The notes beneath the pieces are model-generated. The model was given only the letters and a program-made list of their open reading frames with translations. It was not told where the DNA came from and did no database searches. Below are positions 1 through 64,000 of a stretch of DNA of 64,000 nucleotides, piece by piece. Position numbers and translations under genes: made by a program. This stretch comes from Eubacteriales bacterium mix99 (GTDB lineage: Bacteria; Bacillota; Clostridia; Caldicoprobacterales; DTU083), in NCBI GenBank assembly GCA_038396605.1, contig CP121690.1:2570356-2634355 (forward strand), written 5' to 3'. Positions within the stretch are counted from its first letter, which is position 1. Every line of letters begins with the position of its first letter.

Positions 1-317
1 TGGTCTGTAACGGATTCAATAATGAACAGACTGAGTTCGGTTTCCTTTTTCACGGAATCCTTGTTGCCGATTCCATCGATGGCCTTTACATGTACTGTCA
101 TACTGTGACGGTCCTCATGGATCAGGAAATCGAACGTCAGGAAAGAAATCCCGGAAATTTGGTTAATCAGATAGATACCCGCTTCCGAGACAGACACTTT
201 CAGGTCTTCGATCTCATCCAAGCGAAAATCCAGCCGATTGGCAATGGCGGAGGTGGTTAATCTGGCAACGGATATATAATCCGGCTTTGCCGGCAGTTTT
301 AAATTTATCTCATCCAT
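1..317 (-). CDS. RsbW/SpoIIAB-like anti-sigma factor, 3' part outside window
   Basis: GHKL-type serine kinase fold of the anti-sigma factor class, which binds a sigma factor and phosphorylates its STAS antagonist. About 105 residues are visible; the stop lies left of position 1. The N-terminus (LPAKPDY...RLTTSAIANRL...DEIEDLKVSVSEA) follows the RsbW pattern. In the N-box, where RsbW has EACTNA, this protein has EAGIYL: the Mg-binding Asn is Tyr49. An Asp-x-Gly (DGIG, residues 81-84) remains at the G1-box place. The start ATG at 317 has GGGGTGAG just upstream, overlapping the stop of the STAS gene, so the two are co-translated. The partner sigma factor is not in the window. Family assignment is firm; kinase activity is doubtful. 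Confidence 0.75.
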   Translation of the reverse strand, partial: MDEINLKLPAKPDYISVARLTTSAIANRLDFRLDEIEDLKVSVSEAGIYLINQISGISFLTFDFLIHEDRHSMTVHVKAIDGIGNKDSVKKETELSLFIIESVTD

Positions 318-321
318 CTTC

Positions 322-639
322 TCACCCCTGTGCCTCAATGATAAATACCTTGTCCAGCCCGGTGATCCGGAATATCTTCTGAATATACGGCTTCAGATTC
401 CGGATGGTAATGCTTCCGCCGTAATCCTTTACGTGGCGGAGCGCACTGATCAGTACTCCCAGCCCGGTACTGTCAATATACTTCAGATCTTTACAGTCAA
501 CCTGTATATCTCCCTTTCTTTGTTTCAGCAAGTCCAGCAGCTTTGACTTCAGCTCGGGTGCATTATAAATATCGATCTCTCCGGAAAGAGAGATGTTCCA
601 GGATTTGTCCTGTTCCTTCCATTCTTGCAGGATATCCAT
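322..639 (-). CDS. STAS-domain anti-sigma factor antagonist (RsbV/SpoIIAA family)
   Basis: 105-residue single STAS domain. The phosphorylatable serine is Ser57 in the motif DSTGLG, as in SpoIIAA/RsbV. In the known partner-switch the unphosphorylated form binds the kinase-type anti-sigma factor and frees the sigma factor. The start is taken as ATG at 639 because AAGGAG lies 8 nt upstream; a GTG 9 nt further upstream overlaps that ribosome binding site. The gene is followed after 4 nt by the RsbW-like gene. Whether it belongs to the sigma-F or a sigma-B-like system cannot be told from the window, since the sigma gene is not visible. Confidence 0.85.
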   Translation of the reverse strand: MDILQEWKEQDKSWNISLSGEIDIYNAPELKSKLLDLLKQRKGDIQVDCKDLKYIDSTGLGVLISALRHVKDYGGSITIRNLKPYIQKIFRITGLDKVFIIEAQG

Positions 640-742
640 AGGATTCACTCCTTATCTTGTCAATTAACCCTTTTTACAACACGATTCATCATGTTACACT
701 GTGTATTATAACACAATAAATGAAAATGGGAAGAAGAAATGG

Positions 743-771
743 TTGACAGTATGAATGAAATGCTGTATATT
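743..771 (+). promoter_or_regulatory. Sigma-A promoter of the tRNA cluster
   Basis: TTGACA at 743-748, a 17-nt spacer and TATATT at 766-771. Initiation near 778 would be about 19 nt before the first tRNA. It is the only strong rightward promoter before the tRNA-Pro. Confidence 0.75.
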
Positions 772-796
772 ATTGTAGGTCGTCTGAAAAGTCCTG

Positions 797-873
797 CGGG
801 GCGTAGCGCAGTTTGGTAGCGCACCTGGTTTGGGACCAGGGGGTCGCAGGTTCGAATCCTGTCGCCCCGACCA
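797..873 (+). tRNA. tRNA-Pro (TGG)
   Basis: 77-nt cloverleaf with encoded CCA. The acceptor arms CGGGGCG/CGCCCCG pair perfectly, the anticodon stem is CCTGG/CCAGG, the anticodon is TGG, and the T-loop is TTCGAAT. First gene of a four-tRNA cluster. Confidence 0.97.
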
Positions 874-876
874 TAA

Positions 877-951
877 GACCCCTTGGTCAAGCGGTTAAGA
901 CATCGCCCTTTCACGGCGGTAACAGGAGTTCAAATCTCCTAGGGGTCACCA
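877..951 (+). tRNA. tRNA-Glu (TTC)
   Basis: 75 nt with encoded CCA. Acceptor arms GACCCCT/AGGGGTC; the anticodon loop CTTTCAC gives TTC; T-loop TTCAAAT. It starts 4 nt after tRNA-Pro, so both are processed from one transcript. Confidence 0.97.
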
Positions 952-961
952 TTTTTACCAT

Positions 962-1038
962 GGGCCTTTAGCTCAGTTGGTCAGAGCAACCGGCTCATAA
1001 CCGGTCGGTCCGGGGTTCAAGTCCCTGAAGGCCCACCA
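962..1038 (+). tRNA. tRNA-Met (CAT), elongator-like
   Basis: 77 nt with encoded CCA. Acceptor arms GGGCCTT/AAGGCCC, T8-A9 in the usual places, anticodon loop CTCATAA (CAT). The paired first base and the anticodon stem CCGG/CCGG lack the initiator GGG/CCC signature, so it is an elongator Met tRNA or an Ile2 tRNA read with lysidine; sequence inspection does not separate the two. Confidence 0.93.
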
Positions 1039-1040
1039 TT

Positions 1041-1116
1041 GCCTCGGTAGCTCAGTCGGTAGAGCAGTAGACTGAAAATCTATGTGTCGGTGGTTCAATT
1101 CCGCCCCGAGGCACCA
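1041..1116 (+). tRNA. tRNA-Phe (GAA)
   Basis: 76 nt with encoded CCA. Acceptor arms GCCTCGG/CCGAGGC, anticodon loop CTGAAAA (GAA). Last tRNA of the cluster, followed after 17 nt by a bidirectional terminator. Confidence 0.97.
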
Positions 1117-1133
1117 TCCATTTTAGAAGCGTT

Positions 1134-1162
1134 AAAAAAAGGCTGTAGTACAGCCTTTTTTA
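1134..1162. terminator. Bidirectional intrinsic terminator between tRNA cluster and spoVAE
   Basis: Stem GGCTGT/ACAGCC with a 3-nt loop, flanked by seven A on the left and seven T on the right. It can end the rightward tRNA transcript and the leftward spoVA transcript. Confidence 0.85.
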
Positions 1163-1180
1163 TTTATTTTCCAATTGTTT

Positions 1181-1534
1181 TTATCCCTTCGGATGAAAGA
1201 TCAGTGATGCAATAAAGCCAAAAATAATCGCGGCAGAGATGCCAGCACTTGTTACTTCAAATATCCCGGTCAGAACGCCGATGATGCCATCTCTCTCCGC
1301 TTCGGCCATGGCTCCCTTAAGCAGGGAATTTCCAAAGCTGCAGATAGGAGTGGTGGCTCCTGCACCGGCAAATTCCACCAGGGGATCATACAGGCCCAGT
1401 CCTCCAAGGACAGCACCCGCAACCACCAATGCCGTCATGGTATGCGCCGGAGTCATATGAAATACATCCATCATAATCTGGCCTATTGCACAAATTCCTC
1501 CGCCTACCAGGAAAGCCCATAAATATTCTGTCAT
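1181..1534 (-). CDS. spoVAE: Stage V sporulation protein AE
   Basis: 117-residue, very hydrophobic protein matching the SpoVAE(b) family ([32 protein letters not shown]). It is a membrane component of the SpoVA channel, which moves Ca-dipicolinate into the forespore and releases it at germination. AAAGGAGG lies 6 nt before the ATG. Last gene of a three-gene spoVAC-AD-AE operon, the compact arrangement usual in Clostridia; the spoVAA, AB and AF genes are absent. It shares sequence signatures with SpoVAC (the GAGA/PITGFANS-like segment), reflecting a common fold. Confidence 0.95.
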
Positions 1535-1546
1535 TTTCAGCCTCCT

Positions 1547-2554
1547 TTACTGTATAGACTCAATCGATACCGCATGAGCAATACATGGTATGCTCTCCTT
1601 TTGCTGATAGGACAAAGGCGACATCAGGGCGCCTGTCGCGGTAATCAGGATTTTTTTCAGTTCCCCCCGCCTCATCCGGTTCAATAAATGTCCGTAAGTA
1701 ACGGTTGCACTGCAGGCACAGCCGCTGCCGCCGGAAAATACTTTGGCATTTTTCCCGTAAATCAGCATCCCGCAGTCCGTATACAAACCTTCCCGCAACT
1801 GGATTCCATGTTTCTGAAAGAGTTCGTTGGCTAAGGCATAGCCGGTAAATCCAAGATCGCCTGTTGCGATCAGATCGTAATAGTCCGGTCCGACATTCAT
1901 CTCCTTCAAATGGGTTTCTATGGTATCCACTGCAGCAGGAGCCATTGCCTCTCCCATATTGAATGGATCCTTGACGCCCATATCCACAACATGGCCGATG
2001 GTTGCCGATGTGACCCTCGGCCCATTGCCTTCCATCCCAAGGATTGCCGCACCGGCTCCCGTTACCGTCCATTGTGAAGTGGGAGGTTTTTGGGCGCCGT
2101 ATTCCGTCGGATAGCGGAACTGTTTTTCCGTAGCTGCATTATGACTTGCCGTAGCCGTAAGAATGTAATTGGCACCGCCATTGTCCAGCAGTTTGCTGGC
2201 GACCGCCAACCCCTCCATGGAAGTGGAACAGGCTCCAAATACTCCTATATAGGGGATTGCCAGGGATCTTGCAGCAAAACTGCTGGATGTAATTTGATTA
2301 TCCAGATCACCGCTTATCAGAAAATTGATATCCTGACCCTGCAATCCGGCTTTTTCAAGCACTTTTTGGCAGACATGCTCCAACAGTTTGACTTCTGCCT
2401 TTTCAAAACTGTTCTGCTTTAGCCAGATATCATCATGAAACGCATCAAAATCATTTGCCAGGGGGGATTTGGATTCAAAGGGACCGCCTATCGCTGCAGA
2501 AGCCAGGATAACAGGCGGATTGTCAAATCTCCAGGATTGCCGTCCTACCAGCAT
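1547..2554 (-). CDS. spoVAD: Stage V sporulation protein AD
   Basis: 335 residues with a thiolase/ketoacyl-synthase-like fold, full length for SpoVAD. Family segments are GRQSWRFDNPPVI at the start, GVFGACSTSMEGLA and FSGGSGCACSA. SpoVAD is the dipicolinate-binding, forespore-facing component of the SpoVA complex. The ATG overlaps the spoVAC stop (TAATG), with GGAGGG 5 nt upstream, so AC and AD are translationally coupled. Other parts of the dipicolinate pathway (spoVFA/B, 20.1-21.6 kb) are also in this window. Confidence 0.96.
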   Translation of the reverse strand: MLVGRQSWRFDNPPVILASAAIGGPFESKSPLANDFDAFHDDIWLKQNSFEKAEVKLLEHVCQKVLEKAGLQGQDINFLISGDLDNQITSSSFAARSLAIPYIGVFGACSTSMEGLAVASKLLDNGGANYILTATASHNAATEKQFRYPTEYGAQKPPTSQWTVTGAGAAILGMEGNGPRVTSATIGHVVDMGVKDPFNMGEAMAPAAVDTIETHLKEMNVGPDYYDLIATGDLGFTGYALANELFQKHGIQLREGLYTDCGMLIYGKNAKVFSGGSGCACSATVTYGHLLNRMRRGELKKILITATGALMSPLSYQQKESIPCIAHAVSIESIQ

Positions 2555-3030
2555 TATATCCCTCCTATTGCTTTGATGATCAACTTGATAATAGCGACAA
2601 CAAAAGCTGAAAAAGTCCCGAACACAATGACCGGTCCGGCTATTTTGAACATATTGCCGCCTACGCCCAATACATAACCTTCGCTTCGATGTTCAATGGC
2701 TGCCGATGCAATACTGTTGGCAAAGCCGGTAATCGGTACGGCTGTGCCTGCGCCTGCCCATTGGGAAATATGATCATAAACTCCCAATCCGGTGAGCAGG
2801 GCAGATAGCATAATGAGTACTGCAGATGCCGGGTTTCCTGCCTGTGATTTTTCAAAATGAAAAAAATGTATAAATATTTCCTGCAGCCCCTGCGAAAATA
2901 GGCAAATCAATCCGCCTACCAAAAATGCCCGAATGGTATTGGGAACAACTTTGCGCTTTGGAACGGATTTTTTAGCCAATTCCTGATATTCCTTCTGAGC
3001 AGGAGTTGGTTTCTTTTGATTTCCTGTCAT
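2554..3030 (-). CDS. spoVAC: Stage V sporulation protein AC
   Basis: 158 residues: a soluble basic N-terminus of about 30 residues, then several membrane segments (RAFLVGGLICLFSQG, AVLIMLSALLTGLGVYD, final FSAFVVAIIKLIIK). SpoVAC is the membrane protein of the SpoVA complex thought to act as a mechanosensitive channel for dipicolinate. First gene of the operon, expressed from a sigma-G-like promoter 40-69 nt upstream. The family and the operon context agree. Confidence 0.95.
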   Translation of the reverse strand: MTGNQKKPTPAQKEYQELAKKSVPKRKVVPNTIRAFLVGGLICLFSQGLQEIFIHFFHFEKSQAGNPASAVLIMLSALLTGLGVYDHISQWAGAGTAVPITGFANSIASAAIEHRSEGYVLGVGGNMFKIAGPVIVFGTFSAFVVAIIKLIIKAIGGI

Positions 3031-3069
3031 GGAAGTACCCTTCTTTCTTTATCAATGGATTTTCCTTTT

Positions 3070-3099
3070 TAGTATTCCTTCCATACCGCAAATCATTCA
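3070..3099 (-). promoter_or_regulatory. Probable sigma-G promoter of spoVAC-AD-AE
   Basis: On the minus strand TGAATG (3099-3094), 17 nt, AATACTA (3076-3070). This differs at one position in each box from the forespore sigma-G consensus TGAATA / CATACTA. spoVA is a sigma-G regulon member in Bacillus. Assigned by eye. Confidence 0.6.
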
Positions 3100-3122
3100 A
3101 AAAATCAATTCCATTCGTTTAC

Positions 3123-3151
3123 AAAAAAAGCGCCGTGAATAAACACGGCGC
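3123..3151 (-). terminator. Intrinsic terminator downstream of rpsA
   Basis: Perfect stem GCGCCGTG/CACGGCGC with a 6-nt loop, followed on the minus strand by seven T (A-run 3123-3129). It separates the rpsA and spoVA transcription units. Confidence 0.85.
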
Positions 3152-3159
3152 AATATAAA

Positions 3160-3206
3160 GGGGGTCTCAATATATCATTTGTGAGGTCGATTTTAGTATG
3201 ACCCCC
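3160..3206. other. Inverted repeat GGGGGTC/GACCCCC in the rpsA 3' region
   Basis: Seven-base arms at 3160-3166 and 3200-3206 enclose 33 nt, between the rpsA stop and its terminator. The loop is too long for an ordinary terminator and no obvious T-run follows beyond TTT. It forms a second structure in tandem with the terminator; role unknown. Confidence 0.4.
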
Positions 3207-3216
3207 TGTAATAATT

Positions 3217-4635
3217 TTATTCCTTATCTTCAGTCTTTTTGCTTTTCGGAAAAAAGTCACCCATACGAACGGTCATTTCTTCTTTTACATAGGGGCTTTC
3301 CTTCTGCCTGGGAGCTTCCTCCTGCTTTTTTTCAGCAGCTTCCCGGATGCTGAGGCTAATCCGCCTTTCCCTGGGCTTGACATTCAGAACCTTGACAGAA
3401 ACGGTTTCTCCGGTTTTCAGAACGTCCTCCACTTTATTTACGTGTTTGTCGGATATCTGAGAGATATGAACCAATCCGTCTACGCCAGGTTCCAATTCAA
3501 CAAATGCGCCAAAGGATGCCAACCGAACAATTTTCCCTTCAAAAATCTGTCCAACCGGATATTTTTCTTCAATATTATCCCACGGATGAGGCTTGGTTTG
3601 CTTATATCCAAGAGAAATCCGATTGTTCTCCCGATCGGCAGACAGAACAAGGACTTCCACCTTCTGCCCTTCTGAAACGACTTCCTTTGGGCTCCTGATA
3701 TGACCCCATGCCAGATCGGATATATGGATCAGGCCATCCACTCCTCCGATGTCGACAAAAGCTCCGAAATTTGTCAGTCGCTTTACCTCGCCGGTAATTT
3801 TCTGGCCTTCCTGAATATTATCCCAAACTTTGTTTCGCTGCTCCGCAGCTTCCTCTTCCAATATGACTCTCTGGGATGCAACGACCCTGCTCCTTCTTTT
3901 ATCCGTTTCCAGAATCCGGAGACGAAGATCCTGACCAACAAATGTGCTGAGGTCTGCTACATAACGCACCGACAGCTGAGATGCAGGGACAAATGCGGAG
4001 ATTCCCCTTATGTCAGCAAGCACACCGCCTTTAATGACTTCTTTTCCGACCCCTGTAACTTCTTTTTTATTTTGATAAGCGTCTTCGATTTCCTTCCAAA
4101 TTTTATGCTTGATTATTTTCTTCTGCGAAAGAACGACATTGCCTTCCCCGTCGTTGACTTTCAGAACCTCAACCTTGATCTTATCTCCCTCATGGAAGGA
4201 CTCTTCCACCGTCTTGCCGTCCTGGAAGGCGATTTCATCCTTGGTGACGATACCATCGGACTTATATCCCACATTTACGATCAATTCATCAGGGGTAACC
4301 GTAAGAACGGTCCCGTCCACCACCTGTCCGGGATGAAGAGATACAATGTCAAAGCTCTCCATCGTTGCATCCTTTGGAGCAGAAGGCTCTTTTTTGACAG
4401 ATTCCCCGATTTCCTGTTCCGTGGGTTCCGCTGCGTCGGAAGGCTTTTCGGCCCCTTCCGTTTCTTCTTTATTTTCACCAGCAGATTGCGCTGTACTTTC
4501 TTCCGGATTGATATCCTTTTTTTCTTCCCCATCAACAGCTTCTGCTGTATTTTCCGTTATTCCGTCTTTTTTTTCATCCCCGATATCAGCTTCCGCTGTA
4601 TTTTTTTCCATTATCTCGTCTTTCTTTTCATCCAT
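3217..4635 (-). CDS. rpsA: S1 RNA-binding-domain protein, ribosomal protein S1 homologue
   Basis: 472 residues. A Glu/Lys-rich N-terminal tail of about 90 residues carries a loose repeat (EKKDxIxENTAEA and variants), followed by four S1 domains at roughly 100-170, 185-255, 270-340 and 355-430. The last two have the typical GAFV...VDGL(I/V)HIS core. It binds single-stranded mRNA on the 30S subunit; the Firmicute four-domain type is shorter than the six-domain E. coli S1. The start ATG at 4635 is preceded by AAGGAGGAACTGAAA; an ATG nine codons upstream lacks such a site. A sigma-A promoter lies about 310 nt upstream, giving a long leader. Confidence 0.92.
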   Translation of the reverse strand: MDEKKDEIMEKNTAEADIGDEKKDGITENTAEAVDGEEKKDINPEESTAQSAGENKEETEGAEKPSDAAEPTEQEIGESVKKEPSAPKDATMESFDIVSLHPGQVVDGTVLTVTPDELIVNVGYKSDGIVTKDEIAFQDGKTVEESFHEGDKIKVEVLKVNDGEGNVVLSQKKIIKHKIWKEIEDAYQNKKEVTGVGKEVIKGGVLADIRGISAFVPASQLSVRYVADLSTFVGQDLRLRILETDKRRSRVVASQRVILEEEAAEQRNKVWDNIQEGQKITGEVKRLTNFGAFVDIGGVDGLIHISDLAWGHIRSPKEVVSEGQKVEVLVLSADRENNRISLGYKQTKPHPWDNIEEKYPVGQIFEGKIVRLASFGAFVELEPGVDGLVHISQISDKHVNKVEDVLKTGETVSVKVLNVKPRERRISLSIREAAEKKQEEAPRQKESPYVKEEMTVRMGDFFPKSKKTEDKE

Positions 4636-4637
4636 TT

Positions 4638-4736
4638 TCAGTTCCTCCTTAAATCCATACAATCGGATGCTGCCACCTTCATTAAGTCGATGATCCCCAT
4701 CACTTCCACGATTGTACCTTCCTGTTCAGATGTCAT
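4638..4736 (-). CDS. Possible 32-codon leader ORF before rpsA
   Basis: Reads MTSEQEGTIVEVMGIIDLM... and ends with TGA inside the rpsA ribosome binding site. AAGGG lies 8 nt before its ATG. An in-frame extension starts at 4820 but has no well-spaced ribosome binding site. I recognise no family. It may be chance coding in the rpsA leader, or a leader peptide coupled to rpsA translation. Confidence 0.25.
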   Translation of the reverse strand: MTSEQEGTIVEVMGIIDLMKVAASDCMDLRRN

Positions 4737-4940
4737 CCGATATTCCCTTATTTCCCCGATATCCCTGTCCATAACTGGACTTACCCACTTATTATTGCAT
4801 TTATTGAAATGTCCCGGCATTCCTCGATAGCAACCCCCCTCGGGCAGTATAAATTAGAAAGAAGCATTTTACAGCAATGCATTCTTCAAGGATATCTTAT
4901 ATCAGGAATGATATCGTATGGTAACTGTTTCTCTTTACTT
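4737..4940 (-). other. 5' leader of rpsA, mostly non-coding
   Basis: With the leader ORF this fills the 375-nt gap between rpsA and plsC. It contains short inverted repeats, notably GCATT/AATGC with flanking pairs at 4860-4886 and GATATC/GATATC at 4890-4915. In many Clostridia ispH occupies this interval; no trace of it was seen. A structured leader would fit autoregulation by S1, but no known motif was recognised. Confidence 0.35.
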
Positions 4941-4944
4941 TTCG

Positions 4945-4973
4945 ATATTATTTGACTAAATCCTTCTTTTCAA
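4945..4973 (-). promoter_or_regulatory. Sigma-A promoter of rpsA
   Basis: Minus strand TTGAAA (4973-4968), 17 nt, TAATAT (4950-4945). Expected start near 4938, about 300 nt before the rpsA start codon. Confidence 0.65.
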
Positions 4974-5010
4974 TCAATAATTTCAAATAATATTTTTTCA
5001 GGCTTCCGGA

Positions 5011-5592
5011 TTATCCAGGAATAATCTGCGATACAGCTTCCACCAATTTATCCGACATGTTCTCCAGCAGCTCTGAACTATTCTTTTCTCCATAATAGGA
5101 GGTAAAGTCCAATGGCTTCCCGATAATAACCCGTATGGGCTGAAAGGGCCGATATCCACCGGATATCGCAACGGGAATGGTGGTCGCATGGGATCTGTGG
5201 GCTATGGCTGCCGTCCCATGATTAAACTCCCGCAATTCGCTGTTTTTATTCCGGGTACCCTCCGGGAAAATACCAAATACCTTTCCTTCCTTCAAAGTCC
5301 GTAAAGCCATCCTGACAGCAGCAATGTCTGCAGAACCCCTTTTTACCGGAAACGCCCCCAGTGCTTTCAAAATTATCCGTACGGGGAAGAAACGGAAAAG
5401 CTCCTGCTTCGCCATGAAATGGATTCTTCTGGGAAGCAGGCATCCCAGTATAATCGGGTCCAGAATAGATGTATGCTTTGAATAAATAATTACACTGCCT
5501 TTCCCCGGTATGTTCTTTATGCCCGACACTCTCGGCAGAAACAAAAGACATACAAAAGGCAGTAGTATAACCTTAGCGATATAGTACAGCAA
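5011..5592 (-). CDS. plsC: 1-acyl-sn-glycerol-3-phosphate acyltransferase
   Basis: 193 residues, PlsC/LPLAT family. The catalytic H-x4-D is seen as HTSILD near residue 40 and the substrate motif FPEGTRNKN near residue 113. A hydrophobic N-terminal segment (VILLPFVCLLFL) anchors it in the membrane. It converts lysophosphatidate to phosphatidate, feeding CdsA and PgsA, both encoded in this window. The start is TTG: GGAGG at the end of cmk lies 8 nt upstream and no ATG is near. The gene begins 5 nt after the cmk stop, so the two are coupled. Confidence 0.9.
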   Translation of the reverse strand: MLYYIAKVILLPFVCLLFLPRVSGIKNIPGKGSVIIYSKHTSILDPIILGCLLPRRIHFMAKQELFRFFPVRIILKALGAFPVKRGSADIAAVRMALRTLKEGKVFGIFPEGTRNKNSELREFNHGTAAIAHRSHATTIPVAISGGYRPFQPIRVIIGKPLDFTSYYGEKNSSELLENMSDKLVEAVSQIIPG

Positions 5593-5597
5593 AATGA

Positions 5598-6287
5598 TTA
5601 CCTCCGTCGCACCTGAATCAGGCCTTCTATTTCATTGACTACCTCATCAATTGCTTTATTGGTTGTGTCAATCAGCAAAGCATCTTCTGCTTTTTTCAGA
5701 GGCGCAAAACTTCTGTTACTGTCATTTCGATCCCGTTCCGCAATTTCCTTGCGGATATCATCATAATCCGGGTCCTCCCCATTTTCCCGGAGTTCCTTCC
5801 ATCTTCGCCGTGTCCGTTCTTTCGGAGACGCCGTCAGAAATATCTTGATATCCGCATTCGGCAGTACATACGTGCCGATGTCCCGGCCATCCATTACCAG
5901 AGAAACATTTGATGCAATCTCCCTTTGGAGGTTCACAAGTTTTTTCCGGACTTCGGGAAGGACGGCAACGGCAGATGCTGCTCCGGAAACCTGTTGCGTC
6001 CGGATTTTATCTGTTACATTTCTTCCATTTAAATAAACGGCCTGCAACCCGTTTTCATATCGTACTGCGATATCCATATGATCCAGAAGTGGAAGAACAT
6101 CCAATGGATCCGCAGGATCCCTGCCGGCTTCCAGAATATTTAACCCGACTGCACGATACATTGCTCCCGTATCAAGATAGAGAATCGCCAGTTTTTTTGC
6201 CAGTTTTTTTGCTATAGTACTTTTTCCGGCTCCTGCCGGTCCATCTATGGCAATGACAAGATTCCGGTTGGCTGCATATTTATTCAT
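5598..6287 (-). CDS. cmk: Cytidylate kinase
   Basis: 229 residues, standard length. The P-loop GPAGAGKST is near residue 17; DTGAMYRAVGL, the DGRDIGTYVLP motif and the RRWKEL lid with RDRNDSNRSFAPL are present. It phosphorylates CMP and dCMP. The ATG is preceded by GGAGTGAGAAAGA. It follows the HutP-family gene by 12 nt and is followed directly by plsC, an order (HutP-cmk-plsC) common in Clostridia. Confidence 0.97.
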   Translation of the reverse strand: MNKYAANRNLVIAIDGPAGAGKSTIAKKLAKKLAILYLDTGAMYRAVGLNILEAGRDPADPLDVLPLLDHMDIAVRYENGLQAVYLNGRNVTDKIRTQQVSGAASAVAVLPEVRKKLVNLQREIASNVSLVMDGRDIGTYVLPNADIKIFLTASPKERTRRRWKELRENGEDPDYDDIRKEIAERDRNDSNRSFAPLKKAEDALLIDTTNKAIDEVVNEIEGLIQVRRR

Positions 6288-6299
6288 TCTTTCTCACTC

Positions 6300-6716
6300 C
6301 TAAACGGCACGATGACCCAATCCTATCGAAACCTCATTCAGATTCAAAAGGCCGATACCAAAAAATAAGGCCACACAAATGTGATCTTCAAATCTGGCAA
6401 TCCCGATTTTACCACCTACATTTAATCCAATTGCCTTGGCCATAATCTGACCGACTGCTTCCCGGGCTGCTCCTGCCACCGCTCCTTCCTCTGCGTGGGA
6501 GTCTCCGATGACTTCTTCTCTCCTGGCCGCTATCACCGCTCTCTCAATAATGCGGGAAACGGATTGGATAAATTCCCCGCCATAATCCACTGCAGCTGCA
6601 TGTATTCCATGTTTTTTCATTTCATTCTTCAGACTTTTTTCCTGTTCCCGGCTTTCCGACAGAGCCATATACAGGGCTACTCTGGAAATATCCATGCTTC
6701 CGGCGAGTCCTTCCAC
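6300..6716 (-). CDS. HutP-family protein
   Basis: About 138 residues. The body SREQEKSLKNEM...DSHAEEGAVAGAAREAVGQ...GLNVGGKIGIARF...VALFFGIG...GLGHRAV resembles the histidine-responsive RNA-binding antiterminator HutP. In the core the His of the HutP ESHALYHA motif is kept (DSHAEEGA) but the second metal-binding His is not evident. No hut genes are nearby; it sits in a cmk-plsC operon, so its ligand and RNA target are unknown. Start uncertain: GTG at 6716 has AAGGAAG 8 nt upstream; ATG at 6695 or ATG at 6821 are alternatives, the last overlapping the upstream gene by 29 nt and adding residues unlike the family. Confidence 0.75.
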   Translation of the reverse strand: MEGLAGSMDISRVALYMALSESREQEKSLKNEMKKHGIHAAAVDYGGEFIQSVSRIIERAVIAARREEVIGDSHAEEGAVAGAAREAVGQIMAKAIGLNVGGKIGIARFEDHICVALFFGIGLLNLNEVSIGLGHRAV

Positions 6717-6792
6717 AACAATCGCTTCCTTTCTTGTTCGTCTTCCTCCGCTTTTCCTTTCGTCTTGCAGTTCAAAAAGGAAGCAGAGACTT

Positions 6793-7407
6793 TTATGTCC
6801 TGTGTAAATGGCAGGTATCATTGAGATAAAGAATCCTTTTCCGATGGGAATCCCTTTGCAGCAGGCTGATCCCTGCGTTGTCCAACCGGAAGTTCCATAA
6901 AAATTCCAGTGGAAAATCCATCAGCTCCAGCAACAGCAGTCGGGCTGAAAAAGCATGTGCTACAATGACAATCCGGCTTTCCTCTTCAAAATGTTTGCCC
7001 TGAAGTATGGTAAGAAAGCAGTGAACCCTCTCACGGGCGGATTGGATGGATTCTCCCCCCGGTGGTGAGAAATCAAAATCTGTATTTCGAAGTGTAAGCT
7101 GCCCCGGGTATTTTTCCCCAATCTGCCGGATTGTAAAGCCCTCCCAGTCTCCGAAACAGATTTCCTGGAGAGTTTCCTCTTTTTCCGGAACCATGCCCAA
7201 TTTGTTTCCAAGAACAGCAGCTGTCTGATATGCCCTGTTCAAATCACTGCAGAATAAGGCAGATAAATTTTTTTCTCCAGACAGCCGGTCTGCCAGGGCA
7301 TCCGCTTGTTGAACGCCCCGATCGGAAAGCGGGATATTCCGGGTACCCTGTGTTTTTCCCGCCGCATTCCATATGGTTTCCCCATGACGAATCAGATAAA
7401 TATACAT
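6793..7407 (-). CDS. Histidine phosphatase family protein (phosphoglycerate mutase-like)
   Basis: 204 residues. The catalytic RHGE motif is at residues 7-10 (LIRHGETIWN), followed by LSDRGVQQADALADRL, SDLNRAYQTA and a late catalytic His in IVIVAHAFSARLLL. This is the dPGM-like branch that includes small-molecule phosphatases such as CobC and PhoE; the substrate is not predictable. AAGGATATTT precedes the ATG. It lies between the RpiR regulator and the HutP gene in the same direction. Confidence 0.85.
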   Translation of the reverse strand: MYIYLIRHGETIWNAAGKTQGTRNIPLSDRGVQQADALADRLSGEKNLSALFCSDLNRAYQTAAVLGNKLGMVPEKEETLQEICFGDWEGFTIRQIGEKYPGQLTLRNTDFDFSPPGGESIQSARERVHCFLTILQGKHFEEESRIVIVAHAFSARLLLLELMDFPLEFLWNFRLDNAGISLLQRDSHRKRILYLNDTCHLHRT

Positions 7408-7430
7408 AAATATCCTTCCAAAGAGCGACT

Positions 7431-8318
7431 CTAATTTAACTGGTCTTTCCCTGGGCCCTCCTTGTCTTTTCCGACATAGACATTATAATGAGACCAAATA
7501 TCCTCCAGTTCATGAAAATCATTGGATATTTCCGCTTTTTTTGCAACCCCGATTGCAACAATCAGTGCATTGATCAAACTGAGCGGAGCAACCAGGGAAT
7601 CGACAAAGGAAGCCATGTCGCTGCGGGCTAAAAGGGAATCGTCTGCATAGGCATTGAGAGGGGAAAGCGTGCTGTCCGTCAGGGCAACCGTATCTGCGCC
7701 GCGTTCCTTTGAAAATTTTATGGCCTCAATGGCACGGCTGGCATAGCGCGGAAAGCTGATGCCGATTAACAGATCGCCTTCTCCGATGTGAATCAGTTGT
7801 TCAAAAACATCGTTAACCCCGGAAGTTACCACCCGGATATTGTCCAGGATAAAGTTCAGATAATAGCCCATAAACTGAGCAAGAGGAGCAGCGCTTCTCA
7901 GGCCGAGCACATAAATGTTTTTTGCCTGGAGGATCTTGTTGACCACGGCTTCGAATACCACATTGTCCGTTTCTTCTATCGTCAATCGGATATTGTGCAT
8001 ATCCGCCTTCAAAACACTTTTCAACACCCTGGATTGATCCATATCGGAAGACATTTCGATACGCTGAACGGTAGTAAGCTTGTTACGAATCAGTTCCTGT
8101 AAAGCTTTCTGCAACTTTGGATAACCGTCATAGCCCAGGGCATTGGCAAATCGGACAACAGTGGACTCACTGACACCAACGATGCAGCCCAAACGAGAAG
8201 CCGTCATAAAGGCGGCTTTATCATAATTTTTTAAAATAAACTCAGCAATCAGCTTTTGTCCTTTGCTCATTCTTTTATAGCCGGATTCGATACGATTGAT
8301 CAGATCCTCTTTTTCCAT
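7431..8318 (-). CDS. MurR/RpiR-family transcriptional regulator
   Basis: 295 residues: an N-terminal RpiR HTH of about 75 residues (MSKGQKLIAEFILKNY, GVSESTVVRFANALGYDGYPKLQ) and a C-terminal SIS sugar-phosphate domain (YVLGLRSAAPLAQFMGYYL, GDLLIGISFPRYASRAI). Such proteins repress or activate sugar catabolic genes in response to phosphosugars. AAAGGAGC precedes the ATG. No sugar operon is adjacent, so the target is unknown. It faces a divergent gene (8527) across a 208-nt spacer with no clear palindromic operator. Confidence 0.9.
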   Translation of the reverse strand: MEKEDLINRIESGYKRMSKGQKLIAEFILKNYDKAAFMTASRLGCIVGVSESTVVRFANALGYDGYPKLQKALQELIRNKLTTVQRIEMSSDMDQSRVLKSVLKADMHNIRLTIEETDNVVFEAVVNKILQAKNIYVLGLRSAAPLAQFMGYYLNFILDNIRVVTSGVNDVFEQLIHIGEGDLLIGISFPRYASRAIEAIKFSKERGADTVALTDSTLSPLNAYADDSLLARSDMASFVDSLVAPLSLINALIVAIGVAKKAEISNDFHELEDIWSHYNVYVGKDKEGPGKDQLN

Positions 8319-8526
8319 CGTATAATGCTCCTTTGTTGCTATTTTCCATAGCTATTCTACCACATGGGCATGATTTTTTAAAGAGACAGGGAAGAATTTT
8401 GCGGGGCGCGGCTCTTTGCCCGTTTTAACATTTGTGATAGTTTGCCAACGGAATACAAACACTAGTCTACAGACTTTGCTTTCCTGTTTCTTTACCGGAA
8501 ATAATTTTTGGCAGTGAGGTGAAAAG

Positions 8527-9174
8527 ATGATTCAGATAGATGATTCAGGCAGCGGAAGCCTGGTTGGCGGAACCTGTATCGGTGCAATGCGTACCGAAAC
8601 CGAAGATTTTGCATGCGACTTTATTCCGATTGCTTATTATAGCAGCGAACTTTTTTTGTCCAAGGGGTATTTGGTGAAGTCCGGTCAGATTGTTTTCTCC
8701 CTGTTGAAGAAGCTCCGTTTGCAGCCGGGAGAAAGAGTGGAGATTTGCCAGGGGTATATGTTTGACCAGGCCAGAAAGAAGATGAAGGAAAAGAGGATAG
8801 CTTTTCAGTCCGTAAAGATCGGGGATCCACTGCAGTCTGTCATCGAAGAAACCTTTCAGGATTACGCTTTGAATCTGGGCGTCCCCCCGCAATACGTAAA
8901 ATATACAAAATATCCCCTCCATTTCCATCGTATCCTGCGATGGGTCTATGCAGATTATGACAACCGGGCCGCTCTATGTAAAACGGGCTGGAAAAGCTGG
9001 AAGAAGTATGGAAATTTGAATATTGACATAAAAGACGATATCTTATATCGAAACAATTATGTCTGCCTGAAATGTGGGAAGGGCATTCAGAAGGGATCAA
9101 AAGTACGAAGACTGGAATATTATAGTAACTGCAAGAACACGATCTATTTGCACAGGCACTGTAAAAATAAGTAG
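8527..9174 (+). CDS. Uncharacterised protein with N-terminal IDDSGSGSL motif and C-terminal Cys/His cluster
   Basis: 215 residues, one of two uncharacterised rightward genes. GAGGTGAAAAG precedes the ATG. The N-terminus MIQIDDSGSGSLVGGTCIG, with a following Glu/Asp cluster (residues 24-31), recalls RNase H-fold acidic centres, but I do not assign a nuclease function. The C-terminus has C180-x2-C183, C202, H209, H211 and C212, suggesting a zinc-binding knuckle. There is no signal peptide or membrane segment. It is divergent from the RpiR regulator and ends at a bidirectional terminator. Similar clostridial hypothetical proteins are known to me, without function. Confidence 0.7.
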   Translation: MIQIDDSGSGSLVGGTCIGAMRTETEDFACDFIPIAYYSSELFLSKGYLVKSGQIVFSLLKKLRLQPGERVEICQGYMFDQARKKMKEKRIAFQSVKIGDPLQSVIEETFQDYALNLGVPPQYVKYTKYPLHFHRILRWVYADYDNRAALCKTGWKSWKKYGNLNIDIKDDILYRNNYVCLKCGKGIQKGSKVRRLEYYSNCKNTIYLHRHCKNK

Positions 9175-9194
9175 TGAAAAAGTTTGTTGGATTG

Positions 9195-9226
9195 TAAAAA
9201 AGATGTGGCTTGCCACATCTTTTTTA
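9195..9226. terminator. Bidirectional terminator between 8527..9174 and rny
   Basis: Perfect 10-bp stem AAGATGTGGC/GCCACATCTT with a 2-nt central gap, an A-run on the left and a T-run on the right. It serves the two convergent genes. Confidence 0.9.
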
Positions 9227-9232
9227 ATTCCC

Positions 9233-10774
9233 TTATTTTGCATAATCGATTGCCCGCGTTTCGCGGATTACATTAATCTTGATCTGTCCTGGGTATTCAA
9301 GTTCTTTTTCAACTTTCCTGACTATTTCCCGAGCCATCAATGTAGCCTGATCGTCGCTTACTTTATCCGGTTTTACAATAATACGGACTTCACGACCCGC
9401 TTGTATCGCAAACGATTTTTCAACTCCTGCGAAGGAATTTGCTATTTCTTCTAGTTTTTCAAGTCTTTTAATGTAGGCCTCCAGAGTTTCTCTCCTGGCA
9501 CCCGGCCTTGCTGCCGATATGGCATCTGCCGCCTGAACCAATACAGCTTCTGTGGTTATAGGCTCAATATCACCATGGTGTGCACGAATCGCGTTGACCA
9601 CTTCTGGACTTTCCCGATATTTCTTTGCCAAATCGCCACCAATCTGTGTATGGGATCCTTCTATTTCATGATCCACGGCTTTTCCGATATCATGGAGTAA
9701 ACCGGATCTTTTAGCCAATTTTACATCAGCACCAAGCTCTGAAGCCATAATCCCGGCCAATCGGGCCACTTCAACGGAATGCTTGAGTACATTCTGTCCG
9801 TAACTGGTGCGGTACTTCAGTCTGCCCAGCAATTTTACAAGTTCCGGATGAATGCTGTGCAGTCCAATTTCGAAAACAGCCTGTTCCCCTTCTTCACGTA
9901 TCTGGACTTCGACTTCTTTCTTTGCCTTTTCCACCATTTCTTCAATTCGGGCAGGATGAATTCTTCCGTCAACAATTAATTTTTGCAAGGCAATCCTGGC
10001 AACTTCCCTGCGGATTGGATCAAACCCGGACAGTATGACCGCTTCCGGGGTATCGTCTATAATCAGGTCAATCCCGGTAGCTGTCTCCAGCGTGCGGATA
10101 TTGCGCCCTTCCCGGCCGATAATCCTGCCTTTCATCTCATCATTTGGCAGAGTAACCACTGAAACGGTAGATTCTGCAACATGATCGGCAGCAGATTTCT
10201 GTATGGCGAGAGAGATAATGTCCCGCGCTTTTTTATCGGCGCCTTCCTTCGCCCTTGCTTCGATTTCACGATACTTTACAGCTACCTCATGGGTGATATC
10301 CTTTTGCACACTGTCCAGCAATTGCGCCTTTGCCTGATCCCTTGTCAACTCTGATATTCTTTCCAGCTCGGTAAGCTGCTGTTTATGAAGCAAATCAACC
10401 TGTTCACGGACTTTTCGGATCTCTTTCTGCCTGTTGCCAAGAGACTCTTCCCTGGAATCCAGGGATTCGGACTTTTTGTCCAGATTTTCTTCTTTCTGCT
10501 GCAGCCTTCTTTCCAGCCTTTGTGCCTCGTTTCGCCTTTCACGGCTCTCCTTTTCAACTTCACTTCGCAGTTTATGGGCTTCTTCTTTCGCTTCCAATAA
10601 AGTTTCACGTTTCATTGCCTCGGATTGTTTTTTTGCTTCTTCCACAATCTTCCTGGCGGCTTCTTCGGCACTGGAGATCTTGCCTTCCGCAATCCGCTTT
10701 CGATAATAATATCCGAGGACGATACATACAATGGCTACTACCAGGACAATCAATAACTGTAGTAGCTCCTTAAT
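9233..10774 (-). CDS. rny: Ribonuclease Y
   Basis: About 513 residues: N-terminal membrane anchor ([18 protein letters not shown]), a long coiled coil to about residue 190, KH domain ([13 protein letters not shown]), HD domain ([28 protein letters not shown]) and the conserved C-terminal region. It is the principal endonuclease of Firmicute mRNA decay. Start problem: GGAGGTG is 6 nt before an ATT codon at 10774. The only upstream canonical start, GTG at 10783, is part of that same ribosome binding site. A TTG at 10753 is possible but has a 12-nt spacing. It has its own strong promoter, and a leader hairpin AACCGAA/TTCGGTT at 10818-10842. Confidence 0.93.
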
Positions 10775-10817
10775 AAGGTACACCTCCCCATTTCTTGTTT
10801 CGTTGTCTGCACAATCA

Positions 10818-10842
10818 AACCGAATAATGGATACTTTCGGTT
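10818..10842 (-). other. Leader hairpin upstream of rny
   Basis: Arms AACCGAA (10818-10824) and TTCGGTT (10836-10842) with an 11-nt loop, in the 5' untranslated region. RNase Y is known to cleave structured leaders; autoregulation is conjecture. Confidence 0.35.
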
Positions 10843-10931
10843 ATCCAGTGTAATTGCAATATAATCAATATCATTGGTCTTACACCTTAAAAAACTAAAT
10901 AATCTTACTGAATCTTTCAGCAATTATAATT

Positions 10932-10960
10932 ATTTTATAACCTTTTTCCAGGTATGTCAA
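10932..10960 (-). promoter_or_regulatory. Strong sigma-A promoter of rny
   Basis: Minus strand TTGACA (10960-10955), 17-nt spacer, TAAAAT (10937-10932). This matches the consensus in 11 of 12 positions and gives a leader of about 150 nt. Confidence 0.85.
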
Positions 10961-11003
10961 GCGAATTGCACGCAATCCAAATGCAATCCATCTCCGTCAC
11001 TGA

Positions 11004-11036
11004 GGCAAAAAAGGAAAGCCCCCGTAAAGGGGCTTA
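11004..11036 (-). terminator. Intrinsic terminator of recA, overlapping the stop codon
   Basis: Stem AAGCCCC/GGGGCTT with a 6-nt loop; the first arm begins within the recA TAA, and the minus strand continues TCCTTTTTTG. The gene and its terminator overlap by a few bases. Confidence 0.75.
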
Positions 11037-12077
11037 CTTCCCGGAATTGTTCCTGTCCTTCGTGTCATCCTTCTCTTCATCCGGTGCAGCAGAGGGATCG
11101 AGATGCAGCTCCTCGCGAATGCGATCCTCAATCGTCCGGGTCAGCTCCGGATTATCCTTTAAATATTGGCGGGCATTCTCACGTCCCTGACCAATGCGGG
11201 TATCCCCATAGGAATACCATGCGCCGCTTTTGGAGATGATATCCTGTTCTGTTGCGATGTCCAATACGGATCCTTCCCTGGATATCCCTTCACCGTACAT
11301 GATATCGAATTCTGCCTGTTTGAATGGCGGAGCCACCTTGTTCTTTACCACCTTTGCCCGGGTGCGGCTGCCGATCATGTTGTTGCCTTGCTTCAGGGTT
11401 TCAATCCTCCGGATATCCAGGCGGATGGATGCGTAGAACTTCAGGGCACGTCCTCCGGGTGTGGTCTCCGGATTACCGAACATCACACCAACCTTCTCCC
11501 TCAGTTGGTTGATAAAAATTGCTGCTGTCCTGGATTTATTGATGGCACCGGAAAGCTTACGGAGAGCCTGAGACATCAATCTGGCCTGAAGGCCAACGTG
11601 TGAATCTCCCATTTCCCCCTCGATCTCAGCCCGCGGAACCAGGGCGGCGACGGAATCGACGACAACCACATCCACGGCACTGCTGCGAACCAGCGCCTCC
11701 ATAATTTCCAGAGCCTGCTCCCCGGTATCCGGCTGGGAAACCAGCAGGTTCTCCGTGTCCACTCCCAGCTTGCCTGCATACTGCGGATCCAGCGCATGCT
11801 CTGCATCCACAAAGGCTGCTGTGCCGCCCCTCTTTTGTGCTTCCGCAATGACATGCAGCGCCACAGTCGTCTTTCCGGAAGACTCCGGGCCAAATATTTC
11901 CGTAACCCGGCCTCTGGGAATGCCGCCTACCCCCAGTGCTATATCCAGGCCCAGGGCTCCCGTTGGAATGACATCCACATTTAAATGAGTGGATTCTCCC
12001 AGTCTCATGATGGAACCTTTCCCAAACTGTTTTTCAATCTGCAACATGGCCATATCCAAAGCCTTCTGTTTATCCAT
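11034..12077 (-). CDS. recA: Recombinase RecA
   Basis: 347 residues. Walker [17 protein letters not shown]-type core ([20 protein letters not shown]), Walker B region [12 protein letters not shown], loop L2 region with the [21 protein letters not shown] signature, and an acidic C-tail ([15 protein letters not shown]). It forms the ssDNA filament for recombination and LexA cleavage. The start [11 protein letters not shown] at 12077 is preceded by GGGGGTG; a longer ORF reaching 12146 starts upstream of the promoter and is ruled out. Regulated by a LexA box in its own promoter. Confidence 0.98.
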
Positions 12078-12098
12078 GCCTACACCCCCATATGTACA

Positions 12099-12110
12099 GA
12101 ACATTTGTTC
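12099..12110 (-). promoter_or_regulatory. LexA (SOS) operator of recA
   Basis: GAACATTTGTTC, a perfect match to the Gram-positive SOS core GAAC-N4-GTTC. It lies just downstream of the -10 element and over the presumed transcription start, and should allow DNA-damage induction of recA. Confidence 0.85.
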
Positions 12111-12117
12111 CTGTTCC

Positions 12118-12146
12118 ATTGTATAATATACAGACCCATTCGTCAA
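12118..12146 (-). promoter_or_regulatory. Promoter of recA
   Basis: Minus strand TTGACG (12146-12141), 17 nt, TACAAT (12123-12118), located between the cinA stop and the recA start. It shows that recA is transcribed independently of cinA. Confidence 0.7.
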
Positions 12147-12155
12147 CAGGACATC

Positions 12156-13394
12156 TTACTTCAACGACAGCAGATAAAGTCTCAGCCAGTTCAGCAGTCG
12201 CATGGCAGATCCGTTTTTGATCAGCATCCGGTCTCCATCCAGATGAAGTTCCTTTGCCCTGGCACCATCTTGATCTGCAATTGCTATATGGACAAGTCCT
12301 ATCGGTTTTTGGGGAGAGCCTCCCCCCGGGCCTGCAATTCCTGTTGTGGCAATCCCGATATCCGATTTCGAAGTATTCCGGATTCCTTCTGCCATTTCCA
12401 AAGCCGTCTGTGTACTGACGGCTCCATAAGCTGCCAGAGTCTTCGGGGAGACACCAAGCCGCGTGGTTTTTGCCTGATTGCTGTAAGTCACGCAGCCTTC
12501 CAATAAGACGGCGGAAGATCCGGGAACATTGGTAATTCGATTGGAAACCAGTCCGCCTGTGCAGGACTCCGCTACGGACAAGGTACGTCCCTTTTCCCGA
12601 AGCAAATTCACTATAACGGATTCCATCCGATCCTCATCAAAGCCATAGATTGCTGTTCCCAGGCGCTTTTCGATTTCCTGCTGCATGGGACGGATCAGGG
12701 CTTCGCCTTCTTCCGGAGAGGATGCCTTGGCGGTGATCCTCAATGTCACTTCACCTACTCCAATCAGAGGTGCCAGGGTGGGATTTTTCTGATTTTCAAG
12801 CAGATCCTTTACCTTTTCTTCCACTGCAGACTCTCCGATTCCATAAATCCGAAGCACTCTGGAGTAAATGCCCTGCCCGCTTTTTCTTTTCAGATACGGA
12901 AAGGCATAGTGGTCGAACATGTGCTGCAGCTCAGAAGGAGGGCCGGGAAGAACAATGTACGATTTCCCGTTGTCTTCCATGACAGCACCGGGAGCCGTTC
13001 CGATGTCATTTTGCAGGATAATGGATTCTCTGGGGAACATTGCCTGCTTTATATTGTTTTTCGTCATCGTTCTGCCGGTAGCGGCAAAGTGCTCCCGTAT
13101 CCGTTTCAGACTGGGCTGATGCAGTACCAGATCCAATCCCAGAAACTCTGCCACCGTTTCCTTGCTTAAATCATCCATGGTAGGACCCAAGCCACCGGTT
13201 GTGATAATGATATCCGAACGATCCGATGCAATGCGCAATGTTTGGAGAAGCCGGTCCCGATTGTCTCCCACCACCGTATGCCAAAACACATCAATACCCA
13301 GTGAGGACAGCTGTCTGGATAAATATTGGGCATCTGTATTGGATATCTGGCCCAAAAGCAATTCACTGCCTACACCGATAATTTCTGCATTCAT
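12156..13394 (-). CDS. cinA: CinA: competence/damage-inducible protein A (NMN deamidase / molybdopterin-like domain)
   Basis: 412 residues, two domains. The N-terminal MoCF-like domain (AEIIGVGSELLLGQISNTDAQYL, TTGGLGPTMDDLSKE, LPGPPSELQHMF) is followed by a C-terminal CinA/PncC domain (SVAESCTGGLVSNRIT, TTGIAGPGGGSPQKPIGLV) associated with nicotinamide mononucleotide deamidation and pyrophosphatase activity. GGAGGCATTTT precedes the ATG. It sits in the conserved pgsA-cinA-recA order. Confidence 0.95.
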   Translation of the reverse strand: MNAEIIGVGSELLLGQISNTDAQYLSRQLSSLGIDVFWHTVVGDNRDRLLQTLRIASDRSDIIITTGGLGPTMDDLSKETVAEFLGLDLVLHQPSLKRIREHFAATGRTMTKNNIKQAMFPRESIILQNDIGTAPGAVMEDNGKSYIVLPGPPSELQHMFDHYAFPYLKRKSGQGIYSRVLRIYGIGESAVEEKVKDLLENQKNPTLAPLIGVGEVTLRITAKASSPEEGEALIRPMQQEIEKRLGTAIYGFDEDRMESVIVNLLREKGRTLSVAESCTGGLVSNRITNVPGSSAVLLEGCVTYSNQAKTTRLGVSPKTLAAYGAVSTQTALEMAEGIRNTSKSDIGIATTGIAGPGGGSPQKPIGLVHIAIADQDGARAKELHLDGDRMLIKNGSAMRLLNWLRLYLLSLK

Positions 13395-13421
13395 AAAATG
13401 CCTCCTGTTTCCTGTATCATC

Positions 13422-13964
13422 TCATTCATTCCAATGAAACACCGACCGATTCCTGTAGATATAATCCACTCCGGAAAAAATGGTAAACACGACAGACGCA
13501 TACAGAAGAATCTGATCCATGGGAATCCCAACATATCGAAATGGGAAATTGCCCAGAATCAATGCTGTAATCGCCATAATCTGTGTAACGGTTTTCAATT
13601 TCCCCCACCAGCTGGCGGCAATGACCTTTCCTTCGTTTACAGCCAGGAGGCGAAATCCGGTAATCACCAATTCCCGGCTTATGATAATAATGGCGGCAAT
13701 TGCCGACACTTTACCACTTTCCACCAGGCAAATCAATGCCGAAGTGACAAGAAGCTTATCTGCCAGAGGGTCGATAAATTTACCGAAATTCGTAATCTCA
13801 TTTCTCTTTCTTGCGATATAGCCATCCAGGCTGTCTGTAGAAGCAGCAAGAAGAAAAAGGATTACAGCAAAAATATTATTGTTTGGAAAGGGCACCAGCA
13901 TAAAAACTAAAAACAATGGAATCAGTAGGATCCGAAAGATTGTTATTTTATTTGCGAGATTCAT
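13422..13964 (-). CDS. pgsA: CDP-diacylglycerol-glycerol-3-phosphate 3-phosphatidyltransferase
   Basis: 180 residues, several membrane helices. The CDP-alcohol phosphotransferase motif D-G-x2-A-R-x8-G-x3-D-x3-D is seen as DGYIARKRNEITNFGKFIDPLADK. It makes phosphatidylglycerophosphate from the CDP-diacylglycerol that CdsA (35.7-36.6 kb) produces. GGGGGAAG precedes the ATG; the start overlaps the rimO 3' end by 17 nt. Confidence 0.95.
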   Translation of the reverse strand: MNLANKITIFRILLIPLFLVFMLVPFPNNNIFAVILFLLAASTDSLDGYIARKRNEITNFGKFIDPLADKLLVTSALICLVESGKVSAIAAIIIISRELVITGFRLLAVNEGKVIAASWWGKLKTVTQIMAITALILGNFPFRYVGIPMDQILLYASVVFTIFSGVDYIYRNRSVFHWNE

Positions 13965-15285
13965 AAACTTCCCCCATTAAATCATAATCATAGGCCTTTT
14001 TTATCACGACATTTACAAAGCTGCCAATCGGAAGTGGGGATTGGCTTCTGATATAAATCAATCCATCCACTTCCGGAGCCTCTCCGCAGGATCTGCCGTA
14101 ATACAGGCCTTCCTTTTCCCTGCCTTCCACCAGGACCTCACAGATCTGACCTAGCCGGGCTGTCATCCATTTCCTGGATACCTGCCTTTGTGCAGACATC
14201 AGCCGGATTCTTCGCTCTTCCTTGACCGATTCTTTCACTTGATTGGGAAAATCCGCTGCCCGGGTGCCTTCCTCCCGGGAATACGCAAAGACCCCCACAT
14301 GATTGAAATGTCCTTCCCTCACAAAGTTCAGAAGATCCTGAAATTCGGATTCTCCTTCCCCGGGAAAACCAACCATGAGGGATGTCCGGATGACAATCCC
14401 AGGCATTCGTTCCCGAAGGGATTTCAACAGCATCCGGATCTGTTGTTCTGTTGTATCCCGATTCATTCCGGACAAAATTTTCGAATTGACATGCTGAATC
14501 GGAATGTCCAGATAATTACAGACCTTATTCTCCCCTGCAATTTCGTCCATCAGCTCCCCGGTAATCCGATCCGGGTAACAATACATCAGGCGGATCCGCT
14601 TCAAATCCGGTATTGGGCTCAGCTCCTGCAAAAGCGTGACCAGGTTATACTTCCCTTTGGAATCCTCCCCGTATCTGGTAACATCCTGAGCGACAATGAT
14701 AAATTCCCGTATTCCCTTTTCCACCATACTCTTTGCTTCTTTTACGATGGAGGACGGTTTCCTGCTTCGGAATCTGCCCCGAAGTCTGGGAATAATACAA
14801 TAGGAGCAGCAGTTGTCACAGCCTTCAGCAATTTTCAGATAGGCAACCGGACCGGTGGTGCTGATGATCCGGGGCAGGCCTTCATCCGTGAAATCATTTA
14901 AATGCCCCAGGTAGGCCTGATGTTTTCCCTTCCGTACATCCTCCAGCACTTCGATGATTCTGGTGTAGTTTCCTGTCCCAACCACCGCATCAATTTCGGG
15001 GATTTCCTTCATCAGTTCCCTGCTGTAGCGTTCTCCCAGACATCCGGAAACAATCAGGGCCCTGCAACTCCCTGTCTTCTTGTATTGCCCCTGTTCCAGT
15101 ATTGCATTGATGGACTCCTCCTTGGCGGGCCCGATAAATCCGCAGGTATTGACAATCAGGATATCTGCCTGGGAAGATTCATTTACAATTTTGTAACCGT
15201 TTTCCCGGAGCAGTCCCAGCATAATTTCCGCGTCCACCTGATTTTTGGCACATCCCAGGGATACCACTCCAACTTTATTCCACAA
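13948..15285 (-). CDS. rimO: Ribosomal protein S12 methylthiotransferase
   Basis: About 445 residues. N-terminal UPF0004 domain with GCAKNQVDAE, NTCGFI and VSGCLG cysteines; radical-SAM CxxxCxxC as CDNCCSYCIIP; C-terminal TRAM domain. It adds a methylthio group to Asp of ribosomal protein S12. The start is taken as TTG at 15285 (LWNKVGVVSLGC) because AAGGAG lies 9 nt upstream and this removes a 26-nt overlap with ftsK. An ATG at 15330 would add a poorly conserved basic stretch. Presence of rimO between ftsK and pgsA is the clostridial variant of the order. Confidence 0.95.
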   Translation of the reverse strand: MWNKVGVVSLGCAKNQVDAEIMLGLLRENGYKIVNESSQADILIVNTCGFIGPAKEESINAILEQGQYKKTGSCRALIVSGCLGERYSRELMKEIPEIDAVVGTGNYTRIIEVLEDVRKGKHQAYLGHLNDFTDEGLPRIISTTGPVAYLKIAEGCDNCCSYCIIPRLRGRFRSRKPSSIVKEAKSMVEKGIREFIIVAQDVTRYGEDSKGKYNLVTLLQELSPIPDLKRIRLMYCYPDRITGELMDEIAGENKVCNYLDIPIQHVNSKILSGMNRDTTEQQIRMLLKSLRERMPGIVIRTSLMVGFPGEGESEFQDLLNFVREGHFNHVGVFAYSREEGTRAADFPNQVKESVKEERRIRLMSAQRQVSRKWMTARLGQICEVLVEGREKEGLYYGRSCGEAPEVDGLIYIRSQSPLPIGSFVNVVIKKAYDYDLMGEVYESRK

Positions 15286-15304
15286 GTAAGGCTTCTCCTT
15301 CCGC

Positions 15305-17629
15305 TTATCCTTCTTTATACTGCTCTTCAAACTCTTCTTTGCTGATCAGAACGTTTCTCGGCTTGCTGCCATCGAAGCCGCTGATCAATCCGCGTTTTTC
15401 CATTTCGTCGATCAGACGGGCTGCACGGGCATATCCTACTCGCAGCCTGCGCTGGATCATGGAAATGGAGGCTTGTCCCGCATCTATGACCACTTCAATG
15501 GCATCCGGCAGCAGTTCGTCTTCATAATCATCATGCTTATTGTCCTCCTCTGCTGCGGTTTCTTCCATTACTTCCATGTTGTAATCCGGGCCTGCATTCT
15601 GATTCTTGATACAGTTCACCACGGACTCCACTTCTTTTTCCGTGACATAGGCACCCTGCACCCGGATGGGTTTGCTCATACCGGACGGATAAAACAGCAT
15701 ATCCCCTCTGCCAAGCAGCTTTTCCGCGCCACCCATATCCAGAATCGTCCGGGAATCGGTCTGTGAGGAAACGGCAAAGGCAATCCGGGAAGGAATATTG
15801 GCCTTGATGACACCGGTAATGACATCTACCGAAGGCCTCTGTGTTGCTATGACAAGGTGGATCCCTGCCGCCCGGGCCATTTGAGCCAGCCTGCATATGG
15901 CATCTTCCACATCGCCTGGTGCAACCATCATCAAATCCGACAATTCATCAATAATGACCACAATCTGGGGAAGCCTGGTTTCCTCGACAGGCAACCGGCT
16001 GTTGTAGGTTTCAATATCCCGGACTCCCTTATCGGCGAACTTCCTGTATCGGGAAACCATCTCCTGCACTGTCCAGTTCAGAGCTCCGGCTGCTTTCTTG
16101 GGATCTGTTACAACAGGGATCATCAGATGGGGAATGCCATTGTATGTATTCAATTCCACCACTTTGGGATCAATCATAATCAGCCGGACTTCATCCGGAG
16201 TTGCCTTGTACAGAATGCTGACGATCAGGGAATTGATGCAGACACTTTTCCCCGATCCCGTCGCTCCGGCAATCAGCATATGCGGCATTTTGGCAATATC
16301 CGCTATGACATTTTTCCCTGCAATATCCTTGCCAAGCGCAAAAGCCAGCCTGGAGGGATGGTTGAAAAAGCTGTCCGATTCCAATACCTCACGAAGCAGC
16401 ACCGGAGCAACATCCTTGTTGGGCACTTCAATCCCGATCGCGGCTTTTCCCGGGATAGGCGCTTCGATCCGAACACCGGGTGCTGCCAGATTCAACGCAA
16501 TGTCATCCGATAAGCTGACAATACGGCTGACTTTCACGCCAGGAGCCGGTTGAAGCTCGTATCGGGTGATAACCGGCCCGCGACTGACCTGGTTCACCCT
16601 GGCAGAGACTCCGAAGCTTTTCAAGGTTTCTTCCAGCAGTCTGGCATTTCCCACAACGGTTTTTTCCACCAATGCACTTCTCTTTTTCTGCACCGGTGCC
16701 TGCAGCAGAGAGACCGGGGGAGTCATATAGGGGAGGGATTCCTGCTGCGTTTTGATCTCAGGAGCAGGTTCTTCCTTCCTGCCTTCCGGTTTTTGAGAAC
16801 TTTCCCCTTTATCCGGTCTGCCCCTTTCCTCCTGATCCTTTTCTTTCAGAAAATCAATGATTCTGATTTCCGGTGTCTGTGAATCCTCATTCTGTCCGCC
16901 GACTTCGGGCTCCTCCGGATGTGGAACTGATTCGGGGCCATCAGTTTTGCCGGCTGATTGGTCCGGCTCTGTCAGCAGCTTTCTTTCTTCAAAAACAACT
17001 TTTTGCTTCCTGGCAGCCGCCGACAGCATTTTACCGAACTTTGCGATGCCTTTTCCCGCGTCACCAAGATGAAGAAACCCGTAGACATGGCAGGCAACCT
17101 GCTTTAAAGAGAGGTTGGTCAACAGCAGAAGGTTGATCATCATTACCGTGATGATAAAAATGAAGGCGCCCGGCAAACCAAACAGGGAGTAAATCAGATA
17201 GCTGAACGGTGCGCAGACTGCACCGGTTCCCCTTGTTTCCTGTCCTTTCCCCTCATGGTACGAGGACAGGACAAAAGATTTCAACCCGCTGTCCGTTATA
17301 AAGTTGGGAAAATAAAACAAATGAAAAAGGCAGAGCAGAAAATAGACAGTAACCACAGACAGAATCCATTTTCTGCTGCTGCTTTTCCTGTGCTTTGAAA
17401 GAATGATCCAAATCCCCAGCATTACCGTCAGGACCGGCAGCAAATAAGCCGTCAGTCCGAATAAGCCTCTCAGGACACCGGACAGCACACGCCCCGCCGC
17501 TCCGGAATATTCCCTGAAATATACAGCCAGTCCAAAGAAAAGGCCCAATGATGCAACAAGAACCCCTGCAATTTCATGTGTTCTTCTTTTTTTTTGAGTG
17601 ATGGACTTAGTCCTTTTCTTTTTCTTCAC
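15305..17629 (-). CDS. ftsK: DNA translocase FtsK/SpoIIIE
   Basis: 775 residues: four to five N-terminal membrane helices (to about residue 190), a variable charged linker, then the motor with Walker A GATGSGKSVCINS, Walker B VVIIDELSDLMM, and the C-terminal gamma winged helix (SISMIQRRLRVGYARAARLIDEMEKRGLI) that reads KOPS/SRS sequences. It pumps the chromosome through the division or sporulation septum. The start is GTG at 17629 with GAGGTG 6 nt upstream; an ATG six codons earlier lacks a site. It lies downstream of ylzJ and tepA as in B. subtilis spoIIIE. Confidence 0.96.
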   Translation of the reverse strand: MKKKKRTKSITQKKRRTHEIAGVLVASLGLFFGLAVYFREYSGAAGRVLSGVLRGLFGLTAYLLPVLTVMLGIWIILSKHRKSSSRKWILSVVTVYFLLCLFHLFYFPNFITDSGLKSFVLSSYHEGKGQETRGTGAVCAPFSYLIYSLFGLPGAFIFIITVMMINLLLLTNLSLKQVACHVYGFLHLGDAGKGIAKFGKMLSAAARKQKVVFEERKLLTEPDQSAGKTDGPESVPHPEEPEVGGQNEDSQTPEIRIIDFLKEKDQEERGRPDKGESSQKPEGRKEEPAPEIKTQQESLPYMTPPVSLLQAPVQKKRSALVEKTVVGNARLLEETLKSFGVSARVNQVSRGPVITRYELQPAPGVKVSRIVSLSDDIALNLAAPGVRIEAPIPGKAAIGIEVPNKDVAPVLLREVLESDSFFNHPSRLAFALGKDIAGKNVIADIAKMPHMLIAGATGSGKSVCINSLIVSILYKATPDEVRLIMIDPKVVELNTYNGIPHLMIPVVTDPKKAAGALNWTVQEMVSRYRKFADKGVRDIETYNSRLPVEETRLPQIVVIIDELSDLMMVAPGDVEDAICRLAQMARAAGIHLVIATQRPSVDVITGVIKANIPSRIAFAVSSQTDSRTILDMGGAEKLLGRGDMLFYPSGMSKPIRVQGAYVTEKEVESVVNCIKNQNAGPDYNMEVMEETAAEEDNKHDDYEDELLPDAIEVVIDAGQASISMIQRRLRVGYARAARLIDEMEKRGLISGFDGSKPRNVLISKEEFEEQYKEG

Positions 17630-17724
17630 AATTATCACCTCAGTCATCCATATTCGTCAGCATCTCGGGTTTTTCCTTCCCAGGTCCTGCGGAATATGGA
17701 ACGGAAGGATTCATCGATAAATTG

Positions 17725-17733
17725 ATTATATCA
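17725..17733 (-). promoter_or_regulatory. Extended -10 promoter element upstream of ftsK
   Basis: Minus strand TGATATAAT, i.e. TGn plus a perfect TATAAT, about 95 nt before the GTG start. No convincing -35 is seen, which is common for extended -10 promoters. Confidence 0.5.
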
Positions 17734-17782
17734 CTTCCTGGGCATGTAATCCATATAGATGGAAAAAAAGCAAATGAACAAA

Positions 17783-17818
17783 AAGATCCCGGGACTTTAC
17801 GATTCTTCCCGGGGATTG
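17783..17818 (-). terminator. Terminator after ylzJ
   Basis: CCCGGGA/TCCCGGG arms with a 12-nt loop overlap the ylzJ stop region and are followed on the minus strand by ATCTTTTTG. Confidence 0.7.
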
Positions 17819-18027
17819 AGGGTGTATTCCAGTTTTGATCCAGGCTGCAGACCCGGATCCAGATAGTCTTTCAGGTTGGTGCTGAGAATCCGGTTGATTT
17901 GAACGGTTTTTTCATCCATCGGAATCACTTCCATCCGAATTCCATGATATTTGATTTCCGTGGTCGTTTGTATTTTCTCCTTCTGCTGCCAGATAAGATT
18001 CGGATCCACTATGGTATGAAGAATCAT
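17797..18027 (-). CDS. ylzJ: YlzJ-like protein
   Basis: 76 residues, YlzJ-like family ([13 protein letters not shown]...). Function unknown. The ATG overlaps the tepA stop (ATGA) and the tepA-ylzJ-spoIIIE order is the same as in B. subtilis. It is soluble and small, with no catalytic motif visible. Confidence 0.85.
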
Positions 18028-18755
18028 TTGAATTCCCCTTTCCTCAGGCGGATCAGTTCCCGCAGCTTCTCCATGGCATTCCGGACTCCGCCGACTTCAT
18101 GGATCAGACCGTTGGATACCGCTTCCTGTCCGATCAGAACGGTACCCACTTCATTCGCCAATTCTCCCGTTCGGTAAAGGAGTTCATTCCATCTCTCCGT
18201 CGTAATGGAGGAATGGCTTGTAATAAAGCTGGATATCCTTTGCTGCATCTTATTGAAGTATTCATAAGTCTGCGGGCCTCCGACCACAAGGCCGTTCATT
18301 CGGATCGGATGAATGGTCATGGTGGCGGTGGAAGCAATATAGGTATAATCCGTACATACGGACAGAGGAACACCGATGCTGTGGCCTCCGCCCAGGACAA
18401 GCGATACGGAAGGTTTGGACATGGTGCTGATCATTTCCGCAATGGCCAGACCGGCTTCCACATCCCCTCCCACTGTATTAAGAATCAGCAGCAGTCCGTC
18501 AATTTCATCACTTTCCTCAATCGCTGCCAACTGGGGAATCACATGTTCATATTTCGTTGTTTTATTTTGGGGCGGCAATACCATATGGCCTTCTATCTGT
18601 CCAATAATGGTTAGACAGTGGATATTGCTTCCCTTTGCCACCGGTATATTCTGTGCTCCCATTTCCCTTATATTGTTTGCTGTTCCGGCGGTGTCCGCCG
18701 GGCCGGACGGTTTCGATTGCGGGCCCGTACCCTTTGCCTGGTCTCTCATATTCAT
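18024..18755 (-). CDS. tepA: ClpP-type protease TepA (translocation-enhancing protein)
   Basis: 243 residues, ClpP/crotonase fold. The likely nucleophile Ser is in [11 protein letters not shown] and the catalytic His in [18 protein letters not shown] and [13 protein letters not shown] are family signatures. In Bacillus it is linked to spore outgrowth and protein translocation, degrading small acid-soluble spore proteins. CGGAGG lies 5 nt before the ATG at 18755; an upstream ATG at 18779 is less well placed. The first 35 residues are low-complexity. Confidence 0.9.
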
Positions 18756-18814
18756 TTTTGCCTCCGTTTTTCTTTCCATTCACATTTGTTATGAATCTAG
18801 TATTTCCAGGCAGG

Positions 18815-18842
18815 CAAAAAAAATGAGCCTTGACAGCTCATT
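18815..18842 (-). terminator. Terminator of dapG, overlapping its stop codon
   Basis: Perfect stem AATGAGC/GCTCATT with a 7-nt loop, then eight T on the minus strand. The first arm contains the complement of the dapG TGA. Confidence 0.85.
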
Positions 18843-20046
18843 GTGTGGAAAGATTGAATTCTTCATGAAGGGCAAGGACAGCCGGCACCGTATCCTCTCC
18901 TCTTACCAGGCAGGAAATGGTCGAATGGGAGTCGGAAGTCTGAAGTACCTCGATCTGTCTTGCAGTCAATGCCCGGATGATCCTGGACATGACTCCGGGA
19001 ATCCCGCGCATCCGATCTCCAACAACGGAAATCTTGCTGCAGTTTTCGATGAAGCGATAATGCTTTTTTTGTTTCTCCAGTATCTCCAATGCCTTTTTCG
19101 TGGCATGGCCTTCTATGGTAAAGACCATTTGATCCGGAAAAATATTGATGATATCAATGCTGATCCCATTGCCCGCCAAACATACCAGAGTATTATTCTG
19201 ATCCTCCATCCCTTCCGTTTCTATGGTAAACTGCGTTCTTCCCGTCATCTGTGCGATACTTGTGATCAACTGACCGGATTTTTGATGCTTCTTTCGTCCC
19301 GGCCGGGAAGAGACCACCGTTCCGGGGGAATTGGTCATGGTGTTTTTGATAATAATCGGTATTCCACTCCTCATGGCAATCTCCACTGCTTTGGGATGTA
19401 TGACCTTTGCTCCCTGATCTGCAATCTGAAGAATCTCAGAATAACTGATGGTTCTCAGTGTGGATGCATCGGATACAATTCGCGGATCCGCCGTCATAAT
19501 GCCATCCACATCGGTATAGATTTCAATGGATTCCGCTTTCAGGGCTTCTCCCAGTATGGCTGCCGTTGTATCGCTTCCGCCTCTGCCAAAGGTGGTAATC
19601 TGCCCGGCTTTGGTGGATCCCTGGAAGCCGGCGACCACCGGTATTTTCCCATGTTCCAGCAGGTGAACAATAAAATCCGGCCGGACTTCCAGAATATCGG
19701 CATTTCCATGGTTTTCATCCGTCAGGATACCTGCCTGCCTGCCGGTAACCGCAACCGCATCATATCCCTTGCCCTGCAGGGTATTGGCCATGACAACACA
19801 GGACAGGATCTCTCCCACGGACATCAGAAGATCCATTTCCCTGGGATGAACATCCCGATAACTATTCCTTATAAAATCAATCAGGGTATCGGTTGCATAG
19901 GGATCGCCCCTTCTGCCCATGGCAGAAACAACTACTACGGACTGAAATCCGCTTTTCCGGGCATTGATGATTTTCCGGACTGCCATTTCCCGGTTTTTCG
20001 ACTCCGCAACCGATGTCCCTCCAAATTTCTGTATCACAATTCTCAT
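18838..20046 (-). CDS. dapG: Aspartate kinase (DapG type)
   Basis: 402 residues. N-terminal kinase motif VIQKFGGTSVA, GRGGSDTTAA and YTDVDGIMTADPR; two C-terminal ACT domains (TIETEGMEDQN, ISVVGDRMRGIPGVMSRI). It phosphorylates aspartate, the first step to diaminopimelate, lysine and dipicolinate. GGGAGG lies 6 nt before the ATG at 20046. Location next to spoVFA-spoVFB matches B. subtilis dapG, the diaminopimelate-inhibited isozyme; asd and dapA, which flank it there, are absent here. Confidence 0.95.
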   Translation of the reverse strand: MRIVIQKFGGTSVAESKNREMAVRKIINARKSGFQSVVVVSAMGRRGDPYATDTLIDFIRNSYRDVHPREMDLLMSVGEILSCVVMANTLQGKGYDAVAVTGRQAGILTDENHGNADILEVRPDFIVHLLEHGKIPVVAGFQGSTKAGQITTFGRGGSDTTAAILGEALKAESIEIYTDVDGIMTADPRIVSDASTLRTISYSEILQIADQGAKVIHPKAVEIAMRSGIPIIIKNTMTNSPGTVVSSRPGRKKHQKSGQLITSIAQMTGRTQFTIETEGMEDQNNTLVCLAGNGISIDIINIFPDQMVFTIEGHATKKALEILEKQKKHYRFIENCSKISVVGDRMRGIPGVMSRIIRALTARQIEVLQTSDSHSTISCLVRGEDTVPAVLALHEEFNLSTQ

Positions 20047-20130
20047 AGGCGCCCTCCCGTTCTGTCCTATTTCTCTTGTATGCATCCATTTTTACTCTAT
20101 CAATTATACAACAAAATCAATGTGTTTTTC

Positions 20131-20727
20131 TTATGGATTTCCTTTTTTCTCAATTAAGACAGGCTGAATCTGTGATTTTTCCATTGCCCTCCCGGACGCT
20201 TCCAATATCTGAGTCATATCCGACACCAGGGAATTCGGCTTTTTTGACGGATTATCCTGAAATATGGGAACCAGAAAGACATTTTTCAGATTCAAAGCCA
20301 TGCCGATATTCCTTGCATTGTTGCCAAGGCCATCGTTGGTGGCTACTGCAATCAGCAATGGCCTCTGATTCCTCAGATGCGCCTTGGATGCCATCAATAC
20401 AGGCGTATCTGTTATCCCGTTTACCAGTTTTGCCAGCGTGTTTCCGGTGCAGGGCGCGATGATCATCAGATCCATTTTTCGAACGGGTCCGAAAGGCTCT
20501 GCTTCAACTATAGTATCCACCGGCTCCCGCCCGGTGATATCCACGACCTTTTCCCGAAAGGCACGGGCTGTGGTAAACCGGGTATCGGTTGTGGTTATGG
20601 CAGTGGAAAATACGGGGAAAAGCTCGGCTCCTTCTTCTTTCAGCAACTTTATCTGGGGAAGCACTGCATCCAGCGTACAAAAGGACCCGGTTACACAAAA
20701 TCCAATCTTTTTTCCTTTCAACAACAA
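20131..20727 (-). CDS. spoVFB: Dipicolinate synthase subunit B
   Basis: 198 residues, flavoprotein fold (KIGFCVTGSFCTLDAVLPQIKLL; APCTGNTLAKLVNGITDTPVLMASKAHLRNQRPLLIAVATNDGLG). With subunit A it oxidises dihydrodipicolinate to dipicolinate in the mother cell. GGAGGAGG is followed after 6 nt by three consecutive TTG codons; the first (20727) is used here, the next two are equally possible. The start overlaps the end of spoVFA by about 10 nt, giving coupling. The longer frame to 20802 lies inside spoVFA. Confidence 0.94.
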   Translation of the reverse strand: MLLKGKKIGFCVTGSFCTLDAVLPQIKLLKEEGAELFPVFSTAITTTDTRFTTARAFREKVVDITGREPVDTIVEAEPFGPVRKMDLMIIAPCTGNTLAKLVNGITDTPVLMASKAHLRNQRPLLIAVATNDGLGNNARNIGMALNLKNVFLVPIFQDNPSKKPNSLVSDMTQILEASGRAMEKSQIQPVLIEKKGNP

Positions 20728-21623
20728 TTTGATCCTCCTCCCGTTCCATCGTCCTGAAAGTGGCGTTCCAAAATATCCATGGTACTCTGACAGATCACCC
20801 ATGCAGCACTTTTGGGTGCGACAAGTCCCGGCAGACCGGGATTCTGCGTGGCATGGATTCCCAGATCTGATGCCGCTTTAAAATCCACTCCTCCGGGATG
20901 GGATGCCAGATCAAGAATCCTGCACTCCGGTTTGATTTTGGAAAGCCTGGAACGATCCAGCAATACAGCCGGTACCGTGTTGAAAATAATATCCTGAGTT
21001 CCCAATACACCATCCAGTTTATCAAGAGGCACCGCCTGACATCCGCTTTCCTCGATCCAGACAATATCCCCGCTGTTGCGTGCCTCCACCGTAACATGGG
21101 ATCCAATTCCCGGCAACATGCGGGAAAGGGCCTTTCCAATCCGTCCATATCCCAGAATCAGCACATTTGCCTGGTAGAGGGCCATATCGGTTTGTTCCAT
21201 GGCCCTCTGAACGGCACCTTCTGCGGTCAGAATGGCATTTCGAACGGAAAAGGCTTCTTCCTTCAGAATATCATAACAGGAAAATGGATAAGCATCCAAA
21301 ATCTCAGAAAATGCCCTGTCTTCTTTTCCAAAAATAATCACTGTGCCCGGCCTCAGATTTGGAAACAGGGATGTAAGCTCTACATCCGGATAAGGATCCG
21401 GAATATGGATTGTCCCCGAGTTTCCATATGGGACAGGAAGCATAAGCACATTGCAGTTCAGCAATTCCGGATCCAATGCTTCAAAAATGCAAACGTTTTT
21501 TTCATGCGCAATATCGTTCCAGCCAAAGGCATAGATAGGAAAGCCATTCTGTGCCAGTATGGAAATAGCCTGTTTCTGACGATTGTCTCCTCCAAGAAAG
21601 GTAAATCTTAATTCCTGCTTCAT
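20718..21623 (-). CDS. spoVFA: Dipicolinate synthase subunit A
   Basis: 301 residues. An N-terminal domain (FTFLGGDNRQKQAI) and a Rossmann domain (NVLILGYGRIGKALSRMLPGIG) of the DpaA family; ends with NPGLPGLVAPKSAAWVICQ. It supplies the NAD(P)-dependent half of dipicolinate synthase. GGGAGG precedes the ATG at 21623 by 7 nt. A mother-cell-type promoter (21649-21656) is suggested upstream, fitting the known sigma-K control of spoVF. Confidence 0.95.
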   Translation of the reverse strand: MKQELRFTFLGGDNRQKQAISILAQNGFPIYAFGWNDIAHEKNVCIFEALDPELLNCNVLMLPVPYGNSGTIHIPDPYPDVELTSLFPNLRPGTVIIFGKEDRAFSEILDAYPFSCYDILKEEAFSVRNAILTAEGAVQRAMEQTDMALYQANVLILGYGRIGKALSRMLPGIGSHVTVEARNSGDIVWIEESGCQAVPLDKLDGVLGTQDIIFNTVPAVLLDRSRLSKIKPECRILDLASHPGGVDFKAASDLGIHATQNPGLPGLVAPKSAAWVICQSTMDILERHFQDDGTGGGSNCC

Positions 21624-21648
21624 GCTGAAACCTCCCTTTTCTGTTACC

Positions 21649-21656
21649 ATAGTATG
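21649..21656 (-). promoter_or_regulatory. Possible sigma-E/sigma-K -10 element of spoVFA
   Basis: Minus strand CATACTAT, seven of eight to the mother-cell CATACAnT pattern, about 25 nt before the start codon. An ACACC sequence 14 nt upstream could be a sigma-K type -35. Weak evidence on its own. Confidence 0.35.
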
Positions 21657-21749
21657 ACGGTTCCAAAACCGGTGTGCATGGCGTTTACGGGGACAATGAT
21701 CCGTTTCCTGCTGAAAACAACGGGTTTTACTGACAGTTGGCTTCGTTCA

Positions 21750-21776
21750 TAAAAAAAAGAGGTATTCCATACCTCT
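21750..21776 (-). terminator. Terminator upstream of the deacetylase gene
   Basis: Perfect 8-bp stem AGAGGTAT/ATACCTCT, 3-nt loop, then eight T on the minus strand, 33 nt past the deacetylase stop. It closes the deacetylase transcript before spoVFA. Confidence 0.9.
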
Positions 21777-21808
21777 GTTGACAAGCCCTTTTATTTGGAT
21801 GAATGGAG

Positions 21809-22531
21809 TCATCCCTGAATGGCATCGGAAACCGTTCCGATATGATAACCCAGTTCCTGAAGCTTCCCGATGATGACGGGAAGCACCGTGACGGTATCCG
21901 CGGTGGGATGCATCAGAATCAAAGCGCCGTTATGGGGATTTTTCATTACCCGTTGCAGGATCTTTTCTTTTCCGTCCCTTTTCCAGTCAATGGTATCAAT
22001 ACTCCACATTATGGTCCGATAGCCAAGGGAATCCGCAGCCTGCAGGGTCGTATCGTTGAATTCTCCATAAGGAGGGGCAAACAGCGTGGTTTTGATGCCT
22101 GTTTCCGCTTCAATCACCTTTTCCGTATCCAGAATTTCTTTCCGGTTCCCATCCAGGTTCAGATTATTGTGATGCTGGTGACTATAACCATGATTTCCAA
22201 TCTCGTGTCCTTCCCTTGCAATCCGATTCATCAGGTCCGGGTTGCCTTTGGCCCATTCCCCTCCGATAAAGAAGGTAATGTGGATGTCCTTTTCCTTCAG
22301 GACATCAAGCATCGGCTCAATATATTCCGTGCCCCAGACCACATTGCATTCCAATGCAATATTCTGCTTGCTTTCCTTTCCCTGGTAGATCGCCGCATTC
22401 TCCGTCGGATTCAGTACAGTCCCGGCGCCTTCCGAACGGAGAAACAGCCATACAAGCAAAAGAATTACCAAAACAATAAGGACAAAAAGAATGATTTTTC
22501 TCCTGCGAAAGGAAAGAAAAAGCACCTTCAT
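21809..22531 (-). CDS. Membrane-anchored polysaccharide-deacetylase-like protein (YlxY position)
   Basis: 240 residues: an N-terminal membrane anchor (residues 12-31), then a NodB-type domain. The zinc motif H-x3-H is kept (HGYSH, 114-118) and APPYGEFN and LILMHPTA are present. The usual catalytic TFDDG is replaced by ECNVVWG (61-67), so both Asp residues are missing. The position between pnp and spoVFA is that of ylxY in B. subtilis. It may be a non-catalytic or altered spore-cortex/peptidoglycan binding protein. ATG at 22531 has GGGGGTGG upstream; an ATG 15 nt earlier overlaps that site. Confidence 0.85.
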   Translation of the reverse strand: MKVLFLSFRRRKIILFVLIVLVILLLVWLFLRSEGAGTVLNPTENAAIYQGKESKQNIALECNVVWGTEYIEPMLDVLKEKDIHITFFIGGEWAKGNPDLMNRIAREGHEIGNHGYSHQHHNNLNLDGNRKEILDTEKVIEAETGIKTTLFAPPYGEFNDTTLQAADSLGYRTIMWSIDTIDWKRDGKEKILQRVMKNPHNGALILMHPTADTVTVLPVIIGKLQELGYHIGTVSDAIQG

Positions 22532-22597
22532 CTGTCCCACCCCCATATCTTTTCATCTACTTGTATTGATATTCATTCCATAAAAAGATATGAACAA

Positions 22598-22639
22598 AAA
22601 AGGAAAACATAAACTTAAAAAAGTTTATGTTTTCCTTTT
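22598..22639 (-). terminator. Terminator of pnp, long A/T-rich hairpin
   Basis: Two arms of 18-19 nt, AAAAGGAAAACATAAACTT and its complement, separated by a short A-run, followed by TTTTTTG on the minus strand. Unusually long and A/T-rich, next to the pnp stop. Confidence 0.75.
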
Positions 22640-24800
22640 ACCGGTTTTCGTTTCGGTGATGATCGCCGAGCCTTTTCCCGGAACTTTCTTTCCGCGACCG
22701 ATCGGATCCGGGCGGAGCCGGTATGGTATCCTTATGGGAAAGATTAATGCGTCCCTGGCTGTCAATCTCAATGACCTTGACGGTTAATTCATCCCCTACC
22801 CCGACAACATCCTCGACTTTGTCCACTCGGTTATGGGCCAGCTTGGATATGTGAACCAGGCCCTCCTTGCCCGGAAGTATCTCCACAAACGCACCAAAGT
22901 TCATGATTCGCTTGACCTTTCCGGTATAAACTTCTCCGACTTCCACGTCCTTTGTAATGTTTTCCACAATTTTCAGTGCTTTTTCCGCTGCAACTGAATC
23001 CGGAGAAGAAATATAAACATGTCCATCCTCTTCGATATCGATCTTCACCCCGGTCTCTGCAATGATCTTGTTGATGACCTTGCCGCCGGCACCAATTACA
23101 TCACGGATTTTATCGATAGGAATCGTTGTCTGAATGATCTTGGGGGCATAAGGCGACAGAGACTTTCTTGGCTCGGGTAAAACCTGCAGCATGGAATTCA
23201 GAATAAACAGTCTGCCTTCCTTTGCCTGAGCCAGTGCCTGTTCCAGGATTTCACGACTTATCCCCTTGACCTTGATATCCATTTGAATGGCTGTAATGCC
23301 TTTGGCCGTTCCGGCAACCTTGAAATCCATATCCCCCATGAAATCTTCCAGACCCTGAATATCCGTCAATATGACCACTTTACCGGTTTCCTCATCCTGG
23401 ATCAGCCCCATGGCAACGCCGGCAACCGGTGCCTTAATCGGTACACCAGCATCCATCAGCGCAAGGGTACTCCCGCAAACGCTTGCCTGGGAGGTGGATC
23501 CATTGGAGCTTAAGACCTCAGACACCAGTCGAATGGTATACGGAAATTCGTCTTCCGAAGGAATCATGGGCTCCAGTGCCCGTTCCGCCAAATGTCCGTG
23601 CCCAATCTCCCGTCTTCCCGGCGCTCTGGGACTTCTGGCTTCACCAACGCTGTATGGCGGAAAATTATAGTGATGGATATAACGCTTGGACTCTTCCTCC
23701 CAGAGCCCGTCCAGGATCTGTTCGTCTCCCAGGGCCCCCAACGTGCATACGGTAAGCACCTGAGTCAGTCCCCGCTTGAAAAGTCCGGATCCATGCGTCC
23801 TGGGCAGCAGCCCGACCTCAGAGGACAGGGGGCGCACTTCATTCATGGCCCGTCCGTCCGGACGGATGCCATCCTTCAAAATGCGTCTTCTTACGACTTC
23901 CTTGGAGATATCGTGGATCACATCGGCGATTTGCCCGCTGCATTCCGGATAAACATCTGCGAAATGATTCCGGACATCCTCCGTTACTGCATTCATCTTT
24001 TCATCACGCGTCTGCTTGTCCATTTCACTGATGGCAGTGGTAACTTTCTTCGTGGCGTAATCCCGTACCTCCTGATTCAGGTCTGCTGTAGGAAGAAATG
24101 AAATGTAATCCATTTTGGGCAATCCCACTTCCCGGACGATATCCTCCTGAAAGGCGACCAGCTCCCGGATGTACTTATGACCAAAGAGGATGGCTTCCAG
24201 CATTTCGGACTCCGTTACCTCGCTGGCTCCGGCTTCCACCATCATAATGGCGTCACCGGTACCGGAAACGGTAAGATCCAGCCTGCTTTTCTTTCTTTGG
24301 TCATTGTTTGGATTGATAACATATTCTCCATCCACCATCCCTACGGAAACGGACCCCGTTGGTCCGGCAAATGGAATGTCGGATATACTCAGGGCAACAG
24401 AGGAACCGATCATTGCAAAAATCTCCGGCGGATATTCCGGATCAATGGACAGTGCCGTCGCAACAACCACCACATCATTCCGGAATCCCTTAGGAAACAA
24501 GGGCCGGATCGGTCGGTCAATCAGCCTGGAAGTCAAAATGGCTTTTTCGGTTGGCCTGCCTTCCCTTTTGATAAACCCGCCTGGAATTCTGCCTACTGCA
24601 TACATCTTTTCTTCAAAATTCACACTGAGCGGGAAAAAATCGATATCATCCCGGGGGGTGTCCGATGCCGTGACTGTGACCAGAACCACGGTATCACCGT
24701 ATCGTACCATACATGCTCCGTTGGCCTGCTCGGCCATTTTTCCGATTTCCACCGTTAAGGACCGGCCTGCCAGATCTGTTTTGTAAATTTTATGTTCCAA
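22638..24800 (-). CDS. pnp: Polynucleotide phosphorylase
   Basis: 720 residues: two RNase PH domains ([40 protein letters not shown] in the second), an alpha-helical linker, KH domain ([18 protein letters not shown]) and S1 domain ([19 protein letters not shown]). It degrades RNA 3'-5' phosphorolytically. The start is TTG at 24800 with AAAGGAGG 6 nt upstream; the upstream ATG lies before that site. It is preceded by hairpins in the leader and follows rpsO, as in most bacteria. Confidence 0.98.
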
Positions 24801-24825
24801 ATTGCGACCTCCTTTCACATCACTT

Positions 24826-24905
24826 CCGTATCCTGTTGATACGGTGCGGTACCTGTATTATTTCCACGGCCTGTATTATTCATCCTGAGGACAAAACACA
24901 GGTAC
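24826..24905 (-). other. pnp leader with two hairpins
   Basis: Near the ribosome binding site, CCGTATC/GATACGG (24826-24844, 5-nt loop) is a perfect 7-bp hairpin. Upstream, GTACCTGT/ACAGGTAC (24849-24856 and 24898-24905) pair across 41 nt. In E. coli the pnp leader hairpin mediates RNase III-dependent autoregulation; an analogous role here is inference. Confidence 0.45.
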
Positions 24906-24919
24906 GCCTTAATACATGC

Positions 24920-24950
24920 AAAATAAGAGAGCGGAAACTCCGCCCCCGCT
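24920..24950 (-). terminator. Weak terminator-like hairpin after rpsO
   Basis: GCGGA/TCCGC directly after the rpsO TAG, followed on the minus strand by TCTCTTATTTT. It could attenuate rather than stop transcription into pnp. Confidence 0.4.
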
Positions 24951-25212
24951 ATTTTCTCAAATTCAATTCCTCGATGATCTTTCTGTAACGATTGATATCT
25001 TTCTTTGCCAGATAATTCAAAAAGCCTCTTCTGCGCCCAACCATCATCAACAATCCTCTTCTGGAGTGATGATCCTTTTTGTGCAACTTGAGATGCTCGT
25101 TTAAATGGTTGATTCGCTCTGTCAGAAGGGCAATCTGCACTTCGGCTGAACCGGTATCCCCATCATGGAGCTGATAAGTTTCGATAATCTCTTGCTTTCT
25201 TTTCTGATCCAT
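24949..25212 (-). CDS. rpsO: 30S ribosomal protein S15
   Basis: 87 residues, normal length. Family signature [40 protein letters not shown] (residues 15-54) with the H-S-R-R-G rRNA contact. GGAGGTG lies 6 nt before the ATG at 25212; a longer frame to 25305 covers the leader and is rejected. It has its own promoter and a structured leader, consistent with S15 autoregulation known in other bacteria. Confidence 0.97.
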
Positions 25213-25246
25213 GAATTTCACCTCCTCATCCTTTATCCCCATAATC

Positions 25247-25293
25247 CCAGTAAAACGTCGGAGATGCGAAGAACCGGGAAAATGGTTTACTGG
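25247..25293 (-). other. Candidate S15 autoregulatory leader
   Basis: CCAGTAAA (25247-25254) and TTTACTGG (25286-25293) pair as an 8-bp stem enclosing a smaller GGTTCTTCGC-type region, between promoter and rpsO start. S15-binding leaders occur in several phyla with diverse structures; a match to a known class was not established. Confidence 0.45.
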
Positions 25294-25312
25294 CCTGTAA
25301 GCCACAAAGTTT

Positions 25313-25341
25313 ATTTTATCATAACCAATTGGAAATGTAAA
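25313..25341 (-). promoter_or_regulatory. Promoter of rpsO-pnp, overlapping the ribF 3' end
   Basis: Minus strand TTTACA (25341-25336), 17 nt, TAAAAT (25318-25313). It would give a 95-nt leader for rpsO. Confidence 0.7.
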
Positions 25342-26254
25342 TCAACTTTTTGACATTTTTTACGTCCTGCTGCATCTGCTTTGCCAAATCCGGAATGCCC
25401 TCAAATTTCATTTCCCCCCGCAGACGGATAAGAAAGGAAATATTGAGCGTCTGCCCATATAGATCACCATCGAAATCCGGAAGGTAAGTTTCAATGCTCA
25501 GCCCCTTCGCTGAAAAGGTGGGATTTTGTCCTACATTGGTCATTCCCCAGTACATTTTCCCATTCAAACGGCATTTCGTCAGATAAACTCCGAATTTTGG
25601 AAGGACCTTTCGATTGGAAAACTGAAGGTTTGCAGTGGGAAAACCCATCTTCCTTCCCCTTCCATATCCGTGAATCACCTTTCCCTTGATGCAATATGGT
25701 CTGGTCAGCATCTTTGCAGCTTCCTCCACTCTGCCTTCTGAAAGGGAGCTTCGAATCAGGGAGCTGCTCACCACCCTATCTCCGAATCGGACAGGGGGAA
25801 CACAGATCAAATCCCAGCCTTTCTCTCTCGACTCCGCCTCCAGAAAGGTTTTGTCCCCGGTTCCCTGATATCCAAAATGAAAATTAAATCCGACGACAAT
25901 GGTTTTAATATGGTATCTATCATACAATTGATCCATAAAAACGCGTGGCGTTTGATGTAAAAAAGCATGATCAAAGGAATTCAGTACCAAAATATCAATT
26001 CCCAGTCTGGAAAATTCCTTTATTTTTTCGCTCAGAAGCATAATCTGGGAAGGAGCCTTTTCCGGCTCCAGAACCTGCAGTGGATGAGTTAAAAATGTAT
26101 AGACAATGGTTTGGCGGCCATATCGTTGCTTTTGCTTTTTCAGTTCTGCAATCAGTTGACGATGTCCCTGGTGGATGCCATCAAAAGTGCCAAGTGCAAT
26201 GGCGCAGGGCTGGCTTATTCTGTTATTTTTGTCATAATTAAAAATTACCCTCAT
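25319..26254 (-). CDS. ribF: Bifunctional riboflavin kinase / FAD synthetase
   Basis: 311 residues. N-terminal nucleotidyltransferase domain ([16 protein letters not shown]; the (S/T)SSLIRSSL region as [14 protein letters not shown]) and C-terminal riboflavin kinase domain ([47 protein letters not shown]). It makes FMN and FAD. ATG at 26254 has GAGGAG close upstream and follows the truB stop by 7 nt. It is in the standard truB-ribF-rpsO order. Confidence 0.97.
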
Positions 26255-26261
26255 AATCTCC

Positions 26262-27167
26262 TCACAAAAGTACACTCTTCATTCTTATGAACTCATTTTT
26301 GCCGGTTGACTGGCAGTATCCAATTCCCATAAAAGTCTTTCCGCAGAAGATGCAGCAAGGCTCTCCGGGGGCAATGCCAACCATGCTGCTTTGAACGGAT
26401 TCCACACCAACGGAATTTCCATGAGAGATCTTTTCATGGCATTCCTCCTTCAGGACAATGGTCGGCAGAATCGGATTCAAAACCGTCTCCATTGGCTGGA
26501 TCAACCGGAACAAATGCCCATGCTCCATGGCCAGCAGAATTTCATCCAGTGAGTTGGATTCCTGAACGGAAAACGATCCGGTTCCCGTACGGATCAGAAA
26601 ACTCATCACCGCACCGCATCCAAGATCGTTGCCGATATCCCTGCACAATGCACGGATATAGGTGCCTTTGGAACAGGAGACTTCAAACTGTATAGAATCA
26701 GGCGGATGATAGGAAAGCAACCGTATTTGATGAATCCGTATTCTCCTTGGGGGAATCTCCAGCTCAACGCCTTGTCTGGCCAGCTGATAAAGCTTTTTTC
26801 CTCCCATTTTGATTGCGGAATGCATGGGTGGGATCTGATCCGACTCACCCAGAAAAGACATCATAGATTCCACAATTTGCTTTTCTGCGGGGAATTTATC
26901 TGTTCTTGCAGTCACCTTTCCGGTCAGATCGGAAGTATCCGTCTGAATACCCAGTTTCATACCGCAGCGATATACTTTGTCCTGGTGCATGAGATAATCA
27001 GATATTCTGGTTGCCTTTCCCAGGCATACAGGCAAAACACCGGCCGCTTCCGGGTCCAGAGTTCCGGTATGGCCGACTTTCCGGATTCCCAGTTTTCTTC
27101 TCAGGTAAACCACAACATCACTGGATGTCATTCCGGGAGGCTTCAGGACGTTGATTACACCGTTCAA
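26262..27167 (-). CDS. truB: tRNA pseudouridine(55) synthase
   Basis: 301 residues. Catalytic Asp in HTGTLDPEAAGVLPVCLG (near residue 38); N-terminal INVLKPPGMTSSDVV; YxCGMKLG and CSKGTYIRALCRDIG. It modifies U55 in the T-loop of tRNAs. GGATTGA precedes the ATG; it begins 4 nt after nrnA. Confidence 0.97.
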   Translation of the reverse strand: MNGVINVLKPPGMTSSDVVVYLRRKLGIRKVGHTGTLDPEAAGVLPVCLGKATRISDYLMHQDKVYRCGMKLGIQTDTSDLTGKVTARTDKFPAEKQIVESMMSFLGESDQIPPMHSAIKMGGKKLYQLARQGVELEIPPRRIRIHQIRLLSYHPPDSIQFEVSCSKGTYIRALCRDIGNDLGCGAVMSFLIRTGTGSFSVQESNSLDEILLAMEHGHLFRLIQPMETVLNPILPTIVLKEECHEKISHGNSVGVESVQSSMVGIAPGEPCCIFCGKTFMGIGYCQSTGKNEFIRMKSVLL

Positions 27168-27170
27168 TCC

Positions 27171-28139
27171 TTATACCCACTCCTTGTATCGGGAATGAAA
27201 TGCAGCAAGTATTTCATTCCTTGCCTCAGTCAGACTTGTTGCAATATTTGCCCCGGAGGCTTTATTATGACCTCCTCCGCCAAACAGCCCAGCCAGCTTA
27301 TTGACATCCATATCCCCCTTGGAACGAAAACTGGCTTTTGTGGTGCCATCCGGCATCTCCCGGAGAAAGATGCCCAGCTGGACACCTACAATGTTCTTTG
27401 CATAGTTTACAATGTTTTCCGTATCAGAATCCTTTGCTCCTGCCTCATGAAGATCTTCCCTGGATATTGTCATCAGGGCAACTTTTCCATTCTCATAAAG
27501 CGTGAGGGAGTTCAAGGCCTTCGACAAAAGACGAATTCTTTCCACACGATAGGATTGATAGAGAAAATCGTTGATTTCCTCCACATTTATGCCGCAATCC
27601 ACCAGTTCTGCAACAATACGGTACGTATCGGAAGTGGTATTGCTGAAGGAAAACCGGCCACTGTCCGTACTGATCGCGGTATAAAGGGCTTCTGCCGTAT
27701 ATCTTCCAATGGTACCGGGCATGCGGACGGCAATTCGGTAGACGATCTCACCGGTTGCCGATGCTTTTGGATCCACATAATTTGCTTGCGCAAAGTAAGT
27801 ATTACCGGGATGATGATCAAGATTCATGGTATGTCTGCTGTTCCGGAAAGCGGCAGAGCATATCCCCATACGTTCCATGTCGCTGCAGTCCACTGCAATG
27901 GCAAGATCATAAGGCTGCCCCATCCTTTCTTCCCGTTTAAAATCCGTCAGGCCACGCAGAAAACCCAGTGTCGCTGACGGAGAGTCCTGGCAAAAAAGGG
28001 AAACGGATTTTCCGCCTTCCCGCAGCATATCTGCCAGGGCAAGGCAGGATCCTATGGTATCTCCATCCGGCATGATATGGGCAATTATGGCAATTCTTAC
28101 GGACTCTTTCAGGAGGGAAAGGGCGGTATCAATCGTCAT
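27171..28139 (-). CDS. nrnA: DHH-family oligoribonuclease/pAp phosphatase (NrnA type)
   Basis: 322 residues. DHH motifs: IIAHIMPDGDTIGS near the N-terminus, AIAVDCSD, the NLDHHPGNTYFAQANYVDPKASATGEIVY motif III, and a C-terminal DHHA1 domain with FGGGGHNKASGA. It removes short RNA leftovers and pAp. The start is ambiguous: ATG at 28139 (GGAG 9 nt upstream) overlaps rbfA by 11 nt; ATG at 28163 or 28154 are alternatives. Placement between rbfA and truB is the usual clostridial one. Confidence 0.93.
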   Translation of the reverse strand: MTIDTALSLLKESVRIAIIAHIMPDGDTIGSCLALADMLREGGKSVSLFCQDSPSATLGFLRGLTDFKREERMGQPYDLAIAVDCSDMERMGICSAAFRNSRHTMNLDHHPGNTYFAQANYVDPKASATGEIVYRIAVRMPGTIGRYTAEALYTAISTDSGRFSFSNTTSDTYRIVAELVDCGINVEEINDFLYQSYRVERIRLLSKALNSLTLYENGKVALMTISREDLHEAGAKDSDTENIVNYAKNIVGVQLGIFLREMPDGTTKASFRSKGDMDVNKLAGLFGGGGHNKASGANIATSLTEARNEILAAFHSRYKEWV

Positions 28140-28506
28140 TTTTATTTTCTCCATTCCCCTCATTCTGATGAATCTCCTTTATTTTTTTGGAAATTTCCAC
28201 ACTGTATTCGATGGACTGGTCGGGTATAAACTGCAATTCCGGCGTAAATCGGATACTCAGACGTCTGGCCAGTTCGCTGCGAATAAATCCGGAAGCTTTC
28301 TTCAATCCTTTCAGGGTGTTTTCCCTGTCTTCTTCTGTGTCCATGACGCTGAAATGGATCCTGGCATAGTGCAGATCACCGGAGACCTCCGTTTTTACGA
28401 TGGAAAACAGTTTTGAAATCCGAGGATCCTTGACTTCGGTACGAACAATCTCACTGACTTCCCTGGTAATTTCTTCTGAAATCCGATTGATCCGATATTG
28501 GGCCAT
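28129..28506 (-). CDS. rbfA: Ribosome-binding factor A
   Basis: 125 residues, KH-like fold: RINRISEEITREVSEIV at the start, KDPRISKLFSIVKTEVSGDLHYARIHFSVM, SGFIRSELARRLSIRFTPELQFIPDQSIEYSV. It acts in late 30S maturation at the 16S 5' end. GGATGATGAAGA precedes the ATG. It lies in the infB operon. Confidence 0.96.
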   Translation of the reverse strand: MAQYRINRISEEITREVSEIVRTEVKDPRISKLFSIVKTEVSGDLHYARIHFSVMDTEEDRENTLKGLKKASGFIRSELARRLSIRFTPELQFIPDQSIEYSVEISKKIKEIHQNEGNGENKNDD

Positions 28507-28519
28507 TCTTCATCATCCT

Positions 28520-31054
28520 TTATCTCTTGATTTCTTCCTGAACAAAGGCTTCAAAAACATCGCCTTCCTTGATGTCATTATAGTTCTCCAGTCCGATTCC
28601 ACACTCGTAATTGGAGGCTACCTCCCGGACGTCATCCTTGAATCGCTTCAGGGATTCTATCTTTGCCTCGTTTACAACAACACCATCCCGGACAATCCGA
28701 ACACTGGCACTTTTGGAAATTTTCCCATCGTTTACATAGCAGCCTGCTATCGTCCCCGTACCGGATATCTTAAAGGTTGTCCGTACAGAGGCATGGCCGA
28801 TGATGACTTCCCTGAATTCCGGATCCAGCATTCCTTTCATGGCAGCTTCGATATCCTCGATAGCCTGATAAATCACCCGATAGGTACGGATATCCACGCC
28901 TTCCTTCTCTGCCAGATCCAGGGAGCTCATGGACGGCCTGACATTAAAGCCGATAATGATGGCATCGGAGGCCACGGCAAGCAAGACATCGGATTCTGTA
29001 ATGGCGCCGACACCGTCATGAATGGCCTGAACCCGGATCTGATCGTTGGACAATTTCTCCAGAGCCTGCTTGACCGCTTCTGCAGAGCCCTGCACATCCG
29101 CCTTGATGATCAGGTTCAGATCCTTTATCTCACCTTCCTTGAGCTGACTGAATAATTCATCCAGAGTCGCTTTTGGTGCAACTTTAACCTGCTCGGCCTT
29201 CTTTTTTGCTTTTCGTTCCTCACTGACTTGCTTTGCCAGCTTATCATCCTCCACGGCATAAATGATGTCTCCAGCATCCGGGACATCATTCAGCCCCAGT
29301 ACCTCAACCGGCATGGAAGGGCCTGCCTTTTCGATCCGCTGTCCCTTGTCGTCCATCATGGCGCGGACTCTCCCATAAGTTGTCCCGGCCACTATGGAAT
29401 CGCCTACACGCAAGGTTCCATTCTGTACCAGTATTGTCGCCACCGGTCCGCGGCCCTTGTCCAGCTGGGCTTCAATAATGGTGCCTTTCGCCAGCCGGTT
29501 TGGATTCGCCTTGAGGTCCTGCACTTCTGCCACCAGCAGAATCATTTCCAGTACATCCGATATGCCTTCCCCTTTCAGGGCAGAAATCGGTACGGCTATG
29601 GTATCACCGCCCCATTCCTCCACTACCAGACCATGCTCCGACAATTCTTTCTTGACCCGGTCCGGATTGGCGCCTGGTTTATCCATTTTATTGATGGCAA
29701 CAATGATGGGTACCCCGGCTGCCTTCGAATGGTTGATTGCTTCAATGGTCTGAGGCATAACCCCGTCATCGGCTGCCACCACCAGGACTGCCACATCCGT
29801 AACCTGGGCTCCTCTGGCCCGCATGGAAGTAAAGGCTTCATGACCGGGTGTATCCAGGAAGGTAATCATCTTATCCTGGACGTTTACCGTATAGGCCCCG
29901 ATGTGCTGTGTAATTCCTCCGGCTTCTCCTTCAATTACGTGGGAATGACGGATGGCATCCAACAGAGAGGTTTTGCCATGATCCACATGTCCCATTACCG
30001 TTACGACAGGAGGGCGCTTGATAAGATTCTCCCCCGTGTCCTGGGTGTCTTCCTCCTTCAACTGTTCTTCGTAGGTCCTTACCGCTTTTCGTTTCAGCTC
30101 AATATGAAACTCGGAGGCAATCAGATTCGCCGTTTCGTAATCCAGATCCATATTGATGGTCGCCATAATGCCAAGACTCATCAATTTCTTGATGATTTCC
30201 GCCACCTGTATTCCGATTTTTTCGGATAGTTCCTTTACGGTGATCCTGTCACCCATGGTTATGGCTTTTTTCCGTTCCGGTATCACCATGGCGGAATGGG
30301 ATTTGTTTTGTTTTCCCTTTTTGGCCTTTCGGCTTCGTTTGGTTAATTTATGATAATTGGATTCTTCCCAGTAATCTTTTCTGCTTTTCTTATTTTTGCC
30401 TTTGCCTGGGCCACTATATCGGCCGGATCCCTTTCCGCTGTCGCTTTTCTCTTTTTCTGCAGTCACGGGAGGCTGTGCCAAAAACTGGCCCACGATATCC
30501 CCGCTGTGAGGATTTCCGCTTCTTTTTGTACGGCCCTCTTTACGGGGACTGTCAGATTTTGGTTTACCGGAACGATTCCCGTTCTCCTGCGTTTCACGAT
30601 GTCTGCGGTCCTCTGGCTTTGTCGCCTTTTGATTTTTCCTGTTTCGATCCTGCAATGGTTTCCGGCTCACGGATTCCTTCTTTTTTTGCTCTGCCTTCTC
30701 TTGCTTTGGCTGCTCTTTTTGCTCTCTCTGCTGCTCTGAAGCCTTCTCTGCAGACTTTTGTCTGGACTCCTGCTCCTTCAGAGCGTTCGTCTGCTCTTCC
30801 CTTTGCTTTTCCTCTTCCTGCTTCTGGTCTTTCAGTCGGGATTCCTCCTCCTGACGCTTTCGCTCTGCAGCCAATGCCTGCTGCCGCTTTTTTTCTTCCA
30901 ACTCGCGGGCTTCCCTCTCTGTTTTTGCTTTTGCTTCATTCAGTAAATGGATGTACTGATCCACATCGGACTTCAGTTCCTCCACCTTACCGATAAGCTC
31001 TCTGGCATTTCTGTTTACCTTTTTTGTTGTATCATACACTTTGATTTTTGCCAT
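28520..31054 (-). CDS. infB: Translation initiation factor IF-2
   Basis: 844 residues: a highly charged N-terminal region to about residue 250 rich in Lys/Glu/Gln, IF2-N domain ([25 protein letters not shown]), G domain with [20 protein letters not shown] and [10 protein letters not shown], then the C-terminal initiator-tRNA binding domain. ATG at 31054 (MAKIKVYD) has GGGGGTGATG upstream; an earlier ATG at 31081 lies before that site and inside ylxQ. It delivers fMet-tRNA to the 30S complex. Confidence 0.98.
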
Positions 31055-31391
31055 TTTCATCACCCCCGTGCTGGATTTCATTCTGTTCTTTCAATAGCAT
31101 ATCCTTAAAGGATCGGTCCAATATGACCAATACTGTTCTGTTGTATTTACCAATCGCCCTGCCGAGCTGCTCCCTGGTCCCTGCGATGATCACAGGCACC
31201 TGGCAGGCATGGCTCAGAGAGGAAAAATTTTTTATTGTCGCTTCGGAAGCCTCGCTGCTGATGATAACCAGCCGGGCTTTGCCGGATCGGATATTTTTTT
31301 CACACAGCATACTTCCGGAAATCACTTTTCCTGCTTTTTGACATAGTCCCAACAGAGAAAAAAACTTTTCACCGATAGGATTCACCTTCAT
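31032..31391 (-). CDS. ylxQ: Ribosomal L7Ae-family K-turn-binding protein
   Basis: About 119 residues, L7Ae/YlxQ family ([47 protein letters not shown]). Members bind kink-turn RNA. It overlaps both neighbours (rnpM and infB). The ATG at 31391 has no ribosome binding site; AAGGTG is followed after 6 nt by an ATC codon at 31376, which would give [11 protein letters not shown], closer to the family. The start is therefore uncertain. Confidence 0.9.
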
Positions 31392-31647
31392 TCAATTGTG
31401 TTTTCAGCTTATCATATACTTCCTGCTCCATCTTCTGATGAAAGGCCTTCTCCAGTAACCTGTTTTTTGCTGCCTTGTCAATGCAGGCTTCCTTCCGGCA
31501 AAGATAGGCTCCCCGTCCCGGGGCTTTACCCTTTGGATCCAGCTCAATGGATCCCTCCGGGCTTTTCACGACACGAATCAATTCCTTTTTCGGCATCATC
31601 TGACGACAACCAATGCACATTCTCATGGGAACTTTTCGCTTTTTCAA
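31369..31647 (-). CDS. rnpM: RNase P modulator RnpM (YlxR)
   Basis: 92 residues, YlxR/DUF448 family: MRMCIGCRQMMPKKELIRVV, DPKGKAPGRGAYLCRKEACIDKA. The conserved GRGAYLC motif is complete. Recent work on the family links it to RNase P RNA binding. The start is TTG at 31647, whose last bases are shared with the nusA TGA. Confidence 0.93.
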   Translation of the reverse strand: MKKRKVPMRMCIGCRQMMPKKELIRVVKSPEGSIELDPKGKAPGRGAYLCRKEACIDKAAKNRLLEKAFHQKMEQEVYDKLKTQLNEGESYR

Positions 31648-32765
31648 TCGGGTTCACCGTCCTCCGGATCCACCTGCTCCTGCCCTCCCATTTGTTCATT
31701 CATCTCTTCCGGTATCGGATCTTCATAGGATGGACGGATCTGGGATTCACTTTTTATGTCAATCTTCCAGCCTGTCAACTTGGCAGCCAGTCTGGCGTTT
31801 TGTCCTTCCTTCCCAATGGCAAGTGACAATTGATTGTCCGGTACAATGACCATGGCGGATTTTTCCGATGAGGAAGGCAAAACATTCAGAACCCTGGCAG
31901 GACTCAGGGCACTGGATATATACTCCATAGGATCTTCACTCCATTTGATGATATCAATCTTTTCCCCACGGAGTTCCTCAACGACTTTCTGGACACGAAT
32001 TCCTCTGTGGCCGACGCAGGATCCAACCGGATCAATGTTCGGATCTTCCGCATAAACCGAGATTTTGGTACGGGAACCTGCTTCCCGCGAAATATTTTTT
32101 ATTAATACTTCTCCTTCCGCTATTTCCGGAACCTCCAGCTCAAACAATCGCTTGACCAGACCGGGATGAGAGCGGGAAACTGTAATCTGCGGCCCCTTTG
32201 TCGTTCTTTTTACCTCCGTGATATAGACCTTAAGGCGATTGTTGACCCGGTACCTCTCTCCCGGCATCTGCTCACCAGGAGGAAGGATGGCTTCCGTTTT
32301 ATCCAGATCAATGAATACGTTCCGCTTCTCCACACGTTGAACCAATCCGGTTACAATTTCATTTTCCTGCTCACTGTATTTATTGAAAATCTGTTCCCTT
32401 TCCGCTTCACGGATACGTTGCACGACAACCTGCTTTGCATTCTGAGCTGCGATTCTGCCGAAGTGCCTGGGAGTTACTTCCACATCCACGATGTCATCCA
32501 GCTGGGCTCCGGGGCTTAGTTTCCTGGCTTCTGTCCCGTCAATCTCCAGCAGGGAATCCTGGACTTCCGGCACGACTTTCCTTTGGGAAAATACCCGGAC
32601 ATCTCCGGCCTGACGATCAATGATTACCTTCACATTGGGCGCAGAGCCAAAATTCTTTTTATATGCGGATACCAGGGCCGCTTCGATGGCCTCCAGCAGG
32701 ACGTCCTTGTCAACGCCCTTTTCCCGGCATATTTGCTCAATCGCTTCTAAAAACTCCCCAGACAT
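31644..32765 (-). CDS. nusA: Transcription termination/antitermination factor NusA
   Basis: 373 residues: N-terminal RNA polymerase-binding domain, S1 domain (EIVTGLVQRVEKRNVFIDLDKTEAILP), and two KH domains (VGHRGIRVQKVVEELRGEKIDIIKW; AIGKEGQNARLAAKLTGWKIDI). It lacks the C-terminal acidic repeats of the E. coli protein, as usual in Firmicutes. CAAGGAGGAG precedes the ATG. Second gene of the rimP-nusA-infB operon. Confidence 0.97.
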   Translation of the reverse strand: MSGEFLEAIEQICREKGVDKDVLLEAIEAALVSAYKKNFGSAPNVKVIIDRQAGDVRVFSQRKVVPEVQDSLLEIDGTEARKLSPGAQLDDIVDVEVTPRHFGRIAAQNAKQVVVQRIREAEREQIFNKYSEQENEIVTGLVQRVEKRNVFIDLDKTEAILPPGEQMPGERYRVNNRLKVYITEVKRTTKGPQITVSRSHPGLVKRLFELEVPEIAEGEVLIKNISREAGSRTKISVYAEDPNIDPVGSCVGHRGIRVQKVVEELRGEKIDIIKWSEDPMEYISSALSPARVLNVLPSSSEKSAMVIVPDNQLSLAIGKEGQNARLAAKLTGWKIDIKSESQIRPSYEDPIPEEMNEQMGGQEQVDPEDGEPD

Positions 32766-32787
32766 TTTTCTCCTCCTTGACAGCTGC

Positions 32788-33252
32788 TTAAAATTCTATC
32801 GACAATCTGACAACAGCAACCTCTGATCGCGGGAAGGAATAGACTTCTTTCTGATCCCGGATTATCAATTGATCGTCCTTCCATCCAATCAGTTCGCCTG
32901 TAAACTTTTTTTTGCCTTTCCTTGGCCGGTACAGGGAAACATCTACCCTGGAGCCTTTGTATCGTTCAAAATCAGAATCTTTTTTCAGAATCCGGTCCAA
33001 CCCCGGAGAAGAAACCTCCAGAAAATAGCTGTGAGGAATCGGATCGTTCTCGTCCAGCAATTCCCCGAGCCGTTCACTTACTGCCTGACAATCCTCCACT
33101 GTTACCCCATCGGGTTGTTTGTCGATATAGATACGCAGGTACCATTGGCTTCCTTCCTTTTTGTACTCAATATCCACCAACTCGCAGTTCAAGTCCTCCA
33201 CGACGGGAAGTGCCATCTGCTCCGTCAGGTGCTCCACTCTGCCTTTTGACAT
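32788..33252 (-). CDS. rimP: Ribosome maturation factor RimP
   Basis: 154 residues: N-terminal domain (VDIEYKKEGSQWYLRIYIDKQPDGVTVEDCQAVSERLGELLDE) and C-terminal SH3-like domain, with the signature SYFLEVSSPGLDRIL. It assists 30S assembly. GGAGGGAATC precedes the ATG. First gene of the operon driven by the promoter at 33385-33413. Confidence 0.96.
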   Translation of the reverse strand: MSKGRVEHLTEQMALPVVEDLNCELVDIEYKKEGSQWYLRIYIDKQPDGVTVEDCQAVSERLGELLDENDPIPHSYFLEVSSPGLDRILKKDSDFERYKGSRVDVSLYRPRKGKKKFTGELIGWKDDQLIIRDQKEVYSFPRSEVAVVRLSIEF

Positions 33253-33334
33253 GATTCCCTCCGTAAACTCATTTTCAGGCAGGTTGAATTCCTGCCTATG
33301 CTTTATTCTTTCCCAATTTCATCTATAACATGAA

Positions 33335-33355
33335 AGAGTGGGTTTGACCCACTCT
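33335..33355 (-). other. Perfect hairpin in the rimP-nusA leader
   Basis: 9-bp stem AGAGTGGGT/ACCCACTCT with a 3-nt loop, followed on the minus strand by TTTC. Located about 25-45 nt after the predicted transcription start, it could be an attenuator; the T-run is too short for an efficient terminator. Confidence 0.5.
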
Positions 33356-33384
33356 ATCGCCGAATTCCTATTCACACCTCATAA

Positions 33385-33413
33385 AGTATACCATTCAATC
33401 GGAAGATGTGCAA
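33385..33413 (-). promoter_or_regulatory. Promoter of the rimP-nusA-infB operon
   Basis: Minus strand TTGCAC (33413-33408), 17 nt, TATACT (33390-33385). Leader of about 125 nt with a perfect hairpin. It shows that the operon starts here rather than at rseP. Confidence 0.75.
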
Positions 33414-33483
33414 GAGTGAAATAAAAATCCCGCCACACCACAACAGTCGCATGGACCGGCTGCAGCGTTATCCCCACGGTTCA

Positions 33484-34515
33484 TCAGAATCGTATGATAT
33501 CCTTGTAGGTTACCACAACCATCAATATCATCAGCAGGACAAAGCCGATCAGGTTAAAATAGCCTTCCCTGTTCTGATCCATGGGCTTCCCCCGCAGGCC
33601 TTCCACTACAAGCAAAAGCAGCTTTCCTCCGTCCAGTGCCGGAAAGGGGACCAGATTCATGATTCCCAGATTAATCGTAATAACAATGCCCAGATTCAGA
33701 AGCTGCTGTATCCCGGCCTGGGCTGCCTTCCCGATTTCACCGACAATACCCACCGGGCCTGTCAGGCCATTTATGCCAGTCCCGGAAAAGATCAGGTCCT
33801 TCAGTGCGGTAAGCATCACGCCGATTAACTGGAAGGTTTGCTGAAACGACATGCCAATCGCTTCAAAGAATCCTGGTTTTCTGGTCCGTACCTTGAAATA
33901 AAAGCCAAGTTGATACCGGTTGTTTTCCTTATCGTAGCTGGGAACAACATTCAGATGCTTTGTTTGCCCGCTTCGTTCAAAGGTAACCCGAAATGGATCC
34001 GATCCGTTTTCATTGATATAGGAACGGATTTTCTGCACGGCTTCCGAATCCTTCAATCTGGAAACATCCATATCCCCAACAGATAAAATGCGGTCCCCCG
34101 GATGCAAACCGGCCTTTTCGGCAGGATAACCGGAAATGACATCTTCTATGATGGGAAGGTCCGCATCATAGATGCCGAACGTAAAGGAAGAAACCGTCAG
34201 CAACACAACCGCCAGCAGGATATTCATCAGTGGACCTGCAACAACGACAGCTATCCTTTTCCATACTTTGGTGTTATTGAATGCCCTGGGATCATCACTG
34301 TCTTCGTCTTCCCCCAAAAACCGCACATAACCGCCTATGGGCAACAGACGCAGGGAATATTCCGTTTCCTTACCGGGAATCTTCAACAATCTTGGCCCCA
34401 TACCAATGGATAATTCCTCGGCATAAATTCCAACACTCCTGGCAACCAAAAAATGTCCCACTTCGTGAATCATTATCATGATACTGAAAAAGGCCAAAGA
34501 GATTAAAATCTTCAT
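33484..34515 (-). CDS. rseP: Site-2 intramembrane metalloprotease RseP/RasP
   Basis: 343 residues. Zinc motif HEVGH in the first membrane helix (residues 17-21), a PDZ domain (GYPAEKAGLHPGDRILSVG), and the second metal site NLVPFPALDGGKL near the C-terminus. It cleaves anti-sigma factors and signal peptides in the membrane. AGGATGATGGTAG precedes the ATG. It follows dxr by 13 nt, the common cdsA-dxr-rseP order; the proS, polC and ispG genes that often follow are absent. Confidence 0.96.
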   Translation of the reverse strand: MKILISLAFFSIMIMIHEVGHFLVARSVGIYAEELSIGMGPRLLKIPGKETEYSLRLLPIGGYVRFLGEDEDSDDPRAFNNTKVWKRIAVVVAGPLMNILLAVVLLTVSSFTFGIYDADLPIIEDVISGYPAEKAGLHPGDRILSVGDMDVSRLKDSEAVQKIRSYINENGSDPFRVTFERSGQTKHLNVVPSYDKENNRYQLGFYFKVRTRKPGFFEAIGMSFQQTFQLIGVMLTALKDLIFSGTGINGLTGPVGIVGEIGKAAQAGIQQLLNLGIVITINLGIMNLVPFPALDGGKLLLLVVEGLRGKPMDQNREGYFNLIGFVLLMILMVVVTYKDIIRF

Positions 34516-34528
34516 CTACCATCATCCT

Positions 34529-35710
34529 TTATTGTAATAGATCTCTGGTTTCCTGATCCGCCCCAAGAATATCCTCCAGAGAAGGGGAAGAAACCACCCG
34601 ATGGGATCCCATGGCCTTCTCCACGATTTGGGGAATATCCGGAAAGGATATGGATTCTTTCAAAAATTTCTGCACGGCGACCTCGTTGGCGGCATTCATC
34701 ACTGTCGGCATGGTACCGCCGATCCGGGCAGCTTCCATTGCCAGAGCCAGGCCCGGAAACCGGGAAACATCCGGTTTTTCAAAGGTAAGACTCCCCAGCT
34801 TAAAAAAGTCGACAGAAGACAGCCGGGTGGGAAAACGTTCCGGCCATGTAAAGGCGTAGAGAATGGGCAGCCTCATATCCGGCATCCCCATCTGAGCAAG
34901 AATCGCACCGTCCGGAAACTCCACCATGGAGTGAATGATGCTTTGGGGATGGACCAGAACTTCGATCTGATCCAAATCCACTCCAAAAAGCCATCTTGCC
35001 TCAATGACTTCCAGCCCCTTGTTGATCAGTGTGGCGGAATCCACTGTAACTTTCTTTCCCATATTCCACCTGGGATGTTTCAAAGCACTGGAAACCCGGA
35101 CATGGCGGAGACGTTCCCGGTCATACCCGCGGAAAGGACCACCGGAGGCAGTCAATAAGATCCTGCGGATGGGCGGAGGGTCCGATTCTCCGGGAGCCCA
35201 GAAGGGATGGGCCTTCCCCTTTCCTCCGGGATTTCCCTGAAGACATTGGAATATAGCGGAATGCTCACTGTCCACAGGCAGAATCCTGGTATCCGTTTTT
35301 TGAGCTGCATCCATGACCAACTGTCCGCCGGTCACCAGGGATTCCTTGTTCGCCAGGGCAACACAGTTCCCCGCCTCAAGGGATGCAATGGTGGCCTCCA
35401 GACCGGAAATTCCCACAACCGCCACCAGGACCATGTCGATATCCGGAAGAGAGGCAATTTCTGTCATGGCTTTTCTTCCTGACAGGACTGCCGTCTTATG
35501 GGGAAGCCGGCTTTTCAGAGCTTTGGCCCTTTCGGGAAGAACAACACCGACTTTCCCGGGATGAAACCGCAGAACCTGCTTTTCCAGTACATCGATATTT
35601 TCATAGGCGCATAAGGCCTTGATTTCAAATTCCGTCGGGTATTGTCCCAAAATGTCCAGAGCCTGGGTTCCAATGGAACCGGTGGAGCCAAGTACAGCAA
35701 TTCTTTTAAT
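34529..35710 (-). CDS. dxr: 1-deoxy-D-xylulose 5-phosphate reductoisomerase, ATT start
   Basis: 393 residues from the ATT codon at 35710. The NADPH-binding motif is AVLGSTGSIGTQALDIL, residues 5-21; metal and substrate residues are in LPVDSEHSAIFQ and the NKGLEVIEARWLF region. It makes 2-C-methylerythritol 4-phosphate for isoprenoids, feeding UppS next door. GGGGGAG stands 6 nt before the ATT. An in-frame stop lies 30 nt upstream and no ATG, GTG or TTG occurs before a TTG at 35650, which would delete the dinucleotide motif. Either ATT is the true start or an ATG has been mutated or misread. Confidence 0.95.
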   Translation of the reverse strand: MKRIAVLGSTGSIGTQALDILGQYPTEFEIKALCAYENIDVLEKQVLRFHPGKVGVVLPERAKALKSRLPHKTAVLSGRKAMTEIASLPDIDMVLVAVVGISGLEATIASLEAGNCVALANKESLVTGGQLVMDAAQKTDTRILPVDSEHSAIFQCLQGNPGGKGKAHPFWAPGESDPPPIRRILLTASGGPFRGYDRERLRHVRVSSALKHPRWNMGKKVTVDSATLINKGLEVIEARWLFGVDLDQIEVLVHPQSIIHSMVEFPDGAILAQMGMPDMRLPILYAFTWPERFPTRLSSVDFFKLGSLTFEKPDVSRFPGLALAMEAARIGGTMPTVMNAANEVAVQKFLKESISFPDIPQIVEKAMGSHRVVSSPSLEDILGADQETRDLLQ

Positions 35711-35735
35711 GTGATTCTCCCCCTTCCTGTTTATA

Positions 35736-36554
35736 TCAAATCAAAAATAACAGGGAATAAATATATACCACAGGCAGGGTGAACAACAAGCTGTCAATCC
35801 GATCCAGAACTCCGCCGTGCCCCGGTATGATATTCCCATAATCCTTTATCCCGCAATATCTCTTGATGGCAGAAGCCGTCAAATCCCCTATCTGGGAAAC
35901 GGAACCACCCAGCAGGCCAATGGCGGCAAAATGGATCCAGGCAATATGACTATGATACACCATGTTTAAAACAATCCCGGTCAGGATAACAAAAAGGACA
36001 CTGCCTGCCAGACCGCCTGCACTTCCTTCCACTGTCTTACCGGGGCTGATGGAAGGACATAACTTTTTCCTGCCGAATTTCCTTCCGACAAAATAAGCAA
36101 CCGTATCTGTGGCAAAAGTGGATGCCAGAGCCAATATCAGCAGGTAATTCTCATGCGTAAAATCCCGGAGAAGGAATGCAAACACCATGGCTATGCCGGG
36201 ATAGAAAAAGCCAAGCACCGTTACAGCCATATCATTGGGATGTACATCCTTTTTCCATACGCACAGGGACAATGAAAAAATTACCATGGCCATTGTAAAG
36301 ACAAAATCATATTTGCCTGACCAATGCAGATGCTGCAGATAGAAAATAACAATCATCAGATAACCGGCCCGACCTTGAGGCACGTATCCCTTTTTGCCAA
36401 AAGCAGAATAAATCTCCCTGGCACCGATCAGCGCGATTGCGACCAGAAACAGATCAAATACCCATCCTCCGATCCAGAGCATCAAAATCAAAAGGAGCAC
36501 GCCAATCCCGCCAAACAATATTCTGGTTTTCAGCTCACTCATCTTTTCCAACCC
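35736..36554 (-). CDS. cdsA: Phosphatidate cytidylyltransferase
   Basis: 272 residues, many membrane helices, with the CdsA signature SAIKRYCGIKDYGNIIPGHGGVLDRIDSLLF near the C-terminus, metal-binding Asp residues included. It converts phosphatidate to CDP-diacylglycerol. The start is TTG at 36554 with GAGGAGG 7 nt upstream; an ATG at 36572 precedes that site and overlaps uppS. Confidence 0.95.
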   Translation of the reverse strand, partial: GLEKMSELKTRILFGGIGVLLLILMLWIGGWVFDLFLVAIALIGAREIYSAFGKKGYVPQGRAGYLMIVIFYLQHLHWSGKYDFVFTMAMVIFSLSLCVWKKDVHPNDMAVTVLGFFYPGIAMVFAFLLRDFTHENYLLILALASTFATDTVAYFVGRKFGRKKLCPSISPGKTVEGSAGGLAGSVLFVILTGIVLNMVYHSHIAWIHFAAIGLLGGSVSQIGDLTASAIKRYCGIKDYGNIIPGHGGVLDRIDSLLFTLPVVYIYSLLFLI

Positions 36555-36568
36555 AAGACCTCCTCTTC

Positions 36569-37348
36569 TCACTTAATTCCTCCGAATTTCCGTACCCGTT
36601 TCTGATACTCGGCAAGAGCTTTTAAGTACTGATCCCGGGTGAAATCCGGCCAATAAAGATCCTTTCTTGTAAAAAGCAGTTCCGTATAGGCGGACTGAAA
36701 AAGCAGAAAATTGCTTAGACGATATTCACCGCCGGTCCGTATCAGCAAATCGGGGTCCGGTATGCCATCCGTCTCCAGGTAATGAGAGAACTGTTCCTCA
36801 TCAATGTCTTTCACGGAAAGCCTGCCACGGGATACATCTTCCGCAATCGCCCTTGCAGCCAGGATAATCTCCATTCTGCTTCCATAATTGATTGCAATGT
36901 TTACCTGCAGGCCCTTGTTTCTGCGAGTTGTTTCCATGGCTTTGCGGATCTCCTTCCCCGCATCGGAAGGGAGCTCCTCCAATTGGCCCAGCATATGGAT
37001 CCTTACTCCATTTTCGTTCAGCTCCTCAATCTCTTTCTGCAGGAACTCCACGATAAGAGACATCAGGTAGCGGACTTCCGACTTTGGTCTCTTCCAGTTT
37101 TCCGTGGAAAAAGCATAGAGTGTCAAATATCGGATACCCAGTTCTGAAGATGTCCGGATGACACTGCGCAGGGTTTCCACACCCCGGCGGTGCCCTGTCG
37201 TTCTTGGTAAACTCCGGAGATTGGCCCAACGGCCGTTCCCGTCCATAATGATGGCAACATGCACTGGTAACGGTTTGGAGCGGACCTTTGCATACAAATC
37301 CCGGCTATGTTTTCTATTTTTTCCCATAGCAAGACTTTTTAAACCCAT
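36569..37348 (-). CDS. uppS: Undecaprenyl diphosphate synthase
   Basis: 259 residues. cis-Prenyltransferase motifs HVAIIMDGNGRWA (catalytic Asp), HRRGVETLR, YAFSTENWKRP, RTGGEYRLSNFLLFQ and ELLFTRKDLYWPDF. It makes the lipid carrier of wall synthesis. AAGGATGAG stands 11 nt before the ATG; another ATG seven codons in is possible. A terminator precedes it, so an unseen promoter or read-through must supply transcription. Confidence 0.96.
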   Translation of the reverse strand: MGLKSLAMGKNRKHSRDLYAKVRSKPLPVHVAIIMDGNGRWANLRSLPRTTGHRRGVETLRSVIRTSSELGIRYLTLYAFSTENWKRPKSEVRYLMSLIVEFLQKEIEELNENGVRIHMLGQLEELPSDAGKEIRKAMETTRRNKGLQVNIAINYGSRMEIILAARAIAEDVSRGRLSVKDIDEEQFSHYLETDGIPDPDLLIRTGGEYRLSNFLLFQSAYTELLFTRKDLYWPDFTRDQYLKALAEYQKRVRKFGGIK

Positions 37349-37386
37349 TGATCATCTCATCCTTCTCTTTCGTCTCCCACACGATG

Positions 37387-37411
37387 AAAAAGCAGCCAGA
37401 TGCTGCTTTTT
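37387..37411 (-). terminator. Terminator between the frr-linked small gene and uppS
   Basis: Perfect 10-bp stem AAAAAGCAGC/GCTGCTTTTT with a 5-nt loop. The T-run is part of the stem, ending TTTTTCATC on the minus strand. Confidence 0.85.
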
Positions 37412-37632
37412 CATTCCAACCCCTGAAAGGGAGAAACGGTAAATTCCAGCTGATTGTCACCTTTACTTCTCTGCCGGATGACCCGACAGATGCGGTCGGA
37501 TGGTGCAACATCCATTCGATTTTTTGGAGGGCCATAATAAAGGATCTGATATTGGGCTTCCGGATATTCCGATGCAAGGACTCCCTTTACGCTTTCCAAA
37601 GTTCTGCCAATAAAATCAGGATAGGTTAAAAT
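37411..37632 (-). CDS. Small conserved-looking protein after frr, probable ATT start
   Basis: 73 residues if started at ATT 37632: [18 protein letters not shown]...[10 protein letters not shown]...ICRVIRQR...[14 protein letters not shown] at the end of frr lies 8 nt before the ATT. The next standard start (TTG, 37599) is in the middle of the likely first helix and has no ribosome binding site. I recall similar small clostridial proteins with a PP-K and RVIRQ pattern but no function. It overlaps frr by 7 nt and is followed directly by a strong terminator. Confidence 0.6.
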
Positions 37633-38180
37633 TCCAGTATCTCCTTTTCTTTATCCTTTACGATTTCGTCCACCTTTTTAATGTGATCATCGGTCAGATC
37701 CTGAATTTTGTTCTCCCAGCTCTTTTGTTCATCTTCTGTAATCTCAGACTGCTTTTTCTGCTTTTTTATGGTATCATTGGCCTCTCTCCGGATGGCGCGG
37801 ATGGCAATCTTGGATTCTTCCGCATATTGGCTTACGGTTTTTACCAGTCCCTTTCTTCTTTCTTCTGTCAATTCCGGGAAAATAAGTCGGATGACCTTCC
37901 CATCGTTGTTGGGAGTGATGCCGATATCCGATTTCAGGATCTCCTTTTCCACCAAGGGGATCATCCTGGACTCCCAGGGAGCAATAACCAGTTGCCTCGG
38001 CTCCGGAGTGGAGATATTTCCAATCTGATTGAGCGGAGTGGGAGTGCCATAATAGTCCACCACAATGCGGTCCAACAAATGAGGATTTGCTCTGCCGGCT
38101 CTTATGGCTGCCAAATTGGATTTCAACACCTGCAATGTTTTCAACATTTTGCTGTTTGCTTCTTTGTACACTTCCTCCAT
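37626..38180 (-). CDS. frr: Ribosome recycling factor
   Basis: 184 residues, standard length. Signature [58 protein letters not shown] and [13 protein letters not shown]. With EF-G it splits post-termination ribosomes. It follows pyrH after 3 nt. Confidence 0.98.
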
Positions 38181-38183
38181 GAC

Positions 38184-38933
<750 letters not shown>

Positions 38934-38935
38934 TT

Positions 38936-38965
38936 AAAAAAAGAGAAACACGAAGTGTTCCTCTT
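38936..38965 (-). terminator. Terminator after tsf
   Basis: GAGGAACAC/GTGTTTCTC, 9 pairs including one G-U, 3-nt loop, followed by seven T on the minus strand. Confidence 0.8.
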
Positions 38966-38971
38966 CTCCTT

Positions 38972-39619
38972 TCAACCCTGAGCCTGGTCCATAACTTCCT
39001 TTGCAAAATCGTTCTGTCTCTTTTCCAGTCCTTCTCCCATTTCATACCGGACAAATCTTCGGATACGGATATTTTCGCCAATCCTGGCAATTTGTTCGTT
39101 TACAATATCCTGGATGGTCTTGTCCGGATCCTTGACAAATGCCTGCTCCAAAAGGCATATTTCCTTGAAATATTTTTCAAGACGGCCTTCCACCATCCGA
39201 TCGACAATTTTCTCCGGCTTGCCCTCACTTAATGCCTGCGCCCTGAGAATCTCGCTTTCCCTGGCTACATCCTTTTCCGGGACGTCCTCCTTGCTGAGAT
39301 ACTGTGGATTGGTTGCAGCAACATGCATTGCAATATCTCTTACGAAAGACTTGAATTCCGGTGTTTTTGCAACAAAGTCGGTTTCACAGTTCACTTCAAC
39401 CAGAACGCCGATCTTGCCGCCCATGTGGATATAGGACTCCACGATTCCTTCCGCCGCGATACGGTCGGCCTTTTTTGCTGCAGCCGATATTCCCTTTTCC
39501 CTCAGGATATCGATTGCCTTTTCTTTATTGCCATCTGCTTCCTGCAATGCCCTTTTACAGTCCATGATACCGGCACCGGTCATTTCTCTCAGCTCTTTCA
39601 CGCTGGATGCAGAAATCAT
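38972..39619 (-). CDS. tsf: Translation elongation factor Ts
   Basis: 215 residues. N-terminal UBA module ([25 protein letters not shown]) and core EF-Tu-binding domain with [14 protein letters not shown]. It recycles EF-Tu-GDP; the length is the short form typical of Firmicutes. GGAGG lies 8 nt before the ATG at 39619. Confidence 0.98.
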
Positions 39620-39663
39620 ATTATTTTCCTCCTTCAAGTAAAAATAAAATACAAATATTCATT

Positions 39664-39701
39664 AAAAAAGGAAGAATGGAGCCCTGCCACCCCGTTCTTC
39701 C
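39664..39701 (-). terminator. Terminator or attenuator between rpsB and tsf
   Basis: GGAAGAACGG/CCATTCTTCC arms (one mismatch) with a 12-nt loop, then TTTTTT on the minus strand, directly after rpsB. It should reduce tsf expression relative to rpsB, as reported for this gene pair in other bacteria. Confidence 0.75.
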
Positions 39702-39715
39702 CCATGCAATCCAAA

Positions 39716-40417
39716 CTATTCTTCGCTCATCTGCTCGCCTTGACGGCCTTCCAGAACAGCATCGGCAATCTTGGATGCAAAAAGCTTTACTGCACGAATC
39801 GCATCGTCATTGCCGGGGATAACATAATCCGCCTCATCCGGATCACAGTTGGTATCCACAATCGCTACCACAGGGATGCCCAGATTTCGAGCCTCTGCAA
39901 TGGCAATATGTTCTTTTCGCGGATCCACCACAAACAATGCAGCGGGTAAATTTTTCATTTCCCGGATACCACCCAGATTCTTTTCAAGCTTTCCCCGCTC
40001 CAGACGCAGCTTGATGACTTCCTTCTTGGGAAGTACATCGAAAGCGCCATTTGTTTCCATGTCATCCAGTTCATTTAAACGGTCGATACGCATACGTATG
40101 GTCTTGAAATTTGTAAGCATACCGCCCAGCCATCTTTGGTTGACATAAAACATACCGCAGCGTTTTGCTTCGGTTTCAATGGACTCCTGAGCCTGCTTCT
40201 TGGTACCGACAAACAGAATATCCTTTCCGTCCATAACAGTATCCCGGATAAAATGATAGGCTTCCTCCAACATGCGCACGGTCTTTTGCAGATCAATGAT
40301 ATAAATACCATTCCGATCCGTGAAAATGTAAGGAGCCATCTTGGGATTCCATCTGCGGGTCTGATGTCCGAAATGAACACCTGCTTCCAGAAGCTGTTTC
40401 ATTGTAACAACAGCCAT
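39716..40417 (-). CDS. rpsB: 30S ribosomal protein S2
   Basis: 233 residues. Signature [27 protein letters not shown] at the N-terminus, [69 protein letters not shown] stands 6 nt before the ATG. Own promoter at 40523-40551 and structured leader. Confidence 0.98.
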
Positions 40418-40457
40418 TTGATTTCACCTCCTCGAGTTTTTCCTCCCCTGCCATCGT

Positions 40458-40503
40458 CTTGCCCTGTAACCTGAAACAGGCACTCACAGCACAATCCGGC
40501 AAG
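40458..40503 (-). other. Structured rpsB leader
   Basis: Nested pairing on the minus strand: CTTGCC/GGCAAG outside, CTGT/ACAG inside, and CCTG-TTT-CAGG at the tip. It lies between the rpsB promoter and ribosome binding site, as for S2 autoregulatory leaders. Agreement with a known leader class was not tested. Confidence 0.45.
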
Positions 40504-40522
40504 GTGCGTAATCACAATTCTT

Positions 40523-40551
40523 AGTATAACATACCTGATTTTCAGAATCAA
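40523..40551 (-). promoter_or_regulatory. Promoter of rpsB
   Basis: Minus strand TTGATT (40551-40546), 17 nt, TATACT (40528-40523). Confidence 0.75.
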
Positions 40552-40575
40552 TACCCGATCTGTCAGAATTAGTTT

Positions 40576-40648
40576 CGCGTGAATAGAAAAAGTAACATCC
40601 AGAGTCAAGCGACCTCATTGGACCTAAGCCTTACGGTAAATTCCAGAA
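40576..40648. mobile_element. Relic of the left end of the IS30-family element
   Basis: 73 bp, 71 identical to 55619..55691, which is the left terminus of the intact IS at 55.6-57.3 kb. The terminal repeat GTGAATAGAAAAAGTA is complete; no transposase and no right end follow. It occupies the 331-nt gap between rpsB and ruvX together with the rpsB promoter. The rest of the gap (40649-40748) shows only a 20-codon ORF with a strong ribosome binding site. Confidence 0.8.
40580..40608 (-). promoter_or_regulatory. Outward promoter-like sequence inside the IS relic
   Basis: Minus strand TTGACT (40608-40603), 17 nt, TATTCA (40585-40580), directed toward rpsB, about 55 nt upstream of the rpsB promoter. 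The -10 is weak. Confidence 0.4.
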
Positions 40649-40748
40649 AGCCCTCAAACGCCGGAATCCCGTTCTTATTTCTGTGGATTTATTTCTAACC
40701 CATCTCTGCAGATGAAATGAGGCAGCTGGTCTCCCATGATAAACCTCC

Positions 40749-41165
40749 TCATTTTCGGTTCTGACAGTCCAAATAGGATTGCAGAATCAATACTGCTGCG
40801 ACCTGATCCACCCGTTCCTTCCGTTTCTTCCGGCTCATGTCCGCTTCCAGCATTGCCTTATGAGCCGATACCGTAGTCAGCCGCTCATCCCAGAACACGA
40901 TTTTCTGTTGCAATATAGATTTTAACTCTTCTGCAAATTGCTTTACTTTTTCTCCCTGAAATCCCAGAGTGCCATTCATATTCTTTGGAAGTCCCATAAC
41001 AATGCAATCCGGCTGGTACTGATCCACTGTCTTTTTTATTTGCTGCAGATCATATTGAGAACTGCGCCGCATTAGAGTTGTAATCCCCTGAGCGGTATAG
41101 CCCAGATCATCGCTTACGGCCATGCCGATTCTCCTGTCACCGACATCCATGGATAGGATCTTCAA
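40749..41165 (-). CDS. ruvX: YqgF/RuvX-family Holliday junction resolvase-like protein
   Basis: 138 residues, RNase H fold: [17 protein letters not shown] at the N-terminus, [28 protein letters not shown] and [13 protein letters not shown]. Known members act in 16S pre-rRNA 5' processing. TTG at 41165 with GGGAG 8 nt upstream is the start; the frame extends to 41309 but that part overlaps the upstream reductase gene. Confidence 0.95.
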
Positions 41166-41232
41166 GTGAGTATCTCCCTTCTTTTGCCCTGCAGTTTCCC
41201 CCGGCATCATCGCACAATGCCCGGAAATGTCC

Positions 41233-42177
41233 TCAGACCACCTTAATAGCAAGCTCTTTGCATACGGATCCGCAGTACCCGCACAATATGCACTTGCTCC
41301 GATCCACATGTGCCTTGTGATCCTTTAGATACAAGGCGCCCTGCCTGCACCTTTTCACACAGGCCCCGCAGCCCTGGCACCAATACTCAATGCTGAGTTC
41401 CCTGTCATATTGACGAAGCTTTTCCGCCAGGCCGTCGGGTATGGTGTGATCTGCAAAATACTGTACGTTGGCATCCACCTCATCCGTACGCTGCATTCCA
41501 ATCGCAACGGAATGATGATAGGGAAATGCAGTAATATAATCCAACGCTTTTTTGTAATCCCTGATGAGGTGTCCTCCGCCAAAGGGCTTCATGGTATAAA
41601 TGCCCTTGCCCATGCGCCAGGCTTCCGCGATTGCCTGCTCCATATCCGTCCTGCTCCCGTCCACAACGCCCAATCCGCGGTAATTCAGAATGGGGAAAAT
41701 GACATCAATGTTTTCCATTTCGGCAGCTGCCCGGACAGCGGCAACAAAATGCGTGGAAACGCCAACCGCCCGGATCACTCCCTTTTCTTTCTGCCGGTTG
41801 AAATATTCCAGGGCCTCTGCATGTCCCTTTAACGTAAGAGGGCCTTCCTGTTCATGAAGCAGGAACAAATCAACATAATCCCTGCCGGTCTCCTTCAGGG
41901 CCCGGTGTAATGTCTTCTCCGCGGTAGGGATATCATATGCATAGGACTTTGTCGCCACAACAAGATCCGGTTTTCTCTTCAAAGCCCTTTTGATGAAGGG
42001 ATAGGTATCATATAAATCTGCCGTATCAATAAAATTGATCCCCAGATCGATTGCCCGATCCAATACCCGGGAACCTTCCTCCAATGTAAGATTCTTTTGC
42101 ATCGGGCCCATCGTCAAAGATCCAAAACATATCTCGGAAACAGATATTCCGGTATTTCCCAAAATATGATACTTCAT
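41233..42177 (-). CDS. Aldo/keto reductase with C-terminal 2[4Fe-4S] ferredoxin domain
   Basis: 314 residues. TIM-barrel AKR with catalytic residues in [16 protein letters not shown] (Asp, Tyr), [10 protein letters not shown] (Lys) and LFLLHEQEG (His). The last 55 residues hold two ferredoxin motifs, [11 protein letters not shown] and [11 protein letters not shown]. Such fusions occur in anaerobes; the substrate is unknown. Its ATG overlaps the ireB stop by 4 nt, so the gene is translated together with ireB. ireB and ruvX are normally adjacent, so this gene appears inserted between them. Confidence 0.92.
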
Positions 42178-42446
42178 TTATCCTCCCCGACATTGTTTTC
42201 CATATAAAATCGGACAAGCTCCTCCAAAAGCTCATCCCTCTCGAATCTGCGGATCAGTGCCCTTGCATTCCGATAACTGGTAATATAGGTTGGATCCCCT
42301 GAAATAAAATAACCAACCAGCTGATTAATGGGATCATAGCCTTTTTCCTTCAAAGCCTGGAAAACTTTTTGGAAAATCTCTCTCGGCGTATCCGAAGACT
42401 CTTTTTCCAGCTTGAACTTCATGGTTTCCTGAAAATCCTTGTTCAT
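42174..42446 (-). CDS. ireB: IreB family regulatory phosphoprotein
   Basis: 90 residues, IreB/UPF0297 family: [50 protein letters not shown] with the conserved Thr pair region. In Enterococcus it is a substrate of the IreK kinase in cephalosporin resistance. GAGGG lies 10 nt before the ATG. Confidence 0.95.
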
Positions 42447-42500
42447 AAGTCGTCTGCCCTCCAGTTTATCCTGACTTCATTGAGCAACTTCCCCACATAT

Positions 42501-42529
42501 ACTATACCACAAAATTTCTTCCTTTTCCA
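42501..42529 (-). promoter_or_regulatory. Promoter of ireB-reductase-ruvX
   Basis: Minus strand TGGAAA (42529-42524), 17 nt, TATAGT (42506-42501), 55 nt before the ireB start. Confidence 0.5.
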
Positions 42530-42552
42530 TATTCCTCTTCAAATTCATGGAA

Positions 42553-43524
42553 TCATCTGGTTCCCCGGTGTTCCTCTGCTATCTGATCCAATTTCCGCAG
42601 ACGGTGATTGACTCCGGACTTTCCCATCCGGGGTGTCATCCGTTCCCCCAGCTCCCTCAGGCTGGCATCGGGATACTCCAGCCTTAATTCGGCGACTTCC
42701 CTCAGATTAGGCGGAAGACCGGAAAAACCGATCCGATCCCGGATATATTCGATATTCTCCACCTGACGGACAGAAGCATTGATCGTTTTGCCGAGATTGG
42801 CTGTTTCACAGTTAACGATTCGGTTGATATGATTGCGCATATCCTTGTAAATCCGGATATTCTCCAGATTGAGAAGCGCAGTATGGGCACCGATCAGGCT
42901 CAGCAGGGTAACGATGTGTTCTCCTTCCTTCAGATATACCACATAATTATTCTTCCGCTCAATCAGCTTTGCATGCAACCCGAATTCACGAATCAGCCTG
43001 CAAAGACTTTCCCCGTATTTTTCAGAATGAGCGATCAGTTCCAGATGATAGGCTTTTCTGGGGTCACTGACCGACCCTCCCCCCAAAAAGGCTCCCCTCA
43101 GATAGGATTTCCTGCAGCATGGCCTGCGCACCAGTCTCTTGTCAATGTCCGTATGAATCCCTATATTACCATCGGCATCCCGGGATAAAACATAAGTGTT
43201 CTCCAATATTTTTTTTGCAACGTCTGATTTTGCAACCAGGAGAACATAGTTGTTGTTTTTTCGGAAACGACGATTCCGGCGTACCAGAATTTCCGGACTT
43301 TCTCCGGTAAGATCCTTAATCAGTGTAAAAATACGACGGGCGATAAATGCGTTTTCCGTACTGATCTTCAGGCGGACCTGTTCTTTCCCTGCCAGATGGA
43401 TGGTACCGCCCGTATGAATCAGGGCAGCCAGCTCGGCCAGCCTGCAACAGTTTCTTTTTGGAATGGAGCGGCAGATCTCACTCTTCGTCTTGAATGAAAA
43501 TGATGTGGAGGCGTTACTTTTCAT
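42553..43524 (-). CDS. whiA: DNA-binding protein WhiA
   Basis: 323 residues: an N-terminal degenerate LAGLIDADG-type domain (RGAFLGGGSVSDPRKAYHLEL) and a C-terminal HTH (LRELGERMTPRMGKSGVNHRLRKLDQIAE). It is linked to sporulation in actinomycetes and to division and chromosome segregation in Firmicutes. GGGGGG stands 8 nt before ATG 43524. It follows rapZ directly; yvcK, usual between the two, is absent. Confidence 0.95.
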   Translation of the reverse strand: MKSNASTSFSFKTKSEICRSIPKRNCCRLAELAALIHTGGTIHLAGKEQVRLKISTENAFIARRIFTLIKDLTGESPEILVRRNRRFRKNNNYVLLVAKSDVAKKILENTYVLSRDADGNIGIHTDIDKRLVRRPCCRKSYLRGAFLGGGSVSDPRKAYHLELIAHSEKYGESLCRLIREFGLHAKLIERKNNYVVYLKEGEHIVTLLSLIGAHTALLNLENIRIYKDMRNHINRIVNCETANLGKTINASVRQVENIEYIRDRIGFSGLPPNLREVAELRLEYPDASLRELGERMTPRMGKSGVNHRLRKLDQIAEEHRGTR

Positions 43525-43528
43525 CAGA

Positions 43529-44392
43529 TTATCCCCCCTTTCCACTGATATCCCTGTGTTCCAGGATCACATGATGACCGTTCTTACGGAGCATTTCACA
43601 GATCGAATCCGCAATGGCAACCGAACGGTGACGCCCGCCGGTGCAGCCGATTCCGATAACCAGCTGATTTTTTCCTTCCTTGATAAAGTAAGGGATCAGA
43701 AACTCCAGCATCTCATCCACCTTTCTCAGGAAAACATGCGTTTCGGGAAATTTGGACAGATAATTGCGGATGATTGCTTCCTTTCCTGTGTGATTCTTCA
43801 ATTCTTCAATATAAAAGGGGTTTGGAAGGAAACGGACGTCAAATACCATATCTGCATCCGTCAACATACCGTGTTTGAAGCCGAAAGAGATAATGGATAT
43901 AATAAGGCCCTCATACGCATTGTTGTCAGAAACCAACTCCCGGATGACCTCCCGGAGCTGCTTTGGCTGAAGATTGCTGGTATCGATGATATTGGTGGCT
44001 CTTTTTCGAAGATTCTTCAGCCTGTCCCGTTCCATCTGGATGCCTTCGATCAGCCGTCCTTCCTTGCTCATGGGGTGAACTCTTCTGCTCTCCTTATATC
44101 TGCGCACCAAAGCATCGTCGGAAGCTTCCAGATACAGGATCTCATAGGCATAGCCATTTTGCTTCATAACGTCCAGACATTCGGATAGATCATCGAAAAA
44201 GCCTCCGCCGCGGATATCAACCACAATGGCAATCCGATCCACTTTGCCCTGGGACTGATAACACAGCTCCGCAAATTTAGGCATGAGCTTGGGTGGTAAG
44301 TTATCAATGCAGAAATAGCCCATATCCTCCAGATAATGTATCACCAGAGTTTTTCCTGCTCCGGACAGACCGGTCACAATGATGAAACGCAT
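43529..44392 (-). CDS. rapZ: RapZ-family nucleotide-binding protein
   Basis: 287 residues. Walker A GLSGAGKTLVIHYLED, Walker B IAIVVDIRGG, and the C-terminal domain with GFKHGMLTDADMVFDVRFLPNPFY and GIGCTGGRHRSVAIAD. In E. coli RapZ senses glucosamine-6-phosphate; in Firmicutes (YvcJ) the role is less clear. GGAGGCACTC precedes the ATG. Confidence 0.96.
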   Translation of the reverse strand: MRFIIVTGLSGAGKTLVIHYLEDMGYFCIDNLPPKLMPKFAELCYQSQGKVDRIAIVVDIRGGGFFDDLSECLDVMKQNGYAYEILYLEASDDALVRRYKESRRVHPMSKEGRLIEGIQMERDRLKNLRKRATNIIDTSNLQPKQLREVIRELVSDNNAYEGLIISIISFGFKHGMLTDADMVFDVRFLPNPFYIEELKNHTGKEAIIRNYLSKFPETHVFLRKVDEMLEFLIPYFIKEGKNQLVIGIGCTGGRHRSVAIADSICEMLRKNGHHVILEHRDISGKGG

Positions 44393-44423
44393 GAGTGCCT
44401 CCCATTCCTATTCTTGACCCTAA

Positions 44424-45179
44424 TCATAAAGAATAATGCCGTATGTACTCTTCCGTATTAATGATGCGCTGCGGGGGCACACCGGCTGCCTCTGCGATGG
44501 CGATGGCCCTGTCAAATACGCCGACCTTCTCCGGCACATGGGCATCGCTGCTGATTGCAAAAAAAGCCCCTCCCTTCAACGCAGTCCGGACATATTCCAC
44601 TGTCATATAGCCATGGCTTGCATTGATCTCCAGGGCGGTGCCGGTTCTTGCCGCTGTCTTTGCCAGCTTTGCGGAGTCGATGGGAATCTTTGCACCGGGA
44701 TGGGTCAGAATTCTTATTGGATACCGTTCCATGGCTTTTCCCATGGCTTCTGTATTTCTTTGCGTCAGTTCTTCCCTGCGAAAGGGAAACAGCTTGTCCA
44801 GCCCGTTGCGAACAAAAAGCTGCCATCCATCTCGTATGCAGGCAGGTTTTACTGCCTTGTGAAACCCCATCAGAATCATATCAAACGCATTCTGCTCACT
44901 GTCCGGTATATCGATGGTTCCATCCATGCCGGTCAGGTTTGCTTCAATCCCCATCAGGATTTCAATATCGGAAAAACGCCGGTTGAGGCTGCAGATCTCC
45001 TTTCTCATTTTGCTGATATCGGAAAGAGCCATACCAAATCCCATATGAGCAAATCCATGATCCGAAATGGCAATTTGTTTCAGCCCCTTTTTACGGGCTG
45101 CCTCCACATTGTCCAGAATGGAGCCTTTTCCATGGCTATACCGTGTGTGTGTATGATAATCCGCTATGATATGATACAA
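44424..45179 (-). CDS. PHP-domain phosphoesterase
   Basis: 251 residues. PHP motifs: DYHTHTRYSHGKGS at the N-terminus, IAISDHGFAHMG, GIEANLTGMDG, LTHPGAKIP and FAISSDAHVPEKVG, i.e. a full trinuclear metal site of the YcdX type. Substrate unknown. The start is TTG at 45179 with AGGAGG 7 nt upstream. It lies between murB and rapZ, a position seen in many Clostridia. Confidence 0.9.
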   Translation of the reverse strand: MYHIIADYHTHTRYSHGKGSILDNVEAARKKGLKQIAISDHGFAHMGFGMALSDISKMRKEICSLNRRFSDIEILMGIEANLTGMDGTIDIPDSEQNAFDMILMGFHKAVKPACIRDGWQLFVRNGLDKLFPFRREELTQRNTEAMGKAMERYPIRILTHPGAKIPIDSAKLAKTAARTGTALEINASHGYMTVEYVRTALKGGAFFAISSDAHVPEKVGVFDRAIAIAEAAGVPPQRIINTEEYIRHYSL

Positions 45180-45198
45180 AAAGCATCCTCCTGTTTCC

Positions 45199-46116
45199 CT
45201 ACTCCTGCCCTACGATACGAACCTCAGGCTGCAATTCCACGCCGGATTGCTCCCGGACCCGCTTTTTCACCTGATCAATCAACTCAAGGACATCACGGGC
45301 TGTTGCATTTCCCAGATTGATGATAAATCCGGAATGCAGTTCCGAGATCTGGGCATCCCCTGCCCGGAGTCCCCGTAACCCCGCATCCTGTATCAATTTG
45401 CCTGCATAGTATCCAACAGGCCGCTGAAAAGTACTCCCGGCACTGGGATACGACAGGGGCTGTTTCTCCTGCCGCCTTTTGGTAAGATCCCGAATCATTT
45501 TCCGGGATTCCTCATAATCGCCTTTCTTCAGCGATAAAAAAGTTTCCAGAATGATTTTCCGGCTGTTCTGAACAATGCTGGTCCGATAACCAAGTGCCAT
45601 CTGTTCCCCCTGCAATACGGTCTGCTTCCCATTTTCATCCAGTATAGAAATTTTTTGAACCACATCCTTCATTTCTCCCCCGTATGCTCCGGCGTTCATC
45701 GCAACTGCACCACCCAGCGACCCCGGAATTCCACTGGCAAATTCCAGTCCGGTCAGGCTGGAATGCAGTGCGAGTCCGGACAGGGCAGATAACAGGATGC
45801 CGGACTGGGCCCGGATCGTCTCTCCCTTTACTTCTGCATGGCTGAACCGATCCGTCGCCAACTTGATAACGGCTCCGCGAATGCCCTTGTCCCGCACCAG
45901 AAGGTTGGTGCCGTTTCCCATTATCATGAACGGTACATCGTTTTCCCTCAGTATCGTCAGGGCATCCTGTATTTGTTTTGTTTTTTCCGGTAAAATCATA
46001 AGATCCACCGGTCCCCCGATATGGAAGGACGTGTGCCGTTTCATGCTTTCCTTTCGCAGCAGTTGATCCTGCGGAAGGATTTTACTCAGTGCTCCAAATA
46101 CATTATCAAGATTCAT
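45199..46116 (-). CDS. murB: UDP-N-acetylenolpyruvoylglucosamine reductase
   Basis: 305 residues, type II MurB: FAD-binding FMIMGNGTNLLVRDKG, GLEFASGIPGSLGGAVAMNAGAYGGEMKDVV, the catalytic YPSAGSTFQRP and a late Glu in the C-terminal domain. It makes UDP-MurNAc. CAGGAGTTTCAGAAT precedes the ATG. Confidence 0.97.
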   Translation of the reverse strand: MNLDNVFGALSKILPQDQLLRKESMKRHTSFHIGGPVDLMILPEKTKQIQDALTILRENDVPFMIMGNGTNLLVRDKGIRGAVIKLATDRFSHAEVKGETIRAQSGILLSALSGLALHSSLTGLEFASGIPGSLGGAVAMNAGAYGGEMKDVVQKISILDENGKQTVLQGEQMALGYRTSIVQNSRKIILETFLSLKKGDYEESRKMIRDLTKRRQEKQPLSYPSAGSTFQRPVGYYAGKLIQDAGLRGLRAGDAQISELHSGFIINLGNATARDVLELIDQVKKRVREQSGVELQPEVRIVGQE

Positions 46117-46180
46117 ATTCTGAAACTCCTGTTATTAAAATGATATCTGGCTGTTCCGTATTGAATTCCTTTATAAAACA

Positions 46181-47425
46181 TCAATCGACAGGGGCAGGTT
46201 CCCTGTTTTTCTGCTTCTCCCAAAAAGCATTGATCCGATCCCGGTTTTCTCCAAAGGGACCGGCTGCAGCCTGTGACAAGGATTCCTCAAGGATCTTCAT
46301 TTCCTCATCTTCTGCGTATAACTGCAGGTCTTTCCGAACAGAAAACATACCCAGATCCACCAGCTGTTTTTGCGTATCTTCTTCCAGAAGACTTCGCAGA
46401 AAAAGAATGGAAAGCTTTTGCTTTTCAGAAGAATCCTGTCGTAACACTCCATAGGCAGCAATCTGATCCTGATAGAATTTCCCGCCTTTCTCCATGGGGA
46501 CAGGAAAAACCTGCATCGCCACACCTTTACCGGATTGCTGCAGGCTCCGGTTATCGCAGATGATTTTACTGCTTCCCAGCAGAACCCCTGTCTGCTGCTC
46601 AACGGCAAACAAACGAAAAGCCGTGGAATAAGAGAATTGCTCCCAATCCGGAGGCAGGATCCCTTCTTCCCGGCTCCAGCGCTCCAGCAGGGAGAAACCG
46701 TCATCCCCTTCTATTTTCCCATCTTTTCCATAAATCATACTCAGAATGGGGCGGCTGCTGTCTGCATAGGAACAGAATCCGTAACAATCCTTTTTCTTCC
46801 CGTCGGACGTTTTTGGGAAAGACATCTTCTTCACCAGAGTATTCAGGGATGAATAATCAAGGGTTTTCGACGAAGATGTTAAATCTTCGTCCGAAAAGGC
46901 CTCTTCCTTCACTGCCAGCCCATAGGATCCCATCATCCACGGAACGCCGATCATCCTGTCTCCGGACAGGACACGCTCCACGGCAATATCACGGATTCCA
47001 TCCAGTTCCTTTTCCGGAAAGCCCGGAAGCAAATCCACCAAATCATCCTCCGGTATGGGCTGCTCATAAATCCCCAGTGAAATCATATCCGGCAGCAAAT
47101 CATTTGATTTGCCCCCGCTCAGGTACATTGCCAGCCTTTCCGTGGAAAGAGACCGGACATCAATAAATACACCGGGATAATCCTTTTCAAAATGACGGAT
47201 CGGACCTTCCAGCCATCTGGCAGTACTTCCCTTTCCAGTGGAGATATAGGGAATATCCCAAAGGGTGAGAATCCCGGTCCATTCGGGCTTTTCCGGTTCA
47301 AACGGATCCTCTGCCCTTTTATCTTTCAGTCTGCGGAACAGAAAAGGCGGAGCAGCCAGCAGAAACAATAATGAGAGACACAATAAGAGAACGGGTAACA
47401 CTTTACCGTGATTCCATCGCCGCAT
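46181..47425 (-). CDS. Membrane-anchored extracellular solute-binding-protein-like protein
   Basis: 414 residues. An N-terminal hydrophobic segment (VLPVLLLCLSLLFLLAAPPFLF) without a clear lipobox, then a family-1 binding-protein fold (TLWDIPYIS...RHFEKDYPGVFIDVRS; DMISLGIYEQ; IGVPWMMGSYGLAVK). No permease or ATPase genes lie nearby; the neighbours are hprK and murB, so it may sense or scavenge a sugar or wall fragment rather than feed an ABC importer. GGGAGGGAG precedes the ATG; this site lies in one arm of an inverted repeat CCCTGGCAA/TTGCCAGGG (arms near 47443 and 47480). Confidence 0.75.
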   Translation of the reverse strand: MRRWNHGKVLPVLLLCLSLLFLLAAPPFLFRRLKDKRAEDPFEPEKPEWTGILTLWDIPYISTGKGSTARWLEGPIRHFEKDYPGVFIDVRSLSTERLAMYLSGGKSNDLLPDMISLGIYEQPIPEDDLVDLLPGFPEKELDGIRDIAVERVLSGDRMIGVPWMMGSYGLAVKEEAFSDEDLTSSSKTLDYSSLNTLVKKMSFPKTSDGKKKDCYGFCSYADSSRPILSMIYGKDGKIEGDDGFSLLERWSREEGILPPDWEQFSYSTAFRLFAVEQQTGVLLGSSKIICDNRSLQQSGKGVAMQVFPVPMEKGGKFYQDQIAAYGVLRQDSSEKQKLSILFLRSLLEEDTQKQLVDLGMFSVRKDLQLYAEDEEMKILEESLSQAAAGPFGENRDRINAFWEKQKNREPAPVD

Positions 47426-47522
47426 CCAATTTCTCCCTCCCTGGCAAAATCGCTTATTTCATTTATATTAGTCGGCTTGCCAGGGTATGCCAGGTTTTCT
47501 CCCGGCGATGGATGTCTCCGGT

Positions 47523-48458
47523 TCAGTCCTGCTTGTCGTCGCTGTTTTGTATCAGCGAATTCAATCGATTATCCAGTTCCTGTGCGGCATTGTATCCCAT
47601 ATGCCGCAGTCTCCAGTTCCGGACCGCCACTTCCACAATAATGGCCAGGTTTCTTCCCGGTCGGACGGGCAGATCAATTTTTGGAAGCTTGACTCCCAGA
47701 ATCTCGGTGTATTCGTCATGCAGGCCCAGGCGGTCATATTCCTTGTTGTTGTCCCAGAACTCCAAGTAAACCACGATATCGATTGCCTTGCTGTTGATGA
47801 CCGCCCCGACACCATACATTGCCTTGATATCTATGATGCCAATGCCCCGGATCTCCATAAAATGCCGGATCAAATCAGGAGAATCACCAATCAGACGGTT
47901 CTCAGCTACTTTCTTGATTTCCACCGCATCGTCCGCCACCAGACGGTGTCCGCGCTTAATCAGCTCCAAAGCGGTTTCACTCTTGCCGATGCCGCTTTCG
48001 CCCATCAGCAGGATCCCCACCCCGTATACATCCACCAGAACCCCGTGGCGTGTAATTCTTGGTGCCAATTCGGAATCCAGATAGCTGATCAGTTTATGAA
48101 TCAGTTTTGTGGTAACTTTTTTGGACCGGAGAACGGAACAGCCAAATTTTCTGGCAGAATCCAGCAGATATTGGGGAATGTCCATGTTCCGGGAAATAAT
48201 CAGACAGGGAATGCCGGAACCGATAAAGCGGTCCAGACGTTCTGCCCGAATCGTCGGATCCATACTATCCAAGTACGTCATCTCCACCTTTCCGATGACC
48301 TGGATCCGATCCCTGGCAAAATAATCAAAAAATCCTGCAAGCTGCAGACCAGGCCGGTTTATATCACTGGTTCCGATGTCCACGGACTTGGCCTTCCCCT
48401 CGTAGATCACATTCAGGTCCAGAGCCTGGATGAGGTGATCAATCGGGATGCTGCTCAT
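47523..48458 (-). CDS. hprK: HPr kinase/phosphorylase
   Basis: 311 residues. P-loop GESGIGKSETALELIKRGHRLVADDAVEI and the HprK signature EIRGIGIIDIKAMYGVGAV. It phosphorylates Ser46 of HPr for carbon catabolite control. GAGGAGGGG precedes the ATG, which overlaps the stop of the HAD gene (ATGA). Confidence 0.97.
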   Translation of the reverse strand: MSSIPIDHLIQALDLNVIYEGKAKSVDIGTSDINRPGLQLAGFFDYFARDRIQVIGKVEMTYLDSMDPTIRAERLDRFIGSGIPCLIISRNMDIPQYLLDSARKFGCSVLRSKKVTTKLIHKLISYLDSELAPRITRHGVLVDVYGVGILLMGESGIGKSETALELIKRGHRLVADDAVEIKKVAENRLIGDSPDLIRHFMEIRGIGIIDIKAMYGVGAVINSKAIDIVVYLEFWDNNKEYDRLGLHDEYTEILGVKLPKIDLPVRPGRNLAIIVEVAVRNWRLRHMGYNAAQELDNRLNSLIQNSDDKQD

Positions 48459-49267
48459 TCTAAACCCCTCCTCTTCAATACAAATCGCTCCACCACCTCA
48501 GCCACGCCATCCTCGTCATTCCCTGACGTTACATATTGCGCAGAGGCTTTTACAGGATCCGGAGCGTTTCCCATTGCTACCCCAAGACCTGCGTATTCGA
48601 TCATGGACAGATCGTTGTAGCTGTCTCCGATTGCGATGATTTCTTCCCGGGGGATACCCAGCATGGAGCCAAGCTGCTTTAAGGCATTCCCTTTTGTCGC
48701 ATGGATATGAGTCAGCTCCAGAAAGATCGGCTTGGAAACCGTAACCTGCAATTTTCCGCCGAACCATTCCCGAAACAGCTGGAAATAAGAGGATATTCTT
48801 TCCGACTCATCCATGATCAGTATTTTGGCGGGCTCTTCCTTCAGAAAGGTCCTCAAATCCCCCACCGCTCTGCCCTTCAATCCGCTTATCCGTCGATAGA
48901 GCTGGCTGTACGGGCATTCCTGTTCGAAGAAGTAGTTATTCTCCACATAAGCCTGTGTATAAAGATTGTCCTCTTTGCACTTCTCCAGGATTTGGTGAGC
49001 ATACTCCATTGGAATCGGATATTTCATCAAAGTTTTTCCGGTCATGGTATCCTTGATGTATGCGCCCTGATAAGCGATAACCGGTACCGCTACATTCAAT
49101 TCCCGTATAAAAGGCATGGCAGAATCCGGTATTCTCCCTGTCGCAACGGTTACGTGGGTTCCCATTTCCTGTGCGGCCCGGAGAGCCTGCTTATTCCTTT
49201 CACTGATCCTTTGGTGATGATCCAGAAGAGAATCATCCAGATCGACGGCAATCAACCGATATTTCAA
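48455..49267 (-). CDS. Cof-type HAD-IIB hydrolase
   Basis: 270 residues. HAD motif I AVDLDDSLLDHHQRIS, the lysine motif in VTVSKPIFLELTHIHATKGNALKQL and motif IV AIGDSYNDLSMIEYAGLGVAMGNA. A sugar or nucleotide phosphatase of unknown substrate. The start is TTG with GGAGG upstream. Coupled to hprK. Confidence 0.92.
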   Translation of the reverse strand: MKYRLIAVDLDDSLLDHHQRISERNKQALRAAQEMGTHVTVATGRIPDSAMPFIRELNVAVPVIAYQGAYIKDTMTGKTLMKYPIPMEYAHQILEKCKEDNLYTQAYVENNYFFEQECPYSQLYRRISGLKGRAVGDLRTFLKEEPAKILIMDESERISSYFQLFREWFGGKLQVTVSKPIFLELTHIHATKGNALKQLGSMLGIPREEIIAIGDSYNDLSMIEYAGLGVAMGNAPDPVKASAQYVTSGNDEDGVAEVVERFVLKRRGLE

Positions 49268-49286
49268 ACTTTTTTCCTCCGTGTAT

Positions 49287-49490
49287 TCAAGTATTCTCCT
49301 GTCGTTTGGGTATGATCAGACTGGCCAGGATATAGAGGATCAATCCCCCTATTCCGAATCCGAGTACCAGGGAAATGGCAACCCAGACCAGGCGCACAAG
49401 GGTGGAATCCACCCCGAAATACTCTCCTATTCCGCCGCAAACACCACTGATCTTTTTATCCGTTTCCGACAGATACAATTTTTTCGCCAT
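49287..49490 (-). CDS. PspC-domain membrane protein
   Basis: 67 residues: [33 protein letters not shown] typical of PspC, then a membrane helix ([20 protein letters not shown]). An envelope-stress-type protein with no partner psp genes visible. AGGAGGCAAAA precedes the ATG at 49490. Confidence 0.9.
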
Positions 49491-49629
49491 TTTTGCCTCC
49501 TGTTTCTGCAGCTGTTTCACCGCAGGTCTTTTTTGCTCTGTCACACCAAAAGGCTTTCGCCTGTTTCAGTATATACTTTCTGATTTCCCCTGTCCAGCAA
49601 CATGGTCTGCCAACCTTGCCGGAAAGATG

Positions 49630-51486
49630 TCAGCCCCGGAAGAAGCGGATCAGAGATTCCGCAGCCTTATGGTTCATCCCATTTACCCTGGACAGTTCCT
49701 CCGGGTCAGCCTGCTTCATCCTTTCCACGGATCCAAAGGCCTTCATCAATTCTCTCATTCTTTTGGGACCAATGCCCGGAACATCCAGCAATACGGAATG
49801 AAGGTCGTTTTTATCCCGCAGACTCCTATGGAAGGTAATCGCAAATCGGTGTGCTTCATCCCTGATTCTCTGGACAAGGTGAAGGGCATTGGAACGTCTC
49901 GGCAGGATAATGGGATCCGATTCCCCCCGGGCATAAAGTTCTTCAAATTCCTTGGCCAGACCGAATGTCGGAATGCACTCCACCCCCAGCTTACTCATGG
50001 ATCCCAGTGCGGCTCCCAATTGTCCCTTGCCGCCGTCGATAATAATAAGGTCCGGAAATTTGGAAAACTTACCCTCCGAAAAATTCCTGCCTTCTTCCTT
50101 CAGCTTTTTTCTTTCTTCCAGTCCCCTCCGAAATCGCCTTTCCACGACTTCAGCCATACTTGCAAAATCGTTGGGTCCCTCCACCATTTTTATCCGGAAC
50201 CTCCGGTATTCTTTCCTGGCCGGCCTTCCGTTCTCAAATACCACCATGGAAGCAACGGACTGGGCGCCCTGGGTATTGGAAATATCAAAGGCCTCCATAC
50301 GGACCGGCGCATGTTCCAGACTCAATGCTTCCTTCAGTTCCAATACGGCCCCTTCCGTACGTTCCTTTTCCCGTTCTTCCTTTCGCTCATAGGTCTTAAG
50401 TGTCTCCTCTGCATTCCGTTCGGCCATCTGAACCAGCTTGTGCTTTTCTCCGCGCTGTGGGCAGCGAATGGTTACCTTGCTTCCTTTTCTTTCCGAAAGC
50501 CACTCCTCGATGACTTTATGATCATCAATATCCTGCTGGATCCAGATCTCCCTGGGAAAGAAAGTGGAGTCGGCATAAAACTGTTTGAGAAAGGAACCAA
50601 TGATGTCCTTCTGCTGCGTTTCCCCGGTTTCCTCAAGAATGTGGCGCTCGGATGAGATCAGCTTGCCGCCGCGTATCAGGAAGACCTGGACAGCTGTTCG
50701 ATTGAAGCCCTGGAACAGGGCAATCACGTCCTGATCCTCCATGGATGTGGAGATAATCTTCTGCCCTTCCAGTATTTTTTCCACCGCTCGGATCTGGTCC
50801 CGGAGGACGGACGCCCGTTCAAACTGCAGATTTTCAGATGCTTCCGTCATCTTCCTGCGGAATTCGTCCAGAAGATCCTCCTGTCTGCCATCCAGAAAGC
50901 GGCAGACATCTTTGATCATGGCCTGATAATCCGACTTTTTCACATTCCCGCGGCAAGGGCCCCAGCATTGTCGGATATAATAGTTGAGGCAGGGGCGTTC
51001 TGCCGGCTGCCCTTCCCGGATCTTACGGTTACAGGTGCGGATTGGAAAAATTCTCCGAATGGCTTCCATGGTTTCCCGAACCGCTCTTGCACTGGTATAC
51101 GGGCCGAAGTATTTGTTCCTATCCTTTTTTATCTTTCTTGTCAGGCGGATCCGGGGATATTCCTCCTCTGCAGTGACTTCGATATAGGGATAGTGCTTGT
51201 CATCTTTCAGCAGAATATTATACCTGGGCCGATGCTTTTTTATGAGATTGCATTCCAGAATCAATGCTTCCACTTCGGTATCCGTCAGAATATAGTCAAA
51301 ATCGGATACATTGGCCACCATGGCTCCCACTTTCCCGGTGTGCGTGGTCCTGAAATACTGTCTGACCCGGTTCTTCAGGGAAATCGCTTTTCCGATGTAT
51401 ATGATTTTGCCGTTTTGGTCTTTCATAATATAGACTCCCGGGGTATCCGGGAGATTTTTCAGCTTGGTTTCCATCTCTTTGTTCAT
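49630..51486 (-). CDS. uvrC: Excinuclease ABC subunit C
   Basis: 618 residues. N-terminal GIY-YIG domain (PGVYIMKDQNGKIIYIGKAISLKNRVRQYF), UVR motif (DLLDEFRRKMTEASENLQFERASVLRDQI), RNase H-like domain (MEAFDISNTQGAQSVASMVVFENG; LIIIDGGKGQLGAA) and C-terminal HhH (DVPGIGPKRMRELMKAFGSVERM). It makes both incisions in nucleotide excision repair. No LexA box was seen close upstream. Confidence 0.97.
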   Translation of the reverse strand: MNKEMETKLKNLPDTPGVYIMKDQNGKIIYIGKAISLKNRVRQYFRTTHTGKVGAMVANVSDFDYILTDTEVEALILECNLIKKHRPRYNILLKDDKHYPYIEVTAEEEYPRIRLTRKIKKDRNKYFGPYTSARAVRETMEAIRRIFPIRTCNRKIREGQPAERPCLNYYIRQCWGPCRGNVKKSDYQAMIKDVCRFLDGRQEDLLDEFRRKMTEASENLQFERASVLRDQIRAVEKILEGQKIISTSMEDQDVIALFQGFNRTAVQVFLIRGGKLISSERHILEETGETQQKDIIGSFLKQFYADSTFFPREIWIQQDIDDHKVIEEWLSERKGSKVTIRCPQRGEKHKLVQMAERNAEETLKTYERKEEREKERTEGAVLELKEALSLEHAPVRMEAFDISNTQGAQSVASMVVFENGRPARKEYRRFRIKMVEGPNDFASMAEVVERRFRRGLEERKKLKEEGRNFSEGKFSKFPDLIIIDGGKGQLGAALGSMSKLGVECIPTFGLAKEFEELYARGESDPIILPRRSNALHLVQRIRDEAHRFAITFHRSLRDKNDLHSVLLDVPGIGPKRMRELMKAFGSVERMKQADPEELSRVNGMNHKAAESLIRFFRG

Positions 51487-51506
51487 GCCAGATCATCCTT
51501 TATTTA

Positions 51507-52916
51507 TCAGTATCCAAGCCGAATGGCTTTTCGAAGTATTTTTCCGGCCACGGTGGCAGCTTTTGCACCTCCGGTGCCTGCGTTTTCCAGGACAACGGCA
51601 ATCGCCAGTGTAGGATTATCTGCAGGAGCAAATCCCATAAACCAGGAATGGGGGCTCTGATCTTCCTTTGTTTCCGCCGTTCCGGTTTTTCCGGCAATGA
51701 TCATACCGGTCGTTCGTGCGTTCCGCCCCGTACCGTTTTCCACAACCTGAACCATCATATCCGTCAGCTTCTTTGCTGTTTCCGGAGATACAGGTGTCGA
51801 CAGCGTGCCATGCGACGGCAGGTACCGAATGTTGCCGTTCCGTGTCTGAATTCCATGAATCAGCTTCGGATCCGGCACTTCCCCGCCGTTTGCCACGGAC
51901 GACGCAATCAGGGCGACATGGAGAGGAGAAACCAGGACCTTGCCCTGGCCGACGCCGGACCATGCCAGTTCCTTCCGGCTGGTGTCCCTGGTCAGAGGCA
52001 GTTGGCTTTTGACCGTCTTGATATCCGAAAAAAGAAAATTTTTATTGAATCCGAATTTCTCACCGGTCTCCCGCAATTGCTTCCATCCCATATCCAGGGA
52101 CAGGTTTGCAAAGTAGGCGTTGCAGGAAACCTCCATGGCGCGGGGAAGATCCACCATGCCGTGTGCTTCCTGGCCATAGCAGTTGATCGTGATGCCTCCA
52201 ATGTCCGTAGAGCCCTTGCAGTCCAATGTATCCCTGCTGATATCTTTTCCGGACTCCAATGCTGCTGCAGCTGTGACTACTTTCATGATGGATCCGGGAG
52301 GATATCTTCCATAGGATGCCTTATTCAGCAGGCTTTCTTCCCCCGGCTCCTCTGTTTCCTGTGCAGGGTTAAAGGACGGAAGACTGACCATCGCCAGGAT
52401 CTCACCACTCCGGGGATCCATAAGTACAACGCTTCCTTTGCGGGAGCCCATCACTTCATTGATGTATTTCTGAAGCTGCATGTCAATGGTCAGGATCACA
52501 TTGTTGCCCACCTCCTGATCCAGAAATGCTTTCTGATAGATCCGCTCAAACAGATTATTGTTGTATCCCAGAAGATAACGGATATAAAGCGCCTCGGCAC
52601 CGATGCCGTATCGTTTGGAACCGATCACATGAGCCGCATAGCGGCAATTGTCCCGGTAACTGCGATAATAGGTGGTCTTTCCATCTTTTCGGATAGTGGA
52701 CTTTGTTTCCACCAGCACGTTTTGGTTCCGATCCTGAAGATTGCCCGGCAGAATGGAGGGATTATCCATATCGACCTTGATTCTCGTGTTGTTGGGATCC
52801 GAAAACCATCGGTCACTGTAGACGAATAAATTATAGAAGTAATATCCGGTTAAAATCAGAAAAAGCCCCAGCAGTGCAAACAAAGAGCTGCGAACATTGC
52901 GTTTTATATGCTTCAT
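51507..52916 (-). CDS. Penicillin-binding protein (transpeptidase, FtsI/PbpA type)
   Basis: 469 residues. N-terminal membrane anchor (LFALLGLFLILTGYYFYNL), short pedestal, then the transpeptidase with S209-x2-K (SIMK), S264-x-N (SCN) and K410-T-G. No PASTA domains. AGGATGAGG stands before the ATG, which overlaps the ftsW/rodA stop by 4 nt, so the pair should be made together as an SEDS-PBP synthase. In other Clostridia such pairs act in elongation or sporulation; which one cannot be decided here. Confidence 0.94.
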   Translation of the reverse strand: MKHIKRNVRSSLFALLGLFLILTGYYFYNLFVYSDRWFSDPNNTRIKVDMDNPSILPGNLQDRNQNVLVETKSTIRKDGKTTYYRSYRDNCRYAAHVIGSKRYGIGAEALYIRYLLGYNNNLFERIYQKAFLDQEVGNNVILTIDMQLQKYINEVMGSRKGSVVLMDPRSGEILAMVSLPSFNPAQETEEPGEESLLNKASYGRYPPGSIMKVVTAAAALESGKDISRDTLDCKGSTDIGGITINCYGQEAHGMVDLPRAMEVSCNAYFANLSLDMGWKQLRETGEKFGFNKNFLFSDIKTVKSQLPLTRDTSRKELAWSGVGQGKVLVSPLHVALIASSVANGGEVPDPKLIHGIQTRNGNIRYLPSHGTLSTPVSPETAKKLTDMMVQVVENGTGRNARTTGMIIAGKTGTAETKEDQSPHSWFMGFAPADNPTLAIAVVLENAGTGGAKAATVAGKILRKAIRLGY

Positions 52917-54304
52917 GTATCCTCATCCTCATCCGATTTTTCCTCGTCGGTCCCATCCCCCTGCCCTTCCTCCCGGGCAGTTCGGTCATTTCTGACGGAT
53001 ACCCCTTCCACGATACCGATCATGCTGAGACTGACGATCATGGAGCTTCCCCCATAGCTCACAAAAGGAAGGGTGATGCCGGTGAGAGGGATCATCTTAA
53101 TCACTCCCCCGATGATAATAAAAGCCTGAATTGCCAGGGAAATTGAAGCACCGCTTGCAAGCAGCGTGTCGGAAGCCCGGTGTGCATGAAGAGCCTTCTG
53201 CATACTCCGGATCAGAATAAGAATATATAACCCAATCACCATGCCTCCAACCAGGATACCGAACTCTTCACATATGGCGGCAAAAATAAAATCCGTGCGG
53301 GACGCCGGAATAGCATACGGTTCTCCAAGATTCAAGCCCATCCCGAACCAGCCGCCGCTGCCCATGGCCATCAGGGACTGAGCGACCTGATAGCCTTTGC
53401 CTCCCACATCCGCCCATGGATTTTTCCAGGCTTCCACCCGCACCTGAACATGGGAAAAAAGGTGATACCCAATCACCGACGCAGCAATGCCGGCGCCAGC
53501 CGCAGCAGCGGTAACCAGCCAGTCGCTGGTTGCAATATAATACATAAAGAGAAACACCAGAAAATAATGCAGTGCACCTCCCAGATCCTTCTGCATTGCC
53601 ACCCCAAGAATGGAAAACATCGCAAACAGCAATGCCGGGATTCGCTGCCGGAATGTTTGCATTTCCTCCAGCGAGTAAGCCAGCACGACGATAAAAATCA
53701 CCTTGGCAAACTCTGCCGGCTGTATGGAAAAATCTCCGATGGGCAGTTTGCTGGTCGCGCCACCTGATTTTTCCCCAAAAAATGCCACCAGAAACACGAT
53801 CGCCGGTCCCAGCACCATCAGGGGAGTAAGCAGCCAGCCAGGCTTGCGGATGTGCGGAATCACCAGCATGGCCAGAAAAAGGACAATATTGCCGGCAGCA
53901 AACCATTCCGCCTGACGCAGGGCAAGCGTCGGCGTAAGTCTCTGTAAAATGACAAAGCCCAGTATGGCAAGTGTATCCACCATCAAAAGAAGGATTTCAT
54001 CCATGCCCCGGAATACATAGTACAGAAAGTAAAATTGAAACAGGATCATCGCCGAGACAAGGACACCCAGCAACGCCGTATCTTTATCAAAACCGGACGG
54101 ATCCCGGAAGGCCAGCAACCCAAAGGCACTCAGAGAGAATAAAGTCAATATAAAGGGAATGTTGCCGGTGGAACGCCTGTCCGATTTTCCGGACATGACG
54201 CCCCGCAAGGTTCGGTATGTTGCCTGAATAAAAACATAAGCCAACAAAAATACAAACCAATAGCGAAGCGTCAGAGCCAATATCTCATACTGTTTACTGT
54301 TCAC
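52913..54304 (-). CDS. SEDS-family peptidoglycan polymerase (FtsW/RodA/SpoVE)
   Basis: 463 residues, about ten membrane helices. SEDS signatures GDFSIQPAEFAKVIFIVVLAYSL, MQKDLGGALHYFLVFLFMYYIA with the catalytic-type Asp, and PLTGITLPFVSYGGSSMIVSLSMIGIV at the end. It polymerises lipid II. The start is GTG at 54304 with a weak ribosome binding site. C-terminal tail is acidic (DEEKSDEDEDT). Confidence 0.93.
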   Translation of the reverse strand: MNSKQYEILALTLRYWFVFLLAYVFIQATYRTLRGVMSGKSDRRSTGNIPFILTLFSLSAFGLLAFRDPSGFDKDTALLGVLVSAMILFQFYFLYYVFRGMDEILLLMVDTLAILGFVILQRLTPTLALRQAEWFAAGNIVLFLAMLVIPHIRKPGWLLTPLMVLGPAIVFLVAFFGEKSGGATSKLPIGDFSIQPAEFAKVIFIVVLAYSLEEMQTFRQRIPALLFAMFSILGVAMQKDLGGALHYFLVFLFMYYIATSDWLVTAAAAGAGIAASVIGYHLFSHVQVRVEAWKNPWADVGGKGYQVAQSLMAMGSGGWFGMGLNLGEPYAIPASRTDFIFAAICEEFGILVGGMVIGLYILILIRSMQKALHAHRASDTLLASGASISLAIQAFIIIGGVIKMIPLTGITLPFVSYGGSSMIVSLSMIGIVEGVSVRNDRTAREEGQGDGTDEEKSDEDEDT

Positions 54305-54412
54305 AAGGAAATACCCCGCTCATCCGAATGACTTAAGGAATGCTCTTAATCATTCAACATCAAGGAACCAAACACTTTCCGTTATACTTTTCCCGCTTTT
54401 CTTCCCCCAATG

Positions 54413-54441
54413 GAATATTTTACGGTGAAAAGCATAATAAT
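54413..54441 (+). promoter_or_regulatory. Possible sigma-E-type promoter of 54477 gene
   Basis: GAATATT (54413-54419), 13 nt, CATAATAAT (54433-54441), close to the mother-cell pattern KMATATT / CATACAnT but with one base too short a spacer. Suggestive only. Confidence 0.3.
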
Positions 54442-54476
54442 TAAATATCCATCTTTCAACAAAGGAGGAAACCCAG

Positions 54477-54779
54477 GTGCGGAAACAGTTTGATTTCATA
54501 CCCATTATATTACAGGGAATCGGGCAGACCCAATACCTGTACGCAACGGATATTCTGTGTCAATTATACCGTCACCGGGCTGAAATGTCCATAAAGGATC
54601 TGATGGCATTTTTTCGGCATCGGAATATGCCACAGGTATGGGAGACCATCATGACCCTTCGGGATTTGGATTATATCTGTCCCTCATCACAGGAAGATCG
54701 CTTTCAGATCACAGAACAGGGAACGGAAAAAATACAAATGATCCTGGCGTGCTTCCGCCTGGATCGCGCGGTCCGGTAA
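54477..54779 (+). CDS. Small uncharacterised protein, possible winged helix
   Basis: 100 residues, GTG start with AAAGGAGG 8 nt upstream. The sequence DILCQLYRHRAEMSIKDLMAFF...MPQVWETIMTLRDLDYI...DRFQITEQGTEKIQMIL has the helix pattern and TEQG wing of winged-helix regulators, but I do not recognise a family. It stands alone and rightward, divergent from the SEDS gene, and ends at a bidirectional terminator. Confidence 0.7.
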   Translation: MRKQFDFIPIILQGIGQTQYLYATDILCQLYRHRAEMSIKDLMAFFRHRNMPQVWETIMTLRDLDYICPSSQEDRFQITEQGTEKIQMILACFRLDRAVR

Positions 54780-54816
54780 AAGCTCACAGCACTCCCATTC
54801 TGTAAAGCGTATTAAG

Positions 54817-54847
54817 AAAGGCAGTTGTGCATTGCCAACTGCCTTTT
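54817..54847. terminator. Bidirectional terminator
   Basis: Perfect 11-bp stem AAAGGCAGTTG/CAACTGCCTTT with an 8-nt loop, A-rich left and T-rich right. It serves both the 54477 gene and the receiver gene. Confidence 0.85.
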
Positions 54848-55244
54848 AAAAGTATCTTCTTACATTGGTCTCAATTTCCGCCTTTGCCCGCTTCAGAACC
54901 TGATTGATCTCTTCCGGCTTCACCGGCTTGAGAATGTAATCGTATGCCCCGACCTTCATGGCCTGCCGCAGATAGTCAAAGTTATCATAGTTGCTGACAA
55001 TAACATATTTGATATCCGGCCAGCGCTTTTTTGCCGTTTCAATGAAGGTGATACCATCCATTTTCGGCATGCGGATCTCTGTAAATATAACATGCGGGGA
55101 TACATGGGGCAAAAGTACCAGCGCTTCCTCGCCGTTGGAAGCTTCGCCGACCAGTTCAAAATCATTTTCCACCCATTTCACCTTGCTGTCGATATCCCTG
55201 CGCGCATTGTAACTGCTGTCCACCATAACCACACGTAAATTCAA
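54846..55244 (-). CDS. Stand-alone receiver-domain protein lacking the phospho-acceptor Asp
   Basis: 132 residues, one REC domain of the YesN-like type, without an output domain. The acceptor Asp is replaced by Glu56 (FTEIRMPKMDG) and the acidic pair is Asp9-Ser10 (VDSS). Ser84 and Lys106 of the switch are kept. Glu at this site often mimics the active state in engineered receivers, so it may act as a constitutive protein-interaction module. TTG at 55244 has GGAAGG 6 nt upstream; a longer frame to 55316 runs past the promoter. No histidine kinase gene is in the window. Confidence 0.85.
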   Translation of the reverse strand: MNLRVVMVDSSYNARRDIDSKVKWVENDFELVGEASNGEEALVLLPHVSPHVIFTEIRMPKMDGITFIETAKKRWPDIKYVIVSNYDNFDYLRQAMKVGAYDYILKPVKPEEINQVLKRAKAEIETNVRRYF

Positions 55245-55277
55245 TGCATTCCTTCCTTTCCTTTGCACTTCATAAGG

Positions 55278-55306
55278 ATTATAGCACCGAATGATTTGGT
55301 TGGAAA
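55278..55306 (-). promoter_or_regulatory. Promoter of the receiver gene
   Basis: Minus strand TTTCCA (55306-55301), 17 nt, TATAAT (55283-55278), about 35 nt before the TTG start. Confidence 0.6.
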
Positions 55307-55431
55307 CTGATTTCATGATATTTTGGCATATTGCTGTTTTCCCATGCCTTGAATTGGGAGAAATGGTTCTGTCATATCAGATCGGTCCGAAGAAAATGCG
55401 CACGTTATTCTTTCCACCGGAGGATAGCAGA

Positions 55432-55467
55432 AATCCGAACCGCTCCAATTGGAAGCAGGTTCGGATT
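55432..55467. repeat. Perfect 10-bp inverted repeat with nested palindrome after tRNA-Arg
   Basis: AATCCGAACC (55432-55441) and GGTTCGGATT (55458-55467), with TCCAATTGGA between them. It lies 10 nt beyond the tRNA-Arg 3' end. No T-run follows, so it is an incomplete terminator, an RNA-processing structure or a protein-binding palindrome. Confidence 0.6.
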
Positions 55468-55476
55468 CGCTATGAA

Positions 55477-55552
55477 TGGTGCGTCTGACTGGATTCGAAC
55501 CAGCGGCCTTTCGGGTCGGAGCCGAACGCTCTATCCCCTGAGCTACAGACGC
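55477..55552 (-). tRNA. tRNA-Arg (CCG)
   Basis: 76 nt with encoded CCA. Acceptor arms GCGTCTG/CAGACGC, anticodon stem TTCGG/CCGAA, loop CTCCGAC giving CCG, T-loop TTCGAAT. Single-gene unit with its own promoter. Confidence 0.97.
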
Positions 55553-55564
55553 CCAACAACATTT

Positions 55565-55593
55565 ATTATATCATATATTTCAAAGAGCCACAA
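55565..55593 (-). promoter_or_regulatory. Promoter of tRNA-Arg
   Basis: Minus strand TTGTGG (55593-55588), 17 nt, TATAAT (55570-55565) preceded by TGA; start about 6 nt before the tRNA. Confidence 0.7.
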
Positions 55594-55607
55594 CCCCGGA
55601 TTTCTGC

Positions 55608-55620
55608 TTTTATATATCCG
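55608..55620. repeat. Left 13-bp target-site duplication of the IS30-family element
   Basis: TTTTATATATCCG, repeated at 57309-57321 on the other side of the element. Confidence 0.8.
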
Positions 55621-55621
55621 C

Positions 55622-55650
55622 GTGAATAGAAAAAGTAACATCCAGAGTCA
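55622..55650. repeat. Left inverted repeat of the IS
   Basis: Matches 57278-57307 in inverted orientation. Read outward (minus strand) it contains TTGACT, 17 nt, TATTCA. Confidence 0.8.
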
Positions 55651-55756
55651 AGCGACCTCATTGGACGTAAGTCTTACGGTAAATTCCAGAATAAGATTGC
55701 AAATCCAGGTTCCACAGTTCATAATGAAGGTGTACCGCCAAAGGAGGCCAATGATT

Positions 55757-57019
55757 ATGAAGAGACAACTGCTTCATGACAATACTCATCTATCTTTGGA
55801 GGACAGAAAGATCATCCAGGTTGGAATTGAAAACAATTCCACCAAATCATCCATTGCACGGACCATCGGAAAAGATGCCACCACCGTCGCAAAGGAAATC
55901 AGGAAGCACCGCAGATTTAAACCCCGCAATCCGTTTAATCATCCCATTGTGTGCACCAAAATGCGCACCTGCCCAACAAAGCCCTGCGTTAAAAAATGCG
56001 CCTTCTATGAAGAGCCCATATGTAATCGCCGTGACAAATCTCCGGGAGCCTGCAACAAATGCAAGGACAGCCCCGGATGCCATCTCGATAAGTATTACTA
56101 CAACGCGGTATCCGCTGATAAGAAATACCACGATGATCTTGTCGAGACCCGCGAGGGCGTCAACCTCACAACCGGAGAGTGTGACTCCATTGCCCAAATC
56201 CTTGTTCCCCTGCTTAAGAAAGGGCAGTCCATTCATCAGATCCTTTCCGCGCACCCAGAGGTAAAACAGTGTGAAAGGACATTGTATAATTACATTGAAA
56301 GCGGAATCTTCAAAGAGTATGGCGTAGACAACTTTTCCCTCAAGGAACAGGTCAATCGCAAACAGTTCCGGCAAAAATACAAAAAACGTAAGGCCCCGGC
56401 GAACTATGAAGGACGGAAATACGCCGATTATCTGCACTTCCTGTCTGAAAATCCGGAAACGCCAACAGTGGAAATGGATACCGTCTACAATAGTCAGGAA
56501 GGGCCTTACATTCAGACTTTCCTGTTCCCCAAAACTGCTTTCATGATTGGGTTCCTGCACCCGCATAAAACCAGTGAGAGCATGGCGAAAAGCATCGACT
56601 GGCTTCAGGAAAAGCTTGGAGCGGAACAATTCTCCAAACTATTTCCTGTCTTGCTCACAGACCGTGGGCCCGAATTTGAGATGCACCGACTTTTTGAGTT
56701 GAATCCATCCGGCAATTCGCGGCTTAGCATATTCTATTGCGACCCTATGCAATCATGCCAAAAGCCACATGTCGAAAACAACCACAACTACGTGCGTGAT
56801 ATCATCCCGAACTCTTATCCCCTCAGCGGTCTAACGCAGGAAAGCATTGATCTTATGTTTTCCCACATTAATTCGGCACCCCGAAAGTCCCTTGGTGATA
56901 AAACACCTTTTGAGGTCTTTTGCTTTCTTTACGGTAAGGACGTGCCGAAGGTTCTGAACATAAGAGAAATAGATCGTGATGATGTAGTGCTGAAACCGGA
57001 ACTTATTTTCGCAAAATAG
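55757..57019 (+). CDS. IS30-family transposase
   Basis: 420 residues. N-terminal HTH (LSLEDRKIIQVGIENNSTKSSIARTIGKDATTVAKEIRKHRR), then a cysteine cluster (C66, C72, C77, C81, C89, C99, C102, C108) that could bind zinc, and a DDE catalytic core with D241 (VEMDTV), D302 (LLTDRGPEF) and E340 (KPHVENNH). All catalytic residues are present. ATG at 55757 has AGGAGG 9 nt upstream; the frame runs open further upstream through the IS end and antisense tRNA, which is not coding. Confidence 0.94.
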   Translation: MKRQLLHDNTHLSLEDRKIIQVGIENNSTKSSIARTIGKDATTVAKEIRKHRRFKPRNPFNHPIVCTKMRTCPTKPCVKKCAFYEEPICNRRDKSPGACNKCKDSPGCHLDKYYYNAVSADKKYHDDLVETREGVNLTTGECDSIAQILVPLLKKGQSIHQILSAHPEVKQCERTLYNYIESGIFKEYGVDNFSLKEQVNRKQFRQKYKKRKAPANYEGRKYADYLHFLSENPETPTVEMDTVYNSQEGPYIQTFLFPKTAFMIGFLHPHKTSESMAKSIDWLQEKLGAEQFSKLFPVLLTDRGPEFEMHRLFELNPSGNSRLSIFYCDPMQSCQKPHVENNHNYVRDIIPNSYPLSGLTQESIDLMFSHINSAPRKSLGDKTPFEVFCFLYGKDVPKVLNIREIDRDDVVLKPELIFAK

Positions 57020-57277
57020 CGGAATAACTACAGTCCCAACCTTTTGCAGCATTTATTTCCGGCGGTACACAGACAACTCCAGCTCATCTTTGACTTGTGG
57101 AATTTAATCTTTCAGCTTTGAAATTTTAATTTTTTTCAGGTCTGTTTGCCATGCCCAAATTTTCTTCCAATTGATCATTTTTATCAATTTCACACTTTCC
57201 ACACCTTCAATATCATCTCTTCAAGCCTCTATTCCAAGCCCTTTCCGGAACTTACCCCTTCATCTTTTATGGGGCTT
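57020..57277. other. Non-coding right part of the IS
   Basis: About 260 bp between transposase stop and right terminal repeat. No ORF with a ribosome binding site and no clear terminator was seen. Confidence 0.5.
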
Positions 57278-57307
57278 TTGACTCTGGAAGGTACTTTTTC
57301 TATTCAC
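57278..57307. repeat. Right inverted repeat of the IS
   Basis: Complement of the left repeat with few mismatches. On the plus strand it reads TTGACT (57279-57284), 17 nt, TATTCA (57301-57306 region) toward the outside, i.e. antisense into cdaR. Confidence 0.8.
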
Positions 57308-57308
57308 A

Positions 57309-57321
57309 TTTTATATATCCG
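57309..57321. repeat. Right 13-bp target-site duplication
   Basis: TTTTATATATCCG, identical to 55608-55620. Confidence 0.8.
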
Positions 57322-57343
57322 GACAGATGTCCTGGTTCCCGTC

Positions 57344-58705
57344 TTATGGCGTTTCCGTAGGCTCCGGTGTTTCTGTCGGTTCCGGTGTTTTCGTCGGCTC
57401 CGGTGTTTTCGTCGGCTTCGGCGTTTCAGAGGATGTCGTTTCTTCAGCAACCGATGTAATCCGGACGGTTATCCTGTCTGCGGACTTGCTGACAATCTGT
57501 ACTTCCTTCGGAGCCTTTAGATCCAAAGACAGATCATATTGGCCGGGACGAAAGCCTCCGTCCCCCGGGCTGATCTTTGCAAAATCAGCGGAGGCTGTCA
57601 GGCTTTGCTCATTCAGGGAGTTCATGGCGGTATACGATCCTTTCAACTGAACCGTAACCGGTGCACTGATGATTTCCGCATGAAAACCTTCCGGAATATT
57701 CTTCAGATCAATCTGATTCAGGACAATATCCTTGTTTGCCGTGGTTTCCCGAATATGAACCACAACACTGACCTGGTAGGACTGATCGGAAGATAAATAT
57801 AAACCCTTTACTTTATTGACCGTCACCGTCTTTCGGACATCCTTTGCTGCGCCCTGAATATTTACTTCCTGGGTAGTCAAGGATTCCAGCTGTTCCATTA
57901 TACCGGGAGAAGCGTCGACCTTTAACCTGTCCGGCCGGACTTCCACCTTATCCACCACAAACCCGCTGGCGGGAACACCGGTGATATTGACCTTCACCGG
58001 GATCTCCTGAATCGGATAAATCGGAATCCGCACCATGACGGTTTCCTGACGCAGATGCAGATATTCTGAGAAAACAACATTATTTTCGGAATCCATCAAC
58101 CGAACAGGCATGGACTGTTCAATCGTACTCGCATCGCCATTCAGCTTTACTTCCACAACACCTTCCGCCACCTGTTCCACCAGGGACTGGGCACCATATA
58201 TGGTAACATTCTCGGGCTCCACACTTGGCGAATGAACAGAATATCCATCTGCTGCCTTTCCAATCCCTTTCTGATTCACTTTCACCGGAATGTTCCTGGA
58301 GGTAATTCGATTCACGGTCAATGGCACTTCCGGGATCTTATCCAGCTTTACCTCCCGCGGGCGCAGCCCTTCGATCCTCAGCTCCACTTTCCGGGTCCCT
58401 GTCCAGTCTATGTGTTGCAGATCAAGGACAGCCTTCAGATTCGCCGTATTGACTTTCCGGATGTCATTCACAAGTCCCCGGATGCGGACCGTTACGGTGC
58501 CAACCGGCTTTTCCACCAAAGTCAATTGTTTGTCGTTCAATGCATCCTCATTGACAACAACAATCGGAACATCTGAAATGGGCCGGGTTGTTTCAGGATT
58601 CAGCTCACTGATGGCGTACAGCCATAGAATAACTGCTATGATAACAGAAATTATTTTCAGTACCAGATCGTTTTGCCATGGTTTTTTATTGTCCATCCTG
58701 TTCAT
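57344..58705 (-). CDS. cdaR: YbbR-domain regulator of c-di-AMP synthesis (CdaR)
   Basis: 453 residues: N-terminal membrane helix (LVLKIISVIIAVILWLYAI), then repeated YbbR domains (for example IPVKVNQKGIGKAADGYSVHSPSVEPENVTIYG). The C-terminus ends in a Thr-Pro-Glu-Pro repeat of 15-bp units (57360-57420), perhaps a wall-spanning or flexible tail. It is the extracytoplasmic partner of CdaA. GGAGG stands 7 nt before the ATG; it overlaps cdaA by 20 nt. glmM, normally next, is missing; an IS lies 22 bp past the stop. Confidence 0.93.
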   Translation of the reverse strand: MNRMDNKKPWQNDLVLKIISVIIAVILWLYAISELNPETTRPISDVPIVVVNEDALNDKQLTLVEKPVGTVTVRIRGLVNDIRKVNTANLKAVLDLQHIDWTGTRKVELRIEGLRPREVKLDKIPEVPLTVNRITSRNIPVKVNQKGIGKAADGYSVHSPSVEPENVTIYGAQSLVEQVAEGVVEVKLNGDASTIEQSMPVRLMDSENNVVFSEYLHLRQETVMVRIPIYPIQEIPVKVNITGVPASGFVVDKVEVRPDRLKVDASPGIMEQLESLTTQEVNIQGAAKDVRKTVTVNKVKGLYLSSDQSYQVSVVVHIRETTANKDIVLNQIDLKNIPEGFHAEIISAPVTVQLKGSYTAMNSLNEQSLTASADFAKISPGDGGFRPGQYDLSLDLKAPKEVQIVSKSADRITVRITSVAEETTSSETPKPTKTPEPTKTPEPTETPEPTETP

Positions 58706-59549
58706 TCCTTGACCTCCACTTTTTCACGATGAAGGAGCGTGGTTCCTTTTCCTTTACATACACCTTTTTCAATATTTCCTTTAAGCCTTTGGAATCCAGA
58801 TATCTGGTAAGCTTTCCATTATTGGCTATGGATATGACACCGGTTTCTTCGGATACCACAATGGCAAGGGCGTCGGAATTCTCAGAAATGCCCAGAGCCG
58901 CCCGATGTCTGGTACCCAGCTGCTTGTTGATGTTCCCGTTGTCCGTAAGGGGAAGAAAGCATCCGGCAGCCGCAATCCGATATCCCCGCACAATAACGGC
59001 TCCGTCATGAAGAGGAGTATTGGGTACAAATATGTTTTCCAAAAGGGATCCCGAAAGTTCTCCATCAATCTTCACACCGGTATCGATGACATCGTTGATA
59101 CCGGTCTTCCTTTCAATAACGATCAGGGCGCCTATTTTTGCCCTGGCCATATCCTGCACAGCTCTTGCGATCTCATTGATAAAAAAAAGAGGATCCTTTT
59201 CGTCCTGAATAAACATAAATCGGTCAAAGATACGCCCCCGCCCGATCTGCTCCAATGCCTTACGCAGCTCAGGCTGAAATACGATCAGCAAGGCAATGAC
59301 ACCCACCGTGGCAGTATTTTTTAAAATCCAGTATATGGTGTTCAGCTGCAGCCACTCGCTGAGCTTTGTTACAAACAGCAGAATGGTCAGTCCCTTTAAT
59401 ACCTGCTCTGCACGGGTTTCGCGGATTAAAAGAAGCATTTTGTATACCACATAGGACACAATGGATATGTCTATGATATGCCGGATGACCCATGGAAACT
59501 GTACATACGGTTCAATATAGGAAAACATTCTGGAAAGTCCATCCAACAT
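58686..59549 (-). CDS. cdaA: Diadenylate cyclase CdaA
   Basis: 287 residues: three N-terminal membrane helices (to about residue 93) and the DAC domain with DGA (182-184, LHDGAVIV) and RHR (214-216, LGTRHRAALG). It makes c-di-AMP, controlling potassium and wall homeostasis. AAGGGG lies 9 nt before the ATG. A TATAAT at about 59597-59602 lies within a GGTGGAA/TTCCACC inverted repeat upstream and may be its promoter. Confidence 0.97.
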   Translation of the reverse strand: MLDGLSRMFSYIEPYVQFPWVIRHIIDISIVSYVVYKMLLLIRETRAEQVLKGLTILLFVTKLSEWLQLNTIYWILKNTATVGVIALLIVFQPELRKALEQIGRGRIFDRFMFIQDEKDPLFFINEIARAVQDMARAKIGALIVIERKTGINDVIDTGVKIDGELSGSLLENIFVPNTPLHDGAVIVRGYRIAAAGCFLPLTDNGNINKQLGTRHRAALGISENSDALAIVVSEETGVISIANNGKLTRYLDSKGLKEILKKVYVKEKEPRSFIVKKWRSRNEQDGQ

Positions 59550-59644
59550 GTTGGTACGCCCCTTGCTTTAAAGTATCGTTTGGTGGAAACACCTTTTAAT
59601 TATATAACAACTTCCACCGGATAGGAAGGGACCAATTTGATGCT

Positions 59645-60469
59645 TTATCCCTTCCGTTTCATTATACCATATTCCCGGATATTATATAATCGTTGGCCGG
59701 GATATTCCCGGAAGGAATGCAGCAAAAGAAAAGGATGGGGATTCCTCCCATCCCCATCCCAATGAAATGCCTTTTCTTCTGAAAGATATTCCAGAATGCC
59801 GCTGTAAATGGACCAGGCGATCTTTTCCTGATATTCCTCCGTTTTCAGGAGAGCTTCTTCCCCGGCGTTGGACAGGAAACCGCACTCCACAAGGACCGAT
59901 GGCGCAGGGCTGGCTTTTAAAATCCGGAGATTATCCACTGCTTTTGCTTCCCGGTGATTGCCCTCGATCAGATCTTCCGCCATCCGCCCCTGAATACATT
60001 TTGCCAGCCTCATTCCTTCTCCGCTGCCACTCATATAAAAAGCCTGAGCGCCGAAATACTGACTTTCCGGGAAATGATTCATATGAATGCTCAGTACGAT
60101 ATCTGCGTTGCTCTGCCGGATGATTTCCTCCCTTTTTTTCATATCCCCGGATTTATTGGATGCGGTTCCACGCTGGTTATCCCTTGTCAGAATCACCTTA
60201 CTCTTTTTATCCGCAAGAAGTTTCTTCAGCTTCAGGGCAACTTTCAGATTCAGTTCATCTTCCCTCAGTCCGGACGGACTCAATGCGCCGGAATCAAACC
60301 CGCCATGTCCCGGATCGATAACAATCACCCGGTCCGAAGTGGATAAAATGGAAAAAGCGGGCTGCAGGGAATCCTCCCTGCTTTTCATAAAAAAAAGAAC
60401 AAGCAGCAGGAGGACAAGCAGGATCCAGAATGCCGATATCCATCGCTTTGACAGATAATAAACCTTCAA
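59645..60469 (-). CDS. cwlD: N-acetylmuramoyl-L-alanine amidase, CwlD-like
   Basis: 274 residues: membrane anchor (FWILLVLLLLVLFFM) and an Amidase_3 domain with zinc ligands H55 (DPGHGG), E70 (REDELNL), H129 (SIHMNH) and catalytic E195 (VECGFLSN). CwlD trims stem peptides to form muramic-delta-lactam in spore cortex. A C-terminal extension of about 45 residues after the domain is unusual. The start is TTG with GGGGGTGG just upstream. Confidence 0.9.
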   Translation of the reverse strand: MKVYYLSKRWISAFWILLVLLLLVLFFMKSREDSLQPAFSILSTSDRVIVIDPGHGGFDSGALSPSGLREDELNLKVALKLKKLLADKKSKVILTRDNQRGTASNKSGDMKKREEIIRQSNADIVLSIHMNHFPESQYFGAQAFYMSGSGEGMRLAKCIQGRMAEDLIEGNHREAKAVDNLRILKASPAPSVLVECGFLSNAGEEALLKTEEYQEKIAWSIYSGILEYLSEEKAFHWDGDGRNPHPFLLLHSFREYPGQRLYNIREYGIMKRKG

Positions 60470-60544
60470 CGTTCCACCCCCAGTCGTATCACAGTCAGTA
60501 CAAATTATTCATGGCTCCGGTGATTTATAACCCGCGGCGGCGGA

Positions 60545-60580
60545 AAAAGGCATCTGCAGAATCTACAGGCTGTTTCCCAT
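60545..60580 (-). terminator. Possible terminator after the GH94 gene
   Basis: CTGTAG/CTGCAG stem (one G-U pair) starting at the stop codon, followed by ATGCCTTTTTCC on the minus strand. The T-run is offset by a few bases from the stem. Confidence 0.4.
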
Positions 60581-63500
60581 GAGGATCTTGACATGATGTT
60601 CCTTCCCGTCATCGGAGAGGGGCACTTCCGAATCGGCAAGGATCTGACCGTCCAGCTTCATTTCTGCAATTCCCTGTTGTACCTTATTGGGATTTTCAAC
60701 ATCAATGGTGTATTTTGTTTCGCAATAATGATATTCCATGGTAAATCCGCTCCAGTCCTCCGGTATACATGGATGAACGGTGAAGGAGGAAGCCCTCCTC
60801 TGAAAGCCCAGCATTCCTCCGATCCCGGTACGGTACATCCACCCGGCCGCTCCGGTATACCAGGTCCATCCGCCTCTTCCGGTATGAGGAGGTATCGCAT
60901 AGACATCCGCAGCCAGAACATAAGGTTCCGCTTTGTATCGGGAAGCTCCCAAATGGGTCCTGGTATGATTGATGGGATTGATCAGGTGGAAGAGACGCCA
61001 GGCCGTATTGCCATCTCCTGTCGCTGCGAACGCCAGAACCGACCATACGGCAGCATGGGTATACTGTCCGCCGTTTTCCCTGACGCCGGGGACATAGCCC
61101 TTGATATAACCGGGTTCCAGGTTTGACTGATCAAAAGGCGGAGTCAGAAGCCGGATTAAGCCGGCATCCTCGTCCACCAGATAATTCTGAACAGCCCGCA
61201 GGGCTTCCCGGACTCTTTCCTTTTTTCCTCCCCCGGACAGAGCTGCCCAGGACTGGGATATCAGATCAATCCGGCACTCCTCATTCTTTTCGGAACCAAG
61301 AGGCGTCCCGTCATCAAAGTAGGCACGGCGATACCATCCTCCATCCCATGCATTTTTCTCAATGGATATCCGCAGGGTTTCCGCTGTTTTCGCATAACGC
61401 TCTGCCCGTTCCGTATCCCCCCTTTTTCCGCAAATGGAAAGAAAACGATTCAAAACGTCATACAGGAACCAGCCCAGCCATACACTTTCCCCTTTGCCAT
61501 CCATTCCGACCCGATCCATTCCGTCGTTCCAGTCCCCGCCCCCCATCAGCGGAAGTCCATGGCTGCCAAACTGCATGGCATGCTCCAAAGCCCGGATGCA
61601 ATGATCATAGACACAGGATTGGTCATCCGAAGCCTGATAAATGGCATACCGGTCCTGCTCGCCGGGTCCAAGGGGCTCGGTTTCCGAAAGAAAAGGCACC
61701 GGCTCCTCCAACACGCTTTCATCTCCTGTCTCTTCGATATAATCTGCAGTTGCAAACGGAAGAAACAGCAGATCATCTGTGATTCTGGTCCGGACTCCCC
61801 GAAAAGGCGGATGCCACCAATGCAGTACATCCCCCTCCGGAAATTGATGGGCGGCGGATAAAAGGATCTGCTCTCGGGTCCGCTCCGGTGCACTGTAGAC
61901 AAGAGCCATTGCATCCTGAAGCTGATCCCGGAAGCCGAAGGCTCCGCCGGCCTGATAAAAGCCTGTTCTCGCCATGATGCGACAGGCATAGGCCTGGTAG
62001 AGCAGCCACCGGTTCAACAAAAGATCCATGGAAGGATCCGGCGTTTTGACGCGCAGGGTCCCCAATATGTTTTCCCAGAATGCTTTCACTTCCTTCAAAG
62101 CAATTTCTGCGCTTTTTCGATCCGGATACCGGCTTTGGAGCTCCCGGACCTGATCCGGATTCTTTCCCTGTCCCAGATAAAACAGGACATCTTTTTCTTC
62201 TCCGGGAGAAAGTTCGATGGACACCTGTATGGCTGAGCAGGGATCAAACCCTTCATCGGCCCGGCTGGAAAGGTGCGCTCTGGTCATGCACGCCGGTTGG
62301 TCCGGAGAGCCGTTTCGTCCGATAAACTCCCTGCGGTCCGAAGTATAGGAATGGATATCCCGATTACAGGACAAAAATGCGGTCCGCCCTGCAAATTCTT
62401 CCTGATAGTAATTATATGCCTGCATACTGTTTGTTTCCCCATCAAATTCTGTCAGGATAAAGGGACCGCTTTCTTCCCGATTCACACCCAGGACCCATTC
62501 CACATAAAAGAACAGGGAAAGTTTTCTTGGGCGATCCGTATTGTTTTTCAGGGAAACACCAATTATTTTTACCGGATCCTTCAGGGGGACCAGCATGGTT
62601 TGCTGCATCATCATACCGTGACTGGCATGTTCAAATACTGTATATCCCTGCCCATGCCGTATCCGGTAACTTTCCGCTTCACGGACCGGCATGGGAGTAA
62701 TGGTCCAGTATTCTCCTGTTTTGTCGTCCCGGACATACAGAATTTCTCCGGAAGGATCCCGGATCGGATCATTGGACCAGGGAGTCAGTTTGTTCTCCCG
62801 GCTATTCCCACACCAGGTATAGCCGGAACCGGATTCAGTGACCAAAAATCCGAACTCGGGATTGGAGATGATATTGCTCCAGGGAAGAGGCGTTACCTTC
62901 CTGTCCTTTAAATAAACGACATATTCCTTCCCGTCTTCTGAAAATCCTCCCATATCGTTGAAATAGGCAAGTCCCGCGGGCCGGGGAATTTCATTTTTGG
63001 AAACCACATGATAATCGATATCCTGCGTGTTCAGGAGAGGAATGGTTTCATTGGATTTTTTATTCAACAGCAGCTGAGAGGAAATCGATCCGTCTTCCCC
63101 GTTTAAAATCAGTCTGGATGCGCAAAACAGCAGACAAAGATCCTCCTTCGGTATATTGCTGCTTTGACGGAGGAACACGCCCCCCGGCTTATCCATAAGG
63201 TCGCGGGCATGACTGATTCCGGCCAGTTCCCTCAGGCGTTCGTTTACCGGCTGTTCATAACTGTTTCCATATTCATTCAGCAGCACCAGATCCACCTGCA
63301 GGCCTTTCAGTCTCATATATTCATGGGCTGTCAGCATTTGCTGCACCAGTTCCATATGTTCCATCCTGCTGACGCGCAGAAGGACAATGGGCAAATCCCC
63401 GGAAATTCCATATGTCCACAGAGTACTCCTGCCTTTCCGGTTTCTCCGTATCATTTCCCGCTTCCAGTCAGACGGCGGCCTGTTGTAAAGAATCTGTGAG

Positions 63501-64000
63501 GCCATGGCCTGATACAGATTGGCCCTTCCTGCCGAGATATTCAGATAACGGAGCTCCACCTGGGAATGTGTCCAGGCCAGCTCCATGGCACGATTTGCCA
63601 CATTGCTGTTCTGACATTCCCTGGCCTGGGCAATGGCCGATTCACGGGAATCCGCAACTCCGGTTATATAGGAAATCCGAACCGTCTCTCCTGCGGAAAG
63701 ATAAATTCTTCTGCGAATGCTCATAATGGGATCCAGTACGGCACCTGCAGAATCAGACAATGGGAATTCCGGATCCATTACCTGCGGATCCTTCAGAGTT
63801 CTTCCCCTTCCGATAAATCGGGCACGGTCCGTTTCATACTGTATGCTGCCCACCGTTTCTCCTTCCGTTACAACGGTATGGAACATCCACAGTGATTTCT
63901 GCGTTTTTTCCCGCGGTCTCCTGGTTGCCAGCAGAATATTCCGCTCCGGATGAAATTCCGTCTGGACAAACAGATTACTGAAGGCGGGATGGGCAAGATC
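60563..64000 (-). CDS. GH94 glycoside phosphorylase-type enzyme, C-terminal part of a cyclic beta-1,2-glucan synthase-like protein
   Basis: About 1,145 residues visible; the frame is open at the window end, so the N-terminus (with any GT84 glycosyltransferase) lies outside. Starts inside with DLAHPAFSNLFVQTEF...LLATRRPRE, typical of NdvB-type proteins. The catalytic Asp is in GGGDWNDGMDRVG (its codon at 61523-61525), with NGGQYTHAAVW and YKAEPYVLAADVYAIPPHTGRGGWTWYTGAAGWMY toward the C-terminus. Alternatives are a stand-alone beta-1,2-oligoglucan phosphorylase. No signal for sequence breakage was seen. Confidence 0.88.
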   Translation of the reverse strand, partial: DLAHPAFSNLFVQTEFHPERNILLATRRPREKTQKSLWMFHTVVTEGETVGSIQYETDRARFIGRGRTLKDPQVMDPEFPLSDSAGAVLDPIMSIRRRIYLSAGETVRISYITGVADSRESAIAQARECQNSNVANRAMELAWTHSQVELRYLNISAGRANLYQAMASQILYNRPPSDWKREMIRRNRKGRSTLWTYGISGDLPIVLLRVSRMEHMELVQQMLTAHEYMRLKGLQVDLVLLNEYGNSYEQPVNERLRELAGISHARDLMDKPGGVFLRQSSNIPKEDLCLLFCASRLILNGEDGSISSQLLLNKKSNETIPLLNTQDIDYHVVSKNEIPRPAGLAYFNDMGGFSEDGKEYVVYLKDRKVTPLPWSNIISNPEFGFLVTESGSGYTWCGNSRENKLTPWSNDPIRDPSGEILYVRDDKTGEYWTITPMPVREAESYRIRHGQGYTVFEHASHGMMMQQTMLVPLKDPVKIIGVSLKNNTDRPRKLSLFFYVEWVLGVNREESGPFILTEFDGETNSMQAYNYYQEEFAGRTAFLSCNRDIHSYTSDRREFIGRNGSPDQPACMTRAHLSSRADEGFDPCSAIQVSIELSPGEEKDVLFYLGQGKNPDQVRELQSRYPDRKSAEIALKEVKAFWENILGTLRVKTPDPSMDLLLNRWLLYQAYACRIMARTGFYQAGGAFGFRDQLQDAMALVYSAPERTREQILLSAAHQFPEGDVLHWWHPPFRGVRTRITDDLLFLPFATADYIEETGDESVLEEPVPFLSETEPLGPGEQDRYAIYQASDDQSCVYDHCIRALEHAMQFGSHGLPLMGGGDWNDGMDRVGMDGKGESVWLGWFLYDVLNRFLSICGKRGDTERAERYAKTAETLRISIEKNAWDGGWYRRAYFDDGTPLGSEKNEECRIDLISQSWAALSGGGKKERVREALRAVQNYLVDEDAGLIRLLTPPFDQSNLEPGYIKGYVPGVRENGGQYTHAAVWSVLAFAATGDGNTAWRLFHLINPINHTRTHLGASRYKAEPYVLAADVYAIPPHTGRGGWTWYTGAAGWMYRTGIGGMLGFQRRASSFTVHPCIPEDWSGFTMEYHYCETKYTIDVENPNKVQQGIAEMKLDGQILADSEVPLSDDGKEHHVKILMGNSL

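Follow-up and report, generated by a model that had tools for sequence, protein, structure and literature searches.

IS30-family insertion sequences are usually quoted as duplicating 2-3 bp of target DNA. We analyzed a 64,000-nucleotide stretch of the Eubacteriales bacterium mix99 genome (hereafter, the window) in which an element of this family lies between two exact copies of the 13-mer TTTTATATATCCG. Is this repeat a true target duplication and, if so, does its length go with the cysteine-rich transposase of the element or with a larger part of the family?

Outside the two element-flanking sites, the 13-mer occurs on neither strand of the window, and among the 62,280 position pairs spaced 1701 bp apart in the window, this pair is the only one matching at 13/13 positions. 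The exact flanking duplication recorded in the first-pass annotation was therefore confirmed on both sides. The interval given there (55608-57321) takes in both duplications and is longer than the element proper (55621-57308). The terminal inverted repeats mismatch at their outermost base, which is C on the left and A on the right. Because the three intact copies, each at a different site, share these bases, both are part of the element. The features are listed in Table 1.

Table 1 Features of the insertion sequence and its flanks in the window.
Feature	Position	Strand	Basis
Left 13-bp target duplication, TTTTATATATCCG	55608..55620	.	Matches right copy; one diverged target where the relative G001 lacks the element
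Right 13-bp target duplication, TTTTATATATCCG	57309..57321	.	Exact match to left copy
Whole insertion sequence, 1688 bp	55621..57308	+	Ends set by three intact copies at different sites
Left terminal inverted repeat	55621..55651	+	28/31 positions match right end
Right terminal inverted repeat	57278..57308	-	28/31 positions match left end
AGGAGG 5' of transposase gene	55742-55747		By eye
IS30-family transposase gene, 420 residues + stop	55757..57019	+	NCBIfam NF033563; reading frame
N-terminal helix-turn-helix, residues 10-51	55784..55909	+	Pfam HTH_38, 36 bits (cut-off 27)
Eight-cysteine module, residues 66-108	55952..56080	+	Conserved among 73 sequences; CNxC motif in 73/73
DDE catalytic core (putative)	56477..56776	+	D241 (56477-56479), D302 (56660-56662), E340 (56774-56776); invariant in 73 sequences

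The encoded protein matched the NCBI model of the IS30 family (NF033563) at 88.4 bits, above the cut-off of 80. In an alignment of the window protein with 72 relatives (31-64% identity), all 73 sequences matched the IS30 family model at E 0.01 or better and all contained HTH_38, which bears out the earlier assignment to this family. We read D241, D302 and E340 as the probable catalytic triad. In the structure model (mean pLDDT 84.8), residue 231 onward aligned with retroviral integrase cores (best alignment with Z 14.4, rmsd 4.1, over 164 residues); a sequence-profile search of solved structures gave a best E of just 0.25. The cluster of eight cysteines that had been noticed between the helix-turn-helix and the DDE core is also there, at residues 66, 72, 77, 81, 89, 99, 102 and 108. 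Six of them are invariant in the 73-sequence alignment, and conservation of the remaining two is 90% or higher. Modeled alone (pLDDT 76.2), the module had no Foldseek match among solved chains, which at this model quality says nothing on a new fold. The module likely binds metal, and it would serve structure or DNA contact rather than the setting of the stagger.

To place the repeat, we compared the other copies in the genome (G000, one contig). Apart from fragments, there are four complete copies, with 99.5-100% identity over the aligned part. Both ends are intact in three of them, and the exact 13-bp repeat differs from one of these to the next: TTTTATATATCCG, CAAATCATCCGCT and AAATAAAAATTAT. 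The alignment of the fourth (L003, G000:C1:592982-594665) begins at base 5 of the left end, which is damaged, and comparison of its flanks gave no repeat. Beyond the aligned part of this copy, the left tip is present again in shortened form, which looks like a rearranged end.

The joined flanks of the three intact copies were searched against the genus, that is, two genomes, G000 itself and a relative (G001). The window site (C86 of G001, 79% identity) and the site of the second copy (C15, 72% identity) both had a contiguous match that lacks the element and has a single target, and the joined flanks of the third copy had no match in G001. At the window site, G001 carries a diverged target interrupted by additional bases; what the comparison shows is one target versus two, not an identical 13-mer. 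Comparing the flanks of other copies and finding an empty site in a sister strain were the checks proposed in the first-pass annotation. They gave two further intact copies with different exact 13-bp repeats and two of three sites empty in G001, with one diverged target each; neither copies with 2-3 bp repeats nor an empty allele with both 13-mers were found, and the repeatless fourth copy is the one with the damaged end. Given the repeats of the two other copies and the two empty single-target sites, the 13-bp repeat is supported as a true target duplication, one that the sequences show to arise at insertion.

Solitary ends of the element were also observed, in the window at 40578-40648 (L006), elsewhere in G000 (L005/L007 and L017) and in G001 (L019, L021, L022, L023, L024, L026 and L028). 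They are mostly left ends of 26-186 bp starting from the exact tip, with one right end (L022). No full copy of the element was seen in G001, but this assembly is in 110 contigs and repeats may be missing from it.

On one side, the element neighbors a tRNA-Arg(CCG) gene (55477-55552, minus strand), with the insertion about 55 bp upstream of the 5' end of this gene (interval 55553-55620). A promoter-like pair, TTGTGG-17-TATAAT, was seen by eye between the two and is absent from the consensus-scan list. The other neighbor is an open frame on the minus strand (57344-58705), with 18-bp-spaced repeats at its 3' end (57348-57437) that encode a Pro-Thr-Glu-rich tail; in the alignment, G001 has one more 18-bp unit.

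To profile the duplication length among Cys-rich relatives, which are found mainly in Bacillota, we took the best 80 of 534 matches from a contig scan, plus further loci from other genomes. One earlier end choice had drawn on the repeat; for the count given here, an end profile trained on 16 loci instead placed both ends of each locus, and only then were its flanks checked for a repeat. Loci with a matched gene below 900 bp, an end score below 15, a flank shorter than 20 bp, or repeated flanks were left out. Among the resulting 58 unique loci, an exact 13-bp repeat was found in 30, 14 bp in three, 12 bp in one and 11 bp in one, and 23 had none (two of these match in 12/13 bases). The 16 training loci have 13-bp repeats, so the count is also given without them (n = 42): 14 with exactly 13 bp, five with 11-14 bp, and 23 with none. 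None of 3306 mismatched left/right flank pairings reached 9 or more, and one gave 8. In these counts, read from exact flank matches, 13 bp far outnumbers every other length in the clade (30 of the 35 loci having a repeat). Within single genomes, exact 13-bp repeats were found in 4/4 fetched copies of Lachnospiraceae MAG UW_TS_LCO4_1 (L144, L145, L146, L148) and in 3/3 of Konateibacter massiliensis (L150, L151, L153). G378 has four copies, two with 13 bp, one matching in 12/13 and one whose right end was not found; L202 and L203 have 13 bp by eye. A search for close relatives in viral contigs led nowhere.

The comparison set comprised 35 rows of IS30 elements from the same phylum outside the Cys clade, with their end register fixed by eye from L156 and L157 before repeats were counted. 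The CNxC motif was present in 0/35 of these rows (three of them misread at contig ends) versus 73/73 Cys-clade sequences. Their tips, five bases followed by ATTG or GTTG, can be aligned to the Cys-clade tips. Repeats of at least 12 bp were found in 22/35 rows, with 13 bp in twelve, 14 bp in six, 15 bp in two, and 12 bp and 21 bp in one each. The other 13 rows had no repeat, and three of these are uninformative because the wrong stretch was read at contig ends (L240, L238, L165). Two of the 35 rows (L230 and L189) are the same place, and in one repeat reading L240, L238, L233 and L256 gave meaningless overlapping repeats. One element had 13 bp in 5/5 copies (G777), and another (G473) had 15, 15 and 14 bp. 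The near-identical copies in G495 (97-100%; L227, L186, L187, L188) had repeats of 14, 21, 14 and 13 bp in one register, that is, a variable duplication inside a single genome. On the branch of E. coli IS30, an element of G602 had 4 bp in 4/4 copies in the same register, by eye.

These elements were placed in a maximum-likelihood tree of 62 rows, from which L096, L109 and L095 (no usable frame) and L170 (wrong ORF) were left out. The 33 Cys-rich rows form one side of a branch with support 100/99. Six IS30-proper rows, including E. coli IS30, form one side of another (100/98), and the window protein is not among them. The 23 other module-less rows are on one side of a third branch (99/95); ISLga1 and ISLjo1 have their tree rows among the module-less Bacillota elements. 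The distinct subgroup with long duplications proposed earlier does correspond to a distinct, supported Cys clade, but the long duplication is not special to it. On the unrooted tree, a single long/short change is needed, with 40 rows long (at least 11 bp) and only two short, one of which (E. coli IS30) was scored from the paper. The 2-4 bp stagger appears to be confined to the branch holding E. coli IS30.

In our preferred reading, to which we assign a probability of about 85%, the element belongs to a Cys-rich, mainly Bacillota clade of the IS30 family, and its DDE transposase would attach the element ends to the two strands of the target at positions 13 bp from each other, as expected from established DDE chemistry, with filling of the gaps giving the exact 13-bp direct repeats. 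The stagger would be determined by how far apart the two active sites lie within the transposase-DNA complex. Transposition may proceed via joined ends (copy-out-paste-in), as described for E. coli IS30 in PMC9333248. Two exact patterns for joined-end junctions gave no hit in viral contigs or in 226 loci, leaving E. coli IS30 as the basis for the circle pathway. Counting against this reading, 23/58 Cys-clade loci lack an exact repeat at the chosen ends, the fourth genome copy is repeatless, lengths of 11, 12 and 14 bp occur, and the G001 allele of the window site is diverged.

The repeatless fourth copy would also fit two 13-mers that match by chance or pre-existed, with a true duplication that is shorter or absent. 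This is hardly credible given three independent exact 13-bp sites, and it is refuted by the empty single-target sites unless G001 lost one copy twice. A chance match of the 13-mers was rejected on the single pair among 62,280 and the control pairings with 0/3306 at 9 or more, and a target doubled before insertion was rejected on the empty site with one target in G001. An unlikely but more serious alternative is an element like IS1630, which by the title of its paper reportedly targets inverted repeats, so that 13 bp would be one outcome of many from a variable-length duplication. In this genome, the three sites L001, L002 and L004 have inverted-repeat arms of 6, 5 and 13 bp (shuffle fractions 0.05, 0.11 and 0.00), and L001 and L004 are among the five of 30 sites with 13-bp repeats that had an inverted repeat at a shuffle fraction of at most 0.05, where about 1.5 are expected from shuffles that keep single-base content only. 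Since few shuffles match the inverted repeats at these five sites, a weak tie of insertion to hairpins is possible, which falls short of a targeting rule like the one in the title of the IS1630 paper. Variable duplication length is seen in two module-less groups (G495 and G473). Against this alternative stand the 13 bp in 30/35 Cys-clade loci with a repeat and the 30 target sites, which lack dyad symmetry around their midpoint (pair agreement of 0.20-0.43, depending on position).

Slightly less probable again is that the eight-cysteine module itself sets the 13-bp stagger, making the long duplication special to the Cys clade. The clade is well supported and 13 bp is nearly fixed within it, which is what this idea would predict, but 13-14 bp is also found without the module, as in all five G777 copies. 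The tie between cluster and long duplication implied by the first-pass annotation is not supported, as 22/35 rows without the cluster give 12-21 bp and 18 of these give 13 or 14. A causal role of the module was rejected: module-less elements mostly have 13-14 bp, and it is apparently not the reason for the long duplication.

The preferred reading, a near-fixed 13-bp stagger made by an IS30-type DDE transposase, can be set beside known relatives. E. coli IS30, the type element of the family, likewise has one gene for a transposase with a helix-turn-helix and DDE core, and terminal inverted repeats. It differs in its 2-bp duplication, as published (PMC9333248), and in lying on a separate supported branch without the eight-cysteine module, whereas the element here has 13 bp in three intact copies. 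For one plasmid copy of E. coli IS30 (L206), inspection by eye gave no clear 2-bp repeat. IS1630 and ISMfau-2 of mycoplasmas are also IS30-family elements with duplications far above 2-3 bp, reported as 16, 23, 25 and 26 bp (PMC3317919) and 19-29 bp (PMC11062135), respectively. Compared by these published descriptions, their lengths vary over about 16-29 bp, unlike the Cys clade with lengths nearly fixed at 13 bp. The earlier suggestion of a likeness to mollicute IS1630 was not supported, the published lengths being longer and variable against 13 bp in 3/3 intact copies and 30/35 clade loci. Also comparable are the module-less Bacillota elements (G777, G495, G473, G585, G511 and others), which share the tip register and mostly have 13-14 bp repeats, but lack the CNxC module, lie on a separate side of a supported branch and reach 21 bp in some cases. 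No report of a fixed 13-bp duplication in IS30 elements was found in the titles and abstract starts of the open-licence papers listed, and curated entries may record one. Provisionally, the near-constant length of 13 bp seen in Clostridia and other Bacillota is new relative to the long, variable duplications of mollicutes.

Both the classification of insertion sequences and the calling of their genomic insertions make use of duplication length, and a caller expecting 2-3 bp for IS30 elements would misplace the ends of the 13-bp group. More tentatively, at somewhat less than even odds, a duplication of about 13 bp would be normal across the greater part of the IS30 family tree, in Bacillota at least, with the textbook 2-3 bp as the state of one branch; in that case, the distance between the two strand-transfer sites would have shifted a single time, by roughly one helical turn of DNA, with fold and ends still recognizably alike. 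The usual 2-3 bp rule may describe only one IS30 branch. If there was indeed one switch between 13 bp and 2-4 bp, with the same fold and alignable ends, these natural relatives would make the question of how the join spacing is set directly testable.
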